Source: a virus
Length of the DNA: 64,000 bases
Virus record (IMG/VR): IMGVR_UViG_3300027974_000032
Span: 1-64,000 of that record
Strand: one strand, 5' to 3'
Below the pieces are notes generated by a model that was not told the DNA's origin, ran no database searches, and was given only the letters and a program-made list of their open reading frames with translations. Both the position numbers and the translations under genes were made by a program. Shown piece after piece: positions 1 to 64,000 of this stretch (position 1 is its first letter; each line of letters opens with the position of its first letter).

Positions 1-567
1 AATATTGATTACTATTCTTTCTTCTGTATATTGAGGTGAAGATGATGAGTGATAGGTCAAACCATCAAACATTATTGCTGATCCAGCCTTTGGAGAAATT
101 GACCTGTTAACCGTAAGTACTGGGTCTTGATCAGATGAGTGCTTTTGATGAAAGATTATTGTATCCCCATCTGAGTCATTTACATAGTATAGTAAAACCA
201 TATGTGGTGTGGTCATATCTACATGGGGTGGGTGTATATGATCTTGTTTATCTGTTTTATTTAAGATGTTTGCTTTAATTCTTAAGGTTTCTTTGATCTC
301 TATCCCGTGTTTTTTAGCAAAGGTGTTTAGTATGTTGCTGCCAATTTCATGGATATCTGACATCTTTTTGTTATTAAAAGATGCTGCATGAGAGTGTTGC
401 TTATCCTCTGATACCGTTATATTCTTATTTTTTAACTTTAGATATTGGCGTATACCGCTTGTGTTTTCAAGGGTATGCCAAACAATATTTCTATTATTTT
501 TTGTTACTGCTTGGCTTACTTCAAGAATCTGATCTAAACTTAAAAAGTTATCATCATAGATAAACAA
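1..567 (-). CDS. 2OG-Fe(II) oxygenase-like protein, 3' end cut by the window edge
   Basis: The 189 visible codons are open to the window edge. The metal-binding pattern of 2-oxoglutarate/Fe(II) dioxygenases is visible: an HVD triad at about residues 115-117, a following YYVNDSDGDT strand, and a distal His near 173 in a TYHSS context. The same YVNDSDGDT and PKAGS signatures recur in the oxygenase at 10972-11580, so the two are paralogs. The proposed start is a TTG at 565-567 preceded by AGGA five bases away; no ATG is suitably placed. Substrate unknown. Family confidence is good; the start is less certain. Confidence 0.75.
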   Translation of the reverse strand, partial: MFIYDDNFLSLDQILEVSQAVTKNNRNIVWHTLENTSGIRQYLKLKNKNITVSEDKQHSHAASFNNKKMSDIHEIGSNILNTFAKKHGIEIKETLRIKANILNKTDKQDHIHPPHVDMTTPHMVLLYYVNDSDGDTIIFHQKHSSDQDPVLTVNRSISPKAGSAIMFDGLTYHSSSSPQYTEERIVINI

Positions 568-576
568 CTTTATCCT

Positions 577-981
577 TTAGGAGTTCCAGTTCCATACATG
601 GTCATACTTTTCCCAAGCATGGGTTCCACTAAGATTAAAAGCACTAATAAAGGCAGTAAAAGTACCGTCTGCGTCAACAATTACGTTACTTGCTCTGAAA
701 ACATTAAAAGTCTGACCATTCATTGCTTGATCTTCTGGATTGACCAAACCACTAACTGTTACTACGTACGGAGTGCTTTCTGTCATATAGTCTGTTAAGT
801 ATGGAGGGAAAGAATTATTAAAGAACATTGTGCTATTGCTAAATACTGCGTCATAGCCAACATCATTAAGATTAACGGTTGATATGCTTAAGGTTCTAGA
901 AAATGTTGCTCCAGCATTTCCCATAACATTACCTGAGCCTGTTATTGTTCCTGTTCCAAATATTCCTCTTGGTGCTACCAT
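577..981 (-). CDS. Hypothetical protein, possibly virion-associated
   Basis: A 134-residue protein with a Gly/Thr/Ser-rich N-terminus and many aromatic and small residues, low in charge and without a signal peptide or membrane segment. This composition resembles beta-rich virion or tail-associated proteins, but I recognise no family. The start is supported by a strong AGGAGG about nine bases upstream of the ATG. It ends about ten bases before the oxygenase start at 567, so the two are probably cotranscribed. It is transcribed away from the plus-strand block that begins at 1059. Confidence 0.55.
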   Translation of the reverse strand: MVAPRGIFGTGTITGSGNVMGNAGATFSRTLSISTVNLNDVGYDAVFSNSTMFFNNSFPPYLTDYMTESTPYVVTVSGLVNPEDQAMNGQTFNVFRASNVIVDADGTFTAFISAFNLSGTHAWEKYDHVWNWNS

Positions 982-1023
982 AGTTATAACCTCCTAGATT
1001 ATAGGTTAATTATATCATCATAT

Positions 1024-1052
1024 TTGACATACCCTGCTCAATACGGTATAAT
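1024..1052 (+). promoter_or_regulatory. Consensus sigma70-type promoter, leaderless placement
   Basis: TTGACA at 1024-1029 and TATAAT at 1047-1052 are separated by exactly 17 bases. The ATG of the first small gene lies at 1059, only six bases after the -10 box, so transcription should start at or next to that ATG. The spacer holds TACC and GGTA arms in the same positions as in the promoter at 2929. Confidence 0.85.
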
Positions 1053-1058
1053 TAGAGT

Positions 1059-1202
1059 ATGACAAACCAAGAAATAGCAACATTATTAGATCAAGAATCC
1101 TATCGTATATGGGATACTACCAAGGTTATTAAAAATCAAGACTATCATGATGGATTAGTCAAGGGTCTTAAGATGGCATCTAAATTGGTGGCTAAACTAT
1201 GA
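1059..1202 (+). CDS. Small hypothetical protein (47 aa)
   Basis: A 47-residue, soluble, charged protein beginning MTNQEIATLL. It is first in a run of overlapping small plus-strand genes and starts where the promoter at 1024-1052 predicts transcription to begin, so it is probably read from a leaderless mRNA. Its TGA overlaps the next ATG (ATGA). No family recognised. The coding call rests on promoter placement and the overlapping chain of frames. Confidence 0.6.
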   Translation: MTNQEIATLLDQESYRIWDTTKVIKNQDYHDGLVKGLKMASKLVAKL

Positions 1203-1372
1203 GCGTTGATGATATGATGCTAAGAGAAGAGATTGCAAGGGCTATTGAAGCATTGCCTATCGAGGACTCAATTACAAACGCACTTGGGATGCGTATTCTT
1301 GCAGCAAAGGTTGCAAGAGGCAAAGACAACTATGCATCAAGTCTTTTTGAGCAACAGATTGATTTTGAATGA
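1199..1372 (+). CDS. Small hypothetical protein (57 aa)
   Basis: A 57-residue acidic, helical-looking protein (MSVDDMMLREEIARAIEALP). It is coupled to the upstream gene by an ATGA overlap and to the downstream gene by another overlap at 1369-1372, which supports translation by coupling. No signal peptide, membrane segment or Cys motif. Function unknown. Confidence 0.6.
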   Translation: MSVDDMMLREEIARAIEALPIEDSITNALGMRILAAKVARGKDNYASSLFEQQIDFE

Positions 1373-1503
1373 AAGAGCCCAAGATAACGCAAATGGACTG
1401 GCGTAGCCTTGGTTATTGGCCTGTCTGGAAAGATGGCAAAAAGGTTTGGGTTCCTAAAGATAAGGTGGATTATGAAGCACACGACAAAGATTCAAAGGAC
1501 TAG
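1369..1503 (+). CDS. Small hypothetical protein (44 aa)
   Basis: A 44-residue, Lys/Asp/Trp-rich protein with four Trp residues in the first half and a charged C-terminus (HDKDSKD). The ATG overlaps the preceding TGA. The next gene starts inside its 3' end in another frame. No family recognised. Confidence 0.5.
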   Translation: MKEPKITQMDWRSLGYWPVWKDGKKVWVPKDKVDYEAHDKDSKD

Positions 1504-1717
1504 AATACTTCCACTACGATGGATTGGAAATTTTCTTGGTGAATACGCTGGTAATCATTTAGTTAAGGCTATTGACCTAGATGAAGATGAAAACTATGGT
1601 TGGCGATATAAGTATCATTCAAAGATGTGGACAATTCTTAACAAACCTTATGAATTATGGGGAACATATTACCTTCTTGATATGAAAGCAATTAAAAAGG
1701 GCTGGGATCAAAATTGA
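1472..1717 (+). CDS. Small hypothetical protein (81 aa)
   Basis: An 81-residue basic, aromatic-rich protein (WRYKYHSKMW, KAIKKGWDQN). I chose the ATG at 1472 because AAGGTGG lies just upstream; a longer in-frame reading from 1409 has no such site. It overlaps the previous gene by 32 bases in a different frame. No domain recognised. Confidence 0.6.
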   Translation: MKHTTKIQRTRILPLRWIGNFLGEYAGNHLVKAIDLDEDENYGWRYKYHSKMWTILNKPYELWGTYYLLDMKAIKKGWDQN

Positions 1718-1869
1718 ATATTAACAATATGTTTAAGTTAGCCAATCAACTAAATAAGTTTGAGTTGGCATTAAGATTAAAATGTGAAATATGTAGACCC
1801 AAACTATTAGGTCATCCAGGAAACTATCCTGTTTGTAATAAACACGAAACTAAGAGAGATGTGGTATGA
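1714..1869 (+). CDS. Small protein with a CxxC/CxxH zinc-binding pair
   Basis: A 51-residue protein with CEIC in the middle and a Cys-Asn-Lys-His near the end, a spacing typical of small treble-clef or zinc-ribbon proteins of actinophages. The suggested TTG start at 1714 overlaps the upstream stop; an in-frame ATG at 1729 is the alternative. Probably a nucleic-acid-binding or scaffolding mini-protein, but this is inferred only from the Cys/His pattern. Confidence 0.5.
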   Translation: MNINNMFKLANQLNKFELALRLKCEICRPKLLGHPGNYPVCNKHETKRDVV

Positions 1870-1876
1870 TTAATTT

Positions 1877-2002
1877 ATGAAAAAAACCTATAAGTGTCCA
1901 GAATGCAAGACATCAATTATTATTAATACAAAAGTGCATGAACTTCCAGAATCAATAATCTGTCCATGTGATGCAATCATGCCTGCTGCAGAAGCAAAGT
2001 AA
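1877..2002 (+). CDS. Small zinc-ribbon-like protein (41 aa)
   Basis: A 41-residue protein with CPEC at residues 7-10 and CPC near residue 29, likely metal-binding. It begins eight bases after the previous stop and ends ten bases before the -35 box of the next promoter at 2012. No specific family recognised. Confidence 0.5.
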   Translation: MKKTYKCPECKTSIIINTKVHELPESIICPCDAIMPAAEAK

Positions 2003-2011
2003 TCGCCAAAC

Positions 2012-2040
2012 TTGACAATCACTAAGGTGGTTGTTATACT
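2012..2040 (+). promoter_or_regulatory. Near-consensus promoter
   Basis: TTGACA at 2012-2017, 17-base spacer, TATACT at 2035-2040. The spacer contains an imperfect dyad (AATCAC, four bases, GTGGTT). It lies after the stop at 2002 and upstream of a gene with a TTGGAGG ribosome site. Confidence 0.8.
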
Positions 2041-2064
2041 TATGTATAGTCTATTGGAGGTATT

Positions 2065-2160
2065 ATGATTAATGTTTTATTTTTAATTCCCGCTTTTGTT
2101 GCTGGCTGGGTATTTTGTTATTTTTTTATGACACTTGGAGTCAACCAAGATGAAGCCTGA
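2065..2160 (+). CDS. Tiny membrane protein (31 aa)
   Basis: A 31-residue protein that is almost entirely one hydrophobic helix (about residues 3-23) with a short acidic tail. The ATG follows a strong TTGGAGG site, and the gene is first after the promoter at 2012-2040. It overlaps the next gene by 11 bases. Function unknown; a single-span mini-protein near a second one at 2150-2287. Confidence 0.55.
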   Translation: MINVLFLIPAFVAGWVFCYFFMTLGVNQDEA

Positions 2161-2287
2161 CATTGCTGAAATTGATCGTGAAATAAGAGATCAGATAATC
2201 AAGGAACATATGTTTAAATACTACCATTGGACAGTTGGAATCATGTCATTTTTGATTGGAACATTTTTTGGAATGTTAATAAAATAA
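2150..2287 (+). CDS. Tiny membrane protein (45 aa)
   Basis: A 45-residue protein: a charged N-terminal half (DIAEIDREIRDQIIKEH) followed by one hydrophobic span (about residues 28-44) ending in Lys. The ATG sits within the 3' end of the preceding mini-gene, suggesting coupled translation. The pairing of two single-span proteins recalls actinophage membrane-protein pairs, but no function can be assigned. Confidence 0.5.
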   Translation: MKPDIAEIDREIRDQIIKEHMFKYYHWTVGIMSFLIGTFFGMLIK

Positions 2288-2292
2288 ACAAA

Positions 2293-2844
2293 ATGGAAAA
2301 ATGGTTACTTGATAATATTATTTTTGTTACATTTCCTAGATCAGGTTTAAACTATTTTGCTGAATACTTTGAGCAAGCCACAAACTTTTATCTACCAAGA
2401 AGTCATTTTTATAAAAGAGATGAAAATAGGGAGGTATTTTCAATTGTAAGAAGCCCAATCGATACCATTGTATCTGGAGTTTCTCAACATATTAATTCCA
2501 AACCTGATGATTCTATTGAAAGAGTTGCAAAAGATACAGCAAAAGAATACTTTATGTTTTATAATTATGTTATAAATCAAAAAGTACGGAACATTATAAG
2601 TTACAATGATTTTATAAAAGATCCAGCAAATACTATCAAAAATTTTTCTAATTGCTTAGATTTAGAAAATGTTAGTATAGATTATACAAATATTCTAAAG
2701 CCCCATCATGACTATGTTCCAAGTAGTAAAAATTTAGAGGTTTATAGCGATGTTTTAATGTATGTAAAAACCTTAGATTTGTCTATACATCAAATAGAGT
2801 ATCAGAAATCTCTTAGCAAAAACATTTTGTTTAATAAAAGGTAA
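2293..2844 (+). CDS. Sulfotransferase-like protein
   Basis: A 183-residue protein with the two PAPS-binding signatures of sulfotransferases. A P-loop-like TFPRSG lies at residues 13-18 (5'-phosphosulfate loop), and VRSPIDTIVS at residues 52-61 supplies the Arg53 and Ser61 expected for 3'-phosphate binding. The protein at 6342-6902 has Arg and Ser at the same positions, so the two are paralogs. It is shorter than typical cytosolic sulfotransferases (about 280 aa) and may be a minimal version. The ATG at 2293 is five bases after the upstream stop. Acceptor unknown. Confidence 0.7.
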   Translation: MEKWLLDNIIFVTFPRSGLNYFAEYFEQATNFYLPRSHFYKRDENREVFSIVRSPIDTIVSGVSQHINSKPDDSIERVAKDTAKEYFMFYNYVINQKVRNIISYNDFIKDPANTIKNFSNCLDLENVSIDYTNILKPHHDYVPSSKNLEVYSDVLMYVKTLDLSIHQIEYQKSLSKNILFNKR

Positions 2845-2853
2845 TTAACCTTT

Positions 2854-2927
2854 GCACCAGTAGCCAAGTTGGTTAAGGCACCGAACTCATAATTCGGCTA
2901 TCGTAGGTTCAAGTCCTACCTGGTGTA
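2854..2927 (+). tRNA. tRNA with CAT anticodon (Met, or Ile2 if lysidine-modified)
   Basis: Full cloverleaf: a seven-base-pair acceptor stem (2854-2860 with 2920-2926, ending in a G-T pair), an anticodon stem CCGAA/TTCGG around a CTCATAA loop, and a T stem with GTTCAAGTC. CCA is not encoded. Sequence alone does not separate elongator Met from an AUA-reading Ile2 tRNA. Confidence 0.85.
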
Positions 2928-2928
2928 C

Positions 2929-2957
2929 TTGACATACCGTGCAGAATTCGGTATACT
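2929..2957 (+). promoter_or_regulatory. Near-consensus promoter with internal dyad
   Basis: TTGACA at 2929-2934, 17-base spacer, TATACT at 2952-2957. It starts two bases after the tRNA. The spacer has TACCG and CGGTA arms (inverted repeat), matching the TACC/GGTA placement in the promoter at 1024. It drives the secreted protein at 2987. Confidence 0.85.
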
Positions 2958-2986
2958 TATAACATACCTACTAACAAAGGATTACA

Positions 2987-3985
2987 ATGAAGAAAATTGC
3001 TTTCATCCTACTAATAACAGTATTTTCAGTAGTTATTGCTCCTGCACAGGCATCAGACTTGTTGGCTATTGATAAGACATACTTGCCTAAAATTTCTTCT
3101 GCAGAATCACAGTATGCTAACGCATTGTCAAAATGGAAAGAAATTGATCAGGTTAAAATAACAAACGACAGTCTTCGTGTGTCCAAAATTGATGTGGTCT
3201 TCTTCAATTCAAGATTTGGTCTTTCTACAATAACTTTGAGCAACCAAGATCAAGATAGATACCCTGGCCCACCTAAAAGAATTTTAGGAAAGATAATTTC
3301 TGGAACAACAGATTGCTGTGCATTTGGATCAATTCCTGGAGGAAGAGACTCTATTTATGAACTCATTGCTTCAAACTTTGATGCTGCATACCAAGAATTT
3401 AATTGGGACTTAGAGCAAGAATATTCAACAAGTATTCACATGAGCACAGCAGCACAAGCAATTTCAGCATTTCAGCAAGGGTGGATGTGGTCTGTAAAGC
3501 AAGATGGCACTAAGGTTTCTTTCTCTGAATTTGAGACAACAAGATCTTTAGTTAAATCATCATATGCAAATTTGCAATCATTAAAAAATGAGTATGTAAA
3601 CGCAAGGTCTGACCACTTCGCTGAAGTTGATTGGATCAAAAATGCAAACATGAACCTATTATTAAATTTTCCTGCAACAGTTAAAAATAATTTAATTAAG
3701 CAAGGATACTTTAAGCCTTTAAAGACAACCTCTTATACATACGAAACTGGAAGATACATAGCAAAGGCAAGGGTAAGTGGAAACACTGCCATTGTAACTG
3801 GTTATTGGGAGACCAAGACAGCGTACGATGTTCCTACCAAAAAAGAGCAGGCTGATTGGATGAAAGAATCTCAAAAAAGATTAGATGTATCAGTTAAAGA
3901 ATACAATAGTATTATTGAAACAGCAAAGTTTAATGGTTATGTTGTTATATGTAAGCCAAATATTCCTTGTCAGGTATCATTTTAA
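2987..3985 (+). CDS. Secreted hypothetical protein
   Basis: A 332-residue protein with a classical signal peptide: MKK, a hydrophobic core to about residue 18, then a probable cleavage after AQA near residue 22. The mature part is mixed alpha/beta with an adjacent Cys pair (TDCCAF) and two more Cys near the C-terminus (CKPNIPC), so it may be disulfide-bonded outside the cell. Several helical stretches rich in Lys/Glu/Ser occur. An AAAGGA precedes the ATG and the gene has its own promoter at 2929-2957. No family recognised. Confidence 0.7.
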   Translation: MKKIAFILLITVFSVVIAPAQASDLLAIDKTYLPKISSAESQYANALSKWKEIDQVKITNDSLRVSKIDVVFFNSRFGLSTITLSNQDQDRYPGPPKRILGKIISGTTDCCAFGSIPGGRDSIYELIASNFDAAYQEFNWDLEQEYSTSIHMSTAAQAISAFQQGWMWSVKQDGTKVSFSEFETTRSLVKSSYANLQSLKNEYVNARSDHFAEVDWIKNANMNLLLNFPATVKNNLIKQGYFKPLKTTSYTYETGRYIAKARVSGNTAIVTGYWETKTAYDVPTKKEQADWMKESQKRLDVSVKEYNSIIETAKFNGYVVICKPNIPCQVSF

Positions 3986-4029
3986 GATTATCTGCAAACC
4001 AGCGGTATATAAAAATATATCAAAAGTTT

Positions 4030-4106
4030 ACATCTGTAACTCAGTTGGTTAGAGTACCTGCCTTATATGCAGAGAGCCGAAGGTTCAAGTCCTTCCAGAT
4101 GTACCA
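4030..4106 (+). tRNA. tRNA-Ile (anticodon TAT), CCA encoded
   Basis: Acceptor stem ACATCTG/CAGATGT, a D arm with AGTTGGTTAGA, an anticodon loop CTTATAT giving TAT, and T arm GAAGG-TTCAAGT-CCTTC. One C-A mismatch sits at the outer end of the anticodon stem. The 3' CCA is encoded at 4104-4106. TAT reads AUA, a codon common in the AT-rich genes here. The stop codon of the minus-strand gene abuts the CCA. Confidence 0.85.
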
Positions 4107-4814
4107 CTATCCTAGATTTCCTCCACTAAGTGGATCTAAATACATAAAAATATATTTATGTGGCCACATTCTAAACTTATGCTTTTTAATTGGAAGGTCT
4201 TTAATATTAAAACCTATTAGACATTCTGGATTTATTGCAGCACCAGATGAGATCATATGGTCAACATTGCTAAATACCGAACAATATTTATCCATTAGTT
4301 CTGGAGATCCTATTGCAAAATAATCATTAATGGCATAATTTATGTTATGCTCTGTATATGGGGTGTAATCTTTTATATGTATCAAGTTTTTTTCATAGTT
4401 GTCAATTGGATCTATACAATTTGGAACAAAGGTAATATCTGTTCTAATCCTAATGACATAATCATAACTAATATTGTTATTAATTTCATATTGTTTTCTT
4501 ATGTTATTAACTTTTTCTATACCATAAAACATTGAAAGCATATTTTGTGTAATCCATGGAAACCTAATATCCTGAATGATGTCTGACCTATTAAATTCAA
4601 ATGGTTGCTCAAAACATATGTCTACTGGATTTAACCCCCTAATAATTCTTATACCCTTTGTGTCAATTTCGTCTGATGAGCACCAAAGGTGTGCAAAAAT
4701 ATCTACCTCATATTCTGGATTAAGCAAAATAAAATTTTCATAATGATTGTTAAAACAATCTAACAAGTTTCTTATTTCTCCAGAATACTGTATTGCTATA
4801 CGTCTCATAGTCAT
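4107..4814 (-). CDS. Glycosyltransferase-like protein (nucleotide-sugar, R-x-R-x-D motif)
   Basis: A 235-residue protein with an N-terminal IAIQYSGEIRNL segment and a central YVIRIRTDI motif. Both are typical of a group of small phage and bacterial nucleotide-diphospho-sugar transferase-like proteins in which the RxRxD plays the DxD role. It is the only minus-strand gene inside the tRNA block and ends exactly at the CCA of the tRNA-Ile. An extended -10 (TGCTATAAT) lies only three bases upstream of the first ATG. Starting at the second ATG (4808) is also possible. Sugar and acceptor unknown. Confidence 0.6.
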   Translation of the reverse strand: MTMRRIAIQYSGEIRNLLDCFNNHYENFILLNPEYEVDIFAHLWCSSDEIDTKGIRIIRGLNPVDICFEQPFEFNRSDIIQDIRFPWITQNMLSMFYGIEKVNNIRKQYEINNNISYDYVIRIRTDITFVPNCIDPIDNYEKNLIHIKDYTPYTEHNINYAINDYFAIGSPELMDKYCSVFSNVDHMISSGAAINPECLIGFNIKDLPIKKHKFRMWPHKYIFMYLDPLSGGNLG

Positions 4815-4817
4815 TTT

Positions 4818-4826
4818 ATTATAGCA
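4818..4826 (-). promoter_or_regulatory. Extended -10 promoter element (TGCTATAAT)
   Basis: On the minus strand TGC directly precedes TATAAT. There is no good -35 box. The position implies a very short or absent leader for the gene starting at 4814 or 4808. The same ATGCTATAAT string occurs before the Dps gene (9485) and the HSP20 gene (10490). Confidence 0.5.
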
Positions 4827-4830
4827 TGGC

Positions 4831-4859
4831 TTGACAGGTCTGGTTTTAAACTGTATACT
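4831..4859 (+). promoter_or_regulatory. Near-consensus promoter for tRNA-Arg
   Basis: TTGACA at 4831-4836, 17-base spacer, TATACT at 4854-4859. The tRNA begins at 4868. It is divergent from, and nearly overlaps, the minus-strand -10 element at 4818-4826. Confidence 0.85.
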
Positions 4860-4867
4860 TAGTGTAT

Positions 4868-4943
4868 ACCCCTGTAGTTCAGTGGACAGAACGATGGACT
4901 TCTAAGCCATGCGTCGCAGGTTCGATTCCTGCCAGGGGTACCA
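4868..4943 (+). tRNA. tRNA-Arg (anticodon TCT), CCA encoded
   Basis: Acceptor stem ACCCCTG/CAGGGGT, anticodon loop CTTCTAA giving TCT, T arm GCAGG-TTCGATT-CCTGC, and encoded CCA at 4941-4943. The last anticodon-stem pair is A-G, a mismatch also seen in other phage tRNAs. It reads AGA. Confidence 0.85.
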
Positions 4944-4984
4944 ATGGTTATGCTGTATAATTAAAATAGAAATGAGGCTGATTT

Positions 4985-6001
4985 TTGACAATAGATATAC
5001 TTGAACAATATTCTTATAATGAAGAAACAAAGAAACTTTTAGATTTTTATTTATTGCAACTTAATAGCCCTTCTTTTATTCCTGGAATAATAAAAATGAC
5101 AAGAGATAATTTAAACGTGCAAGAGGGGCTCACAACATTTGACGAAGTTAATGAATATAAAATAAATAATAATGGGTTTAGAGGTTCTAATTTTACAAAT
5201 AAACAGATAGATATTTTGGGTGCTGGTTGCTCTGTGACTTTTGGCATTGGTGTGCCAGAAGATGGGACATGGGTTAAGATTTTGTCAGAAATTCAAAATA
5301 AAAGTTATGTCAACCTATCTCTACCAGGATCTTCAGTAACTGAAATTTGTAATAAGATAGTAAAGTATTGTATGAATTATGGTAATCCAAAATCTGTTTA
5401 TTGCCTATTCCCTGATTTCTTTAGAATGCTTTTTGTGCAAGATTTTAATTATGATGTTGCTAAAAAATATCTTGGTAGTAGTTCTAATATTGACAAAACC
5501 ATAAAACTTTCTACTCCAAATGTTGCTAACACAATGTCTCATTTTTATGAAAATAATAAAGACAAGTTGTTAGTCGAAATTGATAGAAAAGATGGTAGGT
5601 CTTTAGAAAATTCTATATCACCACATCAGGCAGTTCTAGAATCAATTAACTCAATATACTTTTTAGAATCTTTTTGTAAAACAAACAACATAAAACTATT
5701 TTGGTCCACATGGTCTAATATTACAAAAGTTTTGCTTGATAAACTAAATGAAATTAAAAATTTTGAACTAACACAATATTTTGCATTTGATGAAATAACA
5801 TATAAAACTTATAATCCAAATAATATTGTAAATAAATGCAAATCTTCTCATGACTCAAAATTTATATCTAGTATTTGTTGGGAAGAGGGCAGTGATTTTA
5901 TGGCAGAAAATAATAAAAAGGTTAAGCACTTTATGTCACATCCTGGAATTCATTTTCACTATCACACCGCAGAAATGTTTAACTCATTAGTTGACCAATA
6001 G
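4985..6001 (+). CDS. SGNH-hydrolase-like protein, paralog of the gene at 23061
   Basis: A 338-residue protein with an N-terminal helical region, then NNGFRGS followed by a GAGCSVTFGIGV block near residues 78-89. It occupies the place of the GDSL nucleophile block of SGNH esterases, with Cys before the Ser. A second conserved block (VYCLFPDFFRM) and a late CHAND-like region (HPGIHFHYHTAEMF) contain candidate catalytic Asp/His. The gene at 23061-23954 shares the GFR, GCS and LFP blocks. The start is TTG with GAGG upstream. Possibly an esterase or acetyltransferase acting on glycans; substrate unknown. Confidence 0.6.
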   Translation: MTIDILEQYSYNEETKKLLDFYLLQLNSPSFIPGIIKMTRDNLNVQEGLTTFDEVNEYKINNNGFRGSNFTNKQIDILGAGCSVTFGIGVPEDGTWVKILSEIQNKSYVNLSLPGSSVTEICNKIVKYCMNYGNPKSVYCLFPDFFRMLFVQDFNYDVAKKYLGSSSNIDKTIKLSTPNVANTMSHFYENNKDKLLVEIDRKDGRSLENSISPHQAVLESINSIYFLESFCKTNNIKLFWSTWSNITKVLLDKLNEIKNFELTQYFAFDEITYKTYNPNNIVNKCKSSHDSKFISSICWEEGSDFMAENNKKVKHFMSHPGIHFHYHTAEMFNSLVDQ

Positions 6002-6019
6002 CGTTTTAAGTGCTATACT
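5991..6019 (+). promoter_or_regulatory. Promoter for the four-tRNA cluster
   Basis: TTGACC at 5991-5996, 17-base spacer, TATACT at 6014-6019. The -35 overlaps the last codons of the SGNH-like gene. The spacer contains TAGC and GCTA arms. The tRNA-Asn starts at 6032. Confidence 0.75.
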
Positions 6020-6031
6020 AATATAGTACAT

Positions 6032-6104
6032 TGGCCCATAACTCAGTTGGTAGAGTGCCGAACTGTTAATTCGGATGTCCCAGGATCGAAACCTGGTGGG
6101 CCAG
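6032..6104 (+). tRNA. tRNA-Asn (anticodon GTT)
   Basis: Acceptor TGGCCCA/TGGGCCA, anticodon stem CCGAA/TTCGG around CTGTTAA, and T arm CCAGG-ATCGAAA-CCTGG. CCA not encoded. First of four tandem tRNAs. Confidence 0.9.
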
Positions 6105-6108
6105 CGAA

Positions 6109-6182
6109 GGTCTCGTAGTTCAGTTGGTTAGAACGCCACCCTGTCACGGTGGAGGTCGACGGTTCGAGTCCGTTCGGGATCG
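6109..6182 (+). tRNA. tRNA-Asp (anticodon GTC)
   Basis: Acceptor GGTCTCG/CGGGATC with G-T pairs, anticodon stem CCACC/GGTGG around CTGTCAC, and a canonical TTCGAGT loop. It begins four bases after tRNA-Asn. CCA not encoded. Confidence 0.9.
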
Positions 6183-6186
6183 CAAG

Positions 6187-6257
6187 GCGAGTGTTGCATA
6201 ATGGTAGTGCATCATCCTTCCAAGTTGATTGTGCCAGTTCGATTCTGGTCACTCGCT
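6187..6257 (+). tRNA. tRNA-Gly (anticodon TCC)
   Basis: Acceptor GCGAGTG/CACTCGC, short D arm, anticodon loop CTTCCAA giving TCC as in typical bacterial Gly(TCC) tRNAs, and TTCGATT T loop. The stems are less perfect than in its neighbours. Confidence 0.85.
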
Positions 6258-6267
6258 CTAGTAACAA

Positions 6268-6340
6268 GTCTCCATGGTCTAGGGGCCTAGGACTCCACCC
6301 TTTCACGGTGGCAACACGGGTTCGAATCCCGTTGGAGATA
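6268..6340 (+). tRNA. tRNA-Glu (anticodon TTC)
   Basis: Acceptor GTCTCCA/TGGAGAT, anticodon stem CCACC/GGTGG around CTTTCAC, and T loop TTCGAAT. The next ATG is at 6342, only one base after the mature tRNA end, so 3' processing must leave a leaderless or near-leaderless mRNA. Confidence 0.9.
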
Positions 6341-6341
6341 C

Positions 6342-6902
6342 ATGAGTATAATAGTTGCAACATATCCAAGGTCTGGTTCAACATACCTTACATTGTTATT
6401 TTCTTTTGCTTTTAATCAGAAAATTGATAAGGTACACCTTGATCAAGATGGTCAGTTAGAAGATTTAAAAAACTATGATTTTTCAATTGGAACAGTTAGA
6501 GAGCCAGTCGACTCTATTACATCAATTGTTGCCATGGAAGCACTTCATTTTAGAAACGGTGATGAATTTGAATCATATACAAATGAAACAATAGAAAAAA
6601 GAATAAAAGAGTATGTAAATTTTTATACATTATCACTTAGCAATATTGATCTATTATTTGATTACGATAAAATTAATTCTAAAAGGTTTGAAATTCTTGA
6701 TTATGTATCCACAGTTACTAATAATAAAATAATCAACAAAGAGTATATTGATTTAGTTAAAGATAGACCAGAAATAGGTTACTTAAGATCTTCAAAAACT
6801 TATGATCGATATGATTTAATAAGGGAAAAGGTTTTATCCTATGACCTATCTGAATGTTTTATCGTTTACAATAAGAACAAAATGCAGACTGTGGATCTTT
6901 AA
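6342..6902 (+). CDS. Sulfotransferase-like protein, paralog of the gene at 2293
   Basis: A 186-residue protein opening MSIIVATYPRSGSTYL, the PAPS 5'-phosphosulfate loop of sulfotransferases, followed by TVREPVDSITS with Arg53 and Ser61 for 3'-phosphate binding. It is collinear with the 183-residue protein at 2293-2844. There is no room for a ribosome binding site because tRNA-Glu ends at 6340, so translation probably relies on a processed leaderless message. Its last 44 bases overlap the 3' end of the convergent cupin gene. Acceptor substrate unknown. Confidence 0.7.
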   Translation: MSIIVATYPRSGSTYLTLLFSFAFNQKIDKVHLDQDGQLEDLKNYDFSIGTVREPVDSITSIVAMEALHFRNGDEFESYTNETIEKRIKEYVNFYTLSLSNIDLLFDYDKINSKRFEILDYVSTVTNNKIINKEYIDLVKDRPEIGYLRSSKTYDRYDLIREKVLSYDLSECFIVYNKNKMQTVDL

Positions 6903-7470
6903 AAGCAATAGATACAGAGTGTCTAGGTGTTAAAGATTCTACACTATGAACAACAAATTTTGGTATGTACATAAAGTCACCTTCACGCAAATGGTGCTCC
7001 TGAATTCCTTCATCTTTGTATATTCTCCAAAGAGTTTCACCTTCATTTTGAATAAAAAACCCATCAACATCATCAATATGTATAGTAGGTCTAAAAGACT
7101 CTGGACTAAGAACTTCTTGTGGCTGTTGGTGTGGTGTTCTTTGTATAAACTTTTCCTTAAACTCAACTCCATCTTGGTCATTTAATTCATTGCTTCTACC
7201 TGTAAGAAAGTGTAAAATTGACATTGCCCCTATGGGCTCTCCACCATGAACATGCTGAATATCTTTAATTATTTCATCATACACACTAGTATATTTTTCT
7301 GTATTTTCTATAGCCATTGTTGCAAAAGATACATGCCTTATGTTTCTTTCGTTTGCTACATCGTAAACCTCAGATACATCTTTCCATTTAGCAGATTTGC
7401 TTATTTCATTTCTTAAAACAACTACATTCCTTGCTTTTTTTGCACCCTCAATTTGATCCTTAGTAAACAT
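6859..7470 (-). CDS. Cupin / JmjC-like oxygenase
   Basis: A 203-residue protein whose C-terminal half is a cupin barrel. HIDD at about residues 131-134 gives an HxD metal pair, and EGDFMYIPKFVVHSV near residues 162-176 gives the distal His. The order H-x-D...H fits Fe(II)/2OG cupins such as JmjC or cupin-8 hydroxylases. The N-terminal half is helical. It ends in a Cys-x-x-Cys pair. Convergent overlap with the sulfotransferase-like gene. Likely a protein or small-molecule hydroxylase. Confidence 0.6.
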   Translation of the reverse strand: MFTKDQIEGAKKARNVVVLRNEISKSAKWKDVSEVYDVANERNIRHVSFATMAIENTEKYTSVYDEIIKDIQHVHGGEPIGAMSILHFLTGRSNELNDQDGVEFKEKFIQRTPHQQPQEVLSPESFRPTIHIDDVDGFFIQNEGETLWRIYKDEGIQEHHLREGDFMYIPKFVVHSVESLTPRHSVSIAFKDPQSAFCSYCKR

Positions 7471-7472
7471 AT

Positions 7473-7610
7473 TTATCCGTTATTCTTTTCTTTGTGCTTG
7501 GGTGTGTATGGCTCTATCTTAGATTTAATACGGCCATCTTTATATAACCTTACAATCCATCCATCTTTAATTTGAACTGGATTAAAAGCATGTGACTTTT
7601 TCTTTGGCAT
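7473..7610 (-). CDS. Small basic hypothetical protein (45 aa)
   Basis: A 45-residue Lys-rich protein starting MPKKKSHAFNP and ending KHKEKNNG. Its ATG overlaps the stop of the upstream gene (TAATG), arguing for coupled translation. The central VRLYKDGRIKSK resembles a small beta-hairpin found in short actinophage proteins, but no named family is recognised. Confidence 0.55.
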   Translation of the reverse strand: MPKKKSHAFNPVQIKDGWIVRLYKDGRIKSKIEPYTPKHKEKNNG

Positions 7611-8266
7611 TATTTAAACAACCTATCTATTCGTGTTTGTTTTGTGTAGTCTTTTGCTGAAAGCAATATTGATTCTGATTTTCCTACTGGTACACAATTT
7701 GGAACCATCTTTCCATTTTTATCTTTCATGCCTCTTTGAACATATCCTTCCCAACATGGGTCAGCCTTTCCAATTGAAGAGTCATACATTGCCATTTGTG
7801 TTTCTGCATCCAATCCACCACCACATTCAGGGCATGATGCACAAGCAATATTTTGTTCTATGCATATCGCACACTCACATTTTTGATAAGTATTTGTTGG
7901 CATTATAGGATTTTCTGGCAGTGGTGCATCTGCTTTCATTGATTCGTTGATAGGAATAGGATTAGCACATGTTGGACAATCTGGACAGTCTACATTCATT
8001 TGCTTACACATTTCACAATCACATCCCTGATAGGTAGATAAAGGAATTATTTCATTCTGAATTGATTTACCAAATGCTGATCCAGCCCAAATCTCTACAC
8101 CTGGTTTATTATGTATACCAGAACCAAGTGGTCGTCCTTGATTTGTTCTCATGTATTGTGGCTTTTTCATTCCCACTGAAGGATTGATATGTGGGGAAGG
8201 ATTTGCTGGTTCTGGATCTGTAACAATAGGGTTATTGTGTACACTCATTGGGGTATCAGACTTCAT
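7610..8266 (-). CDS. Cys-rich protein with duplicated zinc-binding modules
   Basis: A 218-residue protein with a Pro/Asn-rich N-terminus and two copies of a module, TYQxCxCxxCxxxNxxCxxCPxC, near residues 78-100 and 123-145. It ends with a DPCWEGYVQRGMK...VPNCVPVGK block, a motif I associate with C-termini of phage head-related or head-maturation proteins. Each module has five Cys, suitable for zinc. It is coupled (ATGA) to the methylase gene upstream. Role unclear: structural accessory or metal-binding regulator. Confidence 0.55.
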   Translation of the reverse strand: MKSDTPMSVHNNPIVTDPEPANPSPHINPSVGMKKPQYMRTNQGRPLGSGIHNKPGVEIWAGSAFGKSIQNEIIPLSTYQGCDCEMCKQMNVDCPDCPTCANPIPINESMKADAPLPENPIMPTNTYQKCECAICIEQNIACASCPECGGGLDAETQMAMYDSSIGKADPCWEGYVQRGMKDKNGKMVPNCVPVGKSESILLSAKDYTKQTRIDRLFK

Positions 8267-9015
8267 ACTTTATATTGTACCATAGTAAATCCCTGGGGTT
8301 TTGGGGGAATTACAAGGGTGGTCATGCCAAGTTTTCCAAAAAACTCTTTTGGATCAGTATCTCCAATTAACTCTATTAGGCTTGATGCTTTATCTATTAA
8401 TGTTTTGCTTCCTTCTTCATGTCCAGCATTTACCAAAAGAGCAATCTCACGGTCTTCCTCAAAAACATCAATAGTTTTTTGTAGTATCTCCTTCATAGCA
8501 GTTTTGTGATCTAATATAACAGAGCAGTATGGAAGATCTTTTATGTTATTTAAATGAGACAATATCTCATGCTGTTCTAAACCAAAAAGTTCAAGTACCA
8601 CATATGCCTTTTCACCTGTAACAATACCAGAAAGTGCAATTGCCATTGGCCCAATGCTTGGTCCCGCTATAATATCTACTGGATATTTTAATGTATGTAA
8701 ATGCTTTATAAGCATGGAGCCTGGGTCTGCTGTACCTGGATAGCCCATCTCAACAATTAAAACAACATCCTCATTGTTATCAAGTTTATCAGTTACCATA
8801 TCATAAAATTCATCACTATGCTGAAATTCAATTGGTTTCTTCTTTAGTGTAATACCTAAAAAATCTAAATCTTTATAAAATTGCTCTTCTTTTTCTACGA
8901 TAATGTTATTAGACCTTTTAAATAATTCTATGACTCTGCTTGGAAGATCTTTTTTATTTCCAAGATGACTTGGAGCAATTATTAGTTTACCTACATTAGT
9001 TTTTATTTCCAACAT
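8263..9015 (-). CDS. RsmI-like tetrapyrrole-methylase-fold protein
   Basis: A 250-residue protein of the SAM-dependent tetrapyrrole methylase fold. GYPGTADPGS near residues 94-103 corresponds to the GTP..DPG loop, and GPSIGPMAIALSG near 118-130 matches the GPSAxxxALxxSG signature of RsmI (16S rRNA C1402 2'-O-methyltransferase). A second, divergent member is at 18424-19158. No ribosome site is obvious before the ATG. It could methylate rRNA or a small substrate; the fold is clearer than the function. Confidence 0.65.
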   Translation of the reverse strand: MLEIKTNVGKLIIAPSHLGNKKDLPSRVIELFKRSNNIIVEKEEQFYKDLDFLGITLKKKPIEFQHSDEFYDMVTDKLDNNEDVVLIVEMGYPGTADPGSMLIKHLHTLKYPVDIIAGPSIGPMAIALSGIVTGEKAYVVLELFGLEQHEILSHLNNIKDLPYCSVILDHKTAMKEILQKTIDVFEEDREIALLVNAGHEEGSKTLIDKASSLIELIGDTDPKEFFGKLGMTTLVIPPKPQGFTMVQYKV

Positions 9016-9028
9016 ATGAAACTATCTA

Positions 9029-9478
9029 TTAGTCAATTTCATTTTCTTTGCTTACTGCTGAAAGCATCCAGTGCCATCTTTGATGCTGGTCCATTCTTTC
9101 TGCAAAGAAGTTTGCAAGTGCATGTTGTCTATTGGCTGTGGCCATTTCCACTGCATCTGCTAATTTTGATAGCACCATGTCGTTTGCCATAAGTAAATCA
9201 GCAGACATTGTCATTGGATCAGAAGATACTTCTGGCTCCCCAACTTCATTTAATTCTATAAATCTTGATAGTTTGAATGGTGCATATGCATCTAATTTTC
9301 TCAACCACTCTGCATATGTATCTGTTGCTGACTCATAGTCTGCATATATGTCACCAAAAAAACTATGAAACTGAGGAAAATCATCACCCTCTACATTCCA
9401 GTGATACCCGTGAGCCTTTAACTTAAGAGTTATATTATCTGCAAGCAACACCTTTAGTAAATTTATGATTTGATCCAT
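9029..9478 (-). CDS. Dps-like ferritin
   Basis: A 149-residue protein of Dps length and pattern: KAHGYHWNVEG with His23 and His26, then FPQFHSFF with His38, and a D-x-x-x-E pair (about D53, E57) at the expected ferroxidase spacing. The remaining helices end in an HQRWHWML segment. Such proteins oxidise Fe(II) with hydrogen peroxide and can shield DNA. An extended -10 lies six bases before the ATG, so the mRNA is probably leaderless and the gene has its own promoter. Confidence 0.85.
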   Translation of the reverse strand: MDQIINLLKVLLADNITLKLKAHGYHWNVEGDDFPQFHSFFGDIYADYESATDTYAEWLRKLDAYAPFKLSRFIELNEVGEPEVSSDPMTMSADLLMANDMVLSKLADAVEMATANRQHALANFFAERMDQHQRWHWMLSAVSKENEID

Positions 9479-9484
9479 ATAACC

Positions 9485-9493
9485 ATTATAGCA
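9485..9493 (-). promoter_or_regulatory. Extended -10 promoter of the Dps gene
   Basis: Minus-strand TGCTATAAT. The -10 box ends six bases before the ATG at 9478, placing the start of transcription at the start codon. No clear -35. Confidence 0.6.
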
Positions 9494-9498
9494 TGAGG

Positions 9499-9765
9499 TT
9501 ATTCAGCAAGGCGTTGATGTGTTCTTACTCTATGGCAATTAGCGCAAACTACTTCACACTTTTCTATCTCTTTTTTAATGGCTTTCCATGAAAAACCATC
9601 ATGTATCATTCTGGATATATTGTATTTTTTATCTCTTATGTGGTCAAAATCTAATATTATATGGTTTCCTATGCCACAGTCTACACAGCCAGAATCTTCC
9701 TTTATCTTAGCAAGCATCTTTTTATACTGCTGCTTATTATAATGTTCCAACTCTTTGTCAGTCAT
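9499..9765 (-). CDS. Small HNH nuclease
   Basis: An 88-residue protein with the zinc-HNH layout: CVDC near residues 27-30, LDFDHI near 38-43 with the catalytic His, a conserved W..I..EI.KC spacer, then CANCHR near 74-79. This is a full minimal HNH domain with no other domain. The ATG at 9765 is seven bases after a minus-strand TATAAT (9773-9778), so it may be leaderless. The roughly 250 bases upstream are GC-rich, structured and non-coding. Could be a free-standing homing endonuclease or a packaging or recombination nuclease. Confidence 0.75.
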   Translation of the reverse strand: MTDKELEHYNKQQYKKMLAKIKEDSGCVDCGIGNHIILDFDHIRDKKYNISRMIHDGFSWKAIKKEIEKCEVVCANCHRVRTHQRLAE

Positions 9766-9785
9766 TGATGTTATTATACCGCCAA

Positions 9786-9880
9786 ATGTTAAGCCCTACA
9801 CAGGCAATTCACCTGACTTGCGCCACGGTCTCTATCCAATGGGTAACTAATCCATCACTAAGGTCCTGTGTAGGGACAAC
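9786..9880 (-). ncRNA. Candidate structured RNA closed by an 11-bp stem
   Basis: Perfect 11-base inverted repeat: CCCTACACAGG at 9794-9804 and CCTGTGTAGGG at 9865-9875, enclosing 60 bases with smaller possible stems (ATGG/CCAT, ACCT/AGGT). The interior has no open frame and is GC-rich against an AT-rich genome. The minus strand is favoured because a TGCTACAAT extended -10-like element lies just upstream (about 9886-9894) and the HNH gene follows on that strand. The same pairing is possible on the plus strand. It matches no RNA family I can name. Confidence 0.45.
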
Positions 9881-9900
9881 ATAATTGTAGCATGAAAAAT

Positions 9901-9975
9901 GAGCACTTTATAGACTTGCTCAGGTCCCCCAGGGTGCGACCCTGGGCGTATCCGTACTCAGCAATAAGGTCGCTT
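9901..9975 (-). ncRNA. Candidate structured non-coding element with nested and competing hairpins
   Basis: Contains a seven-base-pair hairpin CCCAGGG/CCCTGGG (9928-9934 with 9940-9946), a GAGCA/TGCTC hairpin (9901-9905 with 9917-9921), and an outer eight-base arm pair with one mismatch (9916-9923 with 9957-9964). An alternative pairing of GCGACC (9936-9941) with GGTCGC (9968-9973) is exclusive with the first hairpin. It has no T-run, so it is not a standard terminator. It lies in the 3' region of HSP20 and upstream of the HNH gene. Confidence 0.4.
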
Positions 9976-10016
9976 AAAAAGCAACTGCATGTATCATGAC
10001 GGAATATTCTATTATA

Positions 10017-10433
10017 CTACTGAATTTCAATAGTTTTTGGCTTTTTATCTTCAGGAACAATTCTCTCAATTTTTACTTTGAGTAGTCCATCACTAAGGGA
10101 TGCGCCAACAACCTCCATATATTCTCCAAGAGCAAAAAACTTTCTAAAATTTCTAGAAGCAATGCCCTTATGGACAAACGAAGTTTCTTCTTCGTCAAGT
10201 TTTAACCCATGAATGTCAAGTTGGTTCCCATGTACACTAACATCGATTTCTTCTTTTGTGAATCCTGCAACTGCAAGTTCGATCATATAGTTATCTTCAT
10301 TGATTTTGATTAAGTTATGTGGTGGATAATTTGTTGAAAATATCTCTGTATTATCTTTCATTCTTTGGATATCTTTTCCAAAGCCAATAAAAAATGGATC
10401 ATTAAATAGATCCATAGCAAGTTTTGTTACCAT
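10017..10433 (-). CDS. HSP20 small heat-shock protein
   Basis: A 138-residue alpha-crystallin-domain protein. The N-terminal LFNDPFFIGFGKD is followed by a beta-sandwich with MIELAVAGFTKEEIDVSVHGNQLDIHG and a later KVKIERIVPE strand ending in a KPKTIEIQ tail, close to IbpA-type chaperones. Small HSPs bind unfolding proteins; phage copies may help virion assembly. AAAGGGG precedes the ATG. Own promoter at 10490-10518 with a short 5' leader that begins with a hairpin. Confidence 0.85.
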   Translation of the reverse strand: MVTKLAMDLFNDPFFIGFGKDIQRMKDNTEIFSTNYPPHNLIKINEDNYMIELAVAGFTKEEIDVSVHGNQLDIHGLKLDEEETSFVHKGIASRNFRKFFALGEYMEVVGASLSDGLLKVKIERIVPEDKKPKTIEIQ

Positions 10434-10462
10434 TTTATTCCCCTTTCAAGCGAATAAGTTAA

Positions 10463-10485
10463 TTACCCCCCATTTGGGCAGGTAA
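10463..10485 (-). promoter_or_regulatory. 5'-end hairpin in the HSP20 leader
   Basis: On the minus strand TTACC (10481-10485) pairs with GGTAA (10463-10467) and CCC with GGG inside, around AAAT. The predicted transcription start is near 10483, so the hairpin caps the mRNA. It may stabilise the message or act in heat control; no ROSE-type motif is obvious. Confidence 0.4.
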
Positions 10486-10489
10486 TAAT

Positions 10490-10518
10490 ATTATAGCATA
10501 GAAAAGCAGGCTAGTCAA
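10490..10518 (-). promoter_or_regulatory. Promoter of the HSP20 gene
   Basis: Minus-strand TTGACT (10513-10518), 17-base spacer and TATAAT (10490-10495), extended by TGC before the -10. The -35 lies partly in the 3' arm of the terminator for the upstream gene, so terminator and promoter are fused. Confidence 0.8.
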
Positions 10519-10536
10519 ATCACAACTAGCCTGCCA
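10501..10536 (-). terminator. Rho-independent terminator
   Basis: GCAGGCTAG/CTAGCCTGC nine-base-pair hairpin (arms 10526-10534 and 10506-10514) followed on the minus strand by TTTTC. It lies just after the stop of the gene at 10543-10806. Confidence 0.85.
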
Positions 10537-10542
10537 ATCTAA

Positions 10543-10806
10543 TTACTTCTTTGCTGCTGTCTTCTTAGCAGGTGCCTTCTTTACAGTAGCCTTCTTTGCT
10601 GCTGCATCAACTTCCACTACATCTGGCATCTTGCCAAATGCTGTGTCGTTTGGATTGACTGCTCTTAATGCCACGGGCGCTAAGGCTGCCAATAGTGAGT
10701 ATGCAAGTGTCTTAGGATCTGTAACCCCAGACATATATAGTGCAAGCGCAGCGCCAAGAACTGATCGTCCGTATGATGCTAGCAATGCCTTTGTTGTTTC
10801 ATTCAT
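10543..10806 (-). CDS. Small membrane protein with Lys/Ala-rich tail, holin-like
   Basis: An 87-residue protein: two hydrophobic stretches (about residues 8-26 and 33-50) and then a tail of repeated Ala/Lys/Pro (KKAPAKKTAAKK) resembling histone-H1-like tails. Actinophages often encode similar two-span proteins, some annotated as holins, but this gene lies far from the endolysin. A strong terminator follows. An AGGAGG-like site precedes the ATG. Function uncertain. Confidence 0.55.
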   Translation of the reverse strand: MNETTKALLASYGRSVLGAALALYMSGVTDPKTLAYSLLAALAPVALRAVNPNDTAFGKMPDVVEVDAAAKKATVKKAPAKKTAAKK

Positions 10807-10816
10807 AATTTTCCTC

Positions 10817-10975
10817 CTAGGATATTATATTTGTTAGTACTGTGAAACCAATCCATAAACCAATAATTCCTGCGACTCCCGCAAAAACTGGTGGTGCTGG
10901 TACTGGTAACTTGAATGCAGCAAAAACTACGCCACATCCAAACCCTGTTAGTGTTGATAGTATTACGTCCTTCAT
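10817..10975 (-). CDS. XapX (DUF1427)-like membrane protein
   Basis: A 52-residue protein with the XapX pattern: GFGCGVVFAAFKLPVPAPP followed by GVAGIIGLWIG, i.e. two short hydrophobic spans around a conserved K-L-P-x-P-A-P-P turn. XapX proteins are small membrane proteins of unknown role found in bacteria and phages. The ATG overlaps the stop of the upstream oxygenase gene (ATGA), and the downstream gene follows within ten bases. Confidence 0.75.
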   Translation of the reverse strand: MKDVILSTLTGFGCGVVFAAFKLPVPAPPVFAGVAGIIGLWIGFTVLTNIIS

Positions 10976-11580
10976 TGATTAACCTCGCTTAGTTGTTTTA
11001 GATTCATATTTATAACACATCTAAAATTATTTTTTTGTGGAGCATAGTTTGTGTGATACATACTACCATCAAAGATTACAATGCTTCCAGCCTTTGGGTT
11101 TATGGTTTTAAAAACTGTTAACTCAGATTGATTGTATACTTTTCCAGAATACTTTTGATTATAAATTACTGTATCTCCATCAGAATCATTTACATAATAG
11201 ATAACAACAAAATGTTTTTCATCATTGTCAACGTGTGGCCAAGACAATCGCAGTTCTGTTGTACGAGATGTTAAATTAGACTTTGATCTGACTACTCTAA
11301 CTGGTCCTAATATATTAAAAATGTTTAATTTGCTTAAAATGCTGTAAGAAATTTTTAATATTGGTCCTTCTGGAGAGTTAGAGTTATTTCCAGAAACTAA
11401 GAATGGGTAATCAGAAAACATATCACCTATGACATAGCCAGGAGTATTTATGTCTGAGGTTATTTCTGCAGGGTTAAGAAAAAATGGTTGTAAATACATC
11501 ACATTATTTTCAATATCTAAAACTTCTTGTTTACTTAAAAAGTTATCGCTGTAAAAAAAGAAAGGGTCTTCCGTACTCAA
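10972..11580 (-). CDS. 2OG-Fe(II) oxygenase-like protein
   Basis: A 202-residue protein with an HVD metal pair (WPHVDNDEKHF, near residues 117-119), the YYVNDSDGDTVIY strand, PKAGSIVIFDGSMYHTNY containing the distal His, and an Arg in RCVINMNL near the C-terminus for 2OG. It is clearly paralogous to the partial gene at 1-567. The start is TTG, overlapping the stop of the small gene upstream. Likely hydroxylates a protein or small molecule; substrate unknown. Confidence 0.8.
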   Translation of the reverse strand: MSTEDPFFFYSDNFLSKQEVLDIENNVMYLQPFFLNPAEITSDINTPGYVIGDMFSDYPFLVSGNNSNSPEGPILKISYSILSKLNIFNILGPVRVVRSKSNLTSRTTELRLSWPHVDNDEKHFVVIYYVNDSDGDTVIYNQKYSGKVYNQSELTVFKTINPKAGSIVIFDGSMYHTNYAPQKNNFRCVINMNLKQLSEVNQ

Positions 11581-11744
11581 CTGATATCTCCGCTATTCCT
11601 TATATCATCATAGTGGTGTGAACATACATCAATTATTCTTGTTTCTGTTGCCCATATTTTTTCAGACTCTTCTTTGCATGATTCAACCTCGCATACTTGA
11701 AATGCTGAGTATATTAAATCCCTTGGATTTTTTAGTTTTATCAT
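11577..11744 (-). CDS. Small zinc-binding protein (55 aa)
   Basis: A 55-residue protein with CEVESC at about residues 18-23 and CSHHYDD at 41-47, the same Cys...Cys...C-x-HH arrangement as in the DUF7455-like protein at 21127. The ATG overlaps the previous stop by one base and its own TGA overlaps the TTG start of the oxygenase, so it is inside a tightly coupled operon. Probably a minimal zinc-binding fold of unknown role. Confidence 0.6.
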   Translation of the reverse strand: MIKLKNPRDLIYSAFQVCEVESCKEESEKIWATETRIIDVCSHHYDDIRNSGDIS

Positions 11745-12169
11745 TACTCTAGTTTACCATAGTCGTCTGGTATAAGTTTCTTTAATTCTTTATAGGCATT
11801 CGATATCTTTTTCATGGATGGATAGTGTGGGTAGGCGTCTCCAACAACTCCATACTCATCAAAATATTCAATTTCGGGTTCAATTTCATTAATAAAGATT
11901 GCAATTGCTTTTTGAACATCCTCAATATAGTCAAAAGCCCAGTCTCTAGATTGAGAAACAAACTTTAAGAACCCATCAGTATTTTCAACTGATTTTGTTT
12001 CTGAAGAGTTCATTTCCTCTAATAGCCTTTCGGCAAAGATATTTCTATCTATGGCTATTTGAAGATTTTTGCTTACTAATGAGTTATTCTTTAATCTTAA
12101 ACTAACATTATTGAACATTAATAAAGAAAATAAAAAAACAAAAATACATGAGACTATAAGTTCAGTCAC
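11744..12169 (-). CDS. Membrane-anchored hypothetical protein
   Basis: A 141-residue protein with one N-terminal membrane span (about residues 3-24) and then a long helical, acidic part containing SRDWAFDYIEDVQKAIAIF and KISNAYKELKKLIPDDY. Homologs with this SRDWAFDYIE segment occur in many actinophages, in my recollection, with no known function. The type is a bitopic protein with a cytoplasmic coiled-coil-like domain. Coupled to both neighbours by one-base overlaps. Confidence 0.55.
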   Translation of the reverse strand: MTELIVSCIFVFLFSLLMFNNVSLRLKNNSLVSKNLQIAIDRNIFAERLLEEMNSSETKSVENTDGFLKFVSQSRDWAFDYIEDVQKAIAIFINEIEPEIEYFDEYGVVGDAYPHYPSMKKISNAYKELKKLIPDDYGKLE

Positions 12170-12420
12170 TATGGTTTCCCACCTTCTCTTACAAGAAGAA
12201 CAATGGCCCCATTATCCTCTAATGCATTTTTAACATTTACCATATACTCTACAGCCTCACGCTTTTGATCATCAGAAAGTCTCATAAAATCTTCTTCTTT
12301 TGCCTTTACTGTTAAAAAGTGATCATGATCAATTAACTGCAAGGAAAAGTTTTTGGGAGCACGTATTGAATGAAAAGCCATTCTCATCTGATCTGTATAC
12401 ACTATGCTTCTCTTTTCCAA
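12169..12420 (-). CDS. Hypothetical protein (83 aa)
   Basis: An 83-residue soluble alpha/beta protein with a FSLQLIDHDHFLTVKAKE segment and a helical C-terminal half (SDDQKREAVEYMVNVKNALED). It overlaps the 3' end of the small membrane-protein gene upstream by 19 bases. No signature recognised. Confidence 0.5.
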   Translation of the reverse strand: MEKRSIVYTDQMRMAFHSIRAPKNFSLQLIDHDHFLTVKAKEEDFMRLSDDQKREAVEYMVNVKNALEDNGAIVLLVREGGKP

Positions 12421-12614
12421 TGAACAAAAGACTTTATGTACACAGCAGAATATGCCGTTGCCATTGCAATAAATCCATACTGTTTAGTTGCTAGGGCATA
12501 TGCAATCCATATGCACTCATTGGTAAGTAGCACAAGCCATCCCCAAATTGTTTTTCTTCCAACAAAATATATTCCAGTTACTCCAACTACAGCAAGAACC
12601 CAAGACCACCACAT
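12402..12614 (-). CDS. Small membrane protein, PnuC-like fragment
   Basis: A 70-residue protein with three short hydrophobic segments and a pattern of GRK..WGW...N..W..YA..T.Q.GF that resembles one repeat of PnuC-type vitamin transporters. It is far too short for a full PnuC (about 230 aa). Such short relatives are common in actinophages. May be an oligomeric membrane protein; a transport role is unproven. Confidence 0.5.
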   Translation of the reverse strand: MWWSWVLAVVGVTGIYFVGRKTIWGWLVLLTNECIWIAYALATKQYGFIAMATAYSAVYIKSFVHWKREA

Positions 12615-12615
12615 A

Positions 12616-13062
12616 CTAACCCTTATCTATTAGACCCACATAATCACTACATATACCATATATCGTATCATAATCTACACCAGAAGTCAAGTCAACATCA
12701 ACTAAAACTGATAATCTTGATACAGGTTTTTCTGGATAAGTCCAAATAATATTTTGACTTGTTAAAGTAAAGTCATCTTCCTGATGCCAAAAAAAATTAC
12801 AAAATTTAAAGTTTTTTGCAAAAATATAAAGAGCCTCTAGATTTTTGCAATGAAACCAAGCAACATCTGCCACATCCATAATAAAAAATGGATCTACTGG
12901 GTATAGTGGTTCACTGTGTCCAAGAAAAAAGTTACCATTAATAAACCAGATGTCAATTTCAACTTCATATCCAAGTTCTATTGCATTTAAGATGTATTCT
13001 GGAACATTTTCAAGGTCTGGGTTTGCTCCGTAAACATTGCCTCGATGTGCTATTTTAATCAA
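12616..13062 (-). CDS. GDPD-like phosphodiesterase
   Basis: A 148-residue TIM-barrel-like protein with the glycerophosphodiester phosphodiesterase signature: IAHRGN (His6, Arg7), VEIDIW (Glu35, Asp37) and FLGHSEP (His49). These are the catalytic acid/base and Ca-binding residues of the family. It is shorter than bacterial GDPDs (about 240 aa), so the barrel may be incomplete or the substrate unusual. Overlaps the HAD/nucleotidyltransferase gene by four bases, suggesting a shared sugar- or lipid-phosphate pathway. Confidence 0.7.
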   Translation of the reverse strand: MIKIAHRGNVYGANPDLENVPEYILNAIELGYEVEIDIWFINGNFFLGHSEPLYPVDPFFIMDVADVAWFHCKNLEALYIFAKNFKFCNFFWHQEDDFTLTSQNIIWTYPEKPVSRLSVLVDVDLTSGVDYDTIYGICSDYVGLIDKG

Positions 13063-14423
13063 TGGCTGACCCTATTAGATAAATAATAATTTAAATCTTC
13101 TGGAGTTCCAACTCCCCACATTTTTTTAATATCGCTAGTAAAAATTCTTTTATTATCTAAAATTGCTTCATTAAAAACTGGGCAGACATAAAACTCATTA
13201 TTAGTTCTAATATTTTTATCAATCATTTGTTCTGAATACTTAACAAAATCAGAACCATGTTTCCAATAATATATACCAACTGTTGCTATATCACTAATAG
13301 GCTTTTTTTCTGCTACTTCAACAACTAATCCATTATCATCAACCCTAGCATATGACCATTTTGGATGTGTTGATTTAAATGTTGCTATTCCTCCATCTGC
13401 ATTTTTTGTCATTAGGTCATATATAAACTGTCGACTATTCCATTCTACTATTTGATCAGAGTTTGCCATAATAAGCGGACTTTCGCTATCTATATATTCT
13501 TTGGCTAAAAGGCATGTTACTGCAGCCCCCTCAGTAACTCCATCTACCTGAACAATATTGCATTCTGGAGTGATAAGATTTAATAAATAAGACAGATTAT
13601 ATTTTTCGTAGTGCTCTTTTTGTACTATATAGGTATACTTTGCTTTTACCCCAAGAGACTCCACCACAGCCTGAATCATGGGTTTGCCATCTACTTCGAC
13701 CAATGGCTTAGGGAATACGTATCCAGCATCCTTAAAACGGCTTCCAAGCCCAGCCATGGGTATTAGAACATTAAGGCCCTGATCTTTCCAAGTTGCTCCG
13801 CTATATTTTAAAAGACTAATAGCCTTATTAATCTTATCTTCTGTAAGGTCTGTTCTATTCTTAATTTCAATTAGATTTGCCTTGCTATCTCTTGCTGCTA
13901 ATTTCCCAACAAGACTATCTTCAAAAATAACTGTCTCATCTGCAATTACACCAAAGTGTGACATGGCTTGCCAGTACATTTCTGGGTGTGGCTTTGGATT
14001 TTTAACATCTTCATTACTTACAACGTGGTCTACTAAGTTTAAGACTCCTAAACTTTTGAGACAGTCAATAACTGTTTTACTAATGCTGTTACTTGCTACG
14101 GCTATATTAATATTATTATCTTTAATCATAGTAAGCAGTCTAACTAAATCTTTGTCTTCTGGAATATTGGAAAACATTGTGCTTGTTATTTCTTGTTTTA
14201 TTGACCACACACTATCAAACATTTCTTCTGGAAGACCTTTGTATTTATTTAAAAGGCTTAGTTTTGCTTTTGTTGGTAGACCCTCATATATATTTTCTTG
14301 CTCTTCTTTTGTTATAACATAAGATATGTCAAGTGATCTAAGTGCGTCATTGAGTGCATCAAAATGAATTGTTTTGCTATCAACAAGTACCCCATCTAAA
14401 TCAAAAGCAATCAACTTATTCAT
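13059..14423 (-). CDS. Bifunctional HAD phosphatase / sugar nucleotidyltransferase
   Basis: A 454-residue fusion. Residues 1-210 are a HAD hydrolase: FDLDGVLVDS with Asp8 and Asp10, an SNS motif near 115, a Lys and an EDS motif near 165. Residues 215-454 are a nucleotidyltransferase: LIPMAGLGSRF, then FPKPLVEVDGKPMI and an ANSDQIV divalent-metal Asp near 320. It could dephosphorylate one sugar-phosphate and activate another with CTP, UTP or GTP. Flanked by GDPD-like and GT61-like genes, all coupled. Substrate undetermined. Confidence 0.75.
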   Translation of the reverse strand: MNKLIAFDLDGVLVDSKTIHFDALNDALRSLDISYVITKEEQENIYEGLPTKAKLSLLNKYKGLPEEMFDSVWSIKQEITSTMFSNIPEDKDLVRLLTMIKDNNINIAVASNSISKTVIDCLKSLGVLNLVDHVVSNEDVKNPKPHPEMYWQAMSHFGVIADETVIFEDSLVGKLAARDSKANLIEIKNRTDLTEDKINKAISLLKYSGATWKDQGLNVLIPMAGLGSRFKDAGYVFPKPLVEVDGKPMIQAVVESLGVKAKYTYIVQKEHYEKYNLSYLLNLITPECNIVQVDGVTEGAAVTCLLAKEYIDSESPLIMANSDQIVEWNSRQFIYDLMTKNADGGIATFKSTHPKWSYARVDDNGLVVEVAEKKPISDIATVGIYYWKHGSDFVKYSEQMIDKNIRTNNEFYVCPVFNEAILDNKRIFTSDIKKMWGVGTPEDLNYYLSNRVSH

Positions 14424-15417
14424 CTTTGTTCCTTGAGTCTATAAAGTTAAATGCTGGAGTAGACACAATTCTTTTAATTAATGTATCTGCTTCTGTATTT
14501 ATATTTGGAAAACCAAAATAGTTGCAGTTTTTTCTAAAAGCAATTGCATGATAAAAATGATGTTGACCTTCTTCAAACCCAAACCGATTTTCTGTTTTAT
14601 CCATATAGTTTACATGAGAAACATTTGTTATTAGTGTTGTCATTAATTCTATAACTGTGCCACCTGGCTGCATAAACATAACATTTGTCAGTCCACCACC
14701 AGTAATTCCTACTATAGTATCAACTTCATAGAAATAGTTTAACTGATCTTCAAAAGAATCAAAATCTTCTGGGATCACAACCTCAAATCCATTATCAAGA
14801 AAAAAGTTTTCAAGTTTTTCTTCATCATCTATTCTATTATAGGTATTTCTTGTCAGTTTTTTAGAAAACTCTTCTCCATATTGCTTATTCTTATAATTAG
14901 TTAAACCCTTTCTACTCAAATATACTTTTCTAAAAGGCTTAACATCTTGATTTTTAATAAAAGGCATTACATATTTCATCAATATGTTTGATGCATTATG
15001 ATCTACAACCCTCTGGGTTCTTATGTAGAAATTATCAATATTAACGCTGCTACCCTTTGTTAGATCTACCTTTTCATAATTAACATTATGATAATCTAAT
15101 AGTTTAAAGCAAAACTCATTTACCTTGTGAGTCACTGGTGTTCTATTTGGAATAGACACATCTATAATAAACAATGTATCAGGATTAAGTTCAAATATAT
15201 GAAAGACCGTTCCTAAAAAATCATGCATACAATGATAAAAACTTATTGGAAGCCTCATGATCATTTTTGTTTGATCTGAATAAAAGGACATACTTTCTTC
15301 ATTAACTGGCTCTAACACACGAAAGTCTGGATTATATCCAACATTCCAAGAATACTTATCCTTGATGAGTTCATAGTCACTATCAGAAGTGGTTATTGTT
15401 TGAATTGTTACTGCCAT
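14416..15417 (-). CDS. GT61-like glycosyltransferase
   Basis: A 333-residue protein whose C-terminal half has the DUF563/GT61 layout: KVYLSRKG near residues 163-170, a NRIDDEEKLENFF segment, GFEVVIPEDF, then VDTIVGITGGGLTNVMFMQPG. GT61 enzymes transfer xylose, GlcNAc or other sugars. The N-terminal half is a less conserved GT-B-like domain. No signal peptide, so it likely acts in the cytosol. It sits between WhiB and the nucleotidyltransferase fusion. Confidence 0.75.
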   Translation of the reverse strand: MAVTIQTITTSDSDYELIKDKYSWNVGYNPDFRVLEPVNEESMSFYSDQTKMIMRLPISFYHCMHDFLGTVFHIFELNPDTLFIIDVSIPNRTPVTHKVNEFCFKLLDYHNVNYEKVDLTKGSSVNIDNFYIRTQRVVDHNASNILMKYVMPFIKNQDVKPFRKVYLSRKGLTNYKNKQYGEEFSKKLTRNTYNRIDDEEKLENFFLDNGFEVVIPEDFDSFEDQLNYFYEVDTIVGITGGGLTNVMFMQPGGTVIELMTTLITNVSHVNYMDKTENRFGFEEGQHHFYHAIAFRKNCNYFGFPNINTEADTLIKRIVSTPAFNFIDSRNKDE

Positions 15418-15701
15418 TATTGCTCCATAGTCATTCTAGTCCAAAAACTTCCCCAGTCTTTTTTATTCCTATGACTATTATACTCCCTTGATATCTCACC
15501 TGACTCTAGGTATACCCCGCCCCAAATACCCCATTCCTTCCCAGTAACTCCAACTGCAAAACAGTTTTTGCTTACTGGACATGAAGAACAAAGTTTATCT
15601 ACGGCTGGCCTCAGAATCTCATCGTCTTCATATTTATCAAAGAATAAGTCTGTGTCATAGTCTAAACAAGAAGATTGATCTTTCCATTCATGTTTAGCCA
15701 T
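15417..15701 (-). CDS. WhiB-family iron-sulfur regulator
   Basis: A 94-residue protein with the four-Cys cluster of WhiB proteins (Cys12, Cys38, Cys41, Cys47; C-x25-C-x2-C-x5-C), the GIWGG turn at 58-62 and a basic tail. WhiB proteins bind a 4Fe-4S cluster and sigma factor region 4 and are confined to actinobacteria and their phages. I chose the ATG at 15701, with GTGGA upstream, over a longer reading because the WhiB homology starts there. It overlaps the upstream gene by eight bases. Confidence 0.85.
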   Translation of the reverse strand: MAKHEWKDQSSCLDYDTDLFFDKYEDDEILRPAVDKLCSSCPVSKNCFAVGVTGKEWGIWGGVYLESGEISREYNSHRNKKDWGSFWTRMTMEQ

Positions 15702-15912
15702 TAGTTTCCACGAACTTACTTGGTATATCCCAACCAGTTCTATTTGCCTCGTATCTAGTCTGAATATGCCATTTGCCATTAACTAGAGCACCATTTGCAG
15801 ATGACCTAGCCTTATCAGATGGGATGGAGTTTACTACTGTCCAACCATCCCAAGATAGTGTCTTATTGTTTTCAACAACTTTTTCCATATGTTCTAATGT
15901 TTTGATAATCAT
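15694..15912 (-). CDS. Hypothetical protein (72 aa)
   Basis: A 72-residue protein with a helical N-terminus and a WDGWTVVNSIPSD...NGALVNGKWHIQTRY beta-rich part. I recall similar short sequences beside WhiB or tail genes in actinophages, but cannot name a family. Its stop overlaps the WhiB start region, implying coupled expression with WhiB. Confidence 0.55.
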   Translation of the reverse strand: MIIKTLEHMEKVVENNKTLSWDGWTVVNSIPSDKARSSANGALVNGKWHIQTRYEANRTGWDIPSKFVETNG

Positions 15913-15921
15913 TTCATTCTC

Positions 15922-16272
15922 CTAGTATCTAAATATTCCGACTTCGACATTATTTAATTGTGCGGTATCGATTAATTTTGAGACTTGCTCACCCTCATTT
16001 GAAAGGAAAGCCATATAGTTAAATGTCTCAATATTTTCAGATATCCACTGTGGTGCAACTTTAAAAAACTTAATCTTTTTACCTCTAGACTTCATCCCTC
16101 TTTCAGAAAGATTTATGAATTCAGAAACCATAGAGTTTATGTTTGCTGGACCAGCAGAATATACATAAAAATATTCATCTTCTATTGGAAGTCCAGAAAG
16201 GGCTACACCCATTGCACGAAGAAATACTTGGTAGTCACTAAAACTACTTGTTCCCTGTACTCCCACTATCAT
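15922..16272 (-). CDS. Rossmann-like (possibly SLOG) protein
   Basis: A 116-residue alpha/beta protein: IVGVQGTSSFSDYQVFLRAM, then YFYVYSAGPANINSMVSEFI, and IKFFKVAPQWI. The alternation of strands with a Gly-rich turn and a late GP resembles small SLOG/LOG nucleotide-binding folds. The ATG at 16272 has GGAG six bases upstream; an upstream in-frame ATG does not. It overlaps the 3' end of the gene at 16244. Function not assigned. Confidence 0.5.
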   Translation of the reverse strand: MIVGVQGTSSFSDYQVFLRAMGVALSGLPIEDEYFYVYSAGPANINSMVSEFINLSERGMKSRGKKIKFFKVAPQWISENIETFNYMAFLSNEGEQVSKLIDTAQLNNVEVGIFRY

Positions 16273-16660
16273 TTTTATCTCCATCTGTTAATTGATCTAT
16301 TATAAAGATCATCTTGTCTAATTCTACCTTACCCATACCCATTGTGTCAACTACACGTGTGCTCTCCTTATTTATCCCGTTCTCATCAAATTCTGCTGTG
16401 TGAAATAGGTTATCCTTAATCCAGTATGCAGATCCCTCCACGATAATAACACGAACATTATGTTTATCTTCATATTTAGTTGCTTGGGTGGAAAGCCTTT
16501 TCTTTGCTGGAGGATGAAGATCTAGCAATGGCTTGACTAAAGAATATATATGACTTTGGCTATATTTTATTTGCCCAGTCTCCCTTTTTGGAATAGGAAA
16601 TCTAAGTCCAATAAAAACAATAGACGCAAAGGTAATAAAAGATCCAAGCAAATATTTCAT
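16244..16660 (-). CDS. Membrane-anchored hypothetical protein
   Basis: A 138-residue protein with an N-terminal membrane span (about residues 3-20), a basic linker (PAKKRLSTQATKYEDKH) and a beta-rich C-terminal domain (VRVIIVEGSAYWIKDNLFHTAEF). AGGGGAG precedes the ATG. The topology suggests a single-pass protein with a domain on one face of the membrane. No named family. Confidence 0.5.
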   Translation of the reverse strand: MKYLLGSFITFASIVFIGLRFPIPKRETGQIKYSQSHIYSLVKPLLDLHPPAKKRLSTQATKYEDKHNVRVIIVEGSAYWIKDNLFHTAEFDENGINKESTRVVDTMGMGKVELDKMIFIIDQLTDGDKNDSGSTGNK

Positions 16661-16683
16661 TTTTCTCCCCTGAAACTATTGTA

Positions 16684-17013
16684 CTACCCTTGTTCCATTA
16701 TTCTAATAATTTCCTTTAGACTAAATTGCATACCTTTATCTAATCTTAAAACCTCAGACTTATCTATAGCCTTTTGTGTTAGTTTAACCATAGGATTTTT
16801 GTCTGTTACATCCATATCAATATATCCAAGGCTCCAAAGAGACATAACGTCTTGATGAAAATATGAAAAGAATTCATTATGTAGTTCTGGGTTTACCTCT
16901 TCTAACTTATTAGTAAAGTTATATAGGGGTTCTCCTGTCTCCATATCAATACCACAAGCCTCTAGCGCTCCCGCAAGAATTAGTTCCTCAATTATCTTAT
17001 CTTCTTCATTCAT
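16684..17013 (-). CDS. Hypothetical protein (109 aa)
   Basis: A 109-residue acidic, helical protein (MNEEDKIIEELILAG...). It overlaps the start of the thioredoxin-like gene by eight bases (its ATG lies within the thioredoxin 3' end), so the pair is coupled. No Cys motifs beyond one residue and no recognised domain. Confidence 0.5.
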   Translation of the reverse strand: MNEEDKIIEELILAGALEACGIDMETGEPLYNFTNKLEEVNPELHNEFFSYFHQDVMSLWSLGYIDMDVTDKNPMVKLTQKAIDKSEVLRLDKGMQFSLKEIIRIMEQG

Positions 17014-17257
17014 TTACAAACTCCAAAAATTGTTCACGAGTTTTGGCACCATTCATCCGCTTAACCTCTATACCATCATTAATCAAAACGTAGGTGGGAA
17101 CAGATTTGATGCCAAATTTTTCTATTAGTTCAAGTTCTGTATCTGCATCAACAAATATAAAATCAACCAACCCCTCACGCTTAAGTTCATCGGCAACTGG
17201 CTTTGTCCTTTGACATGGATTACACCAATCTGCTGTAAAATAAAGTACATGCTTCAT
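17006..17257 (-). CDS. Thioredoxin / glutaredoxin-like protein
   Basis: An 83-residue minimal thioredoxin fold with ADWCNPC (Cys12, Cys15) and a cis-Pro in SVPTYV near residue 54. It lacks the N-terminal strand/helix of full thioredoxin, as do many phage redoxins. It can reduce disulfides, for example for a ribonucleotide reductase, although none is in this window. It is coupled to the secreted nuclease gene upstream. Confidence 0.8.
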   Translation of the reverse strand: MKHVLYFTADWCNPCQRTKPVADELKREGLVDFIFVDADTELELIEKFGIKSVPTYVLINDGIEVKRMNGAKTREQFLEFVNE

Positions 17258-17895
17258 TTAACTAATACTACACTAAACTTGGTGTTTTTGCAAGACTTCA
17301 AACCTGTGGCAATAAAGTTTTTTTCAGTTTTATCTACAGACAAACTCCATCTAACTTTAATTGAAACCCAATTTACTAAGTACTCACAAGCATAGGCTTT
17401 ATTTGTTGGCATCCATTCTGCTGGATCTTGGTCAGACTTAGATCTATTTGAACCACCAGTTACAGCAATTAAGTGACGAGGATCTGTTTGGTCATTAGCA
17501 TACATCTCCTTCTTTGCTGCATCCCAAGCAGATGCACCAGAGTCCCAAGCCTCTGCAAGTGGAACCATATGATCTACATCTAGTTTCCCTGCTTCTGTAA
17601 CCACAATATTATCATAGATGCTTAGCCATTGCCCACCCTTAATTACACAGCCTTTTTCAACTACAGGCTTCTTAACTGCCTCAGCAATAATTACTGCCTT
17701 GCGTGAGTCACAACCATTTCCAGCACCTGTCCAGTGCTTAAATAGTGTACGCTTATATCCTGTACGAACCTCATCTGCTACTTTAAGAGTATTCAAAGCA
17801 GTTGTAGCATCCTTATATGATACTGTACTTGCTGCTTGAGCAGCACTTGCAACCATAGAAATACTAATGATTGCGGTTAATAATAGTTTACGCAT
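17254..17895 (-). CDS. Secreted HNH (DUF1524-like) nuclease
   Basis: A 213-residue protein with a signal peptide (MRKLLLTAIISISMVASAAQA) and an extracellular HNH domain: LDVDHMVPLAEAWDSGA near residues 118-134 (the D-H pair), then NRSKSDQDPAEWMP with Asn and surrounding acidic residues. This is the layout of secreted actinobacterial DUF1524 nucleases, which degrade DNA or RNA outside the cell. The ATG at 17895 follows GGGGGAG. Might recycle nucleotides or act on competing DNA at lysis. Confidence 0.75.
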   Translation of the reverse strand: MRKLLLTAIISISMVASAAQAASTVSYKDATTALNTLKVADEVRTGYKRTLFKHWTGAGNGCDSRKAVIIAEAVKKPVVEKGCVIKGGQWLSIYDNIVVTEAGKLDVDHMVPLAEAWDSGASAWDAAKKEMYANDQTDPRHLIAVTGGSNRSKSDQDPAEWMPTNKAYACEYLVNWVSIKVRWSLSVDKTEKNFIATGLKSCKNTKFSVVLVK

Positions 17896-18097
17896 TCTTT
17901 CTCCCCCAATTAATTTTATCCCAAATTCTTTCATGCCAATAATAAATTCCAACCTTAACAATTGTTTCCCACATTGCAATTAGAGCAGAAAGACTTCCTT
18001 TTCCAGTAATAGCATAGGCAACCAAAAAAGATGATAATGTACCAAAAATACGATAACTTAATGACTTCGTAAATGATCTTTGTTTAGTTACTTTCAT
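17888..18097 (-). CDS. DUF2061-like membrane protein
   Basis: A 69-residue protein with two hydrophobic spans and the DUF2061 pattern: a basic N-terminus (KQRSFTKSLSYR), YAITG in the first loop and YYWHERIWDKI at the end. One of three such genes here (also 18094-18297 and 22182-22382). Coupled to its neighbours by short overlaps. Family function unknown. Confidence 0.7.
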   Translation of the reverse strand: MKVTKQRSFTKSLSYRIFGTLSSFLVAYAITGKGSLSALIAMWETIVKVGIYYWHERIWDKINWGRKNA

Positions 18098-18297
18098 TCT
18101 CTACCCCATGACGTTTTGTTCCATGCTCTTTCATGAACATAATAAAGTATAAAGTTTATGCCATTTGTTAAAAGAGTTCCAACCCAGGCTACTTTGATCT
18201 CACCACTAACAATATAGATTGATATAAAAGTTGTTATAAGTGCTATAACTCTCCATGTTAATGATTTTATTAATGATCTTTTTTTATTTACGTTCAT
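18094..18297 (-). CDS. DUF2061-like membrane protein (second copy)
   Basis: A 67-residue relative of the gene at 17888: KKRSLIKSLTWR, YIVSGE, and YYVHERAWNKTSWGRE. I took the ATG at 18297; an in-frame TTG at 18309 is possible. Its stop overlaps the start of the downstream copy (ATGA). The two are tandem duplicates. Confidence 0.7.
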   Translation of the reverse strand: MNVNKKRSLIKSLTWRVIALITTFISIYIVSGEIKVAWVGTLLTNGINFILYYVHERAWNKTSWGRE

Positions 18298-18427
18298 TTT
18301 TGTCGCCAAACATTATTCGCTCTTCTGCTTCATTCATTTTCTTGCCAGACTCTTCAATATAACTAAATGCTGAAACACTTATTTTTTTTATAAAATTAAA
18401 TATAATAATAAATACTTTATTCATCAT
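18284..18427 (-). CDS. Small hydrophobic-amphipathic protein (47 aa)
   Basis: A 47-residue protein: a hydrophobic N-terminus (residues 4-14), a basic helix and a charged C-terminal tail with MNEAEERIMFGDKNERK. It starts with two adjacent ATGs after AAAGGAAAA. It overlaps the downstream DUF2061 gene by 14 bases and the upstream methylase-fold gene by four bases. Unknown role; probably a membrane-associated mini-protein in the DUF2061 operon. Confidence 0.5.
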   Translation of the reverse strand: MMNKVFIIIFNFIKKISVSAFSYIEESGKKMNEAEERIMFGDKNERK

Positions 18428-19158
18428 TTTTCCTTTCCAGAAATCACAAGTGTTGGTTGCTGAACCCTGTTTTTTAAAACAAAGTCCATTATATCACTTA
18501 ACTTTCCTTCCATCATAAACTCATCTTGTGTTGTTAAGTTGCTCAAAAGAGTCATCTCTTTTTCTGCACCCAAATGATACAGTAACTCTTTAAAAAATAT
18601 ATCCTGTATCTCATGATGATAAAATATTACTGATGGATATTGACTATTTTTTATATTTTCGTATATATATTTTTTGTTCTTATCATAAAAGATCATTCCA
18701 TAAAAAGAAAATGATTGACCATAGTAAAATTTAGAATAAGATAGTGAGTCAATTACTGAGGATGGGCCTGGTAAAATTTTGTATTTAATACCTTTTGATA
18801 TGGCTAACTGCCTAATTGTATCAAATGGATCTTGAACAATTGCACTTCCCTCATCAGATAAGCACAAAACAGTTTCATTTAAAGAAATATGCCTCATTAC
18901 CTCATCAGACATTCTTTGTCCGCTATTGTTGACACCCTTTAAATCATGAGTTATACCATTTGTCATAAAATCTCTTGGAGAAAAACTAACTATCTCTCCA
19001 GTAAAGTTTAACTCATAGCGATCAATTATTTCTTTTATGGTTTCTTCATTTTCAACAGCAAGAACTTCTGCTTTTTCAATATGATTGACTAAATTATATG
19101 TTAAGTCGTCTAGGTTACCTATTGGCATTGTTCCAAATATTAGTTTTGCATTACTCAC
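18424..19158 (-). CDS. Divergent RsmI-like methylase-fold protein
   Basis: A 244-residue protein with the tetrapyrrole-methylase layout: an initial GTMPIGNLDDLTY (compare GTPIGNLxD of RsmI), LCLSDEGSAIVQDP near residues 97-110 and LPGPSSVIDSLSYS near 128-141. A DEGS replaces the usual DAGTP loop. It is more divergent than 8263-9015. It is coupled upstream to the APS kinase fusion. Could be an RNA methyltransferase or a repurposed SAM-binding protein. Confidence 0.65.
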   Translation of the reverse strand: MSNAKLIFGTMPIGNLDDLTYNLVNHIEKAEVLAVENEETIKEIIDRYELNFTGEIVSFSPRDFMTNGITHDLKGVNNSGQRMSDEVMRHISLNETVLCLSDEGSAIVQDPFDTIRQLAISKGIKYKILPGPSSVIDSLSYSKFYYGQSFSFYGMIFYDKNKKYIYENIKNSQYPSVIFYHHEIQDIFFKELLYHLGAEKEMTLLSNLTTQDEFMMEGKLSDIMDFVLKNRVQQPTLVISGKEK

Positions 19159-19916
19159 AGTCCTAGTTCCTTGCGTTTTTCAGTTGCAGATATAGCATGT
19201 ATCTCTGCACCCAAATCAACCTGCTCAATCTTATAACCGACATCACGACCATATACAATGTTAGTGATATTAGGAAGTCTTAATACTAGTGCACCATCCA
19301 TAAATTCATCCTTGGCAATGTACTCTTTAACCTGATCAAACTTAAGTGGATCTTTCTCACTTGTATTATAAGTGTTACGGACTCCAAGAAGGACTTGATC
19401 TGTTCTCTTCCCCGCCTCTTTGTAAAGTGCGTGATGGCCTTCGTGCCATGGTTGATATCTACCAAGCATAAGAGTTGTTGGTGCTGACCAATCATGGAGA
19501 TTAAACTTGTCTATAATATGTGATGACTTCTCTACTGCACCAAGATTATGACTAATAAAAGATACATCAGGACTCTCTGGACGCTCAAACATCTTATTTG
19601 TGTCTTCAAAACGGCCCTCTGCAATGGTATCCATAAATACTAAAATATCTGGCTTTCCAAATGCTGCACGAGTCAATTCTGTTGGACATACAAAATCTAC
19701 AATTACTGGAGCAACACCTTGCTTAGCAATTAGTCTTGCCATCTCACCCATACGACGTGCTTGCTCAATTCTATCTTCTGATGTAAAGCCTAGATCTGAG
19801 TTAACAGTTGCACGAACTTCATCTGCGTTAAGATGAATAGCATTAATGCGTTCCTTAAGTGTTTTTGCAAGTTCAGTTTTCCCTGATCCTGGAAGCCCAA
19901 TAATTTGTATAATCAT
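19155..19916 (-). CDS. APS kinase / nucleotidyltransferase fusion
   Basis: A 253-residue fusion. Residues 1-145 match adenylylsulfate kinase: Walker A GLPGSGKT at 7-14, LNADEVR near 33-39, then DLGFTSEDRIEQARRMGEMA and VDFVCPT as in CysC. Residues 150-253 are a HxGH-superfamily nucleotidyltransferase: GRYQPWHEGH, and ISATEKR near the C-terminus. NadM-like NMN adenylyltransferases and ATP sulfurylase share this superfamily. The kinase would make PAPS, the sulfate donor needed by the sulfotransferase-like proteins. The NTase substrate is unresolved. Confidence 0.75.
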   Translation of the reverse strand: MIIQIIGLPGSGKTELAKTLKERINAIHLNADEVRATVNSDLGFTSEDRIEQARRMGEMARLIAKQGVAPVIVDFVCPTELTRAAFGKPDILVFMDTIAEGRFEDTNKMFERPESPDVSFISHNLGAVEKSSHIIDKFNLHDWSAPTTLMLGRYQPWHEGHHALYKEAGKRTDQVLLGVRNTYNTSEKDPLKFDQVKEYIAKDEFMDGALVLRLPNITNIVYGRDVGYKIEQVDLGAEIHAISATEKRKELGL

Positions 19917-19918
19917 TT

Positions 19919-20500
19919 TTATTCTCCTATGTATTGTTCTGGTACTATATCAATAATCATATGAATTCTATCCTCATGACTATTATTTGTTACGTAGTGG
20001 ACTTTGCTATTATTAATTTCCCAGCACTCTCCAACTTTCATATTAATACTTTCTTCATCAACGTGAAACATAACATCTTTATTTGTTTTTAATGGGATAT
20101 GGTGTCTTCTTACTATTCCCAAATATTTTGATTCGTCTGCGTGTGGAATAATATCACTATCTGGAAGTAGTTTAACTATCATGGCAAGCGATGCTTTTCC
20201 ATTATGAACAACCTCAAGGTCTTTCATTATTTTATCTGCAATAGATAAAACATGCACACTATTTGCTAAAGGGAATACTGCCAACTTTTCATGTGGTTCC
20301 CATCCTGGCTTAAAAGATCTTAAATAGTATGTATTTGTATTCATATGAACACTATTTGGCTGATTTTGTCTAGATGTATCAAGTCTCCACTCAGTTGTAA
20401 ACTTGCCTACTATTTCTGACAACTCTGATACATCATAGGACCTTATAAGATTAAAGTTAAAATCCTCATTTAATTTGTTGTATGCATTCATACTAATCAT
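19919..20500 (-). CDS. Aspartyl/asparaginyl beta-hydroxylase-like oxygenase
   Basis: A 193-residue protein with the Asp/Asn beta-hydroxylase layout: IIPHADESKYLGIVRRHHIPL, where HAD supplies part of the metal site and RRHH the 2OG-binding Arg/His, then MKVGECWEINNSKVHYVTN with the distal His, and RIHMIIDI. This is a 2OG-related hydroxylase subgroup also found in phages. It overlaps the sulfotransferase-like gene by eight bases. Confidence 0.75.
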   Translation of the reverse strand: MISMNAYNKLNEDFNFNLIRSYDVSELSEIVGKFTTEWRLDTSRQNQPNSVHMNTNTYYLRSFKPGWEPHEKLAVFPLANSVHVLSIADKIMKDLEVVHNGKASLAMIVKLLPDSDIIPHADESKYLGIVRRHHIPLKTNKDVMFHVDEESINMKVGECWEINNSKVHYVTNNSHEDRIHMIIDIVPEQYIGE

Positions 20501-21125
20501 TATACCCTAAAGCCCTAAACTCCCAAGACCAATCATGGGCAATCATATCTAAATAAACAGTTGAAAAAACATCTTTATAATTTATGCCTTTGGGCCTATA
20601 GGCTTTTTCATTAGCAGTTACATTAATGGTTGGCAAACCATGCAATGGAAGAATTCTATTAATCTCTTGCTCAAGACCTTTTTCATGCCTCAATATATCT
20701 GTTACTGCTATCTCTCCATTGACCGTATAGATATCCTTTGTACTTTTCATCCAAGGTCCATTGCTAAACTGATTATTAAAATAGTAATCAACTAGCCTAT
20801 CTTGCTCTAGTTTGCTAAGTGAATTCCAATGAACATTTATTATTTCAGATCTAAAGAAAAAATCAGAAAGAACCATTTCGTATGGATGTCTAACTATCGT
20901 ATAAGACTTTACACCAGATAAATCAAGTTCTTGATTTGCCTCGAGCCATGTTGTATGATTAACAAACTTTCCAAAGTTTCTTGGTCTATGCTCTTTATTG
21001 GGTGGATTGATCAAGGTAACAACTGCAGAGTCTGGTAAAATTTTTGATAACTCTACCTCAAGAGAAGTACTACCAACTTTCATATTTTTGATTAACAGAA
21101 AGTTATGGTCTTTAGAAAAGATCAT
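20493..21125 (-). CDS. Sulfotransferase family-2-like protein
   Basis: A 210-residue protein: LLIKNMKVGSTSLE at residues 10-23 matches the K-x-G-x-x-S phosphosulfate loop of carbohydrate sulfotransferases (compare H-I-P-K-T-G-G-T-S), and YTIVRHPYEMVLSDFF near 78-93 supplies the Arg and Ser of the 3'-phosphate site (VRHPYER..S pattern). This subtype usually sulfates glycans or polysaccharides. Adjacent to the Asp-hydroxylase-like gene and close to the APS kinase fusion. Confidence 0.75.
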   Translation of the reverse strand: MIFSKDHNFLLIKNMKVGSTSLEVELSKILPDSAVVTLINPPNKEHRPRNFGKFVNHTTWLEANQELDLSGVKSYTIVRHPYEMVLSDFFFRSEIINVHWNSLSKLEQDRLVDYYFNNQFSNGPWMKSTKDIYTVNGEIAVTDILRHEKGLEQEINRILPLHGLPTINVTANEKAYRPKGINYKDVFSTVYLDMIAHDWSWEFRALGYND

Positions 21126-21126
21126 T

Positions 21127-21369
21127 TTACCAAGTTTCAGTTTCTGGCTTTTTGATTAACTTATCACGTTCATCGGTAATTGTTATTGCAAATCCCATCA
21201 TTTTTTCATACGAAAGAGGATTGTCCATAATTTTGTTATAGTGATGACCACAAAATAAAAGTTCTCCATTGAGTCCAACTACCTGAACTAATGCCTCTGC
21301 CTGACAAGAGTCACAGCGATCCAATGGGGTAAGGATATACTTACTCTCTTCTTTCATATCGGTAATCAT
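21127..21369 (-). CDS. DUF7455-like zinc protein
   Basis: An 80-residue protein: LDRCDSCQAEALVQV (CxxC near residues 19-22) and LLFCGHHYNKI (C-x-HH near 40-43), the pattern of DUF7455, a small actinobacterial and actinophage zinc-binding family of unknown function. Coupled (ATGA) with the related two-module gene upstream. Confidence 0.7.
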   Translation of the reverse strand: MITDMKEESKYILTPLDRCDSCQAEALVQVVGLNGELLFCGHHYNKIMDNPLSYEKMMGFAITITDERDKLIKKPETETW

Positions 21370-21887
21370 ATTAGTTTCTCCTTTTTATTATACTCTTCTT
21401 TTATTGTTTTATTTGATAAAATTCTTTCATCTATAATATTTTTAGGTTCTGCATACAAAAAGTTGTTAGATAGTGACCTGTAATGCGTTTTTCTCCAATG
21501 AAAATTGCAAAAAAACTTATCTTCTCCTACTTGGTCATTAATAATTTTTACAAATGCTTCTTCTTCACACCAGCATAGTTCGCTAAAAGTTCTAACTGTT
21601 GCTTTTTTGTCAAATGTGTCCTTTATGCTTTCAAGTTTTTCAACAACATATTTTTCAATTTCTGGCCATAGGTTGGGGGTAGAGTCATTCGTCATGTTTC
21701 TTTCATAGATGTAATGAAAGTCACATAAAAACCTTTTTCCTCTAGAGCCTTCTAGGTAAACAAGTGCAGGAGCAACACACGAAGTACTCATCATATTTAC
21801 AAACTCTGGCTTTATTGCTTTATATGATAAGGAGACCATTGGATCAAAGGCCTCGCAGGTTTGTCCATCTGGAATTTCTTTTATCAT
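21366..21887 (-). CDS. Two-module Cys/His zinc protein
   Basis: A 173-residue protein that looks like two tandem relatives of the DUF7455-like fold: first module STSCVAPALVYL...RFLCDFHYIYE, second LCWCEEEAFVKI...KFFCNFHWRKTH. Each has an upstream Cys and a later C-x-x-H. The two modules are about 75 residues apart. Coupled by overlapping ends to the FmdB-like and DUF7455-like genes. Function unknown; metal-binding is inferred. Confidence 0.55.
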   Translation of the reverse strand: MIKEIPDGQTCEAFDPMVSLSYKAIKPEFVNMMSTSCVAPALVYLEGSRGKRFLCDFHYIYERNMTNDSTPNLWPEIEKYVVEKLESIKDTFDKKATVRTFSELCWCEEEAFVKIINDQVGEDKFFCNFHWRKTHYRSLSNNFLYAEPKNIIDERILSNKTIKEEYNKKEKLI

Positions 21888-22069
21888 TTTTTCCTATTGT
21901 CAGTGGAGTAGAAACCACTCCCATTGAATACTGCTCCTATAATAGAGTATACACGAGTTAGATCTGAATTGCAAGTTTCACACTTATACCCTGGATCATT
22001 GTCAGAGATAGATCGCTCTTTAATAAAATTATCATTGCAAGTACTACAATTATATTCATAAATAGCCAT
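21884..22069 (-). CDS. FmdB-type zinc ribbon protein
   Basis: A 61-residue protein starting MAIYEYNCSTC, then CETCNSDLTRVYS: the two CxxC knuckles and YEYxC opening of the FmdB/putative-regulatory zinc-ribbon family. It ends in GAVFNGSGFYSTD, a typical continuation. The family is thought to be regulatory, but its function is not established. Confidence 0.8.
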   Translation of the reverse strand: MAIYEYNCSTCNDNFIKERSISDNDPGYKCETCNSDLTRVYSIIGAVFNGSGFYSTDNRKK

Positions 22070-22074
22070 AAATA

Positions 22075-22182
22075 TTACTTCTTCTTTTTTGCTTTTACTG
22101 TCCAGTATGGTAACTTAAGGTTATCTCCAGACCATTCATAACCAAGCAACTTGACAACAAATTTAATAATTTTAATTCTCAT
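22075..22182 (-). CDS. Tiny basic protein (35 aa)
   Basis: A 35-residue protein: MRIKIIKFVVKLLGYEW then a Lys-rich end (KAKKKK). Amphipathic and basic. Its ATG overlaps the stop of the DUF2061 gene upstream by one base. It may be a membrane-active peptide, but its role is not known. Confidence 0.45.
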   Translation of the reverse strand: MRIKIIKFVVKLLGYEWSGDNLKLPYWTVKAKKKK

Positions 22183-22382
22183 TATTTAACTCCTTTCCCA
22201 AACTTTGCCCATAATCTTTCATGTACAAAATATCCTAGTGACTCAATTGCAATGTATAGAATTGCTCCCAAACCTGCATACTCCCATTCACCAGTAAATA
22301 TATATATTATTCCTGCAAGGACAACAAGATGAAATGTTTCCCAACTCAATGTCTTTATGGATGTTCTTCTCTTTGACTCCAT
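22182..22382 (-). CDS. DUF2061-like membrane protein (third copy)
   Basis: A 66-residue member of the same family as 17888 and 18094: basic N-terminus KRRTSIKTLSWE, YIFTGE, and GYFVHERLWAKFG. It follows the endolysin gene by a one-base overlap, unlike the other two copies. Two membrane spans. A role in lysis is possible by position only. Confidence 0.65.
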   Translation of the reverse strand: MESKRRTSIKTLSWETFHLVVLAGIIYIFTGEWEYAGLGAILYIAIESLGYFVHERLWAKFGKGVK

Positions 22383-23029
22383 TACTTGGTCACTGTCTTA
22401 CTTCCGCCACCTGAAGACTTTGATTTAACTGGCTTTGCGGTTGCAGACTTCTTTGCAGCATCTGGAGATGTAGCATTAACTGGAGTTGCTGACAACTTGT
22501 TTAGCAATGAAGCATTTTCTTCACCAGCATATACTGGACGACCCCAACCAACTACTGCATTTAGCAACTTCTTTTTATTATTCTTTACATAACCACGAGT
22601 TTTTTCTACACACATTCCACCATTGCGCTGGTCTCCCTTTGCAGTTCCTGAAGTGTTTCCTTCAATAACCTGAATTGTTCCGTCACCATTATTCTTAATG
22701 CAAAGACCAACGTGAGAAATGCGGTTTACACCATCATCTGGAAAATCAAAATAAATCCAGTCTCCTGCCTGTGGATCATCATTTCGAGCATCTGACCAAC
22801 GCTCAGCCTTCTTGAACCAATCTGATGCTGCAACTGTTGATGCAGACTTGGGGAATGATTTTACCCCTGATGTAAATGCACACCATGAAACAAATGACTG
22901 GCACCATGGTTGAAAGTTTACCTTAATCCATGCACCGTACTTTGTTTCGTTATCTTTTGGACCCTCAATGGTTCCTAATTCTTTCTTTGCAATTTCGATG
23001 ATTGCTTCTACTGATCCTTTTGTTGCCAT
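22382..23029 (-). CDS. CHAP-domain endolysin
   Basis: A 215-residue peptidoglycan hydrolase. The CHAP triad is visible: Cys43 in WCQSFVSWC, His106 in ISHVGL, and an acidic/Asn pair in VIEGNTSG near 121-127. Such domains cleave amide bonds in peptidoglycan. The C-terminal 60 residues are Ala/Ser/Lys-rich and low complexity, possibly a wall-binding tail. AGGAGGG lies ahead of the ATG, and a consensus promoter sits at 23055-23083. Confidence 0.85.
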   Translation of the reverse strand: MATKGSVEAIIEIAKKELGTIEGPKDNETKYGAWIKVNFQPWCQSFVSWCAFTSGVKSFPKSASTVAASDWFKKAERWSDARNDDPQAGDWIYFDFPDDGVNRISHVGLCIKNNGDGTIQVIEGNTSGTAKGDQRNGGMCVEKTRGYVKNNKKKLLNAVVGWGRPVYAGEENASLLNKLSATPVNATSPDAAKKSATAKPVKSKSSGGGSKTVTK

Positions 23030-23054
23030 GTTACCCTCCTATAGGTTTATATCT

Positions 23055-23083
23055 ATTATATCATTCATATTGCTTTGTGTCAA
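23055..23083 (-). promoter_or_regulatory. Consensus promoter of the endolysin operon
   Basis: Minus-strand TTGACA (23078-23083), 17-base spacer and TATAAT (23055-23060). The -35 and spacer lie in the last codons of the SGNH-like gene. A perfect match to both boxes. Confidence 0.9.
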
Positions 23084-23954
23084 TCAACCCAAGAAATCCT
23101 TTGGACCATAAGTAATGGTATAAGTATCCAAGGTGACCATCTCTTTTACGCTCCCAGTCATCTCTTGGCTCTATGTTTTTAAGAAAAAAGTCTATATTTG
23201 ATTTTATAAAAACTTCAGGATCTGGCATTTCTATAAAATTTTTAAATATTTTTGCATTTTTATAATTAACTGCATCTTCGTCATCCCATGTCGACCAAGC
23301 CAATTGAATATTGTTTGTAGCACAATAGTCTTCAAAAAGTTTTATGAGCATTGTAAATACAATAAAGTTTGACCTTTGTTCTTCAGTAGTTATTTTTCTT
23401 TTCCAGGTTGATTCAGGCTCTATATCTTCTGCACTGTTTGGCATTGACCCATAATATTGAAATATTTCAACATCTTTATTTTGCTCTTTCCATTTATAAA
23501 ACCTGCCAATATTTGGAAATAATATAAAAATTTTATCTGGTTTTCCATAATTATTAATATAAGACATTATGTTTGATATTATTATGTCATATCCCCATCC
23601 ATGTCTTGCAACATTAAAAAATCCAGAAAGTTTGCTATTTTTTAATAAATGACTATATGTCATGTATGACCAACAAGATTCTAAACTTCCACCAACCCCC
23701 TCTGTTGCTGAGCACCCAGCGAAAAGAACATGATCTCCATTGTGAACACTATTAAACTCATCAGATCTAAATCCAAAAGAGTTGTAAGAGTATCTGATTG
23801 TGTCGTCAAACTTTATCTTTTTACTATTGGTAAATTCTCCAGCAGCAACAAACTCTTCTTCTGGCTTACGGATAGTTTTGTCTAATTCATTAAAAAATAG
23901 CGCATTGACTATTTCATTTTTTTGAATTGGGCTCATGAGATAATCTTTTGGCAT
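23061..23954 (-). CDS. SGNH-hydrolase-like protein (second copy)
   Basis: A 297-residue paralog of 4985-6001. It has YSYNSFGFRSDEF followed by HVLFAGCSATEGVG, where GCS takes the place of the GDS nucleophile block. Next come FFNVARHGWGYDIIISNI, with the second-block Gly, and IFILFPNIGRF. Candidate late Asp/His residues are in the C-terminal DDWERKRDGHLGYLYHY. Possibly deacylates or modifies a glycan; not experimentally defined. It ends where the endolysin promoter begins and lies just after the carbamoyltransferase gene. Confidence 0.6.
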   Translation of the reverse strand: MPKDYLMSPIQKNEIVNALFFNELDKTIRKPEEEFVAAGEFTNSKKIKFDDTIRYSYNSFGFRSDEFNSVHNGDHVLFAGCSATEGVGGSLESCWSYMTYSHLLKNSKLSGFFNVARHGWGYDIIISNIMSYINNYGKPDKIFILFPNIGRFYKWKEQNKDVEIFQYYGSMPNSAEDIEPESTWKRKITTEEQRSNFIVFTMLIKLFEDYCATNNIQLAWSTWDDEDAVNYKNAKIFKNFIEMPDPEVFIKSNIDFFLKNIEPRDDWERKRDGHLGYLYHYLWSKGFLGLIDTKQYE

Positions 23955-23958
23955 AAAC

Positions 23959-25383
23959 CTATACTATAATTTTTGTATTATAGTTTGACTCCCATTCAGC
24001 AATATCTAACTCATCATTTAGTAGTGGTTGTCCCTTAATATTTAGGCTAGTATTTAAAAGAACTGGCACTCCAGTTTCTAGATAGAATTTATTAAGCAAT
24101 CTCCACAGTCCAGGGTGATCTTTTTTATTCACAGTCTGAACTCTTGATGTTCCGTCAGCATGCACGACAGATGGTATTTTTTCTGGTTGTAAGCACTTTA
24201 CCGTATACTGCATATAGGGACTTGAAAAATCCATATCAAACCATTTACTTGCATGCTCTTCCATAACCACAGGAGCAAACGGTCTAAACTGCTCCCTCTG
24301 TTTAATTTTATTTACTTTGTTTTTTATGTCTGGGTCTCTAGGATCTGCCAATATACTTCTATTTCCTAGTGCTCTTGGTCCAAACTCTGCTCTTCCTACT
24401 GCTACTACTGCTATCTTATCTTTTTTCAATGCTTCAAAAATTTTATCTACTGGATAATCTCCACCAAGGTCATGACCAAGATATGGCCCCTTCCACTCTA
24501 GATGTTTTCCGTATAGTGCTGCTGCTGCCCCTAAAGAACTTCCAGCATCACCTGGGTTGGGCATAATCCAAATCATATCAAAAATGTTCCATAGTAAAGT
24601 ATTTGCTGAAGAGTTTAATGCACATCCACCCATAAATACTAAATTCTTTTTACCAGTAATAGAATAAGCCATATGCATAAAATCATTTAGTCTTTGCTGA
24701 TAAACAACTTGAACGGCTGCTGCAATGTCAAATCTATCTTGTTGATTTATATGCATGCCCCAGTCGGTAATTCCTTTATGAAAATTATACTTTTGCTGAT
24801 TATGTCTAGGAAAGTATTCATCAACTTCTTTATAGTATCTCTTCCAGTCCCCATAAGCAGCCATACCCATCATAATATATTCTTCTTGATTTGGCATCAA
24901 ACCAATTAATTGTGTGAATGCTGAATAAAATAACCCAAAACTAACAGGATAGTTTTGTTTATATTTTAACCTAATCTTATCACCTTCTCCAATCCAAATT
25001 GTAGAAGTATTATACTCACCCATAGCATCAAGCACTACAATGACTGCATCATTAAAATCGCTTGTATAGTATCCCGCTGCTGCATGGGAATAGTGATGGC
25101 TAAAAGATTTTCTAGGTATAGAGTCAAGATAAAACTTGGGCTTCCAGTCCCCACAGCCACCCTTTAAAAATAGCCTAGAGGCTTTTAGAAGGGGTTTTTC
25201 ATAGTAGGCAATATAGTCTGGTGCACCATAGGATAATGCATCTTTTACTAAACTATTATTGATGTACCAATCATTTTTTTCTTTACTATATCTTTCTGCA
25301 TGCCCAGCAAAAAGGATCTCTCCATCTTTAATTAAAGACAGGGAGGCATCATGAGATGTCTCATTGACTCCTAAAATTATCAT
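23959..25383 (-). CDS. NodU/CmcH-type O-carbamoyltransferase
   Basis: A 474-residue protein. The N-terminal ILGVNETSHDASLSLI opens a Kae1-like domain, followed by HHYSHAAAGYY (metal-binding HHxxHA), AMGEYN and the MMGMAAYGD motif. The C-terminal YrdC-like part includes EFGPRALGNRSILADPR and FRPFAPVVMEEH. It uses carbamoyl phosphate and ATP to carbamoylate a hydroxyl on a sugar or antibiotic-like acceptor. The ATG at 25383 is where homology begins. Divergent from the methyltransferase gene. Likely part of the decoration pathway. Confidence 0.9.
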   Translation of the reverse strand: MIILGVNETSHDASLSLIKDGEILFAGHAERYSKEKNDWYINNSLVKDALSYGAPDYIAYYEKPLLKASRLFLKGGCGDWKPKFYLDSIPRKSFSHHYSHAAAGYYTSDFNDAVIVVLDAMGEYNTSTIWIGEGDKIRLKYKQNYPVSFGLFYSAFTQLIGLMPNQEEYIMMGMAAYGDWKRYYKEVDEYFPRHNQQKYNFHKGITDWGMHINQQDRFDIAAAVQVVYQQRLNDFMHMAYSITGKKNLVFMGGCALNSSANTLLWNIFDMIWIMPNPGDAGSSLGAAAALYGKHLEWKGPYLGHDLGGDYPVDKIFEALKKDKIAVVAVGRAEFGPRALGNRSILADPRDPDIKNKVNKIKQREQFRPFAPVVMEEHASKWFDMDFSSPYMQYTVKCLQPEKIPSVVHADGTSRVQTVNKKDHPGLWRLLNKFYLETGVPVLLNTSLNIKGQPLLNDELDIAEWESNYNTKIIV

Positions 25384-25392
25384 ATGTATATG
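25364..25392 (+). promoter_or_regulatory. Plus-strand promoter for the methyltransferase gene
   Basis: TTGACT (25364-25369), 17-base spacer, TATATG (25387-25392). It overlaps the 5' end of the carbamoyltransferase gene on the other strand, so the two promoters or starts may interfere. Moderate match. Confidence 0.55.
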
Positions 25393-25432
25393 GTACCATA
25401 AATACATAGGCATCAGAATTAGAGGCAACAAT

Positions 25433-26263
25433 ATGAACGTAAATGTTTTAAGGTTTTATAATAAAACTCCATTTAATCAATATAATTCTATAAAAAAGGA
25501 ATCTCTTTCCACTCAATTTACCAACCCAGCGAACCTCATCCCTATTTTATATAAAATAAACTATGATAATGAAATCCTTGAGATGGGTTCTGGTGCTGGA
25601 TGGTTAATCAATGGGTTGGCATATCACAACAATGCCTTTGGTCTTGGGGTTGATTTTAATAAAAAGGCAGTAAAAATCTCAAATAAAGTATCTAATAAAT
25701 TAAATTTAAACACAAGGTTTATTGAAGAAGATATCTTTAGTTTTGCAAAAAAATCTGAAACAAGGTTTAAAACAATAATATCTTTTGGTGCATTGCACCA
25801 TACTGAAGATTGCCATGAAGCAATTAAATTAATCGTAGAAAATCTTTTAGAGAAAGATGGTGTATTGATTTTAGGTCTTTATCATAGTTATGAAAGAAAG
25901 CCATTCTTAGATTATTTTAATCATTTAAAGCAAACTGGACTATCTAATAAAAAACTATTTAATTACTACAAAAAACTAAAACATAAAAACTTTATTACCA
26001 AAGATAAATCTTTAATTAAGTCAATCTTTAATGACCAGGTACTACACCCACATGAAACACAGCATTCTTTTGTTGAGATAAAAGAACTTTTAGAAAACCT
26101 TGACTGCACAGTAATTAAAACATCAATTAACAACTATAAAGATATAGTTGGAGATGAAGACTGGAACTCTATAGAGAACATAATTTTAAAAAATGCACAG
26201 GTAGATATTGATAACTTTATCTTTAATCCTGGTCTATTTACAATTAAGGCAGTTAAAAACTAA
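25433..26263 (+). CDS. Class I SAM methyltransferase
   Basis: A 276-residue protein with motif I ILEMGSGAGWL near residues 43-53, a VDFN acidic residue after strand 2, and FGALHHTEDCHEA post-motif. The typical methyltransferase-11 core sits in the first 170 residues. The C-terminal 100 residues are Lys-rich and helical. It is the only plus-strand gene between 6902 and 64000, divergent from the carbamoyltransferase. ATG at 25433 with AGAGG upstream. Substrate unknown; possibly a sugar or natural-product-like acceptor. Confidence 0.8.
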   Translation: MNVNVLRFYNKTPFNQYNSIKKESLSTQFTNPANLIPILYKINYDNEILEMGSGAGWLINGLAYHNNAFGLGVDFNKKAVKISNKVSNKLNLNTRFIEEDIFSFAKKSETRFKTIISFGALHHTEDCHEAIKLIVENLLEKDGVLILGLYHSYERKPFLDYFNHLKQTGLSNKKLFNYYKKLKHKNFITKDKSLIKSIFNDQVLHPHETQHSFVEIKELLENLDCTVIKTSINNYKDIVGDEDWNSIENIILKNAQVDIDNFIFNPGLFTIKAVKN

Positions 26264-26346
26264 TATATAAACCTATTATTTTTAAAACTTCTTTTTACTT
26301 TTTTAATAATAAAGTAAAGTTTTATTTTTCTTATAAGTTTTCTCAT
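26260..26346 (-). CDS. Tiny basic peptide (28 aa), possible
   Basis: A 28-codon frame, MRKLIRKIKLYF..., whose ATG overlaps the stop of the oxygenase gene at 26343 (ATGA). Very Lys/Arg-rich with an amphipathic helix. It ends at the convergent methyltransferase stop. Coupling is suggestive, but the frame is short and could be chance. Confidence 0.35.
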   Translation of the reverse strand: MRKLIRKIKLYFIIKKVKRSFKNNRFIY

Positions 26347-27002
26347 TCTTCACCAGTTGAATTAACCATGCTTTTCATGTTGTGGAACCAGTGAGGAAGA
26401 GAGTACCTTGATCCAGAAGTAATGGGATACACCTCATGAACATATAAAAAGTTCGATGGAAAGAATATAATGCTTCCTGCAGGTGGTTTAATCTTTACAT
26501 TAGAGTTTCTAAACTCTATCTCTCCACCTTCATAGTCATCATTTAGGTATGAAACAGTAGATAAAACTCTGCTACTAACTCCGTGATCTTGGTGTGCTGG
26601 TAAGTGTCCACCAACATCATATCTTAAAAGATGAATGCTGTATTCTCTATTTTTAATATTTTGATTTGCAAATGGATATAAAACTTTTGTATAGTGCTCA
26701 GTTGCTTTATCAAGTGCTGAGTACAGTCGTTGTGAAACAGAGTACTGATCATCATAATAAAAATCTTGTTTATTAAGTGTTTCTGGTTTTTGGAAAAACT
26801 TTTGATGACAAAACGTCATATTATTATCTGACCAATCTATCCAAGGCTTTACCTCTGTCATTGCTGTCCCATGTTCTCCAGACATAAACCTCTTATCAAT
26901 ACTATTAACTTTTTCTATTACTTCTGCTGGATCTTCTATTATGTTCTTGTATAAAACAAGTCCAAGGTCTAGAACCTCATAATCAAATTCTTGTAAATTC
27001 AC
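26343..27002 (-). CDS. Prolyl-4-hydroxylase-like 2OG-Fe(II) oxygenase
   Basis: A 219-residue protein with HLLRYDVGGHLPAHQDHG, the HxD pair in AHQDH near residue 136, then SYLNDDYEGGEIEF and KPPAGSIIFFPSNFLYVHEV with the distal His near residue 189. An Arg/Lys in the RYSLPHWFH segment could bind 2OG. This is the P4H-type fold, with the HxD...H spacing close to that of prolyl hydroxylases. Its 5' end overlaps the next oxygenase gene by 20 bases. Confidence 0.85.
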   Translation of the reverse strand: MNLQEFDYEVLDLGLVLYKNIIEDPAEVIEKVNSIDKRFMSGEHGTAMTEVKPWIDWSDNNMTFCHQKFFQKPETLNKQDFYYDDQYSVSQRLYSALDKATEHYTKVLYPFANQNIKNREYSIHLLRYDVGGHLPAHQDHGVSSRVLSTVSYLNDDYEGGEIEFRNSNVKIKPPAGSIIFFPSNFLYVHEVYPITSGSRYSLPHWFHNMKSMVNSTGEE

Positions 27003-27576
27003 TTTCCCCCGCCTTCCATACTAAATCATCTTCTGGTGATAAGAAATCAGGGTCAGCATGCTTTGGCAAACTTGTATGCATGTATAGTGCTGTATGTCTT
27101 ACTCCACCTGTTACCGTTGTAATTCCATGTGCATACTCTGAACCCGCTGATGGGAAAAAGACCGCTGAATATTTTTTAGGCTTATAAACAAAATTTTGGT
27201 TTGGAAAATATATATCTCCACCAGTAAACTCATCATTGAGATAAATAATTGTGCTCCATTCAATCCATGGTTCTGGATCCTGTGCGTCTAAGTGCAGGTC
27301 TCCTTTTTTCCCTGGATTCCAAATAGAACCAAATGCTTTAAAAACATATATTGGGTTTACAAAACCGTTAAGTTCTTTGTGCTTTTCATTGCTAATGTCT
27401 CCATACTTTTTTAAAAGATCTCTTGTTATTGGGTTGTATGGAAACGCTGTTCCACCAAACCTATCTTTGTAATAATCTGGATACGCTTCTGCTGAAGATG
27501 GACTGACTTGTTCTCTTATAAGAACATTGGCATCTTCTTCAGATATAAAATTATCAACTATGTGAACTCTATGCAT
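26983..27576 (-). CDS. P4H-like 2OG-Fe(II) oxygenase
   Basis: A 197-residue protein: HLDAQD near residues 93-98 with the HxD pair, then IIYLNDEFTGGDIYFP and YSAVFFPSAGSEYAHGIT with the distal His near 151 and an Arg in VRHTALYMHTSL. It forms a pair with 26343-27002 and precedes it in the operon. Both are close to the GT60-like glycosyltransferase at 27600. Likely a protein hydroxylase. Confidence 0.85.
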   Translation of the reverse strand: MHRVHIVDNFISEEDANVLIREQVSPSSAEAYPDYYKDRFGGTAFPYNPITRDLLKKYGDISNEKHKELNGFVNPIYVFKAFGSIWNPGKKGDLHLDAQDPEPWIEWSTIIYLNDEFTGGDIYFPNQNFVYKPKKYSAVFFPSAGSEYAHGITTVTGGVRHTALYMHTSLPKHADPDFLSPEDDLVWKAGESEFTRI

Positions 27577-27599
27577 GTTTACTCCCTGTTATCATTATA

Positions 27600-28427
27600 C
27601 TATACAATCTGAACACCATTATACCCGCTTAAAAATCTTGGAACATCTAACTCTTCTAGACTAATCTTAAAACTTAGATATTCTACATCATCTATTTCAT
27701 ATGGCAGTTTTGTCAATTTAGACAACTGAATACCATGAAAATCTTCAAATGCTTTGTTATTTTTACTAACAATATACTTGAGCATTTTGTTGTATCCATG
27801 AATATTAGAGTAAGGTACATATGTATCCCTATTCTCCTGCTCTATTTGTGAATATGCTTTTGACGGAAGTGAGTAAATTCTATATCCAGCAGAAAGAAGT
27901 AGGCAAGACGCAAGTAGGTCTTGGCCCAAGTCTTTTAGCATATTTAATTTTGTTAATACCATAGCCTCCTTTGATCTTAAAAATAAAAAGTTTATATCGA
28001 CAAAATTTGTTAGTTGCACCGATTGTGACTCTTCAGTATCAGTTAAAATTCTATGCCTATCTATTGACAATTTTGGTATTCCTTTTCCAGATACAACATC
28101 ATTTTCTTTTAGTACAGAACTAAGATATAGATCCCAAGAATTCATTATTGATATATTTGGATTAATTTCTAAAAAATAATCTGTTCTTTTTTCATTAAGG
28201 ATACATGTATTTCTGTAGTATGCCATAGACTTATAGTCGTCCCAATGAATAAATTTATATATTACATTTGGAATGTCCTTAAAGTTAAAGTCTCTATCCA
28301 CATTGTTTTGATCAAAAACATAGTATGAGACATCAAACATACTACTTTCCTTAGAAATAAGATCTTTGATTTGATCCAAAAGATTTTTATTTTTATAAGA
28401 ATAAATAAAAACTTTTATAGACTTCAT
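27600..28427 (-). CDS. GT60-like (GlcNAc-transferase fold) glycosyltransferase
   Basis: A 275-residue protein. SIKVFIYSYKNKNLLDQIKDL opens a GT-A domain; AYYRNTCI followed by DYFLEINPNISIMNSWD has the R...L...Y.L.I pattern of the polypeptide GlcNAc transferase family (PF11397, GT60), with an ExN in place of the usual DxH motif. Later conserved Asp/His residues occur near QDLLASCLL. In slime moulds GT60 adds GlcNAc to hydroxyproline. Here it stands next to two P4H-like genes, an intriguing parallel. Family call is moderate. Confidence 0.55.
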   Translation of the reverse strand: MKSIKVFIYSYKNKNLLDQIKDLISKESSMFDVSYYVFDQNNVDRDFNFKDIPNVIYKFIHWDDYKSMAYYRNTCILNEKRTDYFLEINPNISIMNSWDLYLSSVLKENDVVSGKGIPKLSIDRHRILTDTEESQSVQLTNFVDINFLFLRSKEAMVLTKLNMLKDLGQDLLASCLLLSAGYRIYSLPSKAYSQIEQENRDTYVPYSNIHGYNKMLKYIVSKNNKAFEDFHGIQLSKLTKLPYEIDDVEYLSFKISLEELDVPRFLSGYNGVQIV

Positions 28428-28429
28428 AT

Positions 28430-29095
28430 CTATGCTAATGGGATCCAGTGTTGATGCTGATCATAGTCTTTGATAAAACGCAAAGGAACAATGTCATAGG
28501 CTAGGGTGATTCTTTGTCCATCCCAATCCCAATCTCCCTGTGCATGTGGGTGACCCATTTCAGACATAATCATTCTATTGTTCTTATTATGATTTTCTAC
28601 AACCATATCTTCACGATTTTCTAATTTATAGAATGTTGAAGATGGCTCTGCCTTAATGCAGTAGTAACCATGAAAAAATGGTGCCCATGGTCCACCATGA
28701 TCATGCCAATCTAACTTTCCAACTTTGCGATCATTGATATTAAACCAACCCTGAACATAATACTTTTCTCTTTTAAAGTCAACACCATAATAGTCGCAAG
28801 CCTCATGTACTAAATCTTTTAGATTTGAGAAAACATTATAAATTTCTTCATTATAAAACTGGAACACGTTGTATTCGCTCCACTTTACTGTTGAAATACT
28901 TCCAGACTCTAGCCAAGATTCTTCACCCTTATGCCCAACAGGAGAAACTCCTCTTACTTTGGCATTACAAATATCATCATATAGTTTTGTTAAATAACTA
29001 GACATCTTATCAAGATCATTATTTAGATATCTCTCAAAGAACATGTGTGGTTTATCATATTTCTTTGCTTGTGCGTATATGCCTTTATCTTGCAT
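28430..29095 (-). CDS. 2OG-Fe(II) oxygenase-like protein (HxH type)
   Basis: A 221-residue protein: YVQGWFNINDRKVGKLDWHDHGG, then FFHGYYCIKAEPSSTFY, and a late GHPHAQGDWDWDGQRITLAYDIVP. The HDH and following HGYYxIxAEPSxTxY match a group of phage 2OG-Fe(II)-like proteins (PF13759-like) in which an HxH precedes the GVYY strand. The Arg in RITLA is the likely 2OG ligand. Homologous to 32075-32767. The HxD ligand pair is not intact, so activity is uncertain. Confidence 0.6.
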   Translation of the reverse strand: MQDKGIYAQAKKYDKPHMFFERYLNNDLDKMSSYLTKLYDDICNAKVRGVSPVGHKGEESWLESGSISTVKWSEYNVFQFYNEEIYNVFSNLKDLVHEACDYYGVDFKREKYYVQGWFNINDRKVGKLDWHDHGGPWAPFFHGYYCIKAEPSSTFYKLENREDMVVENHNKNNRMIMSEMGHPHAQGDWDWDGQRITLAYDIVPLRFIKDYDQHQHWIPLA

Positions 29096-29133
29096 TTCTT
29101 TCTCCCTTTTCTAGAACTATTATCTATTATACA

Positions 29134-29868
29134 CTACTGGTAGTTTTTTCTTTGCCACGTAGTTTTCTTGTAGTGTCCTGTTACGTGTGACCTTCTTTTT
29201 TCTTCTTTTACCTTGTTCTCCCAGAAATATTTTTCTGAGTAATCAATATTGAGTTCCCAATCATCCCTTTTAATTGGAATCATCTGGAATAGAGGGGTTC
29301 CCTTTTTAATTGTACCCTCGAACCCACGCTTTAAAAAGAATGTCATGAAAACTGGTAGTCCCCATATATCACTATCAACAATTCCTGTTGGGCTATAAAA
29401 TGGTAAATCCCAACGATTATGTGGATGAGTAATCATCAATGAGTATCCTGGTGGTGTTTCATAGTACCAACTCATCTTCCATCCAAAGTGTATTGGGTAG
29501 CAATCTCTTGGAATGGGAAAATCAACAATTGGTCTTGTATCTACAACAGCATTAGGAGATTCCCACAAAAGAGATGGCTTTCCGTCTTTGTCTACTGTAA
29601 CCTCAACATCTTCTGATAGAGTCTGCATATATCCAGATAGCATTGAATCTAATAGAGGCACACAAAGTTTTGTAGATACATCAGATCCATCCTGACCACG
29701 ATCATTTACTGGGTATAAATGTCTTATACTATGACTAGAAGCACCATTGTAACTTGCAAGATCTTTATACCAGTCTGGAAGAACTGAAGATGCTTTTACT
29801 GGTGGGCTTTTGTACATTGGAGTGTTTTCATCCATTGACGATGGGCCAAAAGTTATTTTATTTGTCAT
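29134..29868 (-). CDS. Hypothetical protein, DUF6065-like
   Basis: A 244-residue protein with a VLPDWYKDLASY opening, a central IHFGWKMSWYYETPPGYSLMITHPHNR and a WGLPVFMTFFLKRGFEG followed by GTPLFQMIPIKR. The PPGYSLM...HP.N and GTPL.Q..P patterns recall DUF6065-type proteins found near phage oxygenase genes. No catalytic residues identified. The partner at 29858-30523 overlaps its start by 11 bases, so the two are coupled. Confidence 0.45.
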   Translation of the reverse strand: MTNKITFGPSSMDENTPMYKSPPVKASSVLPDWYKDLASYNGASSHSIRHLYPVNDRGQDGSDVSTKLCVPLLDSMLSGYMQTLSEDVEVTVDKDGKPSLLWESPNAVVDTRPIVDFPIPRDCYPIHFGWKMSWYYETPPGYSLMITHPHNRWDLPFYSPTGIVDSDIWGLPVFMTFFLKRGFEGTIKKGTPLFQMIPIKRDDWELNIDYSEKYFWENKVKEEKRRSHVTGHYKKTTWQRKNYQ

Positions 29869-30523
29869 ACTCTTTTATCAACTCTCTAACTACTAGTTCA
29901 TCTTTTATTATAACATCACAAATATTTGAACCTACTTCAATAATACCATAGGTATCACCATGGTACTCTTGAATATAGTCAGAGTCATTCTTAATTGCAA
30001 AATGAAACCAGTCAACATTCCAAATAGGCTCATCCCTTAGTTTTTCAAATCTAACAGAATCGCTGATCATTCTAAATGGTGAATCACTTATCTCACGAAT
30101 AGAACAAGTGATATTTTTGTCTATAATCCAAGGTACATAGAATTTATACAAGGCATTAAAACAATCGTTGGGTGCTTCCACTTGATAGTCTGAAGGATAG
30201 AACTGTCTTTGCCATGTCTTATCTAATGCATAAAGACCATGATCCATTTGCTCTAACCATACCTCTGCATGAGTTTTATATCTTAACACAGCAAAGTTGC
30301 CTTCTAAAATAAGTTCTGGTCTTGGGTAAAAGTGCATTGCATAACAGTTTACTGGCTTTAGTATTGAGTTAGAATATTTTGTGTCATGAACAAATGTAGA
30401 GTGTCCCCAATGAGGAGGTAGTTGAAAGTTTTGATTAGTTATCTCAGAGAAGGAATCGTGCTCACAGTTGACCCAATACTTTGAGCCTATCCTACCACGA
30501 TTCACTTCATCTGAAATCTCCAT
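29858..30523 (-). CDS. Hypothetical protein (221 aa)
   Basis: A 221-residue protein rich in Trp, Tyr and His with beta-rich stretches (NCYAMHFYPRPELILEGNFAVLRYKTHAE). No family recognised, no signal peptide. It is coupled to 29134-29868 and lies between the secreted subtilase gene upstream and the oxygenase group downstream. The pair may act together on the same substrate. Confidence 0.45.
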   Translation of the reverse strand: MEISDEVNRGRIGSKYWVNCEHDSFSEITNQNFQLPPHWGHSTFVHDTKYSNSILKPVNCYAMHFYPRPELILEGNFAVLRYKTHAEVWLEQMDHGLYALDKTWQRQFYPSDYQVEAPNDCFNALYKFYVPWIIDKNITCSIREISDSPFRMISDSVRFEKLRDEPIWNVDWFHFAIKNDSDYIQEYHGDTYGIIEVGSNICDVIIKDELVVRELIKEYDK

Positions 30524-30527
30524 AATA

Positions 30528-31298
30528 TTAAATCTTTGGCTTTACAATTCCTGGAGCAATTCTAGTCGTTGTCCACATTGCTGCAACTGCAGCAGTTGCT
30601 GATGATGATGAGTGCGCTACAAGACCAAACAGTTGTGTAGAGTATGCCCATTTTGATCCATCATCAGTTAATTTTACAAAGTAATCTGTATTAGCATCTG
30701 ACCAAGCAAGTGGATTGCCCTTGTCATCTGCATGTGCAACTGCAGTAATCTCTGCAATACATCCAGGATATGTAACTGCAGCATTTTTTGCATTTCCAGA
30801 TGAAGCAAAAACTAATATTCCTTGTGCCTTTAAAGAAGCAATAATGCTACGAATTTCTTTATCTGCAGTTTCTGGTGTCCATGGAGCAGATGCAGTTGGC
30901 ATACACGGCTTTGAAGCATGATTAAAATATCGTGAAAAAGATACAGCAGCAATCTGTGATGAATTAGCCTTTACCCAATTCATTGCAGTAATAAACATTG
31001 CTGGAGTCATATCTGCTGTTGCCGAAGCACCGCATAGTGCAATAATCTTTAATGATGGATTTTGAAGTTTTGCAACTGCATACATACTATTACCATGATT
31101 ATATGGATCTGATGATGATGCATTTTTGATTGGTGCAGAAACTTTACAAGGAGTCCCTTGCGGAGTGATAGCATCTGATGTAACTCGTGTATCAAAGTAA
31201 CTGTCAATAATAACAAGAGCCTTTGAATCTGCTGCTTGTGATTGAACTGGAACTACTACTGAAAACAATACTGCAATTAATGCGATTAACTTTTTCAT
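30528..31298 (-). CDS. Secreted subtilase-like serine protease (S8)
   Basis: A 256-residue protein with a signal peptide (MKKLIALIAVLFSVVVPVQS QAA) and an S8-type core: Asp32 in VIIDSYFD, His68 in PYNHGNSM, Asn169 in ASSGNA (oxyanion hole) and a Ser cluster at 230-233 (HSSSSATAAVAA) in the place of GTSxA. The loss of the GTS Gly is a deviation, so activity is not certain. Would act outside the cell, perhaps on cell-surface proteins. ATG at 31298 with AAAGGG upstream. Confidence 0.7.
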   Translation of the reverse strand: MKKLIALIAVLFSVVVPVQSQAADSKALVIIDSYFDTRVTSDAITPQGTPCKVSAPIKNASSSDPYNHGNSMYAVAKLQNPSLKIIALCGASATADMTPAMFITAMNWVKANSSQIAAVSFSRYFNHASKPCMPTASAPWTPETADKEIRSIIASLKAQGILVFASSGNAKNAAVTYPGCIAEITAVAHADDKGNPLAWSDANTDYFVKLTDDGSKWAYSTQLFGLVAHSSSSATAAVAAMWTTTRIAPGIVKPKI

Positions 31299-31300
31299 AT

Positions 31301-31522
31301 TTACATACCCTTTATCTTGATTACTAGTTGACATGGGTCGCCACCTGCTTCCCACTCTTCTTGCTCTTCTTCTGTCATGTAAGGATCTCCTTCATGAGTA
31401 TTACAGAACGGTTCTGTGATCCATCCCCGCTCAATTCCATTTTCAAGCCAAATCTCAAACTCATTAAAGTCTGACTCTGTATCTTGAATATCCTTTAAAA
31501 TTTCATCAAATTCTTCGCTCAT
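31301..31522 (-). CDS. Actinophage-type hypothetical protein (73 aa)
   Basis: A 73-residue acidic protein ending in GDPCQLVIKI with an inner GWITEPFCNTHEGDPYMTEEEQEE segment. This C.THEG....EEE.....GDPC pattern is common in actinophage hypothetical proteins, supporting an actinobacterial host. The ATG lies six bases after a near-consensus -10, so the message is probably leaderless. It heads a short operon with the subtilase. Confidence 0.7.
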   Translation of the reverse strand: MSEEFDEILKDIQDTESDFNEFEIWLENGIERGWITEPFCNTHEGDPYMTEEEQEEWEAGGDPCQLVIKIKGM

Positions 31523-31528
31523 ATAATA

Positions 31529-31557
31529 AGTATACTACTAAGCGCTGACTACGTCAA
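31529..31557 (-). promoter_or_regulatory. Near-consensus promoter, leaderless placement
   Basis: Minus-strand TTGACG (31552-31557), 17-base spacer and TATACT (31529-31534), six bases ahead of the ATG at 31522. It lies in the 3' end of the proteasome-like gene. Confidence 0.75.
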
Positions 31558-32062
31558 CTGGGCCCATGCAAGATGGATTGAATTTAATTGCAGCAGAAAC
31601 TGCAGAGACAACACGATTTCTAGCATTTTTTTGTTTATCTGTTGCATATAAAACTCCGTAAGCATATTCTGCTCCAGACCCCATAGCAAGATATGGCAAT
31701 GTATATTTAGATAAAGACATATCTGCAGAACTGTGTTCGTATATCTCGCCACGTACTGCAATTAGTAAACCAAGATCACCATCTTTTGATGTATCAACCC
31801 AAAACTCATTATAAAACTCTTTGAGTTCTTTAATAAATCTAGTTTGCATAAACTTATCTGTATCTTTAATGTTTGGGGCAGATGGTTTAAAGTTATACCT
31901 AATTCTTTCACCATCCATTGCGCCAGCATATCCAATTAGATATGGACCAATTTTCCAAACCTTTGGTGCGTCTAATGCAAGAATCGTTCCATCATCTGAG
32001 GCACCACGATCTCCTGCCATATAGACTTTATCTTCATGACGGACTACAGCAATACATGTCAC
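31538..32062 (-). CDS. Proteasome-beta/HslV-like Ntn hydrolase
   Basis: A 174-residue protein starting MTCIAVV. After Met removal, the N-terminal Thr, the Asp in AGDRGASD and the Lys in DAPKVWKIG take positions 1, 17 and 33, exactly the catalytic residues of proteasome beta subunits. It continues with YLIGYAG, LGLLIAVRGEIYE and AMGSGAEYAYG, as in HslV-like folds. There is no propeptide. It could be a self-compartmentalising protease of the phage, or act with host factors. The presence of active residues is clear; the partner is unknown. Confidence 0.75.
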   Translation of the reverse strand: MTCIAVVRHEDKVYMAGDRGASDDGTILALDAPKVWKIGPYLIGYAGAMDGERIRYNFKPSAPNIKDTDKFMQTRFIKELKEFYNEFWVDTSKDGDLGLLIAVRGEIYEHSSADMSLSKYTLPYLAMGSGAEYAYGVLYATDKQKNARNRVVSAVSAAIKFNPSCMGPVDVVSA

Positions 32063-32074
32063 TTATAGTTTTCC

Positions 32075-32767
32075 TTACAGAATCTTTGGAAGTGGGAAAT
32101 AGTGTTGCTCCCAGAAATCTTCATGATCTTGAAGATCAGCATCTAAAAATGCTTCCTGAGTTAGAATTCGCATTGGCAAAACATCATAAGCAATTGTAAT
32201 TCTTTCGCCTTCCCATGCCCAATCTCCCATTGCATGAGGATAGCCAATTAATGAAAGTATTGCACGGTTATTCTTGTTATGATTAATCTTTTCTTGATCA
32301 TCAATCATGTAATGTGTTTGAGAAGGTTCTGCGTTTACAGAATAGTAGCCATGAAATGCTGGTACCTTAAAGTTTGGATCTAGATGATCATGCCAATCTA
32401 GTTTGCCACCCTTCGCTGTGCTATTAATATTAAACCATGCCTGTGCAACCCACTGCTCACTATTATAATCAATTTCATAATACTTACATGCTTCTCTTGT
32501 CATATCAACAACTGCAGAGTATAGTTCATGCATGAAAGGATAGTACATTTGAAAAGCATTGTACTCTCTTGACTTTTGAGTAGAAACTGATTTTGAGTAT
32601 GTAAAAATATCTAAAGTGTCACTATGTGGAGCAATCCCACGCATCTCACATTTTGCAATTCTTTCATATTCAAATTTTAAAGTGTCTGTTACATTTTTTA
32701 AATCAAGATCTAAATCTCTTGTAAAAAACTTTTGTGGTTTGCTATTTTTGTCAAATGGTTGATTCAT
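32075..32767 (-). CDS. 2OG-Fe(II) oxygenase-like protein
   Basis: A 230-residue homolog of 28430-29095: AWFNINSTAKGGKLDWHDHLD near residues 105-125, HGYYSVNAEPSQTHYM, then SLIGYPHAMGDWAWEGERITIAYDVLP. Here HLD follows HDH, so a true HxD pair is available, unlike in the paralog. The distal His is likely in GYPHA and the Arg in ERITIA. AAGGGG sits six bases before the ATG and is part of the inverted repeat at 32774-32816. Confidence 0.7.
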   Translation of the reverse strand: MNQPFDKNSKPQKFFTRDLDLDLKNVTDTLKFEYERIAKCEMRGIAPHSDTLDIFTYSKSVSTQKSREYNAFQMYYPFMHELYSAVVDMTREACKYYEIDYNSEQWVAQAWFNINSTAKGGKLDWHDHLDPNFKVPAFHGYYSVNAEPSQTHYMIDDQEKINHNKNNRAILSLIGYPHAMGDWAWEGERITIAYDVLPMRILTQEAFLDADLQDHEDFWEQHYFPLPKIL

Positions 32768-32773
32768 GACTAA

Positions 32774-32822
32774 CCCCTTCTAGGCTCTATATAAGTATAC
32801 CATTACCTAGAAGGGGAGTCAA
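32774..32822 (-). promoter_or_regulatory. Promoter inside an 11-bp inverted repeat that covers the ribosome site
   Basis: On the minus strand TTGACT (32817-32822), 17-base spacer, TATACT (32794-32799). The spacer begins with CCCCTTCTAGG and the leader ends with CCTAGAAGGGG (arms 32806-32816 and 32774-32784). AAGGGG in the second arm is the ribosome site of the gene at 32075-32767. A transcript from this promoter has one arm only; a read-through transcript has both and would fold over the site. Confidence 0.8.
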
Positions 32823-32839
32823 TTAAGCGTTAATAATGA

Positions 32840-33124
32840 TTAATTAGCCTTCTTGTCTACCGTCTTAAACGCATCATTGATTTCTGCCAATGTGAGTTTG
32901 CCATCGTCCAAAAAATATCTTGCCAATTTTTCAACTACAGTTGCAACACCTAATAGTCCTGCTAAGCATACTGCCTGAACTGTATCAATTCCAACTACTG
33001 CTCCAGCACCAAGTACTGAGAGACCAGATGCTGCGAACACTGCTACAATTCTCATTAAAACATTTGTTAGGGCCTTTTGTGGGTGCTCTTTCTTTGGAGC
33101 CTCTACTACCTTTTTAGTTGCCAT
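32840..33124 (-). CDS. r1t-like holin
   Basis: A 94-residue protein with a basic N-terminus (MATKKVVEAPKKEHPQKAL), two hydrophobic spans (about residues 22-62) and a C-terminal KLARYFLDDGKLTLAEINDAF. This is the typical r1t-type holin pattern of actinophages. Holins make the membrane pores that let endolysin reach the wall. The start at 33124 has AAGGAGG nine bases upstream. Adjacent to a second hydrophobic protein. Confidence 0.8.
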   Translation of the reverse strand: MATKKVVEAPKKEHPQKALTNVLMRIVAVFAASGLSVLGAGAVVGIDTVQAVCLAGLLGVATVVEKLARYFLDDGKLTLAEINDAFKTVDKKAN

Positions 33125-33126
33125 AT

Positions 33127-33354
33127 TTAGTCCTCCTTTCTTAGCGGGATTGTAACTAGCCATATAATTGTTACTGCAAGAACTGCAATACCAACAATAT
33201 CTCTTGCTGATCCCGTCAAAGTTAGCCATGCGATAAAGAAGCCAAGGAGGGTGAATGCCTGTGCAATTAATTCCATTCCTGCGTCTTTAAACCATTTGAT
33301 TAATCCCTTGAGCATTTTGCCTACCAGGTTGATGGCTTTATTGATTATTTTCAT
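33127..33354 (-). CDS. Holin-like membrane protein
   Basis: A 75-residue protein with a basic amphipathic N-terminal helix (INKAINLVGKMLKGLIKWF) and two hydrophobic spans, ending LRKED. Located directly upstream of the r1t-like holin and likely part of the same lysis cassette, perhaps as a second holin or antiholin. Family not firm. Confidence 0.65.
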   Translation of the reverse strand: MKIINKAINLVGKMLKGLIKWFKDAGMELIAQAFTLLGFFIAWLTLTGSARDIVGIAVLAVTIIWLVTIPLRKED

Positions 33355-35456
33355 TTGTTCCTCCTTATCATTGCCCCTGCAATTTGTGACACTATGATCA
33401 CTGGGACAACTACTTCCTGTGCTTTTTCTCTCTGATCGTCTGTCATATCCATACCTAATTCAGAGAAATTAGATAGGAGTTCTATTGGATCCACCGCAAA
33501 AACTGCTCCAAGTGGGTCTGCTAAGAATGCTTCTGTTTGTACTTCTGTTACTGCATCTGCTAATGTAAATGGCATTGGGGTTTCTCCTGCATCCCCTGCT
33601 CTTTCTGAGAACTCAACAAATGCTGAAGCAAGTGCTGGGTTAGACTTCATCTGCTCAGCAATTTGTGCAACTTCTGAAGTCTTGATACCAAGATCGCTTG
33701 CTACCTCTGCCTTTGCCTCTTGTGTCAATGCTCTAAGGGTTTGGCTAACTGCTGTGATTTGTTCTGCAGAAAGTTTAACTAACTTGTTATCCTTGCTTGT
33801 GAGGTTGGCAATAACTCCAGATAGATCCTCTGAAGTTCCAGTTCCTTTTTCAGGAATAAGTGCTGCTAAAACTGCATCTTTAATTTCTACATCTGGTGTA
33901 GTCCAAGGGTTCTCTTCTGGCTTTGGGTCTGGTCCTGGTCCTGGAGAAGGCTCTGGTGTAGGGTCAACAATTGGGTCTGGGCTTGGCTCAGGAGTTGGTG
34001 GTTCCTCTGGGGTAGGCTCAGGTGTAGGCTGGTCTGTAGGGTCCACCGTAGGCTCTGGAGAAGGCTCTGGTGTAGGAGGCTCTTCTGCTGTAGGTTCTGG
34101 GCTTGGTTCTGGAGTAGGTGGTTCCTCAGCAGTTGGTTCTGGTGAAGGCTCTGGTGTGGGGGCAACAGTTGGTTCTGGATCTGGGCTGGCCTCTGGGGTA
34201 GGCTGATTGGCTGCAGCATTGGCTGCTGCTTGAGCAATGGCAGATTGAATTTCTCTTTGTGACTGCTCGTCATAGTAACGCCATGAGTTATCAATTGCAC
34301 TGTTAACATTATTAATTGCTTGTTCATATGCGTCAATAGCATTATTTTTATTTTGTAATGCCGTTGCAACATTCAAAACTGAATTATTATATTCAGTTGT
34401 TTTATTAGTTAAGGTTTGATTGTAACCATTTAATGTTGAAACTGCTTGGTTATAAACATTTAGTTTATCATTGTAAACATCTTGGGCTGCGTTCTTTGCA
34501 GCGAGTGCACTGTTGTAGTCGTTGGTCTGTTCTTGAGTTGCTCCAGATCCAGAAGAAAATGTGTTTAAATTACAACTAAAGTTTTGTCCCCATACTCTTG
34601 GATTTCCAGCATAGTCACAACCTGCTCCAGTCCATCCTCCAGGAATTCCCCATCCAAGATGATAGGATCCTGGTCCTCCACCGTTGTACCACCAAATCTC
34701 TACATCAAAAACTTTATCGCTTGTTACATCATATACAGGAGAATAAGCACTCCAAGTTGTTCCTTGCTCCCGCCAATTATTAATGGCAAGTTCTCCATCA
34801 ATGTACATTCTAAAACCATCATCTGTATATCCTGCAAAATATGCTTGTGTAAACCATGAAGGAACTGTTATCTGTCCAGTAAACTTAACAATGAAATTGC
34901 TATACCGATTTCCACAAACTGGCAGTTGCATATAGTTTGAATTCCAGGTACCACTACATAGCAGTTGATCTGTGGCTGCTTGTCCATTAACTCTAATTAA
35001 ACTATAAACATCATATTGTAGTCCTGCTCCACCAGCATTATTTAAGGCTTGCTGGGCTGTTTGTAGATTAATATTGGTTATACCAAGGGCATCATAGGCA
35101 TCATTCTTATTCTCTAAGGCAATGGCTACCTCTGCTGTTTGTTCATCTAATGCTGATTGGGCTAATTCTTTTTCTTCAAGTGCCGTGGCTTTTGCATCAA
35201 GGGAATCATTATATAGGTCTGAGGTTTGTGTCTGGGTTTCTTTTGCAGATACTGCAAGGGCATATTTATCTTCTGCCTCTTGAATTAAAGATATGAATTC
35301 ATCTTGGTATCCAAGGTCATCTACGCTGTCATTAAGTGCCTGGATTTCTTGGGCTGCAACTGTGAGTGGATCATCAGAGTGTGCACCTTCTGGGGACATA
35401 AGAAGCCAACCAAATGCTAACATTGTGGCTGCTACTATTCTTATTAGTTTTTTAAT
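33351..35456 (-). CDS. Secreted PA14-domain protein with Pro-rich repeats
   Basis: About 701 residues. The signal-like N-terminus (KKLIRIVAATMLAFGWLL then SPEGAHS) is complete only if translation starts at an ATT at 35454, after a GGGGGAAAGG site; the first ATG (35423) lies inside the hydrophobic core. Next come a coiled coil, a PA14 domain (DGFRMYIDGELAINNW...), a second coiled coil, a long PEPSPEPTxEEPPT repeat (about residues 405-500) and a helical C-terminus. PA14 binds carbohydrate, so it may bind host or virion glycans. Confidence 0.7.
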   Translation of the reverse strand: MKKLIRIVAATMLAFGWLLMSPEGAHSDDPLTVAAQEIQALNDSVDDLGYQDEFISLIQEAEDKYALAVSAKETQTQTSDLYNDSLDAKATALEEKELAQSALDEQTAEVAIALENKNDAYDALGITNINLQTAQQALNNAGGAGLQYDVYSLIRVNGQAATDQLLCSGTWNSNYMQLPVCGNRYSNFIVKFTGQITVPSWFTQAYFAGYTDDGFRMYIDGELAINNWREQGTTWSAYSPVYDVTSDKVFDVEIWWYNGGGPGSYHLGWGIPGGWTGAGCDYAGNPRVWGQNFSCNLNTFSSGSGATQEQTNDYNSALAAKNAAQDVYNDKLNVYNQAVSTLNGYNQTLTNKTTEYNNSVLNVATALQNKNNAIDAYEQAINNVNSAIDNSWRYYDEQSQREIQSAIAQAAANAAANQPTPEASPDPEPTVAPTPEPSPEPTAEEPPTPEPSPEPTAEEPPTPEPSPEPTVDPTDQPTPEPTPEEPPTPEPSPDPIVDPTPEPSPGPGPDPKPEENPWTTPDVEIKDAVLAALIPEKGTGTSEDLSGVIANLTSKDNKLVKLSAEQITAVSQTLRALTQEAKAEVASDLGIKTSEVAQIAEQMKSNPALASAFVEFSERAGDAGETPMPFTLADAVTEVQTEAFLADPLGAVFAVDPIELLSNFSELGMDMTDDQREKAQEVVVPVIIVSQIAGAMIRRNK

Positions 35457-35514
35457 TACCTTTCCCCCTTGCAGACAAGATGTCTGTTAGGATGATTATA
35501 CCATTTTATTGCAC

Positions 35515-35547
35515 AAAAAAGGGGACTAGCACTCAGCCAATCCCCTT
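35515..35547 (-). terminator. Rho-independent terminator
   Basis: Arms AAGGGGA and TCCCCTT (35519-35525 and 35541-35547) around a 15-base loop, followed on the minus strand by a T-run (35515-35520). It lies about 15 bases after the stop of the secreted Ig-like protein gene. Confidence 0.85.
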
Positions 35548-35561
35548 AGTTGTTGGACTAA

Positions 35562-36722
35562 TTACTTAATGTAAGTAACCTTTGCCTTTGGATTCTTTGC
35601 ATTCCACTTCTTTGCAAGTGCATTGAAAGCATCCTTGATTGACTTAAGTGCAGCAGCATTATCTGCTGTTAACTTAGCGATAGTTGCATCCTTAGCAAGG
35701 ACAACTGCATCTGAAGCAGTCTTTGCATCAGCAAGTGCCTTAGCAGAAGCAGCCTTCTCAGCAGCAAGTGCTGTAGCAGAAGCAGCCTTCTCTGCTGCAA
35801 GAGCAGCATCTGAAGCAACCTTAGCAGCAGCAGCATCTGCAGCAGCCTTAACGACTGCAGCATCTGAAATTGCCTTAGCAGCAAGTGCTGCATCCTTAGC
35901 AGCAGTCTGTGCTGCAAGTTCTGAAACTAGATCACGAACTGTGATTTCTGCAAACGGTGCAAGTGCACGAGCAGGTAGACCAACTACATCAGCAGTTGTT
36001 GCATCAGATGATGTTGTAGGTGAGAATGTGATTAGCGATCTTGTTCCAGTTGCTGGAAGTGTTGCAGTAAACTTTGCAACTCCAAAATCTGAAAGTGTGG
36101 CACCAGTTGTAACTGTTGCTGTATCAACTGTTGCTGTTGCAGCAAAAATTGTTGCAGTAATTGACTTGCCAGAAACCTTGTTACCAAATGTGTCTGTTGC
36201 AGTCACTGAGATATCTTGCTTTGTACCAGCAGCACCAGCAGCAGGAGCAGATACTGTAAGAGTATTAATCTTACCAGCAGTTCCCTGTACGTAGTATGTA
36301 AGTTGTGTTCCACCATTAGTGATTACAACTGTACCAATTGCTGTTGTCTTTGTGTAGACATAAAATGTTGCTGTTGTTCCTGTACCAGTGGCAATTGTCA
36401 AAGATGATGATCCTGATGTTGCTCCTACTGGTGCAGCAGTTGTGTGTAGTGCAGACACGATTGTTGCATTTGTTGCTACGACTGAAACGCTTGTTCCAAC
36501 ATCGACTGTTGCAATAAACTTTAGTGCGTCAGCAGCGTCAACTGTATTGTCTGCAGGTACTGGCAATGATGCAGGCGTTGCGATTGCTGAGTTTGTAGTG
36601 TTTGCTACAGAGTCAAGCGATACAGCGACTGTCATTACAGCAGCACTTGCAGGTGTTGCTACCATTGTGCCCAAAGTCATGGCTGCAACCATGGCTAGTG
36701 CGATTTTCTTAAATGAGTTCAT
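35562..36722 (-). CDS. Secreted Ig-like and Ala-rich surface protein
   Basis: A 386-residue protein with a clear signal peptide (MNSFKKIALAMVAAMTLGTMVATPASA), a Thr/Ala/Val-rich part with an Ig-like/invasin-type domain (TVSAPAAGAAGTKQDISVTATDTFGNKVSGKSITA) and a long Ala-rich coiled coil with AEKAASA repeats. It ends in FNALAKKWNAKNPKAKVTYIK-type sequence, which I think resembles surface-layer-like proteins of small freshwater actinobacteria. Placed between terminase and lysis genes and followed by a strong terminator. Could mimic a host surface protein. Confidence 0.65.
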   Translation of the reverse strand: MNSFKKIALAMVAAMTLGTMVATPASAAVMTVAVSLDSVANTTNSAIATPASLPVPADNTVDAADALKFIATVDVGTSVSVVATNATIVSALHTTAAPVGATSGSSSLTIATGTGTTATFYVYTKTTAIGTVVITNGGTQLTYYVQGTAGKINTLTVSAPAAGAAGTKQDISVTATDTFGNKVSGKSITATIFAATATVDTATVTTGATLSDFGVAKFTATLPATGTRSLITFSPTTSSDATTADVVGLPARALAPFAEITVRDLVSELAAQTAAKDAALAAKAISDAAVVKAAADAAAAKVASDAALAAEKAASATALAAEKAASAKALADAKTASDAVVLAKDATIAKLTADNAAALKSIKDAFNALAKKWNAKNPKAKVTYIK

Positions 36723-36742
36723 TTAATTTATTCCTTTTCTTA

Positions 36743-38521
36743 TTATAGTAAGTTAAATCTATCCAAATAATCTTTTACATCATTTGGCATAGGTTTATAT
36801 TCTATCACATTGGTGAAGGGGTTGTCAACTTTGGGGCTGTCCCTAAATGTATGAATCTCCACTTCAGTGTTATTATCCTTTGGGGTATGTGATATTGCCC
36901 CAAAAATAGCACCACACACAGCGTCAGCCAAGTCTTTTGATAACTTTCGTGGGTGGTCAACTCTATTATTTTTCATAATCTTTAACTCTGTTAGTTCTTC
37001 GAACAAAAGTTCTATTGAGGGCATCGCAAGTCTTTCCTCATATACAAGCATTGCCATATCTTCATAATGTTTTTTAGCAACAGAAACTGTTTCAGTTCTC
37101 ATGCCAACCTGCTTTAATTCATTTTGAATATCAAAGGACTGCCAACGGTCAAAGGAAACCATTCCAATATTGAAACCCATTCTTCTTAAGTTTTGAATCC
37201 ATTGTTTTACATCCGAAAGATTGACTGGCCCCTCGACTTTAGGTTCCCAATAGACAACTGCATCTACAACCACTATCGGTGCTACCTGCTCATAATTATT
37301 AATAACTTGAACATTTACCCATTTGTCTACATGAGCAATTGCAACCGCACACTTGTCATGTTTTTGTGCAAGGTCAGCATGAACATAATAAACTTTATCT
37401 GGATCTGGTTTAAATGCTTCATCAAATCTTTTAAAATTATCTATTGGATTTCTTAATGTCATACACTTTCTAACTTTTTCTACTTGTTTAAAAAATGCAT
37501 CTGTAGAGTGTGTTGGTACACATGCAAATCTTTGCATTGCATCACCCAGGTCTGTAAAGAAAGAAATCTTAAAGTCTTCAATTTTTCTTGTTGGATTAAC
37601 AACCCATGTTGGTCTCTTTAAAGCAAAAACTCCAGGATATTTATAAGAAATAATTGTGTCTTCTTGCCAAGATATTTCTAATGTATTTCCTGGTGCATCT
37701 GCAGGAAGATCTTCATTCATAATAAAGGTGTGAGTCTTTTCAACAATTTCTTTTTCTGCAATTACATCATCATACTTTTGTGAAATAAAGTCTCCTGGAT
37801 AACGTGGGAAAGATAGTAGGGCTACTTTACCAAGATCAGGAAAACGAGAATCAACGGATGCACGGAATGCTTTATATATATTATCTGCTGTTTTTCCTTG
37901 TTCATTTCCTGTTCCAACTTCTTGTGCAAAACCTGAAATTTCATCAAGTACTGCTAACAAAAGGTTTAAACCCTCATGTGACTCACGTTCTGAGTGACCA
38001 GAGTAAACAGTAATAGAGTGATCAAACTCAATACTTTCTGCTTTTGGATTATACTTTCCAGCAAACCATGGAGACCTTTCAATCTTAGTTTTAAATCCTT
38101 TAAAGAAAACATTTTTAGCCTGTTGAGCATTGATAGCAACGTTAATAATATCAATAGCATCTCCAGATGGTTTACCAAAATATTTTGCTGGATCATTTAA
38201 ACATAATAGTTTATAAACTATATAGGCACATGCTACTGTAGATGTAAAATCTTTACCAGACCCCTTGCCAAGTTGGAGAATTACTTCATTCTTTGTATAT
38301 TTTTTATAATACCTTGTACCCTCTTCTTCACCTAGCAAATCAATAAGATCTTCGAGTTTATATATTTGGCTCATTGCCTCAACAATATCGTATTGAACCT
38401 GTGAAAGTGGTGGCTGTCCTAAATAATCTTCACCCTCAACAAAGGTCTTTGCGTTCACTGGTATTTCAGCAAAGTTGTTATTTTTTAATACTTCAAGAAA
38501 CTCATTGAACATCGTGGACAA
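36743..38521 (-). CDS. terL: Terminase large subunit
   Basis: A 592-residue protein. Walker A QLGKGSGKD at residues 83-91, Walker B LLLAVLDE at 187-194, and a C-terminal RNase-H-like nuclease: YYVHADLAQKHDKCAVAIAHV, SFDRWQSFDI and a late DLADAVCGAIF. It would drive packaging of DNA into the prohead and cut it. The 3' end overlaps the small terminase-like gene by 20 bases. The gene lies far from portal or capsid genes, which are not in this window. Confidence 0.9.
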   Translation of the reverse strand: MSTMFNEFLEVLKNNNFAEIPVNAKTFVEGEDYLGQPPLSQVQYDIVEAMSQIYKLEDLIDLLGEEEGTRYYKKYTKNEVILQLGKGSGKDFTSTVACAYIVYKLLCLNDPAKYFGKPSGDAIDIINVAINAQQAKNVFFKGFKTKIERSPWFAGKYNPKAESIEFDHSITVYSGHSERESHEGLNLLLAVLDEISGFAQEVGTGNEQGKTADNIYKAFRASVDSRFPDLGKVALLSFPRYPGDFISQKYDDVIAEKEIVEKTHTFIMNEDLPADAPGNTLEISWQEDTIISYKYPGVFALKRPTWVVNPTRKIEDFKISFFTDLGDAMQRFACVPTHSTDAFFKQVEKVRKCMTLRNPIDNFKRFDEAFKPDPDKVYYVHADLAQKHDKCAVAIAHVDKWVNVQVINNYEQVAPIVVVDAVVYWEPKVEGPVNLSDVKQWIQNLRRMGFNIGMVSFDRWQSFDIQNELKQVGMRTETVSVAKKHYEDMAMLVYEERLAMPSIELLFEELTELKIMKNNRVDHPRKLSKDLADAVCGAIFGAISHTPKDNNTEVEIHTFRDSPKVDNPFTNVIEYKPMPNDVKDYLDRFNLL

Positions 38522-39038
38522 CTGTGATTACCTCATTATCTCTTGATATTGCTGATAGTCTACGCATAATTTCATCACGCACTTGTGGATATTCTGCTGC
38601 TATATCTCTAAGAACATTTATCAATATCTCTTGACGCTTCTCAATCTCAACCATCTCATCTGCAAGTTCTTTATTTTCTAGTAGTCCAGCCTTTTGCAAC
38701 ATATCTATTCTTTTGGATTCAATATCCATTACAAGTTTTATAGCAGCAGTCTTTGCACTAAGATTATTAGTCATTGATGCCTCGTCAATAACCTCATACG
38801 ACTTTGAAATTAATTTGCTGTAGTGTGCATCTGCTCCAGATAAGGCTTCTTTAGCACGTGCACGAATTGCTGCATTGTTAGATGCACTCACCTTCCACTC
38901 ATCTATATATGAAACAACCCTTTGTCTTGGAATTGCAAGGTCTTTTGAAATTTGTGTGGGGTCATTGCCCTTTAAGTATTCTTCAACAACTTGGTTGACT
39001 TGATCTTGATGTTTGACTAGATCATCTTCAATTGACAT
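38502..39038 (-). CDS. Terminase small subunit-like protein
   Basis: A 178-residue protein with an N-terminal helix-turn-helix (VVEEYLKGNDPTQISKDLAIPRQRVVSYIDEW), then long helices (ESKRIDMLQKAGLLENKELADEMVEIEKRQEILI) that could form an oligomeric core. Position just upstream of TerL and overlapping it supports DNA recognition for packaging. Direct sequence similarity to named families is weak. Confidence 0.7.
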   Translation of the reverse strand: MSIEDDLVKHQDQVNQVVEEYLKGNDPTQISKDLAIPRQRVVSYIDEWKVSASNNAAIRARAKEALSGADAHYSKLISKSYEVIDEASMTNNLSAKTAAIKLVMDIESKRIDMLQKAGLLENKELADEMVEIEKRQEILINVLRDIAAEYPQVRDEIMRRLSAISRDNEVITVVHDVQ

Positions 39039-39270
39039 ATTTTCCCTCTAGTCTATTGATTTCATCCTTGATATAAAAAATTGCTTTCTCAAGATCTTGT
39101 ATTGTTTTTGCTTCATCTTTAAGTCCTGCTCTCCACAAATATTTGAATGCATTACCAATATTAAAATTACGGTGGCGAGTAATTTCTAAGCATTCAACCC
39201 CAGAAGGATCTGTAGTGTAGTGTGACGGATGATTAACTTGATCTACCGTAATATTTAAGTTATCACTCAT
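39028..39270 (-). CDS. DUF3310-like protein
   Basis: An 80-residue protein with VNHPSHYTT...ECLEITRHRNFNIGNAFKYLWRAGLKDEAKTIQDLEKAIFYIKDEI, the classic HPxHY, ECxE and KYLWRxGxK pattern of DUF3310. The family is common in phages and is sometimes called a nucleotide kinase-like protein, although its function is not firmly known. Overlaps the next gene by 11 bases. Confidence 0.85.
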   Translation of the reverse strand: MSDNLNITVDQVNHPSHYTTDPSGVECLEITRHRNFNIGNAFKYLWRAGLKDEAKTIQDLEKAIFYIKDEINRLEGKYVN

Positions 39271-39425
39271 GCTTCTCCTCCAAGATCATGTCCCCACATT
39301 GATTCTTCATCATCATCTTCCCAATCAAATGCTTCTGGAATTCCTTTTAACGCAGCAAATGCAAAAACAAAGCCAACAGTGCCTGCAACTGCAAGTGCTA
39401 CCAATGCCTTTTCAAATTTATTCAT
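39267..39425 (-). CDS. Small membrane protein (52 aa)
   Basis: A 52-residue protein: MNKFEKALVALAVAGTVGFVFAF forms one membrane span, followed by an acidic tail (DWEDDDEESMW). AAGGAAG precedes the ATG at 39425. The start overlaps the stop of the HTH gene upstream (ATGA). A longer reading frame begins further upstream, but the ribosome site favours this one. Confidence 0.55.
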   Translation of the reverse strand: MNKFEKALVALAVAGTVGFVFAFAALKGIPEAFDWEDDDEESMWGHDLGGEA

Positions 39426-39577
39426 CGTCTTGACTTCCTTAATCCAAATTTGGCAAGGTAGACGTATATGGTCTCTAGACTCACTCCGCACTCCTTAGCA
39501 ATTTCTTCTGGAGTCTTCTTATCCATAAGATATCTCTTACGCATAAAAGTCTCACTTGTATATAGTTTAGCAGCCAT
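39422..39577 (-). CDS. Small helix-turn-helix protein (51 aa)
   Basis: A 51-residue protein: MRKRYLMDKKTPEEIAKECGVSLETIYVYLAKFGLRKSRR. TPEEIAKECGVSLETIYVYL is a helix-turn-helix of the resolvase or MerR-like kind. GGAG lies upstream of the ATG. Coupled to the small membrane protein by ATGA. Likely a DNA-binding regulator or structure-specific protein. This short gene is easy to miss. Confidence 0.65.
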   Translation of the reverse strand: MAAKLYTSETFMRKRYLMDKKTPEEIAKECGVSLETIYVYLAKFGLRKSRR

Positions 39578-39581
39578 AGTA

Positions 39582-40178
39582 TTATTTGTCAACTCCTATT
39601 GCTTTTCCCCAGTTTTTTAATGCCCAATGGCCAATTCCACAGGCGTCTGCTACATCGTTATCACTAATAGTTCTATCATATATAGTATTGATATATTTTA
39701 TAGTTCTTTGTTTTCTAAGTTCTCTCTCATAAGATTTGTACCAGGAAACTGATTTTCCAGGATACTGGTACCTTATGACTACTTGCTCATCTTTTGATAT
39801 TTTTTTATTTCCAATATAGTTTTGCCAAGTTATTGGTGAAACTTTTCCAATTACCTTAGTTCCAGTTTGTCCCGCTGATCCAAGAATAGCCCCTTGTACT
39901 AATGCAAGATCTGCAGCAGTCTTAGGGCTATTCATGAACACAGTATGCTCAATTACTATTGCTTCAAACCCACCATAGTAATCAAAGAATGCCTTAACCT
40001 TGTTTCCAGCATCCATAACTTTTTCATAGGTGTTGTTGCCTTTAAAGTTAATCTTTCCAACTGCTCCCAACGATTGTTGTTGGGTGTTAAATAAAGCAAA
40101 AGCAAGACTATTAGTGCTTGCATCAATAGAGCATATAGTTGTTGGTGGAAGTTCTAGACCCCACTTATTCTTTACCAT
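39582..40178 (-). CDS. RuvC-like Holliday junction resolvase
   Basis: A 198-residue RNase-H-fold protein: CSIDASTNSLAFAL (first Asp), FEAIVIEHTVFMNSPKTAADLALVQGAI (Glu), and DNDVADACGIGHWAL (late Asp pair). These are the acidic catalytic residues of RuvC-type resolvases. ATG at 40178 has AAGGGG seven bases upstream; the upstream in-frame TTG does not. Resolves recombination intermediates before packaging. Confidence 0.8.
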   Translation of the reverse strand: MVKNKWGLELPPTTICSIDASTNSLAFALFNTQQQSLGAVGKINFKGNNTYEKVMDAGNKVKAFFDYYGGFEAIVIEHTVFMNSPKTAADLALVQGAILGSAGQTGTKVIGKVSPITWQNYIGNKKISKDEQVVIRYQYPGKSVSWYKSYERELRKQRTIKYINTIYDRTISDNDVADACGIGHWALKNWGKAIGVDK

Positions 40179-40449
40179 TTGCAAGCCCCTTAATATTCTT
40201 TAAAACTTTTGCAACATCTTTTGGATTAACTGAACAGTTTGTACACAAGGGTTCATCATTATAGATGGACAAATCTTTATCACAAGATTTGCACTTTCTA
40301 GTTTTGCCTTTTCGTTTTTGCCTTCTAGTTATAATATATCTTGCAGCAATTTTTTCTTTTGTTGCTGAGTCCCTGCACTCTGCAGAACAATATATTTGAT
40401 AACTTACTTCTGTCTTAAAGGAGTTATCACACCATTGACAATTTTTCAT
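40165..40449 (-). CDS. Zinc-ribbon protein
   Basis: A 94-residue protein with two Cys modules: CQWCDNSF...IYCSAECRDS and KCKSCDKDL...LCTNCS. The first resembles the CxxC...C...C of treble-clef zinc fingers, the second a zinc ribbon. A Lys/Arg-rich linker (ITRRQKRKGKTRK) lies between them. Likely nucleic-acid-binding. Overlaps the RuvC-like gene by 14 bases. Confidence 0.65.
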   Translation of the reverse strand: MKNCQWCDNSFKTEVSYQIYCSAECRDSATKEKIAARYIITRRQKRKGKTRKCKSCDKDLSIYNDEPLCTNCSVNPKDVAKVLKNIKGLANGKE

Positions 40450-41224
40450 CGATTGGCTCCAGAGGTTTTATTTTTATAGTTCCCTCTCCAGCAATGTCAC
40501 AAGCCTTTTTTACAGGACATGTTTTACATATTTTAGAGTTAGATCTATAATTTTTACTTGGCAAAGTTCTATCGACCCATGCCTTGCGTGTCTCTTTCAT
40601 CCAATCAAATGCTTGGTCTACCCACCTAACATAATAATCATTTACTTCAACAGGAAGAATTAGCAACTCATGATTATTTTTATTTTCATAAATAAACACA
40701 GCCTTCTTCTTCTTGAGAATCTTCATATAGATAAGCAACTGTATAAGGTGACCAGTCTTTGGTCTTCCCGCTGCTTTGCGATATTCAAAAGCCTCGCTCA
40801 TCATTGTTTTAATTTCACCAAGCAGTGGCTCGCCTTGCCAGTCAAGCATTACATCCCCATAACCAAAAATTGGAGGATCAACGTAAGTGACCTTAAACTC
40901 TTCTTCAATTAAAATTCCAGCATCTTTCATAGCCTTTTGCAAACGCCCATGTGAAAGTGTTCCAGCAGTCATGTTAGCAACACCATAAGCGTCTGAGTTG
41001 TCTTCAAAGTCCGCTCCGTCAAAAGCAATGTACCAGTATCTTGCACATTCTCCATGAGAGTATGCTAATGTTGATGGTGCAAAGGTTTTCTTTGTTGTAA
41101 ATTTTGTTCCTCTTGGTGCAGTATAGCCATGCTGAATTGCTTTAATCAGTCCTTCTGGATCGACTGGATGAGGCTCTTTTGGTGCTGACCTGATCATAAC
41201 CTGCTGTAATAAACTTTTAGACAT
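40427..41224 (-). CDS. Cas4-like PD-(D/E)xK exonuclease
   Basis: A 265-residue protein: an early Cys in HGECARYWYIAF, then GYGDVMLDW...LLGEIKTM (Asp...E-x-K), and a C-terminal CKTCPVKKAC. The four Cys could ligate a 4Fe-4S cluster as in Cas4/AddB-like nucleases. The GDVMLDW/GEIK pair gives the nuclease catalytic D...ExK. Probably a ssDNA/dsDNA exonuclease for recombination, paired with the RecA at 42703. Confidence 0.8.
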   Translation of the reverse strand: MSKSLLQQVMIRSAPKEPHPVDPEGLIKAIQHGYTAPRGTKFTTKKTFAPSTLAYSHGECARYWYIAFDGADFEDNSDAYGVANMTAGTLSHGRLQKAMKDAGILIEEEFKVTYVDPPIFGYGDVMLDWQGEPLLGEIKTMMSEAFEYRKAAGRPKTGHLIQLLIYMKILKKKKAVFIYENKNNHELLILPVEVNDYYVRWVDQAFDWMKETRKAWVDRTLPSKNYRSNSKICKTCPVKKACDIAGEGTIKIKPLEPIDEKLSMV

Positions 41225-41263
41225 TATCTTTTCTCTTTTCTTGTAAGTTATAAGTATAGCAGA

Positions 41264-41569
41264 TTAACGGATTATATATTTGAGTGCTGCAACTAAATTG
41301 TTAATTGACTCTGCTGCAGTATAGTAAATGTTTTTCTTTCCCCTATTAGATTTATCAACGTTTGCCATCCAAGTTGCTTTAAAAGACATCTTTGCAGCAA
41401 TGGCCTGTAATCTAACTATTTCAGTTGAAACAACGTTAAATGGGATATCTGGTTTTAATATTGCTTTTGTGATAAACACTAATGCGGTTGTCAGATCTTC
41501 ATCATCCATAAACTCTGATATTTCGGACAACCCATTAAGCATATCTACGGTTGAATTATTTTCTTCCAA
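41264..41569 (-). CDS. Hypothetical helical protein (101 aa)
   Basis: A 101-residue all-helical protein (TALVFITKAILKPD, VVSTEIVRLQAIAAKMSFKATWMANV, ESINNLVAALKYII). The start is TTG. Similar short helical proteins occur in phage replication regions, in my recollection, without a function. Overlaps nothing; an extended -10-like TGCTATACT precedes the next gene at 41224. Confidence 0.5.
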   Translation of the reverse strand: MEENNSTVDMLNGLSEISEFMDDEDLTTALVFITKAILKPDIPFNVVSTEIVRLQAIAAKMSFKATWMANVDKSNRGKKNIYYTAAESINNLVAALKYIIR

Positions 41570-41577
41570 TGTAGTTT

Positions 41578-42258
41578 CTACTCTCTGTTTTGTTTTAGTT
41601 TTTCGTCTTTATCTTGATACTCTGTTTGATACTTTTTAAATTTTGGATTTGCGTTCCAACTATCTAATCTGGCCTGTCTTGCATCATCTTCTCTTGCTGG
41701 GCCATTTAGAGTCTCATGATCTTCTTTTGTTGAGAAGTGCATTGTAAGAACCTCTGTATTGTCACCTTCATTAAAAAGAATTGGTTCTCTCCAGTGAATA
41801 GTTCCTGCTCCCCAAAATACAAGTAGGTCTCCATATTCCAAATTAAATGAATCCTCTTCAATAACAATTGGCCAATCAATATTTTTATCTAGTTGATAGT
41901 CAAGTGTTAACTTTGAGTAATAATTATCTGAATCAAAATGTGGTGGCAACTTAGGGTTTGCTCCTGGGGAGTGTTCCTGATTATAACTCAGGTAACTATT
42001 GTGGTACATAAAAACTTGTTCTCCAACCATTTCTGAGGCAAACTTTTCAAGTTTTTCCTGAATATGTACTGGGTACATAACTTCGATTTGCATTCGTGCC
42101 ATTTGTGGTAAGACAAAAGGCTCATAGAACTCGCTTAGATCTTTAGCATTTTTTTGATACTTTACTATAGCAAGTATGACTTCTAGTTCTTCTTCTGTAA
42201 AGAAGTTCTTTATGATATGTGGTGTTACTGCGTTCTTTGGTGCGTATCCTGTATCCAT
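41578..42258 (-). CDS. 2OG-Fe(II) oxygenase-like protein
   Basis: A 226-residue protein: LPPHFDSDNYYSKLTLDYQ with HFD (HxD) near residues 109-111, then FNLEYGDLLVFWGAGTIHWREP with the distal His, and EVLTMHFST. This matches the HxD...H layout of the family. It is the only oxygenase inside the replication module. The ATG at 42258 is six bases after a TATAAT, so it may be leaderless; an upstream ATG at 42276 is possible. Confidence 0.75.
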   Translation of the reverse strand: MDTGYAPKNAVTPHIIKNFFTEEELEVILAIVKYQKNAKDLSEFYEPFVLPQMARMQIEVMYPVHIQEKLEKFASEMVGEQVFMYHNSYLSYNQEHSPGANPKLPPHFDSDNYYSKLTLDYQLDKNIDWPIVIEEDSFNLEYGDLLVFWGAGTIHWREPILFNEGDNTEVLTMHFSTKEDHETLNGPAREDDARQARLDSWNANPKFKKYQTEYQDKDEKLKQNRE

Positions 42259-42265
42259 AATACTA

Positions 42266-42553
42266 TTATACCTCATCCTCTAAAAGTTGTTCTAGAATTG
42301 CTACCTCTATTACTGCCAACCTTACCTTTGAATTTCCTTCGCCCAAAACAATAAAAATAGCAGGATCGTTTTTATTTTTCATTGCATCTGTAACTGCTTT
42401 TGCCCAAATATCCTTATTGATAGTTATACCTTTTGGATACTCTTTAAAATCAACTGTGAAGTTATTCCAAGTGGCATCGCCTTTATGTGTATTCCTACCA
42501 GAATTTTTATGCTGCTTAGCCCCTATCCTTTTGCTCTCGCTTCTCTCGCTCAT
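42266..42553 (-). CDS. Hypothetical protein, possibly Holliday junction resolvase-like
   Basis: A 95-residue protein: basic N-terminus (SERSESKRIGAKQHKNSGR), then TWNNFTVDFKEYPKGITINKDIWAKAVTDAMKN and a final IFIVLGEGNSKVRLAVIEV. The VDFKEY...ITINKDIW pattern recalls PD-(D/E)xK fold resolvases, but the evidence is weak. Overlaps its neighbours at both ends. Confidence 0.4.
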   Translation of the reverse strand: MSERSESKRIGAKQHKNSGRNTHKGDATWNNFTVDFKEYPKGITINKDIWAKAVTDAMKNKNDPAIFIVLGEGNSKVRLAVIEVAILEQLLEDEV

Positions 42554-42710
42554 AGTCTTTTTTCTCCTTAATGAGTTTAACCTTGCTCAAGTGTTTTTCT
42601 GGGCACATCCATGATATTTCTTTTGTATCTGGATATAGTCTCATTGTCTTTACATCTACCCCGCATGATTGGCAGAGCATGTTTCCATGATAAATGCTAT
42701 ATCTAGCCAT
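42516..42710 (-). CDS. Small zinc-ribbon protein (64 aa)
   Basis: A 64-residue protein with LCQSCGVD (CxxC) and SWMCPEKHLSK (C...H) followed by a Lys/Glu-rich helix (KLIKEKKDYEREKREQKDRG). A zinc-binding mini-protein with a coiled-coil tail. Overlaps RecA by eight bases at its start and the next gene by 38 at its end. Confidence 0.55.
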   Translation of the reverse strand: MARYSIYHGNMLCQSCGVDVKTMRLYPDTKEISWMCPEKHLSKVKLIKEKKDYEREKREQKDRG

Positions 42711-43716
42711 TAACCTTAGCCTTAATTAAATCCTGTAAGTCTAAATCTTCTCTAACACGATTAACAAAAGCATCTCGTCCTTGTACCTTAGATCCATCTG
42801 GAAGCACGTACCAAGCACCTGTGCGCTCTACAATGCCCATCATTTCTGCTGTATCAACCAAATCACCAATGGAATCAATACCAACATTGTCACCTCTAAA
42901 ATAAAAATCATACTCACCACTCTGGAACCCTGGAGAAGTTTTAGAGAACTGTAGTTCCCATCTAACTTTTCGACCAATCTTTTCTTCAATGAGTTTGTCA
43001 CCAATTGCGATTTTTCCTTTAATAGCCTGATTGTCAGATTCAGATGAAAATAATTTAATAACACTTGATGAATAAAACTTAGTAGCCTGACCACCAGTAG
43101 GCTGCTGGCTAGTATACATAGCGCTAATATTATTACGAGACTGACTAATAAGCACAAGCATAGTAGGCTTAACTTTATTATTAGCATAGTTAAGCATTTT
43201 CCATGCATTGCTAAAGTCTCTAGACTCCGCACCAATTTGCTTTGTGTTTTCAAGTTGCTTGAGTTCATCAGTATCCTTTTCAAAATAAATTGCTGGGAGC
43301 AACGATGTGATAGAGTCAACAACAATCATATCTACCCCTGCCTCAATTAATTGTACACCAACATCAACCATCTCATTAATGGTTCTTGCTTGTGAAACAA
43401 TAAGTTTAGATGTATCTACTCCAAGGCTTGCTGCCCACTTAGTATCATATGACATTTCTGCATCAATCCAGGCGCAGACCTTTCCTTCTTGTTGGGCAAG
43501 ACCAATCATTTGCAAACATAAAGAAGATTTAGCAGAAGACTTACTTCCCCAAATTAAAACTTGTCGACCATATGGAAGGCCACCATTTAATGCACGATTA
43601 AGCCCATAACTTGGTGTTGCTGCATATTGTGTTGGTGGAACTACATCACCAATCATTACGCTCTTGCGTAACTTTGGATTTAGTGATGCTAAAACCTCTT
43701 CTACTGTTACTGTCAT
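42703..43716 (-). CDS. recA: RecA-type recombinase
   Basis: A 337-residue protein. Walker A GSKSSAKSS at residues 57-65 departs from GPESSGKT by Ala for Gly before Lys. It has WIDAEMSYDTKWAASLGVD, MIVVDSITSLLP (Walker B), LISQSRNN and GGQATKFYSS loop 2, as in UvsX/RecA. The N-terminus has a linker-like region and the C-terminus a short domain. Drives strand exchange and repair. The substitution may affect ATP use. Confidence 0.85.
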   Translation of the reverse strand: MTVTVEEVLASLNPKLRKSVMIGDVVPPTQYAATPSYGLNRALNGGLPYGRQVLIWGSKSSAKSSLCLQMIGLAQQEGKVCAWIDAEMSYDTKWAASLGVDTSKLIVSQARTINEMVDVGVQLIEAGVDMIVVDSITSLLPAIYFEKDTDELKQLENTKQIGAESRDFSNAWKMLNYANNKVKPTMLVLISQSRNNISAMYTSQQPTGGQATKFYSSSVIKLFSSESDNQAIKGKIAIGDKLIEEKIGRKVRWELQFSKTSPGFQSGEYDFYFRGDNVGIDSIGDLVDTAEMMGIVERTGAWYVLPDGSKVQGRDAFVNRVREDLDLQDLIKAKVNG

Positions 43717-44033
43717 CAGAACTTTACTCCATGCTTCTCTGGTCTAGTTTTATTAAATTGTGTTTTTTCTTTTAACGCATAATCAAGCGATAATTTAGTA
43801 TACCCTGCTTCAACAAGTCCTGCATATAGATCAAGGGTACGAATTAAAATGTCTGCTACTTCTTTTGTTATTTCTTCTTCCCCTTTATCTTTTCTAATTG
43901 CTTCCATTGTTTCTGTAACTTCTGAAACAACCATCATACACTGTTTAGCAATAAATATATCATCTATTTCTTCAGGCCAAAAACCTTTTTCTTTTGCTAT
44001 TTCATGTAATTGTATTGCTAAATCATCAAGCAT
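43716..44033 (-). CDS. MazG-like NTP pyrophosphohydrolase
   Basis: A 105-residue all-alpha protein: VVSEVTETMEAIR (E-x-x-E pair) and EEEITKEVADILIRTLDLYAGL with E...EVAD, the metal-binding layout of MazG nucleotide pyrophosphohydrolases. Hydrolyses (d)NTPs, perhaps altering nucleotide pools or ppGpp. Overlaps PolIII alpha by eight bases and RecA by one base. Confidence 0.8.
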   Translation of the reverse strand: MLDDLAIQLHEIAKEKGFWPEEIDDIFIAKQCMMVVSEVTETMEAIRKDKGEEEITKEVADILIRTLDLYAGLVEAGYTKLSLDYALKEKTQFNKTRPEKHGVKF

Positions 44034-47000
44034 TTATATCCTCCAATATTACTGTTCCATCTTTAGTCTTACCCAAACTAAACTTATAAATGTTTCCTTC
44101 TTCAATCTTCATATATGCTTTTGCAAATGCAGTTGGGAAAACTGTAATTGAATGAAGTTCTCTGCTTGAATCTGCAACTGTAAGGGATGCCATTTTTTTA
44201 CCAGTCTTTGTAACTCTTGGCTTAAAAGAAACAACAAACATGTCATCATCCTTATATGGAAGCATCTTATAGTTTAAAAATTTAACCAAGGCACTGCTGG
44301 ATCCCTTTATTTGTTCAACAGGAATAGCACTAAGTATCCTGTTATCATTAGCCAAAATGAGATACGATATGCCAGCCTCAATAGTTGTTTGTTCGTCATC
44401 AAATATTCCTACACTTCCTGTTTTATCTAGTAACTCTACCCTTGACCATCCCTTTGCTCTTTTAATACTCTTGACCATTCCCATCATAACAAAAGAACCT
44501 TTTTCTTCATAGTCTTCAATAGAACTAATGAATGCGTGGTAATGTGATGGAACTGTGATATTAAACTCAGGTAAATTCAAATACTCGTAGAGATTTTCTT
44601 TGATTTCTTGTTCATCTCTTGGGTTGTCAGTGAAAGTTGCTGCACCAATAACTCGTAATGCTTGTAAAGCACGAGAATTGACTCCATTTCCTTTTGTAAA
44701 AGTAAACTCTTCAAGTTCTTTATATGATCCAAAAGGCCTTGCAACCATATATCTTTCAGCAATTTTGTCTGAAATATACTTAATACCCGATAAGCCAAAG
44801 CGAATGCCCTTGCCTTCAATTTTAAAGTCAATATCAGAATCATTAATGTGAGGTAACTTGATACTAATGCCCATTCTTTTTGCCTCAATAAGATATTCAG
44901 TTCGTGCATCTTTATCCTTTTCATTCTTCAATAGTGAATACATAAACTCTAATGGGTAGTGATACTTTAACCACGCCGTCCAATATGAAAGAGTTGAGTA
45001 AGCAACTGCGTGACTTTTATTAAATGAGTACCCAGCATGTGCTTCAAAGTCTTGCCATAAATCTTTAGCATCGTTAGGCGAAATATAAGCAGATGCACCA
45101 GATACAAACTTATCCTTGAAAATGTCAAACTCTTTAGCATCTTTTTTCTTTCCAATGATCTTTCTAACTTTATCTGCTTCCGACATGGACATACCGCCAA
45201 GTTGTACGCATGCTTGCATAACTTGTTCTTGGTAAAGAATACAACCATAAGTTTCCTCCGTAAATGATTTAATAACTTGGTGCTTATAACTTGGATTTTG
45301 TCTACCATGTTTAATAGCAATATAATCTTTTCCAATTGTATTCATTGCACCTGGGCGAACCAAAGCATTTGATGCAGCAAGTTCTGATAGATTCTTAACA
45401 CCCATCTTTACAAGCAGATTAGTGTATGGTGCTGCTTCACACTGAAATACACCCTTAGTATATCCATCAGAAAGCATTTGATACACATTTGCATCATCCA
45501 TTGGAATTGTTAATGGATCAATGGTTTTACCATCTCGTTCTTTAATAATTTCAAGGGCATCTTTAAGTACACTTAAAGTTTTTAGTCCAAGTGCATCGAT
45601 CTTGATTAGACCAATTTTTTCAGCCTCTTCCATGTCAACTGCAACAACAGGAATGCGCTCATCGCTACCAGTAGAAGAGCGTGTCTCCATTGGTGCGTAC
45701 CTAAAAATAGGATCTTTGCTAGTGACAACACCAGCAGCATGAATGCCAGTACCTCTAATACGACCACGTAGTTGCTCGCCATAAATCTCTACCTCTGGAT
45801 ATTTCTCACGAAACTCTCGTGTTGTTTTTGAACTACAATATTCATCCCAAGTATCAACCATCTTTAAGACTTTATTTACATCAGTCAAGGGAATATTTAA
45901 TACTCTTGCTACATCTCGAACAACACCCTTATCTTTAAATGATAAGAATGTAGCAATAGAGGCAACATGTCGATACTGTCTAACAAGATAATCCTTTACT
46001 TCTTCACGACGTGTATCCTGAATATCTGTATCAATATCTGGAAAGTCATTACGGTCTGGGTTAATAAAACGAAAGAAAAGTAGTCCATGTTGAATTGGGT
46101 CAATGTCAGTAATTCTTAAAACATAACAAAGTAAAGATCCTGCAGCAGATCCACGACCTGGACCTACCATGATTCCTTCTTTTTTAGCCCAAGTAATCAT
46201 ATTGCGTACCACAAGAAAATAAGGACCAAACTTTTTATCTTTAATTACCTTTAACTCTTCATCAAGTCTATCAAGGTATTCCTGGTTCCCCTCAAATCCT
46301 CTTTCCTTTAATCCTTCTAAAGCAAGTTCTTTGAGTTCTTTATCTGGGTTCTTGTATTGTACTGGCAGTAAATCTAGTCCTTCTTGTATTCCATAGTCCC
46401 CAACTTTTTCTGCAATTGCTAATGTATTAGAATATATATCTGGTCTGTCAATCCCCTGAGACTCCATCGCTGCCTTCATCTCTTCATAAGAAAGTAGGTG
46501 AATGTCAAACTCATTAAATGTAATTTGGCGATCATGTCCATACAGATAATCTAAACGATCCATCATATTGGTGTGCTTTTTAGACTTTTCAAATGTATGC
46601 TCTTTGTCAATCTTGACATGTGTATTAAGTAGTAGTTTAAATTCTTGAATCTCTTTTTGATCTGTTGAACTATGATGGCAGTCAGGTGTAACTACAACCT
46701 GAACACCAAACTCATCAGCCAACTGAATCAACTGCTTATTAATTTCTGCCTCATTATGTGGCATAACCTCAATATAGTAGTCGTCACTAAAGACTCGCTT
46801 AAACCATTCAATGTGTTTCTTTGCGATTGCAAACTCATTATTCTCAAGTGCCTTTACAAGAACACTACTTGGGCAAGCAGATGTGACAATAATACCTTCT
46901 GCATATTTCTCAAGAACCTCAAAGTCAAATCGTGGCTTCTTAAAGAATCCCTCTGTCCAAGCAATCTCATTAATCTTATTTAAATTTTCTAAACCAATTT

Positions 47001-47301
47001 GATTCTTGGCGAGAAGGACTATATGGTTATAAATTAAATCTAGATCTCCATCTCTTTCAGACTTATCTCTAGTATCAAATCTATCAGAACACATATAGCC
47101 TTCTACACCAAGTATAGGCTTAATACCCTTCGCTTTTGCAATACGGTGCAGTTCCCTATGCCCAGATAAAGTACCGTGGTCAGTGATGGCAATTGCTGGC
47201 ATCCCTAACTCAACTGCACGGTCAATGTATTCTTCTGGAGTAGCGATTCCGTCAAAGAGGGAATAGTGGGTATGTACGTGTAAGCCTACGTAAGACATCA
47301 A
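44026..47301 (-). CDS. dnaE: DNA polymerase III alpha subunit (DnaE type)
   Basis: A 1091-residue replicative polymerase. The N-terminal PHP domain (LHVHTHYSLFDGIATPEEYI) includes metal His residues and DHGTLSGH. The palm has GPGRGSAAGSLLCY near residue 380 and PDIDTDIQD near 415, where the family norm is PDIDIDF. Later come thumb, fingers and an HhH region, then an OB-type C-terminus (SFVMMGMVKSI). It replicates the phage genome. A full-length phage DnaE is seen in some large actinophages. Confidence 0.9.
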   Translation of the reverse strand: MMSYVGLHVHTHYSLFDGIATPEEYIDRAVELGMPAIAITDHGTLSGHRELHRIAKAKGIKPILGVEGYMCSDRFDTRDKSERDGDLDLIYNHIVLLAKNQIGLENLNKINEIAWTEGFFKKPRFDFEVLEKYAEGIIVTSACPSSVLVKALENNEFAIAKKHIEWFKRVFSDDYYIEVMPHNEAEINKQLIQLADEFGVQVVVTPDCHHSSTDQKEIQEFKLLLNTHVKIDKEHTFEKSKKHTNMMDRLDYLYGHDRQITFNEFDIHLLSYEEMKAAMESQGIDRPDIYSNTLAIAEKVGDYGIQEGLDLLPVQYKNPDKELKELALEGLKERGFEGNQEYLDRLDEELKVIKDKKFGPYFLVVRNMITWAKKEGIMVGPGRGSAAGSLLCYVLRITDIDPIQHGLLFFRFINPDRNDFPDIDTDIQDTRREEVKDYLVRQYRHVASIATFLSFKDKGVVRDVARVLNIPLTDVNKVLKMVDTWDEYCSSKTTREFREKYPEVEIYGEQLRGRIRGTGIHAAGVVTSKDPIFRYAPMETRSSTGSDERIPVVAVDMEEAEKIGLIKIDALGLKTLSVLKDALEIIKERDGKTIDPLTIPMDDANVYQMLSDGYTKGVFQCEAAPYTNLLVKMGVKNLSELAASNALVRPGAMNTIGKDYIAIKHGRQNPSYKHQVIKSFTEETYGCILYQEQVMQACVQLGGMSMSEADKVRKIIGKKKDAKEFDIFKDKFVSGASAYISPNDAKDLWQDFEAHAGYSFNKSHAVAYSTLSYWTAWLKYHYPLEFMYSLLKNEKDKDARTEYLIEAKRMGISIKLPHINDSDIDFKIEGKGIRFGLSGIKYISDKIAERYMVARPFGSYKELEEFTFTKGNGVNSRALQALRVIGAATFTDNPRDEQEIKENLYEYLNLPEFNITVPSHYHAFISSIEDYEEKGSFVMMGMVKSIKRAKGWSRVELLDKTGSVGIFDDEQTTIEAGISYLILANDNRILSAIPVEQIKGSSSALVKFLNYKMLPYKDDDMFVVSFKPRVTKTGKKMASLTVADSSRELHSITVFPTAFAKAYMKIEEGNIYKFSLGKTKDGTVILEDINA

Positions 47302-47955
47302 TTACCAGTCGATGTTTGTGCTGGTAACAGATGGAGTGTCAAACCCAAAGTAAAATGCTTCTTGCTCTGGATATGGAACTTCACGAACAACCTTTTCTAG
47401 GTTGAAGAATTCAAAACCTTCCCAATTGAATGGCTCTGAATCTGGCTTGCTTGGAAGAAGTGTGTAGTTGGTTTCAGTTCCCTGACCATTACGCTTTAAC
47501 TTCCATTCGAGGTTTGATACGCTACCTGTGTCAAGTGCGTACTCACGGATATTATTAAATGCTGACTGCTTTGAAATTCCTTGTGACCAAACAGCAATAT
47601 ATGGATCCTCAAGGCCATCGTTCATTAGCACATTACAGTAAAAACGCAAACGTGCTCTCCAACCTGACTTTGGTTCCTTCTTGCCCATTTCACAACCAAA
47701 GCAACGGCCTTCTGAATCCTGAGTACATGCAGCCTTGCGCTTATAATCTTTTGGATTTGTGTGTTCTGCGACAACTACAGAAAGGCCACGAGCCTCATTA
47801 TAGTTTGCAGAATCTTGATCTAGTTCTTCTACAAAACGAATCTTTGATGATTGTCCGTCAGCAAGTTTTACCCAACGAACCTTTTGTCCTGTGTTTTCGT
47901 ACTTTGGTTTTTCGAGCAGGGCGTTGATATCTTTTAATCCCTTAATTACGCTCAT
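47302..47955 (-). CDS. ssDNA-binding-like protein with Cys cluster
   Basis: A 217-residue protein between helicase-side and polymerase genes. It has a Cys cluster (AACTQDSEGRCFGCEMGKK) that could bind zinc as in T4 gp32, and aromatic-rich beta strands (LRFYCNVLMN, AFYFGFDTP). AAGGAG precedes the ATG. No firm family; the neighbourhood and zinc pattern suggest an ssDNA-binding protein. Confidence 0.55.
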   Translation of the reverse strand: MSVIKGLKDINALLEKPKYENTGQKVRWVKLADGQSSKIRFVEELDQDSANYNEARGLSVVVAEHTNPKDYKRKAACTQDSEGRCFGCEMGKKEPKSGWRARLRFYCNVLMNDGLEDPYIAVWSQGISKQSAFNNIREYALDTGSVSNLEWKLKRNGQGTETNYTLLPSKPDSEPFNWEGFEFFNLEKVVREVPYPEQEAFYFGFDTPSVTSTNIDW

Positions 47956-47978
47956 ATGTTTCTCCTTTGTTTGTTGTA

Positions 47979-48923
47979 TTAGTTTAGCATAGATATGATC
48001 GCTTTGTCAAATGAGAAGTCCAACTTCTTTATTTCCTCATCGTTCATATCTCCTATGTCTTTATATTGTTTATCTAGTTTAATTACGGAAACACGAGATC
48101 CTAGTTTTTCAACTATTCTGTCCTTCATGTTTCCACCTGCTTCATCATTATCTGCAATAACAAATATGTTATTAAAATATTTTTGAAGCAATTCTATTTG
48201 TGTTGATGAAACATTTGCACCTAGGGTTGCAACTGCAGGCAGTCCAACCTGGTCAAGTCTAATTGCATCGAATGATGATTCTACAACATATACCCTATCT
48301 GCAGATTTCACCCTATTTAAATTAAACAATGTTTTTGCTTTTGGCAGTCCTGGAGTATTTTTAAATTCTTTTCCCTCAACAGATCTTCCAACAAACCCAA
48401 GTGGCATTCCATCTGGACTATGAACTGGGACTGTTACCATATCCTGTTTTTCTGAATACCCTAAAGAAAACTTTGCCCAAGAAGACATGTCAATTTTTCT
48501 ATACTGATAATAATTTTTTGCTCTTTCAGATGATAGCAAACCATTGTATAATCTTTTTAATATGAGTTCATCAAATGGGACGAAGTCTGGCTTTGTGTAA
48601 AGTTTTTTATTAATATCTTGTTCAAGATTTCCTTCAACCTCTTTGCCCTTGATGAATCTAATTGCTTCAAAGTAAGTTCTTCCAGACATATGCATTGTTA
48701 ACTCTATTAAATCTGCAACCTTATGACATGAAAAGCAAAAGAAGGTTCCTTTATATTTATCTACTTCTCCTGCTGGTGTCCTATTATTATTATGAAATGG
48801 ACAAAAGATAATGTAGTCAGAGTCAATCTCTGACTCAATCGTTACACCTGTTCCTGTGAGTACTCTTTTGATCTGCTCGCTTGTGTATAGATTGCTTTGT
48901 TTACGTCTATCCCTATTATCCAT
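47979..48923 (-). CDS. dnaG: DnaG-type primase
   Basis: A 314-residue protein with a CHC2-type zinc finger (Cys41, His44, Cys63, Cys66 in FCPFHNN...FFCFSCHK) and a Toprim core: VYVVESSFDAIRL with the Glu, GANVSS and IADNDEAGG with the DxD-like acidic pair. It lacks the helicase-binding C-terminal domain of cellular DnaG. Overlaps the small gene upstream by 82 bases. Makes RNA primers for the DnaE polymerase. Confidence 0.85.
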   Translation of the reverse strand: MDNRDRRKQSNLYTSEQIKRVLTGTGVTIESEIDSDYIIFCPFHNNNRTPAGEVDKYKGTFFCFSCHKVADLIELTMHMSGRTYFEAIRFIKGKEVEGNLEQDINKKLYTKPDFVPFDELILKRLYNGLLSSERAKNYYQYRKIDMSSWAKFSLGYSEKQDMVTVPVHSPDGMPLGFVGRSVEGKEFKNTPGLPKAKTLFNLNRVKSADRVYVVESSFDAIRLDQVGLPAVATLGANVSSTQIELLQKYFNNIFVIADNDEAGGNMKDRIVEKLGSRVSVIKLDKQYKDIGDMNDEEIKKLDFSFDKAIISMLN

Positions 48924-49168
48924 TCGCTTTTCCTTTTCCCTACGTGTACTCCGTGCATTGATATCTCAAACTTAAAATATTGTTTTCTATCATCATAGTC
49001 TATCGTAAAATCTGGGTCTATGTCAATTCTAGGTACATATCCAGATAATCTCATCTCTGATGATAATAATCTTATGTACTCCTGCTTAAGCCTACCAAGA
49101 GATGATTCATCTTGAATAATGCCATCAAGGTGAAACCTTTTAATAGTCTTATGGTGAAAATTGTCCAT
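48842..49168 (-). CDS. Hypothetical protein (108 aa)
   Basis: A 108-residue protein with a helix-rich first half (ESSLGRLKQEYIRLLSSEMRL) and a beta-rich second half (FKFEISMHGVHVGKRKSEWIIGID). It lies between helicase and primase genes in the replication operon. No family recognised. The 3' end overlaps the primase start by 82 bases, which suggests coupling. Confidence 0.5.
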   Translation of the reverse strand: MDNFHHKTIKRFHLDGIIQDESSLGRLKQEYIRLLSSEMRLSGYVPRIDIDPDFTIDYDDRKQYFKFEISMHGVHVGKRKSEWIIGIDVNKAIYTQASRSKEYSQEQV

Positions 49169-49180
49169 GACATATTATAA

Positions 49181-50401
49181 CTACTTATCTTCAAAATCTT
49201 TATATCTATAGTATCCCTTGTCAAAATCGACCTGCACAAGGAAGTCTCCCATAAAACCATTACGGTTCTTTCTAAAAGCACACTCAATAACATCACTATT
49301 TGTGGCACGTCCAAGTGCAATTACCCAGTCTGCGTCATATGCAATCTGCCTAGACCAAGCAGTCTGTCCAAGTGTTGGAACTCCACTTAGGTCATTGACA
49401 TCATCTGGTGTTGCAGATGAAATAGCAATAATTGGAACCTCTTCACCAATAGCCATAAGTTTAAGTTCTCTTGAAAGGTTCTTCATTCGTACAGTTTCGT
49501 TATCCGACTTCTGGTTAGGAGCCATTAGTTGCAGGTAGTCAACGATTACAAAGTCTGGCTTATACTGATCAATCTTTCCACGAAGCACAGATGGATTAAT
49601 TTCTCCACCTTGATCATTTGAGATAATGTGAAACTCAGGTTTTCCTGCAAGATGCTTTGCATGCCACGACTTCAACATATCCATTTCTACTTCGCCATTT
49701 GACAACTTGCGGTGTGACCAAAGTCCTTCCCCCATGATTGTAAAAACACGGTTACGAACCTCTGTCTCGCTCATCTCAAGTGAAATAATTAGTGGAGTCT
49801 TTCCTTGCTTCCAAGCCTGTACAGCAAAATATAAAGCCATCCAAGATTTACCAATTCCTGGGTACGCAAGAAAAACACCAAGTTGACCTGGCATAATTCC
49901 AGAAGGAAGGTAGTTATCAAATCCAGGAAGATTTGTTTTAATTCCAACATGACCTGCTGCTTGTTGCTTCTTTAAATTTTCAAAATATGCAATTGCGGAT
50001 TCTAGATCTGTTACATCAATATCACGTATCGCTGATGTATTCTTTTTTAGTTCGGAGGTTTTAGTAATTAACTCATCTAGTGCTTTAGTGCCTTGTCCTT
50101 GCTGAACTTCTCCCGCTGCATTTCTAAGAATATCTTTTAGGCTATCATTTAAATATTCTGTTTGTAACTCTTCAAGATGATGCTTTGTTGCACCCACACC
50201 CTGAATTGGTTCAAAGTCACGAAACTTTTCAACAACTAGATTAACTGGAGGTACTGCTGAATTAACTTCAAAATAGTTTCTAATAAAATGCCATACATCT
50301 GTGTGCGTACGCAAAAGATTGTCAACGTTTGCCTGTAGAAGAACGTGAACCTGCTTATCACTAAGGACTGCTGAAATTAACTTTGCTTCTGTATTATTCA
50401 C
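49181..50401 (-). CDS. dnaB: DnaB-type replicative helicase
   Basis: A 406-residue protein. The N-terminal helical domain is followed by a RecA-like ATPase: AYPGIGKSW Walker A at residues 179-187, PLIISLEMSETEVRNR, then PDFVIVDYLQLMAPN Walker B and a late EVPIIAISS and FRKNRNGFMGDF. This is the hexameric helicase of the replisome. It overlaps the upstream small gene by eight bases. Confidence 0.9.
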   Translation of the reverse strand: MNNTEAKLISAVLSDKQVHVLLQANVDNLLRTHTDVWHFIRNYFEVNSAVPPVNLVVEKFRDFEPIQGVGATKHHLEELQTEYLNDSLKDILRNAAGEVQQGQGTKALDELITKTSELKKNTSAIRDIDVTDLESAIAYFENLKKQQAAGHVGIKTNLPGFDNYLPSGIMPGQLGVFLAYPGIGKSWMALYFAVQAWKQGKTPLIISLEMSETEVRNRVFTIMGEGLWSHRKLSNGEVEMDMLKSWHAKHLAGKPEFHIISNDQGGEINPSVLRGKIDQYKPDFVIVDYLQLMAPNQKSDNETVRMKNLSRELKLMAIGEEVPIIAISSATPDDVNDLSGVPTLGQTAWSRQIAYDADWVIALGRATNSDVIECAFRKNRNGFMGDFLVQVDFDKGYYRYKDFEDK

Positions 50402-50702
50402 TTAGCCACTCCTTAGCCATTCTACGGCGCTCTGCCCTGTCTCTATCATCTTGCTCTTTATCTTGTTTAGCCTGAAATATTTTTTCTGTATTATATGCAA
50501 AATAGTTCCAAGTTGGACTTTGTGCAACAGAAAAATAATGCTCTAATAAATCATAGCATGAGCCAATTCCATAAGACTCAATCAAGGCATCTGCTGCCCA
50601 TTGTTCTACATTTAAGTTTAGTGATGGCTTTTGCTCATACTTTGCAGTATGGAACTTGCTGTACCTTGAAAGCAAAGCCATGCGGTCTTTGCGATCTGCC
50701 AC
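50394..50702 (-). CDS. Hypothetical protein, possible helicase partner (102 aa)
   Basis: A 102-residue basic, helical protein ending in a Lys/Arg/Glu-rich coiled coil (KQDKEQDDRDRAERRRMAKEWL). A YGIGSCYDLLEHYF segment precedes it. The gene overlaps the helicase start by eight bases. Position suggests a helicase loader or accessory factor, but nothing in the sequence proves it. Confidence 0.45.
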   Translation of the reverse strand: MADRKDRMALLSRYSKFHTAKYEQKPSLNLNVEQWAADALIESYGIGSCYDLLEHYFSVAQSPTWNYFAYNTEKIFQAKQDKEQDDRDRAERRRMAKEWLSE

Positions 50703-50911
50703 TATCCTTCAGCAGCCTCTGACTGAGCCTCTTGAATTTTTGTAGTTAGTTTGTCTTCAACAAACTTATACACACGATCAAAAGCCTCTTCTGTATTTTC
50801 TCCATCACGCTTTGAATCAATTACACCAAGATCAAGTCGCAGTGACTGAAAGTTTCCTAGGTTAAGCGTATATCCAAGTGTTACTGATACCTTTGTTGAA
50901 TCGTTTTCCAT
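50702..50911 (-). CDS. Hypothetical protein, actinophage family (69 aa)
   Basis: A 69-residue protein: MENDSTKVSVTLGYTLNLGNFQSLRLDLGVID followed by EEAFDRVYKFVEDKL. This SVTLGYTxNLGNFxSL pattern recurs in actinophages. The ATG at 50911 follows AAGGG at good spacing; an upstream reading frame lacks a ribosome site. One-base overlap with the downstream gene. Confidence 0.6.
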   Translation of the reverse strand: MENDSTKVSVTLGYTLNLGNFQSLRLDLGVIDSKRDGENTEEAFDRVYKFVEDKLTTKIQEAQSEAAEG

Positions 50912-50924
50912 TTCATACCCTTCG

Positions 50925-51467
50925 TTAAATAGACTCACTCCACACTGGAATAAATCGTCCATCTTCAGTTCTCGTATATGTAAGTATACCATCGCCCATT
51001 CTGCGTGTCAACTCTTGCTTGCTAGGCGTAATATCATTTGTTATTAAATTATCTTTTCGTGGTCTTCCAATATGGTATGAAGCAAGTATATCACGTATCT
51101 CTCTTACCTGGGATTCTGAGTAATATGATCTTACTTGAAAACCTCGTGCACCACCCTTTTGTGATCCAGTTGGGAACGGGATGACTCCTCGTTTCATCAG
51201 TGATGGCATATATTTTTTATGACGATTAACTAATTCAGCAGTCTGACCAACAGTATATGCACGTTCTCTTTTATTTTTAAAATCTCCAATTAAACAACTT
51301 TCAATCTGACCCTTTGTAATATTAAAGACAGACATAATCCCATTTGATTTATTTAAATGATGAACTCTGACTAAATCTCCATTAAGAAACCAAACTTTTT
51401 TGTTTCCATAGATTATAGGTGCGAGATTGTAGCCTTCGCTTTCGATAGTTCCTTTTTTAAGAGCCAT
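50925..51467 (-). CDS. MerR-like or HTH DNA-binding protein
   Basis: A 180-residue protein: a beta-rich N-terminus (VWFLNGDLVRVHHLNK) then RAYTVGQTAELVNRHKKYMPSLMKRGVIPFP, a MerR-like HTH, followed by a wing (GSQKGGARGFQVRSYYSE) and a basic tail. Likely a transcription or excision regulator of the replication operon. AGGAGGG-like site precedes the ATG at 51467. Overlaps the zinc gene upstream by 55 bases. Confidence 0.6.
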   Translation of the reverse strand: MALKKGTIESEGYNLAPIIYGNKKVWFLNGDLVRVHHLNKSNGIMSVFNITKGQIESCLIGDFKNKRERAYTVGQTAELVNRHKKYMPSLMKRGVIPFPTGSQKGGARGFQVRSYYSESQVREIRDILASYHIGRPRKDNLITNDITPSKQELTRRMGDGILTYTRTEDGRFIPVWSESI

Positions 51468-51604
51468 GTACCCTCCGCTGAATCTGATGGTGGATGAAAA
51501 AATCTTCTTGATCCACAAGAAATACAGTATATCTCAATATGGTCTATAGTTGTGTATTGTCGATCAATGAACATTCTTCCATTGCATTTAAAACATTTTA
51601 TCAT
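51413..51604 (-). CDS. Small zinc-ribbon protein (63 aa)
   Basis: A 63-residue protein: MIKCFKCNGRMF then IYCISCGSRRFF, two CxxC knuckles for zinc, and a helical C-terminus. Overlaps the DNA-binding gene downstream by 55 bases and the tail-associated gene upstream by one base. Likely nucleic-acid-binding. Confidence 0.6.
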   Translation of the reverse strand: MIKCFKCNGRMFIDRQYTTIDHIEIYCISCGSRRFFHPPSDSAEGTWLLKKELSKAKATISHL

Positions 51605-52047
51605 TAATTGGGTATGCCTATTACTATCAAGTTAACTGCTACTGATACATCTCCAGTAGTATTAAATTTAACTGTTCCCTCAATTTTTGAGGTAGTTACT
51701 GTTTTTAAAATAACAGAAACATTTCTTCCTGCCTCTGTATTTCCAACATTAATTGGTGTTGCAGTTGATATGGGTGCATACTTAAAGTCGCTTGGAAAAT
51801 CATAAGAAAAGTTAACCTCATCACCTGCGGTCTTGCTAGCATTATTGGCAACCTCAACATATCCACCAATGATTCTTGCCTCTGATGCCTTTACGCTTTG
51901 CTTTCCAAGACCAGCAGTATCTACTGTGACGTACTTATATGTTGCTGGTGATACTTGTGAGGATAGGTCATTGACTGCACTTGCTAGTTGGTAAATATAT
52001 CCAACGTCTAGAGGCTGTCCTCGTTCTGGTAGTGGTAATTTTGCCAT
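51604..52047 (-). CDS. Tail-associated hypothetical protein
   Basis: A 147-residue protein with a helical N-terminus (GYIYQLASAVNDLSSQV) and a beta-rich remainder (VKASEARIIGGYVEVANNAS, GTVKFNTTGDVSVAVNLIVIG). It is at the end of the run of minor tail genes, so a virion role is likely, but no family is recognised. Confidence 0.5.
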   Translation of the reverse strand: MAKLPLPERGQPLDVGYIYQLASAVNDLSSQVSPATYKYVTVDTAGLGKQSVKASEARIIGGYVEVANNASKTAGDEVNFSYDFPSDFKYAPISTATPINVGNTEAGRNVSVILKTVTTSKIEGTVKFNTTGDVSVAVNLIVIGIPN

Positions 52048-52057
52048 GGTTATATAA

Positions 52058-52510
52058 TTATACCACTAAATCAATCTGGCCAGACTCAAAAAGTGTTGCT
52101 GCTGTGTATCTCTTTTTAGGAAAAGTTGGAGTTTGAATAGCGATTGCTATACTTGTAGTTGTATTATCAATAATAGTGGACCAAACATTTGTTCCAACAG
52201 TTTGAGCATATACCCATGACTGATTATTTATTTTTTTATAAATATCAAAAGTTATTTGATCCGTTCTTGGAGTCCAAATAACCTGCAGTGATTTCTTTGT
52301 TGGATCAATTGAGTTCGTTACAATATCTACTGAGTATTCTACTGGATCAACACTGTCTACTACAAGTGAATAGATTGGAGACCAGTGAGAAGATCTGTTC
52401 TTGTCTTCTGAAACAATTCTATATCTAACAATGTAGTCTTGACCATCCCCATGTATTGCTGGCAAAGTAGGCTTTGGAACTATTGCCTTTTTAATTCCTT
52501 GGTCTGCCAC
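52058..52510 (-). CDS. Fibronectin-III-like virion protein
   Basis: A 150-residue protein with IVRYRIVSEDKNRSSHWSP and LQVIWTPRTDQITFDIYKKINN, the W...Y.I pattern of Fn3 domains. Fn3 domains in phage tails help surface adhesion. In the tail operon, next to the minor tail protein at 52510. Confidence 0.6.
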   Translation of the reverse strand: MADQGIKKAIVPKPTLPAIHGDGQDYIVRYRIVSEDKNRSSHWSPIYSLVVDSVDPVEYSVDIVTNSIDPTKKSLQVIWTPRTDQITFDIYKKINNQSWVYAQTVGTNVWSTIIDNTTTSIAIAIQTPTFPKKRYTAATLFESGQIDLVV

Positions 52511-53637
52511 TATTGAACATCCAAGCCAAATCTAAATTCAAGATAGTTAGTTGTATTAGCAGACTTAACGATTGTTTTTGCCTCTGAATTTTTCATAACT
52601 GAATATCCCGTCAAACCATATAAAGGATTTGCTGTATTTTTATTTTCTAGTCGGATTGCATCAAGACATACATAAAAATCTGATGATGGAACAGAGTTAT
52701 TTAAAACTGTAGCATAAATCTTTACAACATTAACTGTTGACCATGTAAATCCAGAACTCTTATAAAGTTCTTGCAGTTGCTTTGTTATAACAAAATATCT
52801 ATTTGTTGCAAAATCATAACTTCCATCGTCTGTAATATTTACCTCAAAACGAGCAAACTCTCCAGTATCTGATGAAGAATCGCTTGACCCAAACTCTAAA
52901 AGAATTCTAACTGCATCTGGAACTATTGATGGGTCTGGGTCTTTATTAACTAAAGAAAATGCAAACTTAATTTCATCCGTTGGTGCATTTTTATTAAAAT
53001 CAATAACTGCTCCAGTTAGGTGTATATGGTTTGCTCCAGATGGAACAACAATATGATTACTAGAATTAATAGTCAACGAAGAATCGTCTCCAACTATAGC
53101 AACAACATTATTTAAGAATCTGCATCGCTCATACCTGCTAACTCTATCCTCATCTGTAAATATTCTGTTATCAGCATTTGTTTGAAAAACATTATATGGC
53201 TGATCTATAACATTATCATTGTTTGATCCGTCTAATGGTGAATAAACCACTGGTAAAGCAATTGCCTGATCATTTGCGTGATACTCCCAATTTTCAGTAC
53301 TGACAAAAGAATAGACTGACTTACTATCATATGCGCCTGCTGCTGGATTTGAACCAGCAGAGTATATTCCAACCTCAGAAATCTCATATCTTTCTTCTGT
53401 AGGTAGTTCTGCTGTTAAGACTATCTTTGATACTCCGCCTTCATTAACATATCCCCTTGAAGTTATGGGTACACGAAACATCTCAAAGTCTAAAGAAGTC
53501 TTGCCTGAGTAGTCCCCAAACACCCCATCAGAAGCCAGAGGAGTGGCACCACAGCCTACAGCAATGTATGAGGCATATGCTGGGGCCTGTCCCACCAAAT
53601 ACTTCGCTAAAATGCTTTTACCAGTATTAGTAATCAT
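52510..53637 (-). CDS. Minor tail protein
   Basis: A 375-residue protein: MITNTGKSILAKYLVGQAPAYASYIAVGCGATP, then FGDYSGKTSLDFEMFRVPITSRGYV and EISEVGIYSAG, a pattern of tail-fibre assembly or receptor-binding proteins of actinophages. The C-terminus is beta-rich with SFAFVCLD-like strands. Placed among tail genes downstream of the tape measure. Confidence 0.65.
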   Translation of the reverse strand: MITNTGKSILAKYLVGQAPAYASYIAVGCGATPLASDGVFGDYSGKTSLDFEMFRVPITSRGYVNEGGVSKIVLTAELPTEERYEISEVGIYSAGSNPAAGAYDSKSVYSFVSTENWEYHANDQAIALPVVYSPLDGSNNDNVIDQPYNVFQTNADNRIFTDEDRVSRYERCRFLNNVVAIVGDDSSLTINSSNHIVVPSGANHIHLTGAVIDFNKNAPTDEIKFAFSLVNKDPDPSIVPDAVRILLEFGSSDSSSDTGEFARFEVNITDDGSYDFATNRYFVITKQLQELYKSSGFTWSTVNVVKIYATVLNNSVPSSDFYVCLDAIRLENKNTANPLYGLTGYSVMKNSEAKTIVKSANTTNYLEFRFGLDVQ

Positions 53638-54128
53638 TAATTATTCACCTCATATATTGTACCATCAAGAATGACTCCTGCGTTTAAAATCTGAACTTCG
53701 ACAACTTCATCCTTTTCTAGATTTATTACATTTATCACTATATTTCCAGTTTCTGAATCTATGTAGACAATTTCTCCATTAGGTCCAGTTCCCACATTTG
53801 GGATCTTATTTTCTAGTTTAATTGGAAAATTTTTAAAATAGGCAGCAGATGTATTTTGAAGCGCCAAAACGTTTTGTGGATTATACTGTAGGTATAGGCT
53901 AGTTAAATTTTTGATTGGCTGATAAATAACATCTTGTCCATTAACCATGTCATTTCTACTAATGCTAATTAGTTCCTGGCCACCAATATTCTCAAAGATT
54001 AAATCAGTCATTACCTCAATTGGAACGACTGAGTCATCAAAAATAATTAGATCTGGTGTTGCTATCTTTACACTTGCAACTAGTAATGGATCTGCTCCTC
54101 CTGGAGCGTCTGGTGTTGCTAATACCAT
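53637..54128 (-). CDS. Minor tail or virion protein (163 aa)
   Basis: A 163-residue protein of beta-rich composition (IFDDSVVPIEVMTDLIFENIGGQELISISR; EIVYIDSETGNIVINVINL). Similar small proteins follow the big minor tail gene in other actinophages. One-base overlaps on both sides keep it within the tail operon. Confidence 0.55.
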   Translation of the reverse strand: MVLATPDAPGGADPLLVASVKIATPDLIIFDDSVVPIEVMTDLIFENIGGQELISISRNDMVNGQDVIYQPIKNLTSLYLQYNPQNVLALQNTSAAYFKNFPIKLENKIPNVGTGPNGEIVYIDSETGNIVINVINLEKDEVVEVQILNAGVILDGTIYEVNN

Positions 54129-57100
54129 TATGCTACCTCACTTAAATATACTGTCATTGATGGACCATTAAAATCTTTTGAGTGCTGGATATTGTAGATT
54201 ACATATCTAGAGTCTTCCTTGCCAGCCTTATTTACGCTATTTTGTGAATAATTAATTTTAACAATATCTCCAAGTTGCAATGTCGGAGTTGAGAAAATCT
54301 TAATACCAAATGATTTTCTTGGTTTAGTTATTTTAGATGTTACCCACTTCATAAGTTCGTTGGCATCATCTTCTGTCTGAATGTATGGAACATTTAAAGA
54401 AAAATCTTTTTTGCCATAAGTCATTCTACTAAGTTTAATATCTTCATATGCTTTTTCTATTTTAAAAGGAGAGGATATTAATTGGTTATTTTTAAACTCT
54501 GGATTTGAAAAATCGCTATTTTTTGAAAAATAATCATCTACAGTTAAGGAGTTTCTTGATTCTTGTGTAAAGGTTATTCCCTGAATTCTTAAATAGTTTC
54601 CAGTAGTTTCATCTAGGCTAAGTGCGGTATCTGTTGCATTGAATATCATAAACTCAGCACCATAAGATCCTGCTCTAAATCCAGAAACAGTATATCCTTT
54701 AATTCTGTTAAAAGTTGGTGATAACTTTGCATACAGAGCGGGGTACGCTTTATCATATCTAATATTAAAGGTTGAGGCTTCACGCATAATGGTACCAAAC
54801 TCTTCAAAATAAATCTTATACTCTGGAGGTTGATTTGGACTTATTCCAGATAGATAAGTTCCTTGTATGATTCCACTCATTGCATATTTTCTGAATGACT
54901 CATTTGCATCTATTTCTGCATCATCAAATATTGAGTTAACTGGTGTATCAAGAACAAACGATGTATTTTGGCTATAGTTATTTGTCAGTGCATAAATATT
55001 TTCAAACATAATTCTTGAAGATCCTCTTACGAACAAAGCCATATTATTATATACTGGAAGAGGAGTTGTATCATCAACGGTTGTAATTAATTTATTATTT
55101 ATATATAGGTAGAATCTTCTAATGTTTCCAATATCTTGATACTCTACAGATAAGTCGTATACCGTTGGATTTTGCTCAGAAGCCATCCTGTATTGACCTG
55201 TAAATTTTCCATCGTCTACAATAATATTGGACAATCCTTCCCAAAGTTTTACTGGAATAGCGTTACCTTCATTTTGCTCTATTTTATAAAATAAAATGTT
55301 GTTTACATTTGCAGACTCCAAAGAATTTAAATCAGTTGTACCTAATGCAACAATTTCAAAATAATATCCATTATTTGTTTCTGGATTAATCAGAACACCT
55401 AATCCACCAGAACCACCAGCAATTGTAATTGTTTGATCTGGTGTTGAGCCAGGAACTACATAATATGTTGAACTGCCAATGGCTGTTTGTCCACGATCCA
55501 TATTATTTTCTATTTTTCCAATAACTCTCATCCTTGTTCCAAAGTGCTTATATCTGTCATTTAATGGTTTCTTGACATATGATATAAAATCAAGAGGTGA
55601 TTCTGTAGTTGTAAATGATGGTCCATTCATTAATAATGCTGATGACTGTATTGTTCCAGTTTGAGTAACCCTCATATTTGCAACATCCGACTCAGTTGTA
55701 TAGTTAGATGACAAAAAGTTTCTGATAATTCCATTACGTGTAGTTTTTTCTGCAAGTGTTTTATTTATTCCAGCAGTACCAATTGATGTTGTTGGTGGTG
55801 TAAGACCATTTGTAAATAAGTATTTTGACTGCATCGTACAACCTTGAACGTTTTCATTATTTGACCAATAAGGGTCTAGGCCAGCAGAGTGTGATGTAAC
55901 TGGAGTTCCAAATTGTGCACGTCCATGTTTTGCAACTGCACCATTTTTAAGTCGTAGAGTTCCATTAACTTCTTCATAGTTTGGTTCAGAGTAGATACGT
56001 ACTAGTCCTGTTGGATAGATCTTTCCATTAAAAGGAAGTTTAGAAAAATAGTTTTCGTACTCTTGTACATTATTAATCCACACATTGCCATAGCCAGATA
56101 TATTATATTCAACTGCATCAAACTTTATAATCTCTCCATTTGAATAAAAGTATCCATTATATCTTGTAATCCAGTAAACTCCCTCTCCAAGATCCATAGT
56201 ATTGTTAATTAATCGATTACCAGATACAGTTGGAACGGATGCAGATAGGTTTGAATTTAATGGAATAGCGCTAAGCATATACGTTGACTGATTTCCTACC
56301 TGATTATTTACAGATTTTGTTGTAGAGGTACCACTAACTTCCCACAGAAGTACAGGCTTATATATCCATGTCTTTTCTGCATCAACAAGGTTTGCTTGTC
56401 TAATTGAGCCTATTGATCTTTGAATATATCTTGTTTCATAATTAATGACACCATCGTTATATACTGTTGTGTCCTGACCACTTATTTCAATTATGTTTGC
56501 ATTATTTGTATCACCATCTAAAACAAAATCTGTTGATCTTTCTGACTCTAAAGGCATAACGAAGTTTTTACTCATCATGACAAAGTTGTTATACTCATCA
56601 AAAAACATTGCTGTTTGTGTTGATACTGCTAGGTCTTGTAATATTTCTGCGACATTCTTATCTGGCGGTATAAAGAAATATGGAATAACAAGATCCTTTT
56701 CTCCATCAACTCTGTTAAAAGCATAGTTAGAAAATCCGATTGAATCAAGCAGTAGTGATACTGCTGCAGATAAAGATGTATTTGTTGATAGTATTTGTGG
56801 AGCAATTAATGATTCAAAATAAAAATATAAGTCTCTTAAACTAAGTTCAATCCTTTTTGATGAATTATCTATAGATGGAAATCCTTCTGAATACATAGTC
56901 TTAATTGGTACGTAATAATCATACCCACCAACATCTACAACTATTTCATAAAACTTAAACTGGATATGTCTTGAAATATAGTCCTTAATTATGCTATCTG
57001 CATTATTTGATTGAAAGGCATCATCATAATCAAAGAGTGTAACTGATCCAGTTGATGCAAGTAGTTGACTTACTGGCATTCCAGTAATGCCAAGGTCTGA

Positions 57101-58354
57101 TGCCATTTTTGTAACATTGTAAGAAGATGTCTTGTCTGAAAGGTTCACTGAAAGTCTTGGTGATAACTCTATCAAGTCAAAAGTTGCATCCACCTTGTTC
57201 ATTGTGTCTACCACGACCCTAATTCCAGAAATGTAATCTAGTTCACGATATACAGTTGAGTTGTCCGTAGTGCTTGTATACTTTAGTGGACTTGTTAAGT
57301 CTGTTACAAAGTTAGTTAGTCTTGTTACTGTTTCATCCTCTAGTTGCCACCCATATGTTGGGGTAAAGTTTTCGTACTCAGTTCCCGTCCAAATATAGTA
57401 TTTGCCTATGTCGGATTCATTTGCTGAAACTAAATATGCATACCCAGTTACAGATTTTTGTGGCAACCAGGAGACTGATGAGTGTGACTCTGCAAAAACA
57501 AAAGTATCTCTATACTTGTCTGGAATAATTAACCCATAAGAAAGTTCAACATATCCATCTGCTGCAATTACTGGATCGCCATTTTTTCTAGTTGATGATT
57601 GATTAAATGATAAAACATCCACCCAATTATTTGACTTTAAAGACTGAACCTTCCATCTTACTGGAGTTGTTTTATTAGCATTTCCATAAAATGGATCTGA
57701 AAATGTTGACGATGAGTTAGAAAATGTACCTAGGTCTAAACTTCCGACATTTGTTTGCATCTTAATAATAATCTTATTTGTAGGAATTTTATTTTCATAT
57801 ACAACAAATGGTGCTGAGTCTTCAATATTATATTGACCGTTAATTAACTTATTAGCAATACCATATTCCACACCACCCTCTGTTCTGTAAGATGACCAGT
57901 ACTTAAATTGATCATTTTTATCTGCCATATAATACCTTGGTCTTTTTGCCATATTTACATTAGAGTGGTGAAGATATGAATTAGAGAAATACCTTGCTTT
58001 GTTAATTCCTGATCTTGGTCTAAATGGTTTAAAGCAGTCTTCTAGAGAGTAGAGCATTTTAATTTTATCTTTTGTTGCCGTTAATGTAAATGGTACATTG
58101 CTGTCATCTATACCTCCATCAATAACAACATCTGCATCTGTCGCATTTGTATAATAATTGCCCTGATCATTTGGGTCAAAGGTGTTTGTAATTGTTTGAT
58201 AGTTTGACCCAGAAGTTGTAGGTCTATATCTATAGTTACCAATTTTAAATATATTATCTGGCATATTCATATTCCACTCTGCGATCACCGCAGATTGTGT
58301 TTTTACAACAGAAGATGTTTGTAAATGATTTTTTAGTTCATCATTTTTAAACAT
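54128..58354 (-). CDS. Large minor tail protein with LamG-like region
   Basis: A 1408-residue protein. The middle has long Asn/Thr-rich beta regions and a region near residues 980-1180 with GYYFEIVALGT and RFYLYINNKLITTVDD that resembles a LamG/concanavalin-like carbohydrate-binding fold. The C-terminus (IKIFSTPTLQLGDIVKINYSQ) resembles a tail-hub or baseplate protein. The start ATG at 58354 overlaps the upstream stop (TAATG). It probably forms the tail tip and may bind host glycans. Confidence 0.75.
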   Translation of the reverse strand: MFKNDELKNHLQTSSVVKTQSAVIAEWNMNMPDNIFKIGNYRYRPTTSGSNYQTITNTFDPNDQGNYYTNATDADVVIDGGIDDSNVPFTLTATKDKIKMLYSLEDCFKPFRPRSGINKARYFSNSYLHHSNVNMAKRPRYYMADKNDQFKYWSSYRTEGGVEYGIANKLINGQYNIEDSAPFVVYENKIPTNKIIIKMQTNVGSLDLGTFSNSSSTFSDPFYGNANKTTPVRWKVQSLKSNNWVDVLSFNQSSTRKNGDPVIAADGYVELSYGLIIPDKYRDTFVFAESHSSVSWLPQKSVTGYAYLVSANESDIGKYYIWTGTEYENFTPTYGWQLEDETVTRLTNFVTDLTSPLKYTSTTDNSTVYRELDYISGIRVVVDTMNKVDATFDLIELSPRLSVNLSDKTSSYNVTKMASDLGITGMPVSQLLASTGSVTLFDYDDAFQSNNADSIIKDYISRHIQFKFYEIVVDVGGYDYYVPIKTMYSEGFPSIDNSSKRIELSLRDLYFYFESLIAPQILSTNTSLSAAVSLLLDSIGFSNYAFNRVDGEKDLVIPYFFIPPDKNVAEILQDLAVSTQTAMFFDEYNNFVMMSKNFVMPLESERSTDFVLDGDTNNANIIEISGQDTTVYNDGVINYETRYIQRSIGSIRQANLVDAEKTWIYKPVLLWEVSGTSTTKSVNNQVGNQSTYMLSAIPLNSNLSASVPTVSGNRLINNTMDLGEGVYWITRYNGYFYSNGEIIKFDAVEYNISGYGNVWINNVQEYENYFSKLPFNGKIYPTGLVRIYSEPNYEEVNGTLRLKNGAVAKHGRAQFGTPVTSHSAGLDPYWSNNENVQGCTMQSKYLFTNGLTPPTTSIGTAGINKTLAEKTTRNGIIRNFLSSNYTTESDVANMRVTQTGTIQSSALLMNGPSFTTTESPLDFISYVKKPLNDRYKHFGTRMRVIGKIENNMDRGQTAIGSSTYYVVPGSTPDQTITIAGGSGGLGVLINPETNNGYYFEIVALGTTDLNSLESANVNNILFYKIEQNEGNAIPVKLWEGLSNIIVDDGKFTGQYRMASEQNPTVYDLSVEYQDIGNIRRFYLYINNKLITTVDDTTPLPVYNNMALFVRGSSRIMFENIYALTNNYSQNTSFVLDTPVNSIFDDAEIDANESFRKYAMSGIIQGTYLSGISPNQPPEYKIYFEEFGTIMREASTFNIRYDKAYPALYAKLSPTFNRIKGYTVSGFRAGSYGAEFMIFNATDTALSLDETTGNYLRIQGITFTQESRNSLTVDDYFSKNSDFSNPEFKNNQLISSPFKIEKAYEDIKLSRMTYGKKDFSLNVPYIQTEDDANELMKWVTSKITKPRKSFGIKIFSTPTLQLGDIVKINYSQNSVNKAGKEDSRYVIYNIQHSKDFNGPSMTVYLSEVA

Positions 58355-59052
58355 TATGCCTCTTCCAGTGTTACAGAAACATTCCAAAAATCAAAATTAG
58401 AATTTCCACGTTTAACAACTGTATATGAAAAATCTGATATAAACATTTCTACAACTTGGTTATATTGAGATAGATGGCCATAGGCAGAATCATTTTTCCC
58501 AAATTCAGAATATTTATCATAAGCAAGATAAACCCAGAAAGATCCTTTATGGTTTTCATACCAATCTAAAAGTTCAACTCCTCCTGCACCACCATCAGTT
58601 GTATACTGCTGAGCAAGTATTGTTTGGTTTGGAAGAATAGCAAAACTACCATCTGAATCTGGATTTCTAGACCCAGTTGTTTCTAATGATGTTTTCCCTG
58701 TTGTAGAATTAAATTCTGGGGCAAGGGCGTGTGCTCTTGATGGCAACATGTTCCATGATGTGGATAGGGTTAGTTTATCTGCAGTATGATAAGATCTCAT
58801 TCTGCCATTAATCATTCTTTCACGCTTTTCTATTCTAACATTTTTAAGATCTAATTGTGACCTATTGTCATCTGAAAGAATTAAAAATTGATCTAACTTA
58901 TTTGGGTCAGATTCTGCTCCTGGGTCTGAGCCTATTTCTAAGCCATTTGGAATATAAAGACCATTAATTAGTGTTCCAGAATTTTCTGACCATAGGATTG
59001 CTTGTGGTCTTCCATATTTTTTTCTTCCATTCATATATCCTGTAGTTGCCAT
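58354..59052 (-). CDS. Distal tail-like protein
   Basis: A 232-residue protein directly downstream of the tape measure gene: GRPQAILWSENSGTLINGLYIPNG, then LTLSTSWNMLPSRAHAL and a late FWVYLAYDKYSEFG and YTVVKRGNSNFDFWNVSVTLEEA. The position and length fit a distal tail (Dit-like) or first minor tail protein. Start and stop overlap both neighbours. Confidence 0.7.
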   Translation of the reverse strand: MATTGYMNGRKKYGRPQAILWSENSGTLINGLYIPNGLEIGSDPGAESDPNKLDQFLILSDDNRSQLDLKNVRIEKRERMINGRMRSYHTADKLTLSTSWNMLPSRAHALAPEFNSTTGKTSLETTGSRNPDSDGSFAILPNQTILAQQYTTDGGAGGVELLDWYENHKGSFWVYLAYDKYSEFGKNDSAYGHLSQYNQVVEMFISDFSYTVVKRGNSNFDFWNVSVTLEEA

Positions 59053-62000
59053 TATAGTCTTGAACTCCTAATTCTTTGTGAATCAATTTGCTTAATGTGT
59101 GACATAACTGATCTTGCAATTTCGTCTGGATTTGCATCAGACTTTACATTTACACTAAGACTATAATTATACACTGAGTCGCCCACTGAATCCCCATTAT
59201 TAATTGCCTTCATTTTTTCTACTCCATGAGTATCAACTGCATACTTGCTCATAACAAACTCTCCTGGAGTAAGTCTTGCTGCAACAGTATCAGACCCCAT
59301 AGCAAATCCACCAACAGCAAATGATTTTGGAATCATTCCTCCAGTGTAAAGACCCATTGACTTCATTGCTTGACCTGTGTATCTTGCTGTTGAAAGTGCT
59401 CCAGCAGTTCCACCAAGAGATTTTGTCATTGTAGGAGATGCAATTAGTGCCCTTGACATATTAATTGCAATTGATTCTGGAGAAAGAATATCCTGAGCAA
59501 GTCCAACCGCCTTATTTAAACTTGCTGTATTGGTTGCTTTGCGAACAGCAAGACCTGCAATCTTACCCATAGATGCGGTAATTTCTTGAGCATCAGCATT
59601 TAGTGCATCCATTGCTTTAAGTGCAGCAAGTGCCTCTGCTGAGGCTGCTGCTGCTTCTGCTGCTGCAGCATCTGCTGCTGCTGCTGCTGAATCTGCAAAC
59701 TCTTTCTTTGCATCATCGCTGGCTTCAGGATCTACCACTACTGGTGGTGGCTTTGGAGTACCATCTCCTGGTCCAACCACTAATCCGCTTCCAGGAAGGG
59801 TTGCGCCACTTCTTAGTCTATCTAGTTCTGCAAAAGCAGCACGTGCTGCTGCTGCTACTGCATCAATTGCCAACTTCAGCGCATCAGCGTCACCTTTAGC
59901 ACCCTTAAGAATATTATTTAAGAAGTTTGGATCATTAATATCTATACCAGCGCTCTTTGCTAAATCTAGTGCAGTAACTGCTGCATCAATTTGGGCTTTT
60001 GTCATTCCAAAATACATAATAGATTCTTTTTGTTTTTCAATTACACGCTCTAGTGCTACCTTTTCAGCAGTAATCTTATCTATATTGTCTTGTATTTTAA
60101 CTGCTTCTTTTTCAAGGTCCCATAATTTTTCTTTTTGAATTTTAGCAATATCCATTGCTAATTGCTTATTTTGTTTTTCTAAAGCAGTTCTTCCAAGAGC
60201 ATTAATTTGATTATCTCTTGAATTTGTTAATGCAGTAGACATTGTGCTCATACCCTGTGCTGCCTGTCGTGCTCTTTCATCTTGTACAATGCCTGCTGCT
60301 GCAGATATATCTCCACGACTTAATGCATCAGCAAGTGATAGTCTATTCTTTTGTGCTGCTGCAATATCTTCATTAATTGTCTTTATCTTATCAAGTGCTT
60401 TTACCTGTTCATCATATTTAGCATTAATCTCGTCTTCTGCTAAAGCAATTTTTTGAAGTTCATAGTCATTGACTTTAATTTTATATTCAAGTGGTGCAAT
60501 TTTTGCATCTGTAATTTTCTTTATTTCAGCATTTACACCCTCAAGAGCAATTTGTTGCTCAAGGATTTGATCATTATATTTTTTAAATGTTGGAGCATTC
60601 TGCATATCAATCAGATGCTCTGTAAGAGCAATATATGCTTGAGCCATCTTGAGTCTAGATAGTTCATAATCTCCCTGATCCTGTGTTGCAATTGCAACCT
60701 TTTCTGCTTTTTTCTTTTCCTCATTGTATTTCTTTATTGCATCTAGTGCTTCTTTCCATTTTGCAGAAGTCTTATCAATTGCAAGAATAGCCTTTGCCAT
60801 ATCTGGATTTGAAGCAATCTCCATTGCCATTGCAGCATCAATACCCGCTGCCCTTAATTTGATTAAAGCACCAGTTTGGTTTGTTACTTCTTTTATTTTG
60901 GCAGCCATGTCCTTAAAGAAATCATATGTGTCGTTTCCACCTGTTGATGTTCCGTTTCCAGCAGAATTTGCAGCATCATTAAATCCTTTAATCATAGCAA
61001 TAGTTGCTGCAATTTCTTTTTGAAGATCTTTAGTCCATTTATTTGCAGCAATATTTGCTTCATTACGTCTTTTTGCAGCATCTGCACTTAAGTCTGCTGC
61101 CTTGCCTGCTGCTATGTTAGCATCTGCAACTGCATTAAGAGAACTTGCTAGCCTATAAGCAATTGCTGCTTGAGTAATCATTTCTACTGAAACCCCTGCA
61201 GTTGCTGCCTTAAGCAATAAAGAACCATCCTTAAAACTACTTACACCCTTTGTTACTGCAGCAAGTTCAGGATTTATCATCATAATTGCTTTTCTCATTA
61301 AGAATAGTTGTGCATTGCTTCCTGGTACCTGCTTTTTAATAGTGCCGATCATGGTATCAAATGATGAATTAAACTTCTTAAGATCTATCTGTCCAGTTTG
61401 AGTTAGTCTACTTAGGCTCTTAGAGTATGATGAAATACCTGTTGCTGCGTTAGTAAGTGCAGCCCTCTGCTCATCAAATAACTTTGCGCTAATAAATTTA
61501 CTAATATCTTTTTTACTTGCTCCAGTTGAAGCATAAGACTTATCAATTTGGTCTTTTACTTTTCTATAATCATTTTCAAACTTCTTGCTAAATCCTTGAA
61601 GTCCAACTCCAAGTTGTGCATTTAACTTTCCAAACCCTGCATCATCAAATGTAATGTCTTTGAAATTAAGGTTGAGATCTTTCTTTCCAGCCTCTTCTCT
61701 GATAGTATCAATTAAGAGTTGTACTTTTTCTTTTGCCAAGCCCTGAGACATTAACTCAAGACCCTTAAATGTAAGGGCTGCCTTGGCTTTTTCATCACTT
61801 AGGTTTGATACTGCTGTTATTGTTGAACCATAAGACTTCTTAAATCCTGGGTCTGATAACAAAGACTCTCTGGATGTTCTTGTTTGCGATCCAGTCACAT
61901 CATTTGCTTTACCAGCCCTAAATGTTTCTAGTGGTCCCTTTTGTGGGATAAGGCTAAAGTAATCTGCTAGAAATTTTGTCTGATCTGTAGTTGTCTTTAA

Positions 62001-64000
62001 CGCATCTGTGAATGCCTCGACTTGTTGGCGTTCTTTTTCTTTTGCGCTATTGTATGCTTTAATGGCAATAACTCCTGCAATTAATGCTATAGATGCAAGA
62101 CCAAAACCAACTTTAAACTTTGTAACAAATTCCATCATCTTAGTTCCAGTAAGCATTTGCAAGATAGATGAGAATGCAAAAAGTGGACCAGAAATCTGGA
62201 AAGCAACTTCAGATAGTTTACCAAGGTTTCCTCCAGCAGTCTGAGCAATGCCAGATAATGCTGTTAGTGCAAACATTCCACCCATAACTCTTCTGTTTAA
62301 CTTATCCATACTTTCATTAAGTTTTACTTGTTTCTTTACTGCATCAGATTTAGCCAATGAGTCTTTAGTCACTCTTGATTGATCTGCTAATGAGTTTAAT
62401 GGTACTCCCGCTCCCCCAGCAATTCCACCTGGACTAAATGCGTCAGTTGCATATGGTAGGTTTGTGGCTGGATTAATAAGTTTTTTAATTGCAACATTTC
62501 CTAATTGCTGTGCTGCATTTGCAACCTTTGCTTGGCTATTAACCAAGCCAATCTTCATTCCGTCACCTACATTTTCACCTTGTACAATTGCATCCTTCGA
62601 TGGTGACTTTGACTTTGTACCACGAGCAATTCCATCAATTAAAGATTCACCAAGTTGCGTTCCTTCTCTTTTTAAAATTACATCTAATTTTGCTGAAAGA
62701 TTTTTTACATATGGAACCATTTGTGCTTCAAGTTCAGCAACTGTTCCAGTTACGGACTGAGCCATGTGAGCCATTTGTGCTTTTACAAATTGACCTTTAC
62801 CAGATTCAGGAATATTTGGTGTCACTGGATTTTGAATATTTTGCATCATAGCCCAACTCTTTGAACCACTTTGAGAACTACTACTTGGTAAATCTTGTCT
62901 TTGGAATACGTTTGGATTTAATCTTGATGCTAAATCAAATGCTGCAGAGCCTCTTGATTTGTAAGATCCTTGTCCAGGAATTCCAGTTCTGCTTGTAAGT
63001 GTATTTGATTCTGGATTATAATTTGTTCCACTGATTGCACCAACTGGTCCAATAGTAGTAATTTCCTGAATAGATCTTTCAAATGCTGTTGCCATATCTT
63101 TTCCAGCAAGTTGAACTCCTTTTGCAACATCTCTCATTGCTGGTATTACTATTGATTCAAAGTCTGAATCTACCAAAAACTCTTTTCCAGAATTTGCTAG
63201 TGCATCTGCTGCAGAGTTTACAAATAAGTCACCAACTCTTCTAAACTCTTCAAGGTTTCTTGGGTCATTAATTTTAATTCCCATTTCTTTTGCCATTACT
63301 GCAAACAGAGGCGCTGCTGCTGCAGCACCTGATTGTTTTAGTGATGCTACAACATCTGCTGTTGCTGCGCCTTGACCACCTTGTTGACCAGTCTTAGCAT
63401 TCATCCATTCCTGCATAAACAAAGTTATATTTTTAAATCCTTTTACATCTTGTGTTCCAGAAGATGCTCCTCCTGGCATTGATCCACCAACCAAAGTTGT
63501 TGGGCTTTTAAATCCTGCAATATTTCCAGCAATAAGTCCCTTGACCATTCCAGGATATTTTTTAACAGTTCCTGCTGAAAGAATTGCTTCACCATTAGAT
63601 GCCATGATTGGAACAGAATCAGACTTTGGACCACCAGGACCTGAAATAATTCCACCCTCTGCAAACTTTTTTGGCATACGGCCTGGAAGCATCATTCCTG
63701 GATTTGCTGCTGCAAACCTTTGAGAGGCAGCAGTACCATTTACATATGCACGTGTTAATGCTTCAACTGCTGCTGCTTCACTTGTAAACTGTTGAGTTAA
63801 CTTGGCATGTACTTGATCAAGCGAGTGTGCTGCTGCTGCAGCATCTAACTGCTCCGTTGTCATGTAAGTTGTTTCTTGTCCTAAAAGATGTGATTGACCA
63901 GTTAATCCCAAGTATCCATTTCTTAGAGTTAAAAATAATTTAATTATGTTACCAACACCGTTAGCAAGAAGACCAAATGTCATTAGTAGCACTGGTCCTA
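59052..64000 (-). CDS. Tape measure protein, 5' end outside the window
   Basis: At least 1649 residues, with no stop before the window edge. It has long helical and coiled-coil stretches (KKQVKLNESMDKLNRRVM, KAEKVAIATQDQGDYELSRLK), many Ala/Lys repeats and hydrophobic segments (MFALTALSGIAQTAG; IALIAGVIAIKAYN). Two GG...SD(S/T)V...GE-type motifs occur at both ends. The length implies a long tail. Sets tail length; probably an unopened start lies beyond 64000. Confidence 0.9.
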   Translation of the reverse strand, partial: GPVLLMTFGLLANGVGNIIKLFLTLRNGYLGLTGQSHLLGQETTYMTTEQLDAAAAAHSLDQVHAKLTQQFTSEAAAVEALTRAYVNGTAASQRFAAANPGMMLPGRMPKKFAEGGIISGPGGPKSDSVPIMASNGEAILSAGTVKKYPGMVKGLIAGNIAGFKSPTTLVGGSMPGGASSGTQDVKGFKNITLFMQEWMNAKTGQQGGQGAATADVVASLKQSGAAAAAPLFAVMAKEMGIKINDPRNLEEFRRVGDLFVNSAADALANSGKEFLVDSDFESIVIPAMRDVAKGVQLAGKDMATAFERSIQEITTIGPVGAISGTNYNPESNTLTSRTGIPGQGSYKSRGSAAFDLASRLNPNVFQRQDLPSSSSQSGSKSWAMMQNIQNPVTPNIPESGKGQFVKAQMAHMAQSVTGTVAELEAQMVPYVKNLSAKLDVILKREGTQLGESLIDGIARGTKSKSPSKDAIVQGENVGDGMKIGLVNSQAKVANAAQQLGNVAIKKLINPATNLPYATDAFSPGGIAGGAGVPLNSLADQSRVTKDSLAKSDAVKKQVKLNESMDKLNRRVMGGMFALTALSGIAQTAGGNLGKLSEVAFQISGPLFAFSSILQMLTGTKMMEFVTKFKVGFGLASIALIAGVIAIKAYNSAKEKERQQVEAFTDALKTTTDQTKFLADYFSLIPQKGPLETFRAGKANDVTGSQTRTSRESLLSDPGFKKSYGSTITAVSNLSDEKAKAALTFKGLELMSQGLAKEKVQLLIDTIREEAGKKDLNLNFKDITFDDAGFGKLNAQLGVGLQGFSKKFENDYRKVKDQIDKSYASTGASKKDISKFISAKLFDEQRAALTNAATGISSYSKSLSRLTQTGQIDLKKFNSSFDTMIGTIKKQVPGSNAQLFLMRKAIMMINPELAAVTKGVSSFKDGSLLLKAATAGVSVEMITQAAIAYRLASSLNAVADANIAAGKAADLSADAAKRRNEANIAANKWTKDLQKEIAATIAMIKGFNDAANSAGNGTSTGGNDTYDFFKDMAAKIKEVTNQTGALIKLRAAGIDAAMAMEIASNPDMAKAILAIDKTSAKWKEALDAIKKYNEEKKKAEKVAIATQDQGDYELSRLKMAQAYIALTEHLIDMQNAPTFKKYNDQILEQQIALEGVNAEIKKITDAKIAPLEYKIKVNDYELQKIALAEDEINAKYDEQVKALDKIKTINEDIAAAQKNRLSLADALSRGDISAAAGIVQDERARQAAQGMSTMSTALTNSRDNQINALGRTALEKQNKQLAMDIAKIQKEKLWDLEKEAVKIQDNIDKITAEKVALERVIEKQKESIMYFGMTKAQIDAAVTALDLAKSAGIDINDPNFLNNILKGAKGDADALKLAIDAVAAAARAAFAELDRLRSGATLPGSGLVVGPGDGTPKPPPVVVDPEASDDAKKEFADSAAAAADAAAAEAAAASAEALAALKAMDALNADAQEITASMGKIAGLAVRKATNTASLNKAVGLAQDILSPESIAINMSRALIASPTMTKSLGGTAGALSTARYTGQAMKSMGLYTGGMIPKSFAVGGFAMGSDTVAARLTPGEFVMSKYAVDTHGVEKMKAINNGDSVGDSVYNYSLSVNVKSDANPDEIARSVMSHIKQIDSQRIRSSRL

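Follow-up and report, generated by a model that had tools for sequence, protein, structure and literature searches.

In the fold-back inhibition known from IS10/Tn10, transposase RNA started at an outside promoter hides its ribosome site by folding, the first arm of the fold being absent from RNA that starts at the element's own promoter. A comparable logic has been described for phage T4, in which long upstream transcripts of gene e (lysozyme), and likewise of soc, 49 and I-TevI, sequester the ribosome site within a helix (PMC3014915). Promoters situated in the region of the first arm of gene e give transcripts that lack this arm and are well translated (PMC3014915), the late promoter box of this phage being TATAAATA (PMC3014915). 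Inverted repeats located just upstream of start codons, and in part resembling a Shine-Dalgarno (SD) sequence, are further known as the start-associated sequences (SAS/ESAS) of Cluster K mycobacteriophages (PMC3203893).

The element described here sits between two gene blocks of an uncultured phage and is probably a real and reusable switch of the kind known from phage T4. Its parts and its neighbours in the window (the whole stretch of 64,000 nucleotides that was analysed) are the following.

32840..33124, minus strand: gene of a 94-aa small membrane protein (open reading frame, PHROG 26427), the last gene of the upstream operon
32817..32822, minus strand: -35 box TTGACT; in read-through RNA, its last five letters (TGACT) also base-pair with AGTCA at the start codon
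32806..32816, minus strand: arm 1, CCCCTTCTAGG, inside the promoter spacer, present in read-through RNA only, covarying with arm 2 in relatives
32794..32799, minus strand: -10 box TATACT with a TG ahead of it, located in the loop or inner helix of the hairpin
32786..32788, minus strand: transcription start predicted from promoter spacing, 6-8 nt past the -10 box and just ahead of arm 2
32774..32784, minus strand: arm 2, CCTAGAAGGGG, which holds the SD sequence AAGGGG (32779-32774)
32075..32767, minus strand: first downstream gene, coding for an Fe(II)/2-oxoglutarate-type oxygenase of 230 aa (open reading frame, AlphaFold model, structure match)
31538..32062, minus strand: gene of an HslV-family peptidase, which stands directly behind the element in most relatives

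Read from the letters, the order on the minus strand is TTGACT CCCCTTCTAGG TAATGG TATACT TATATAGAG CCTAGAAGGGG TTAGTC ATG. The original prediction had placed a near-consensus minus-strand promoter within a perfect 11-bp inverted repeat and had taken the distal arm for the ribosome site of the oxygenase gene, and in both respects it agrees with the letters and coordinates. The promoter predicted at 32822-32794 (TTGACT-17-TATACT) matches the consensus at 10 of 12 positions, the arms (32774-32784 and 32806-32816, with a spacing of 21 nt) are complementary at all 11 positions, and 6 nt separate AAGGGG (32779-32774) from the ATG at 32767. Arm 1 takes up most of the spacer between the -35 and -10 boxes, the -10 box lies in the loop, and arm 2 constitutes the ribosome site; beyond a 2-nt bulge, TGACT of the -35 box forms five further pairs with AGTCA, the last A of which is the A of the ATG. 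The -35 box follows the stop codon of the 94-aa gene at a distance of 17 nt. The 94-aa protein, holin-like by appearance only, is the last of two small membrane-type proteins which, together with a terminase and a PA14-domain protein, are encoded upstream on the same strand, and by this content the upstream operon is of late type. Downstream, no Pfam or PHROG family matched the product of 32075..32767; its AlphaFold model (pLDDT 86.7) matches Fe(II)/2-oxoglutarate dioxygenases, e.g. PHD2 and AsqJ, and because of this match the label "oxygenase" is right. Another promoter is found farther on at 31557-31529 (minus strand), with its -35 box within the 3' end of the HslV gene and its -10 box, TATACT, 6 nt before the ATG at 31522. 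Since the -10 box is only this far ahead of the ATG, the mRNA of the gene after HslV should be leaderless, and the same leaderless-type layout is kept behind HslV in most of about 80 relatives.

We consider it rather probable that the boundary element locks the translation of read-through RNA by the logic of T4 gene e. RNA reading through from the upstream structural and membrane-protein operon would carry both arms, these would form a hairpin of about -28 kcal/mol burying the SD of the first downstream gene, and with the SD buried this gene would not be expressed from such RNA. RNA from the nested promoter, in turn, would begin about 2-4 nt ahead of arm 2, would lack arm 1 and would keep the SD usable, the downstream gene thus being expressed solely from its own promoter. 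We infer the activity of this promoter, its start site, the effect on translation and the timing; the timing may be opposite to that of T4 gene e, with a late-type operon lying upstream and an ordinary host-type promoter within the element.

Folding predictions are consistent with this proposal. The SD of the window element comes out as unpaired at a level of 0.001-0.002 in read-through RNA, whichever upstream and downstream ends are taken, and at about 0.5 in RNA starting at 32786-32788; the accessibility of the AUG scarcely differs between the long and the short RNA. Across 59 hairpin elements of the HslV type, the mean predicted SD opening is 0.02 in the long RNA, 0.46 in the short one and 0.33 after shuffling of arm 1, with 55 of the 59 falling below 5% of shuffles. 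The stem extends through the start codon in some relatives (L016, L019, L125, L160).

Within the window, a perfect 11-nt inverted repeat is not rare alone (1.35 expected per 64 kb from shuffles, two found), but a promoter-nested stem of such stability has this element as its sole match, scoring 29.5 where ten shuffled windows reach at most 24.5, and the RNA fold of the dyad region has a z of -4.7. The 75-kb record contains the exact dyad a single time. A scan of viral contigs for the exact dyad returned no match, as expected because the arm letters change among relatives, and a blastn search against annotated phages likewise gave none.

Relatives were collected with protein queries, namely the oxygenase, the HslV-like protein, and the 94-aa protein along with two of its divergent homologues. 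The 316 loci with a 94-aa gene yielded 191 distinct sequences after the stop codon. A candidate promoter and an open reading frame were both present in 145 of them, and of these 145 testable distinct junctions 118 have a strong promoter-nested stem. The covariation of the arms, which the original prediction had put forward as a check, is indeed seen: the arm letters differ widely (CCCCTTCTAGG, GCCCTCTCTGG, GGCCCCTTCAG, CATGCCTGCCTCT, CAAAGCCCCCTAGTG and others) and the pairing is kept. Outside the SD core, two to four types of Watson-Crick pairs are found at the stem positions, most of which show paired changes, and even the inner helix over the -10 box changes in pairs, GGTATA/TATACC becoming GGTACA/TGTATC where the -10 box is TACAAT; TTGAC of the -35 box shows no variation in 22 aligned elements. 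As MAFFT alignment shifted the arm registers between lineages, pairs were tabulated for each element in its own register, and the conservation of pairing is read from these tabulated pairs. The hairpin is missing from about ten HslV lineages.

The mismatches in the stems are informative on the level at which selection acts. With the register chosen by a score that penalizes G.U and A.C equally, 31 G.U were counted against two A.C; by cluster, 18 favour G.U and two favour A.C, the clusters not being fully independent. Part of this excess could stem from an AT mutation bias acting together with selection for a G-rich SD, but among pairs with a purine in arm 1, mostly outside the SD core, the count is 13 G.T against two A.C. 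The great surplus of G.U over A.C, in arms that have changed and yet stay paired, argues that selection acts on the sense RNA rather than on a DNA operator.

The hairpin is tied to what precedes it. Of 132 loci in which the 94-aa gene lies upstream, 131 have a hidden SD, as opposed to 5 of the 28 loci lacking this gene. The sisters L188 and L219 have arm 2 in common, but in L219 the upstream gene is a new one and arm 1 is missing. The tree resolves about five independent switches of the upstream gene, about four of them in the same direction (p 0.125), so the association with the 94-aa gene, as read from these sequences, is strong in counts and thin in independent events. Linkage could explain part of it, since arm 1 physically adjoins the upstream gene. 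Among annotated phages, the sole match of the 94-aa protein is in the metagenome-assembled DSL-LC01, in which it is followed by other genes.

The gene after the element, by contrast, varies: it may be the oxygenase gene, the HslV-like gene or a gene of at least two further families, among them a small acidic protein gene (L248, L249, L251, L254; resembling the window gene after HslV, 31301-31522) and a member of the MANAKT family (L245 and others). In the loci with an inserted oxygenase gene (L002, L016, L018, L019), HslV is preceded by a plain ribosome site and lacks a promoter. No relatives of the HslV-like gene were found in bacterial genome contigs. A like layout precedes diverged oxygenase genes in other contexts (L027, L035, L059, L080), with AT-rich arms around AGGAG, oxygenases of about 50% identity and different upstream genes, and these layouts possibly have independent origins. 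In L047, at about position 6444 (five loci of the same sequence), a 14-pair stem before yet another gene joins the promoter spacer to the ribosome site AAAAGGAG.

Some clades depart from this layout. In one (L003, L009, L010, L013-L015) the hairpin is kept and the SD lies downstream of it, an arrangement for which the read-through lock does not account. The hairpin logic of the original prediction is supported in part, by the folding, the paired changes of the arms, the G.U excess and the tie to the upstream operon, and does not extend to this clade. Upstream of 5001 in L003, and equally in L009, L010, L013 and L015, arm 2 may pair instead with an adjoining downstream TTTCCT-like sequence; a three-arm switch built on this pairing was considered and rejected, the predicted SD opening scarcely differing between the long and the short RNA. 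In L265, past the 94-aa gene, the same stem is followed by TTTTTT, the -35 box is decayed and a new leaderless-type promoter lies farther downstream, and judging from these features the element seems to have turned into a plain terminator.

The dyad, its nesting around a predicted promoter, its conservation through paired changes, the constraint at the RNA level and the tie to the operon boundary are computational observations, and several explanations other than a translational lock have been weighed against them. That the dyad is a product of chance and has no function is hardly credible: a perfect inverted repeat of 11 nt is expected about once per window, but the nested layout recurs in most of the distinct junctions, with arms that covary. 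Almost as hard to sustain is the repressor operator that the original prediction had offered as its alternative, i.e. a dimeric repressor binding both arms across the promoter. The arms are indeed symmetric and flank the -10 box about three helical turns apart, but their letters are wholly different in relatives with the same genes, no copies of the arm beyond chance are found elsewhere in the 64-kb window, and a preference for G.U, which is tolerated in the sense orientation where A.C is not, would not be expected of a DNA-binding dimer. Cutting of the read-through hairpin by an RNase III-type enzyme, which would split the two messages, is improbable as well. Such processing would suit an operon boundary with a long paired hairpin that is conserved at the RNA level, and phage T7 uses RNase III-type sites; however, the helix is continuous in some elements and interrupted by internal loops in others, no common cleavage motif was seen among them, and processing does not predict the burial of the SD or AUG.

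An intrinsic terminator built around the promoter is a more serious competitor, even if we regard it as rather unlikely. It would mainly stop the polymerase of the upstream operon, the hiding of the SD being a by-product or a second layer, and it would account for the clade with the SD outside the hairpin, T7 tracts being present in L009 and L004. The interval from the 94-aa gene to its downstream neighbour holds no other terminator, the sequence after the stem is T-rich in relatives, averaging 4.7 T per 8 nt over 21 clusters where background leaders have 2.3, and homologous junctions carry a plain T6 terminator and a separate promoter (L265, and also L269 and L291-L293). On the other hand, the window has only TT after the stem (TTAGTCAT, 4 T of 8 with a longest run of 2), the arms lie about 20 nt apart, and the terminator scan did not list the element. 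The phage's own canonical intrinsic terminator at 35547-35519 (minus strand, between two structural-type genes), with 12 pairs, a 5-nt loop and T6, is unlike the element. The T-run is absent in L002, L125, L160 and the CTCTGTC leaders, and hairpin-less HslV leaders carry T-runs as long, T-run and hairpin being unrelated there. The translational lock and termination could also act together.

If the read-through lock is real, T4-style locking would be a conserved and portable boundary device in abundant uncultured phages and no peculiarity of T4, and natural pairs with and without it are available in L188 and L219 and in the loci with and without the 94-aa gene. More tentatively, the element may be a self-contained boundary of about 50 nt that unites a promoter, a ribosome site and a block to read-through (translational lock plus weak terminator) in a single hairpin, and in a large group of uncultured phages this boundary would be kept behind one upstream gene while the genes placed after it differ. 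The element represents a compact insulated-promoter design. Literature searches among open-licence papers gave no direct precedent for a promoter nested in a terminator.

Compared with the known systems, the element differs from the Cluster K SAS/ESAS, which exist as many near-identical GGGATAGGAGCCC-like copies per genome and are conserved in sequence, whereas here a single copy of different sequence occurs in the record and the pairing, not the sequence, is conserved. The fold-back of IS10/Tn10 differs in belonging to the end of a mobile element, with other sequence and genes. The likeness to T4 gene e, claimed in the original prediction, consists in read-through RNA with both arms, the SD in the distal arm and pairing conserved in relatives; it is a likeness of mechanistic class by prediction and not homology, the T4 case having been proven by experiment. 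It does not include the type of promoter: in T4 the promoters are phage late promoters and the lock acts on early read-through, whereas here the sigma-70-like TTGACT/TATACT looks host-type (TTGACa/TATAcT) and the upstream operon is late-type by content. Finally, unlike T4 gene e, the element of the window stays with the operon boundary and stands before different genes.
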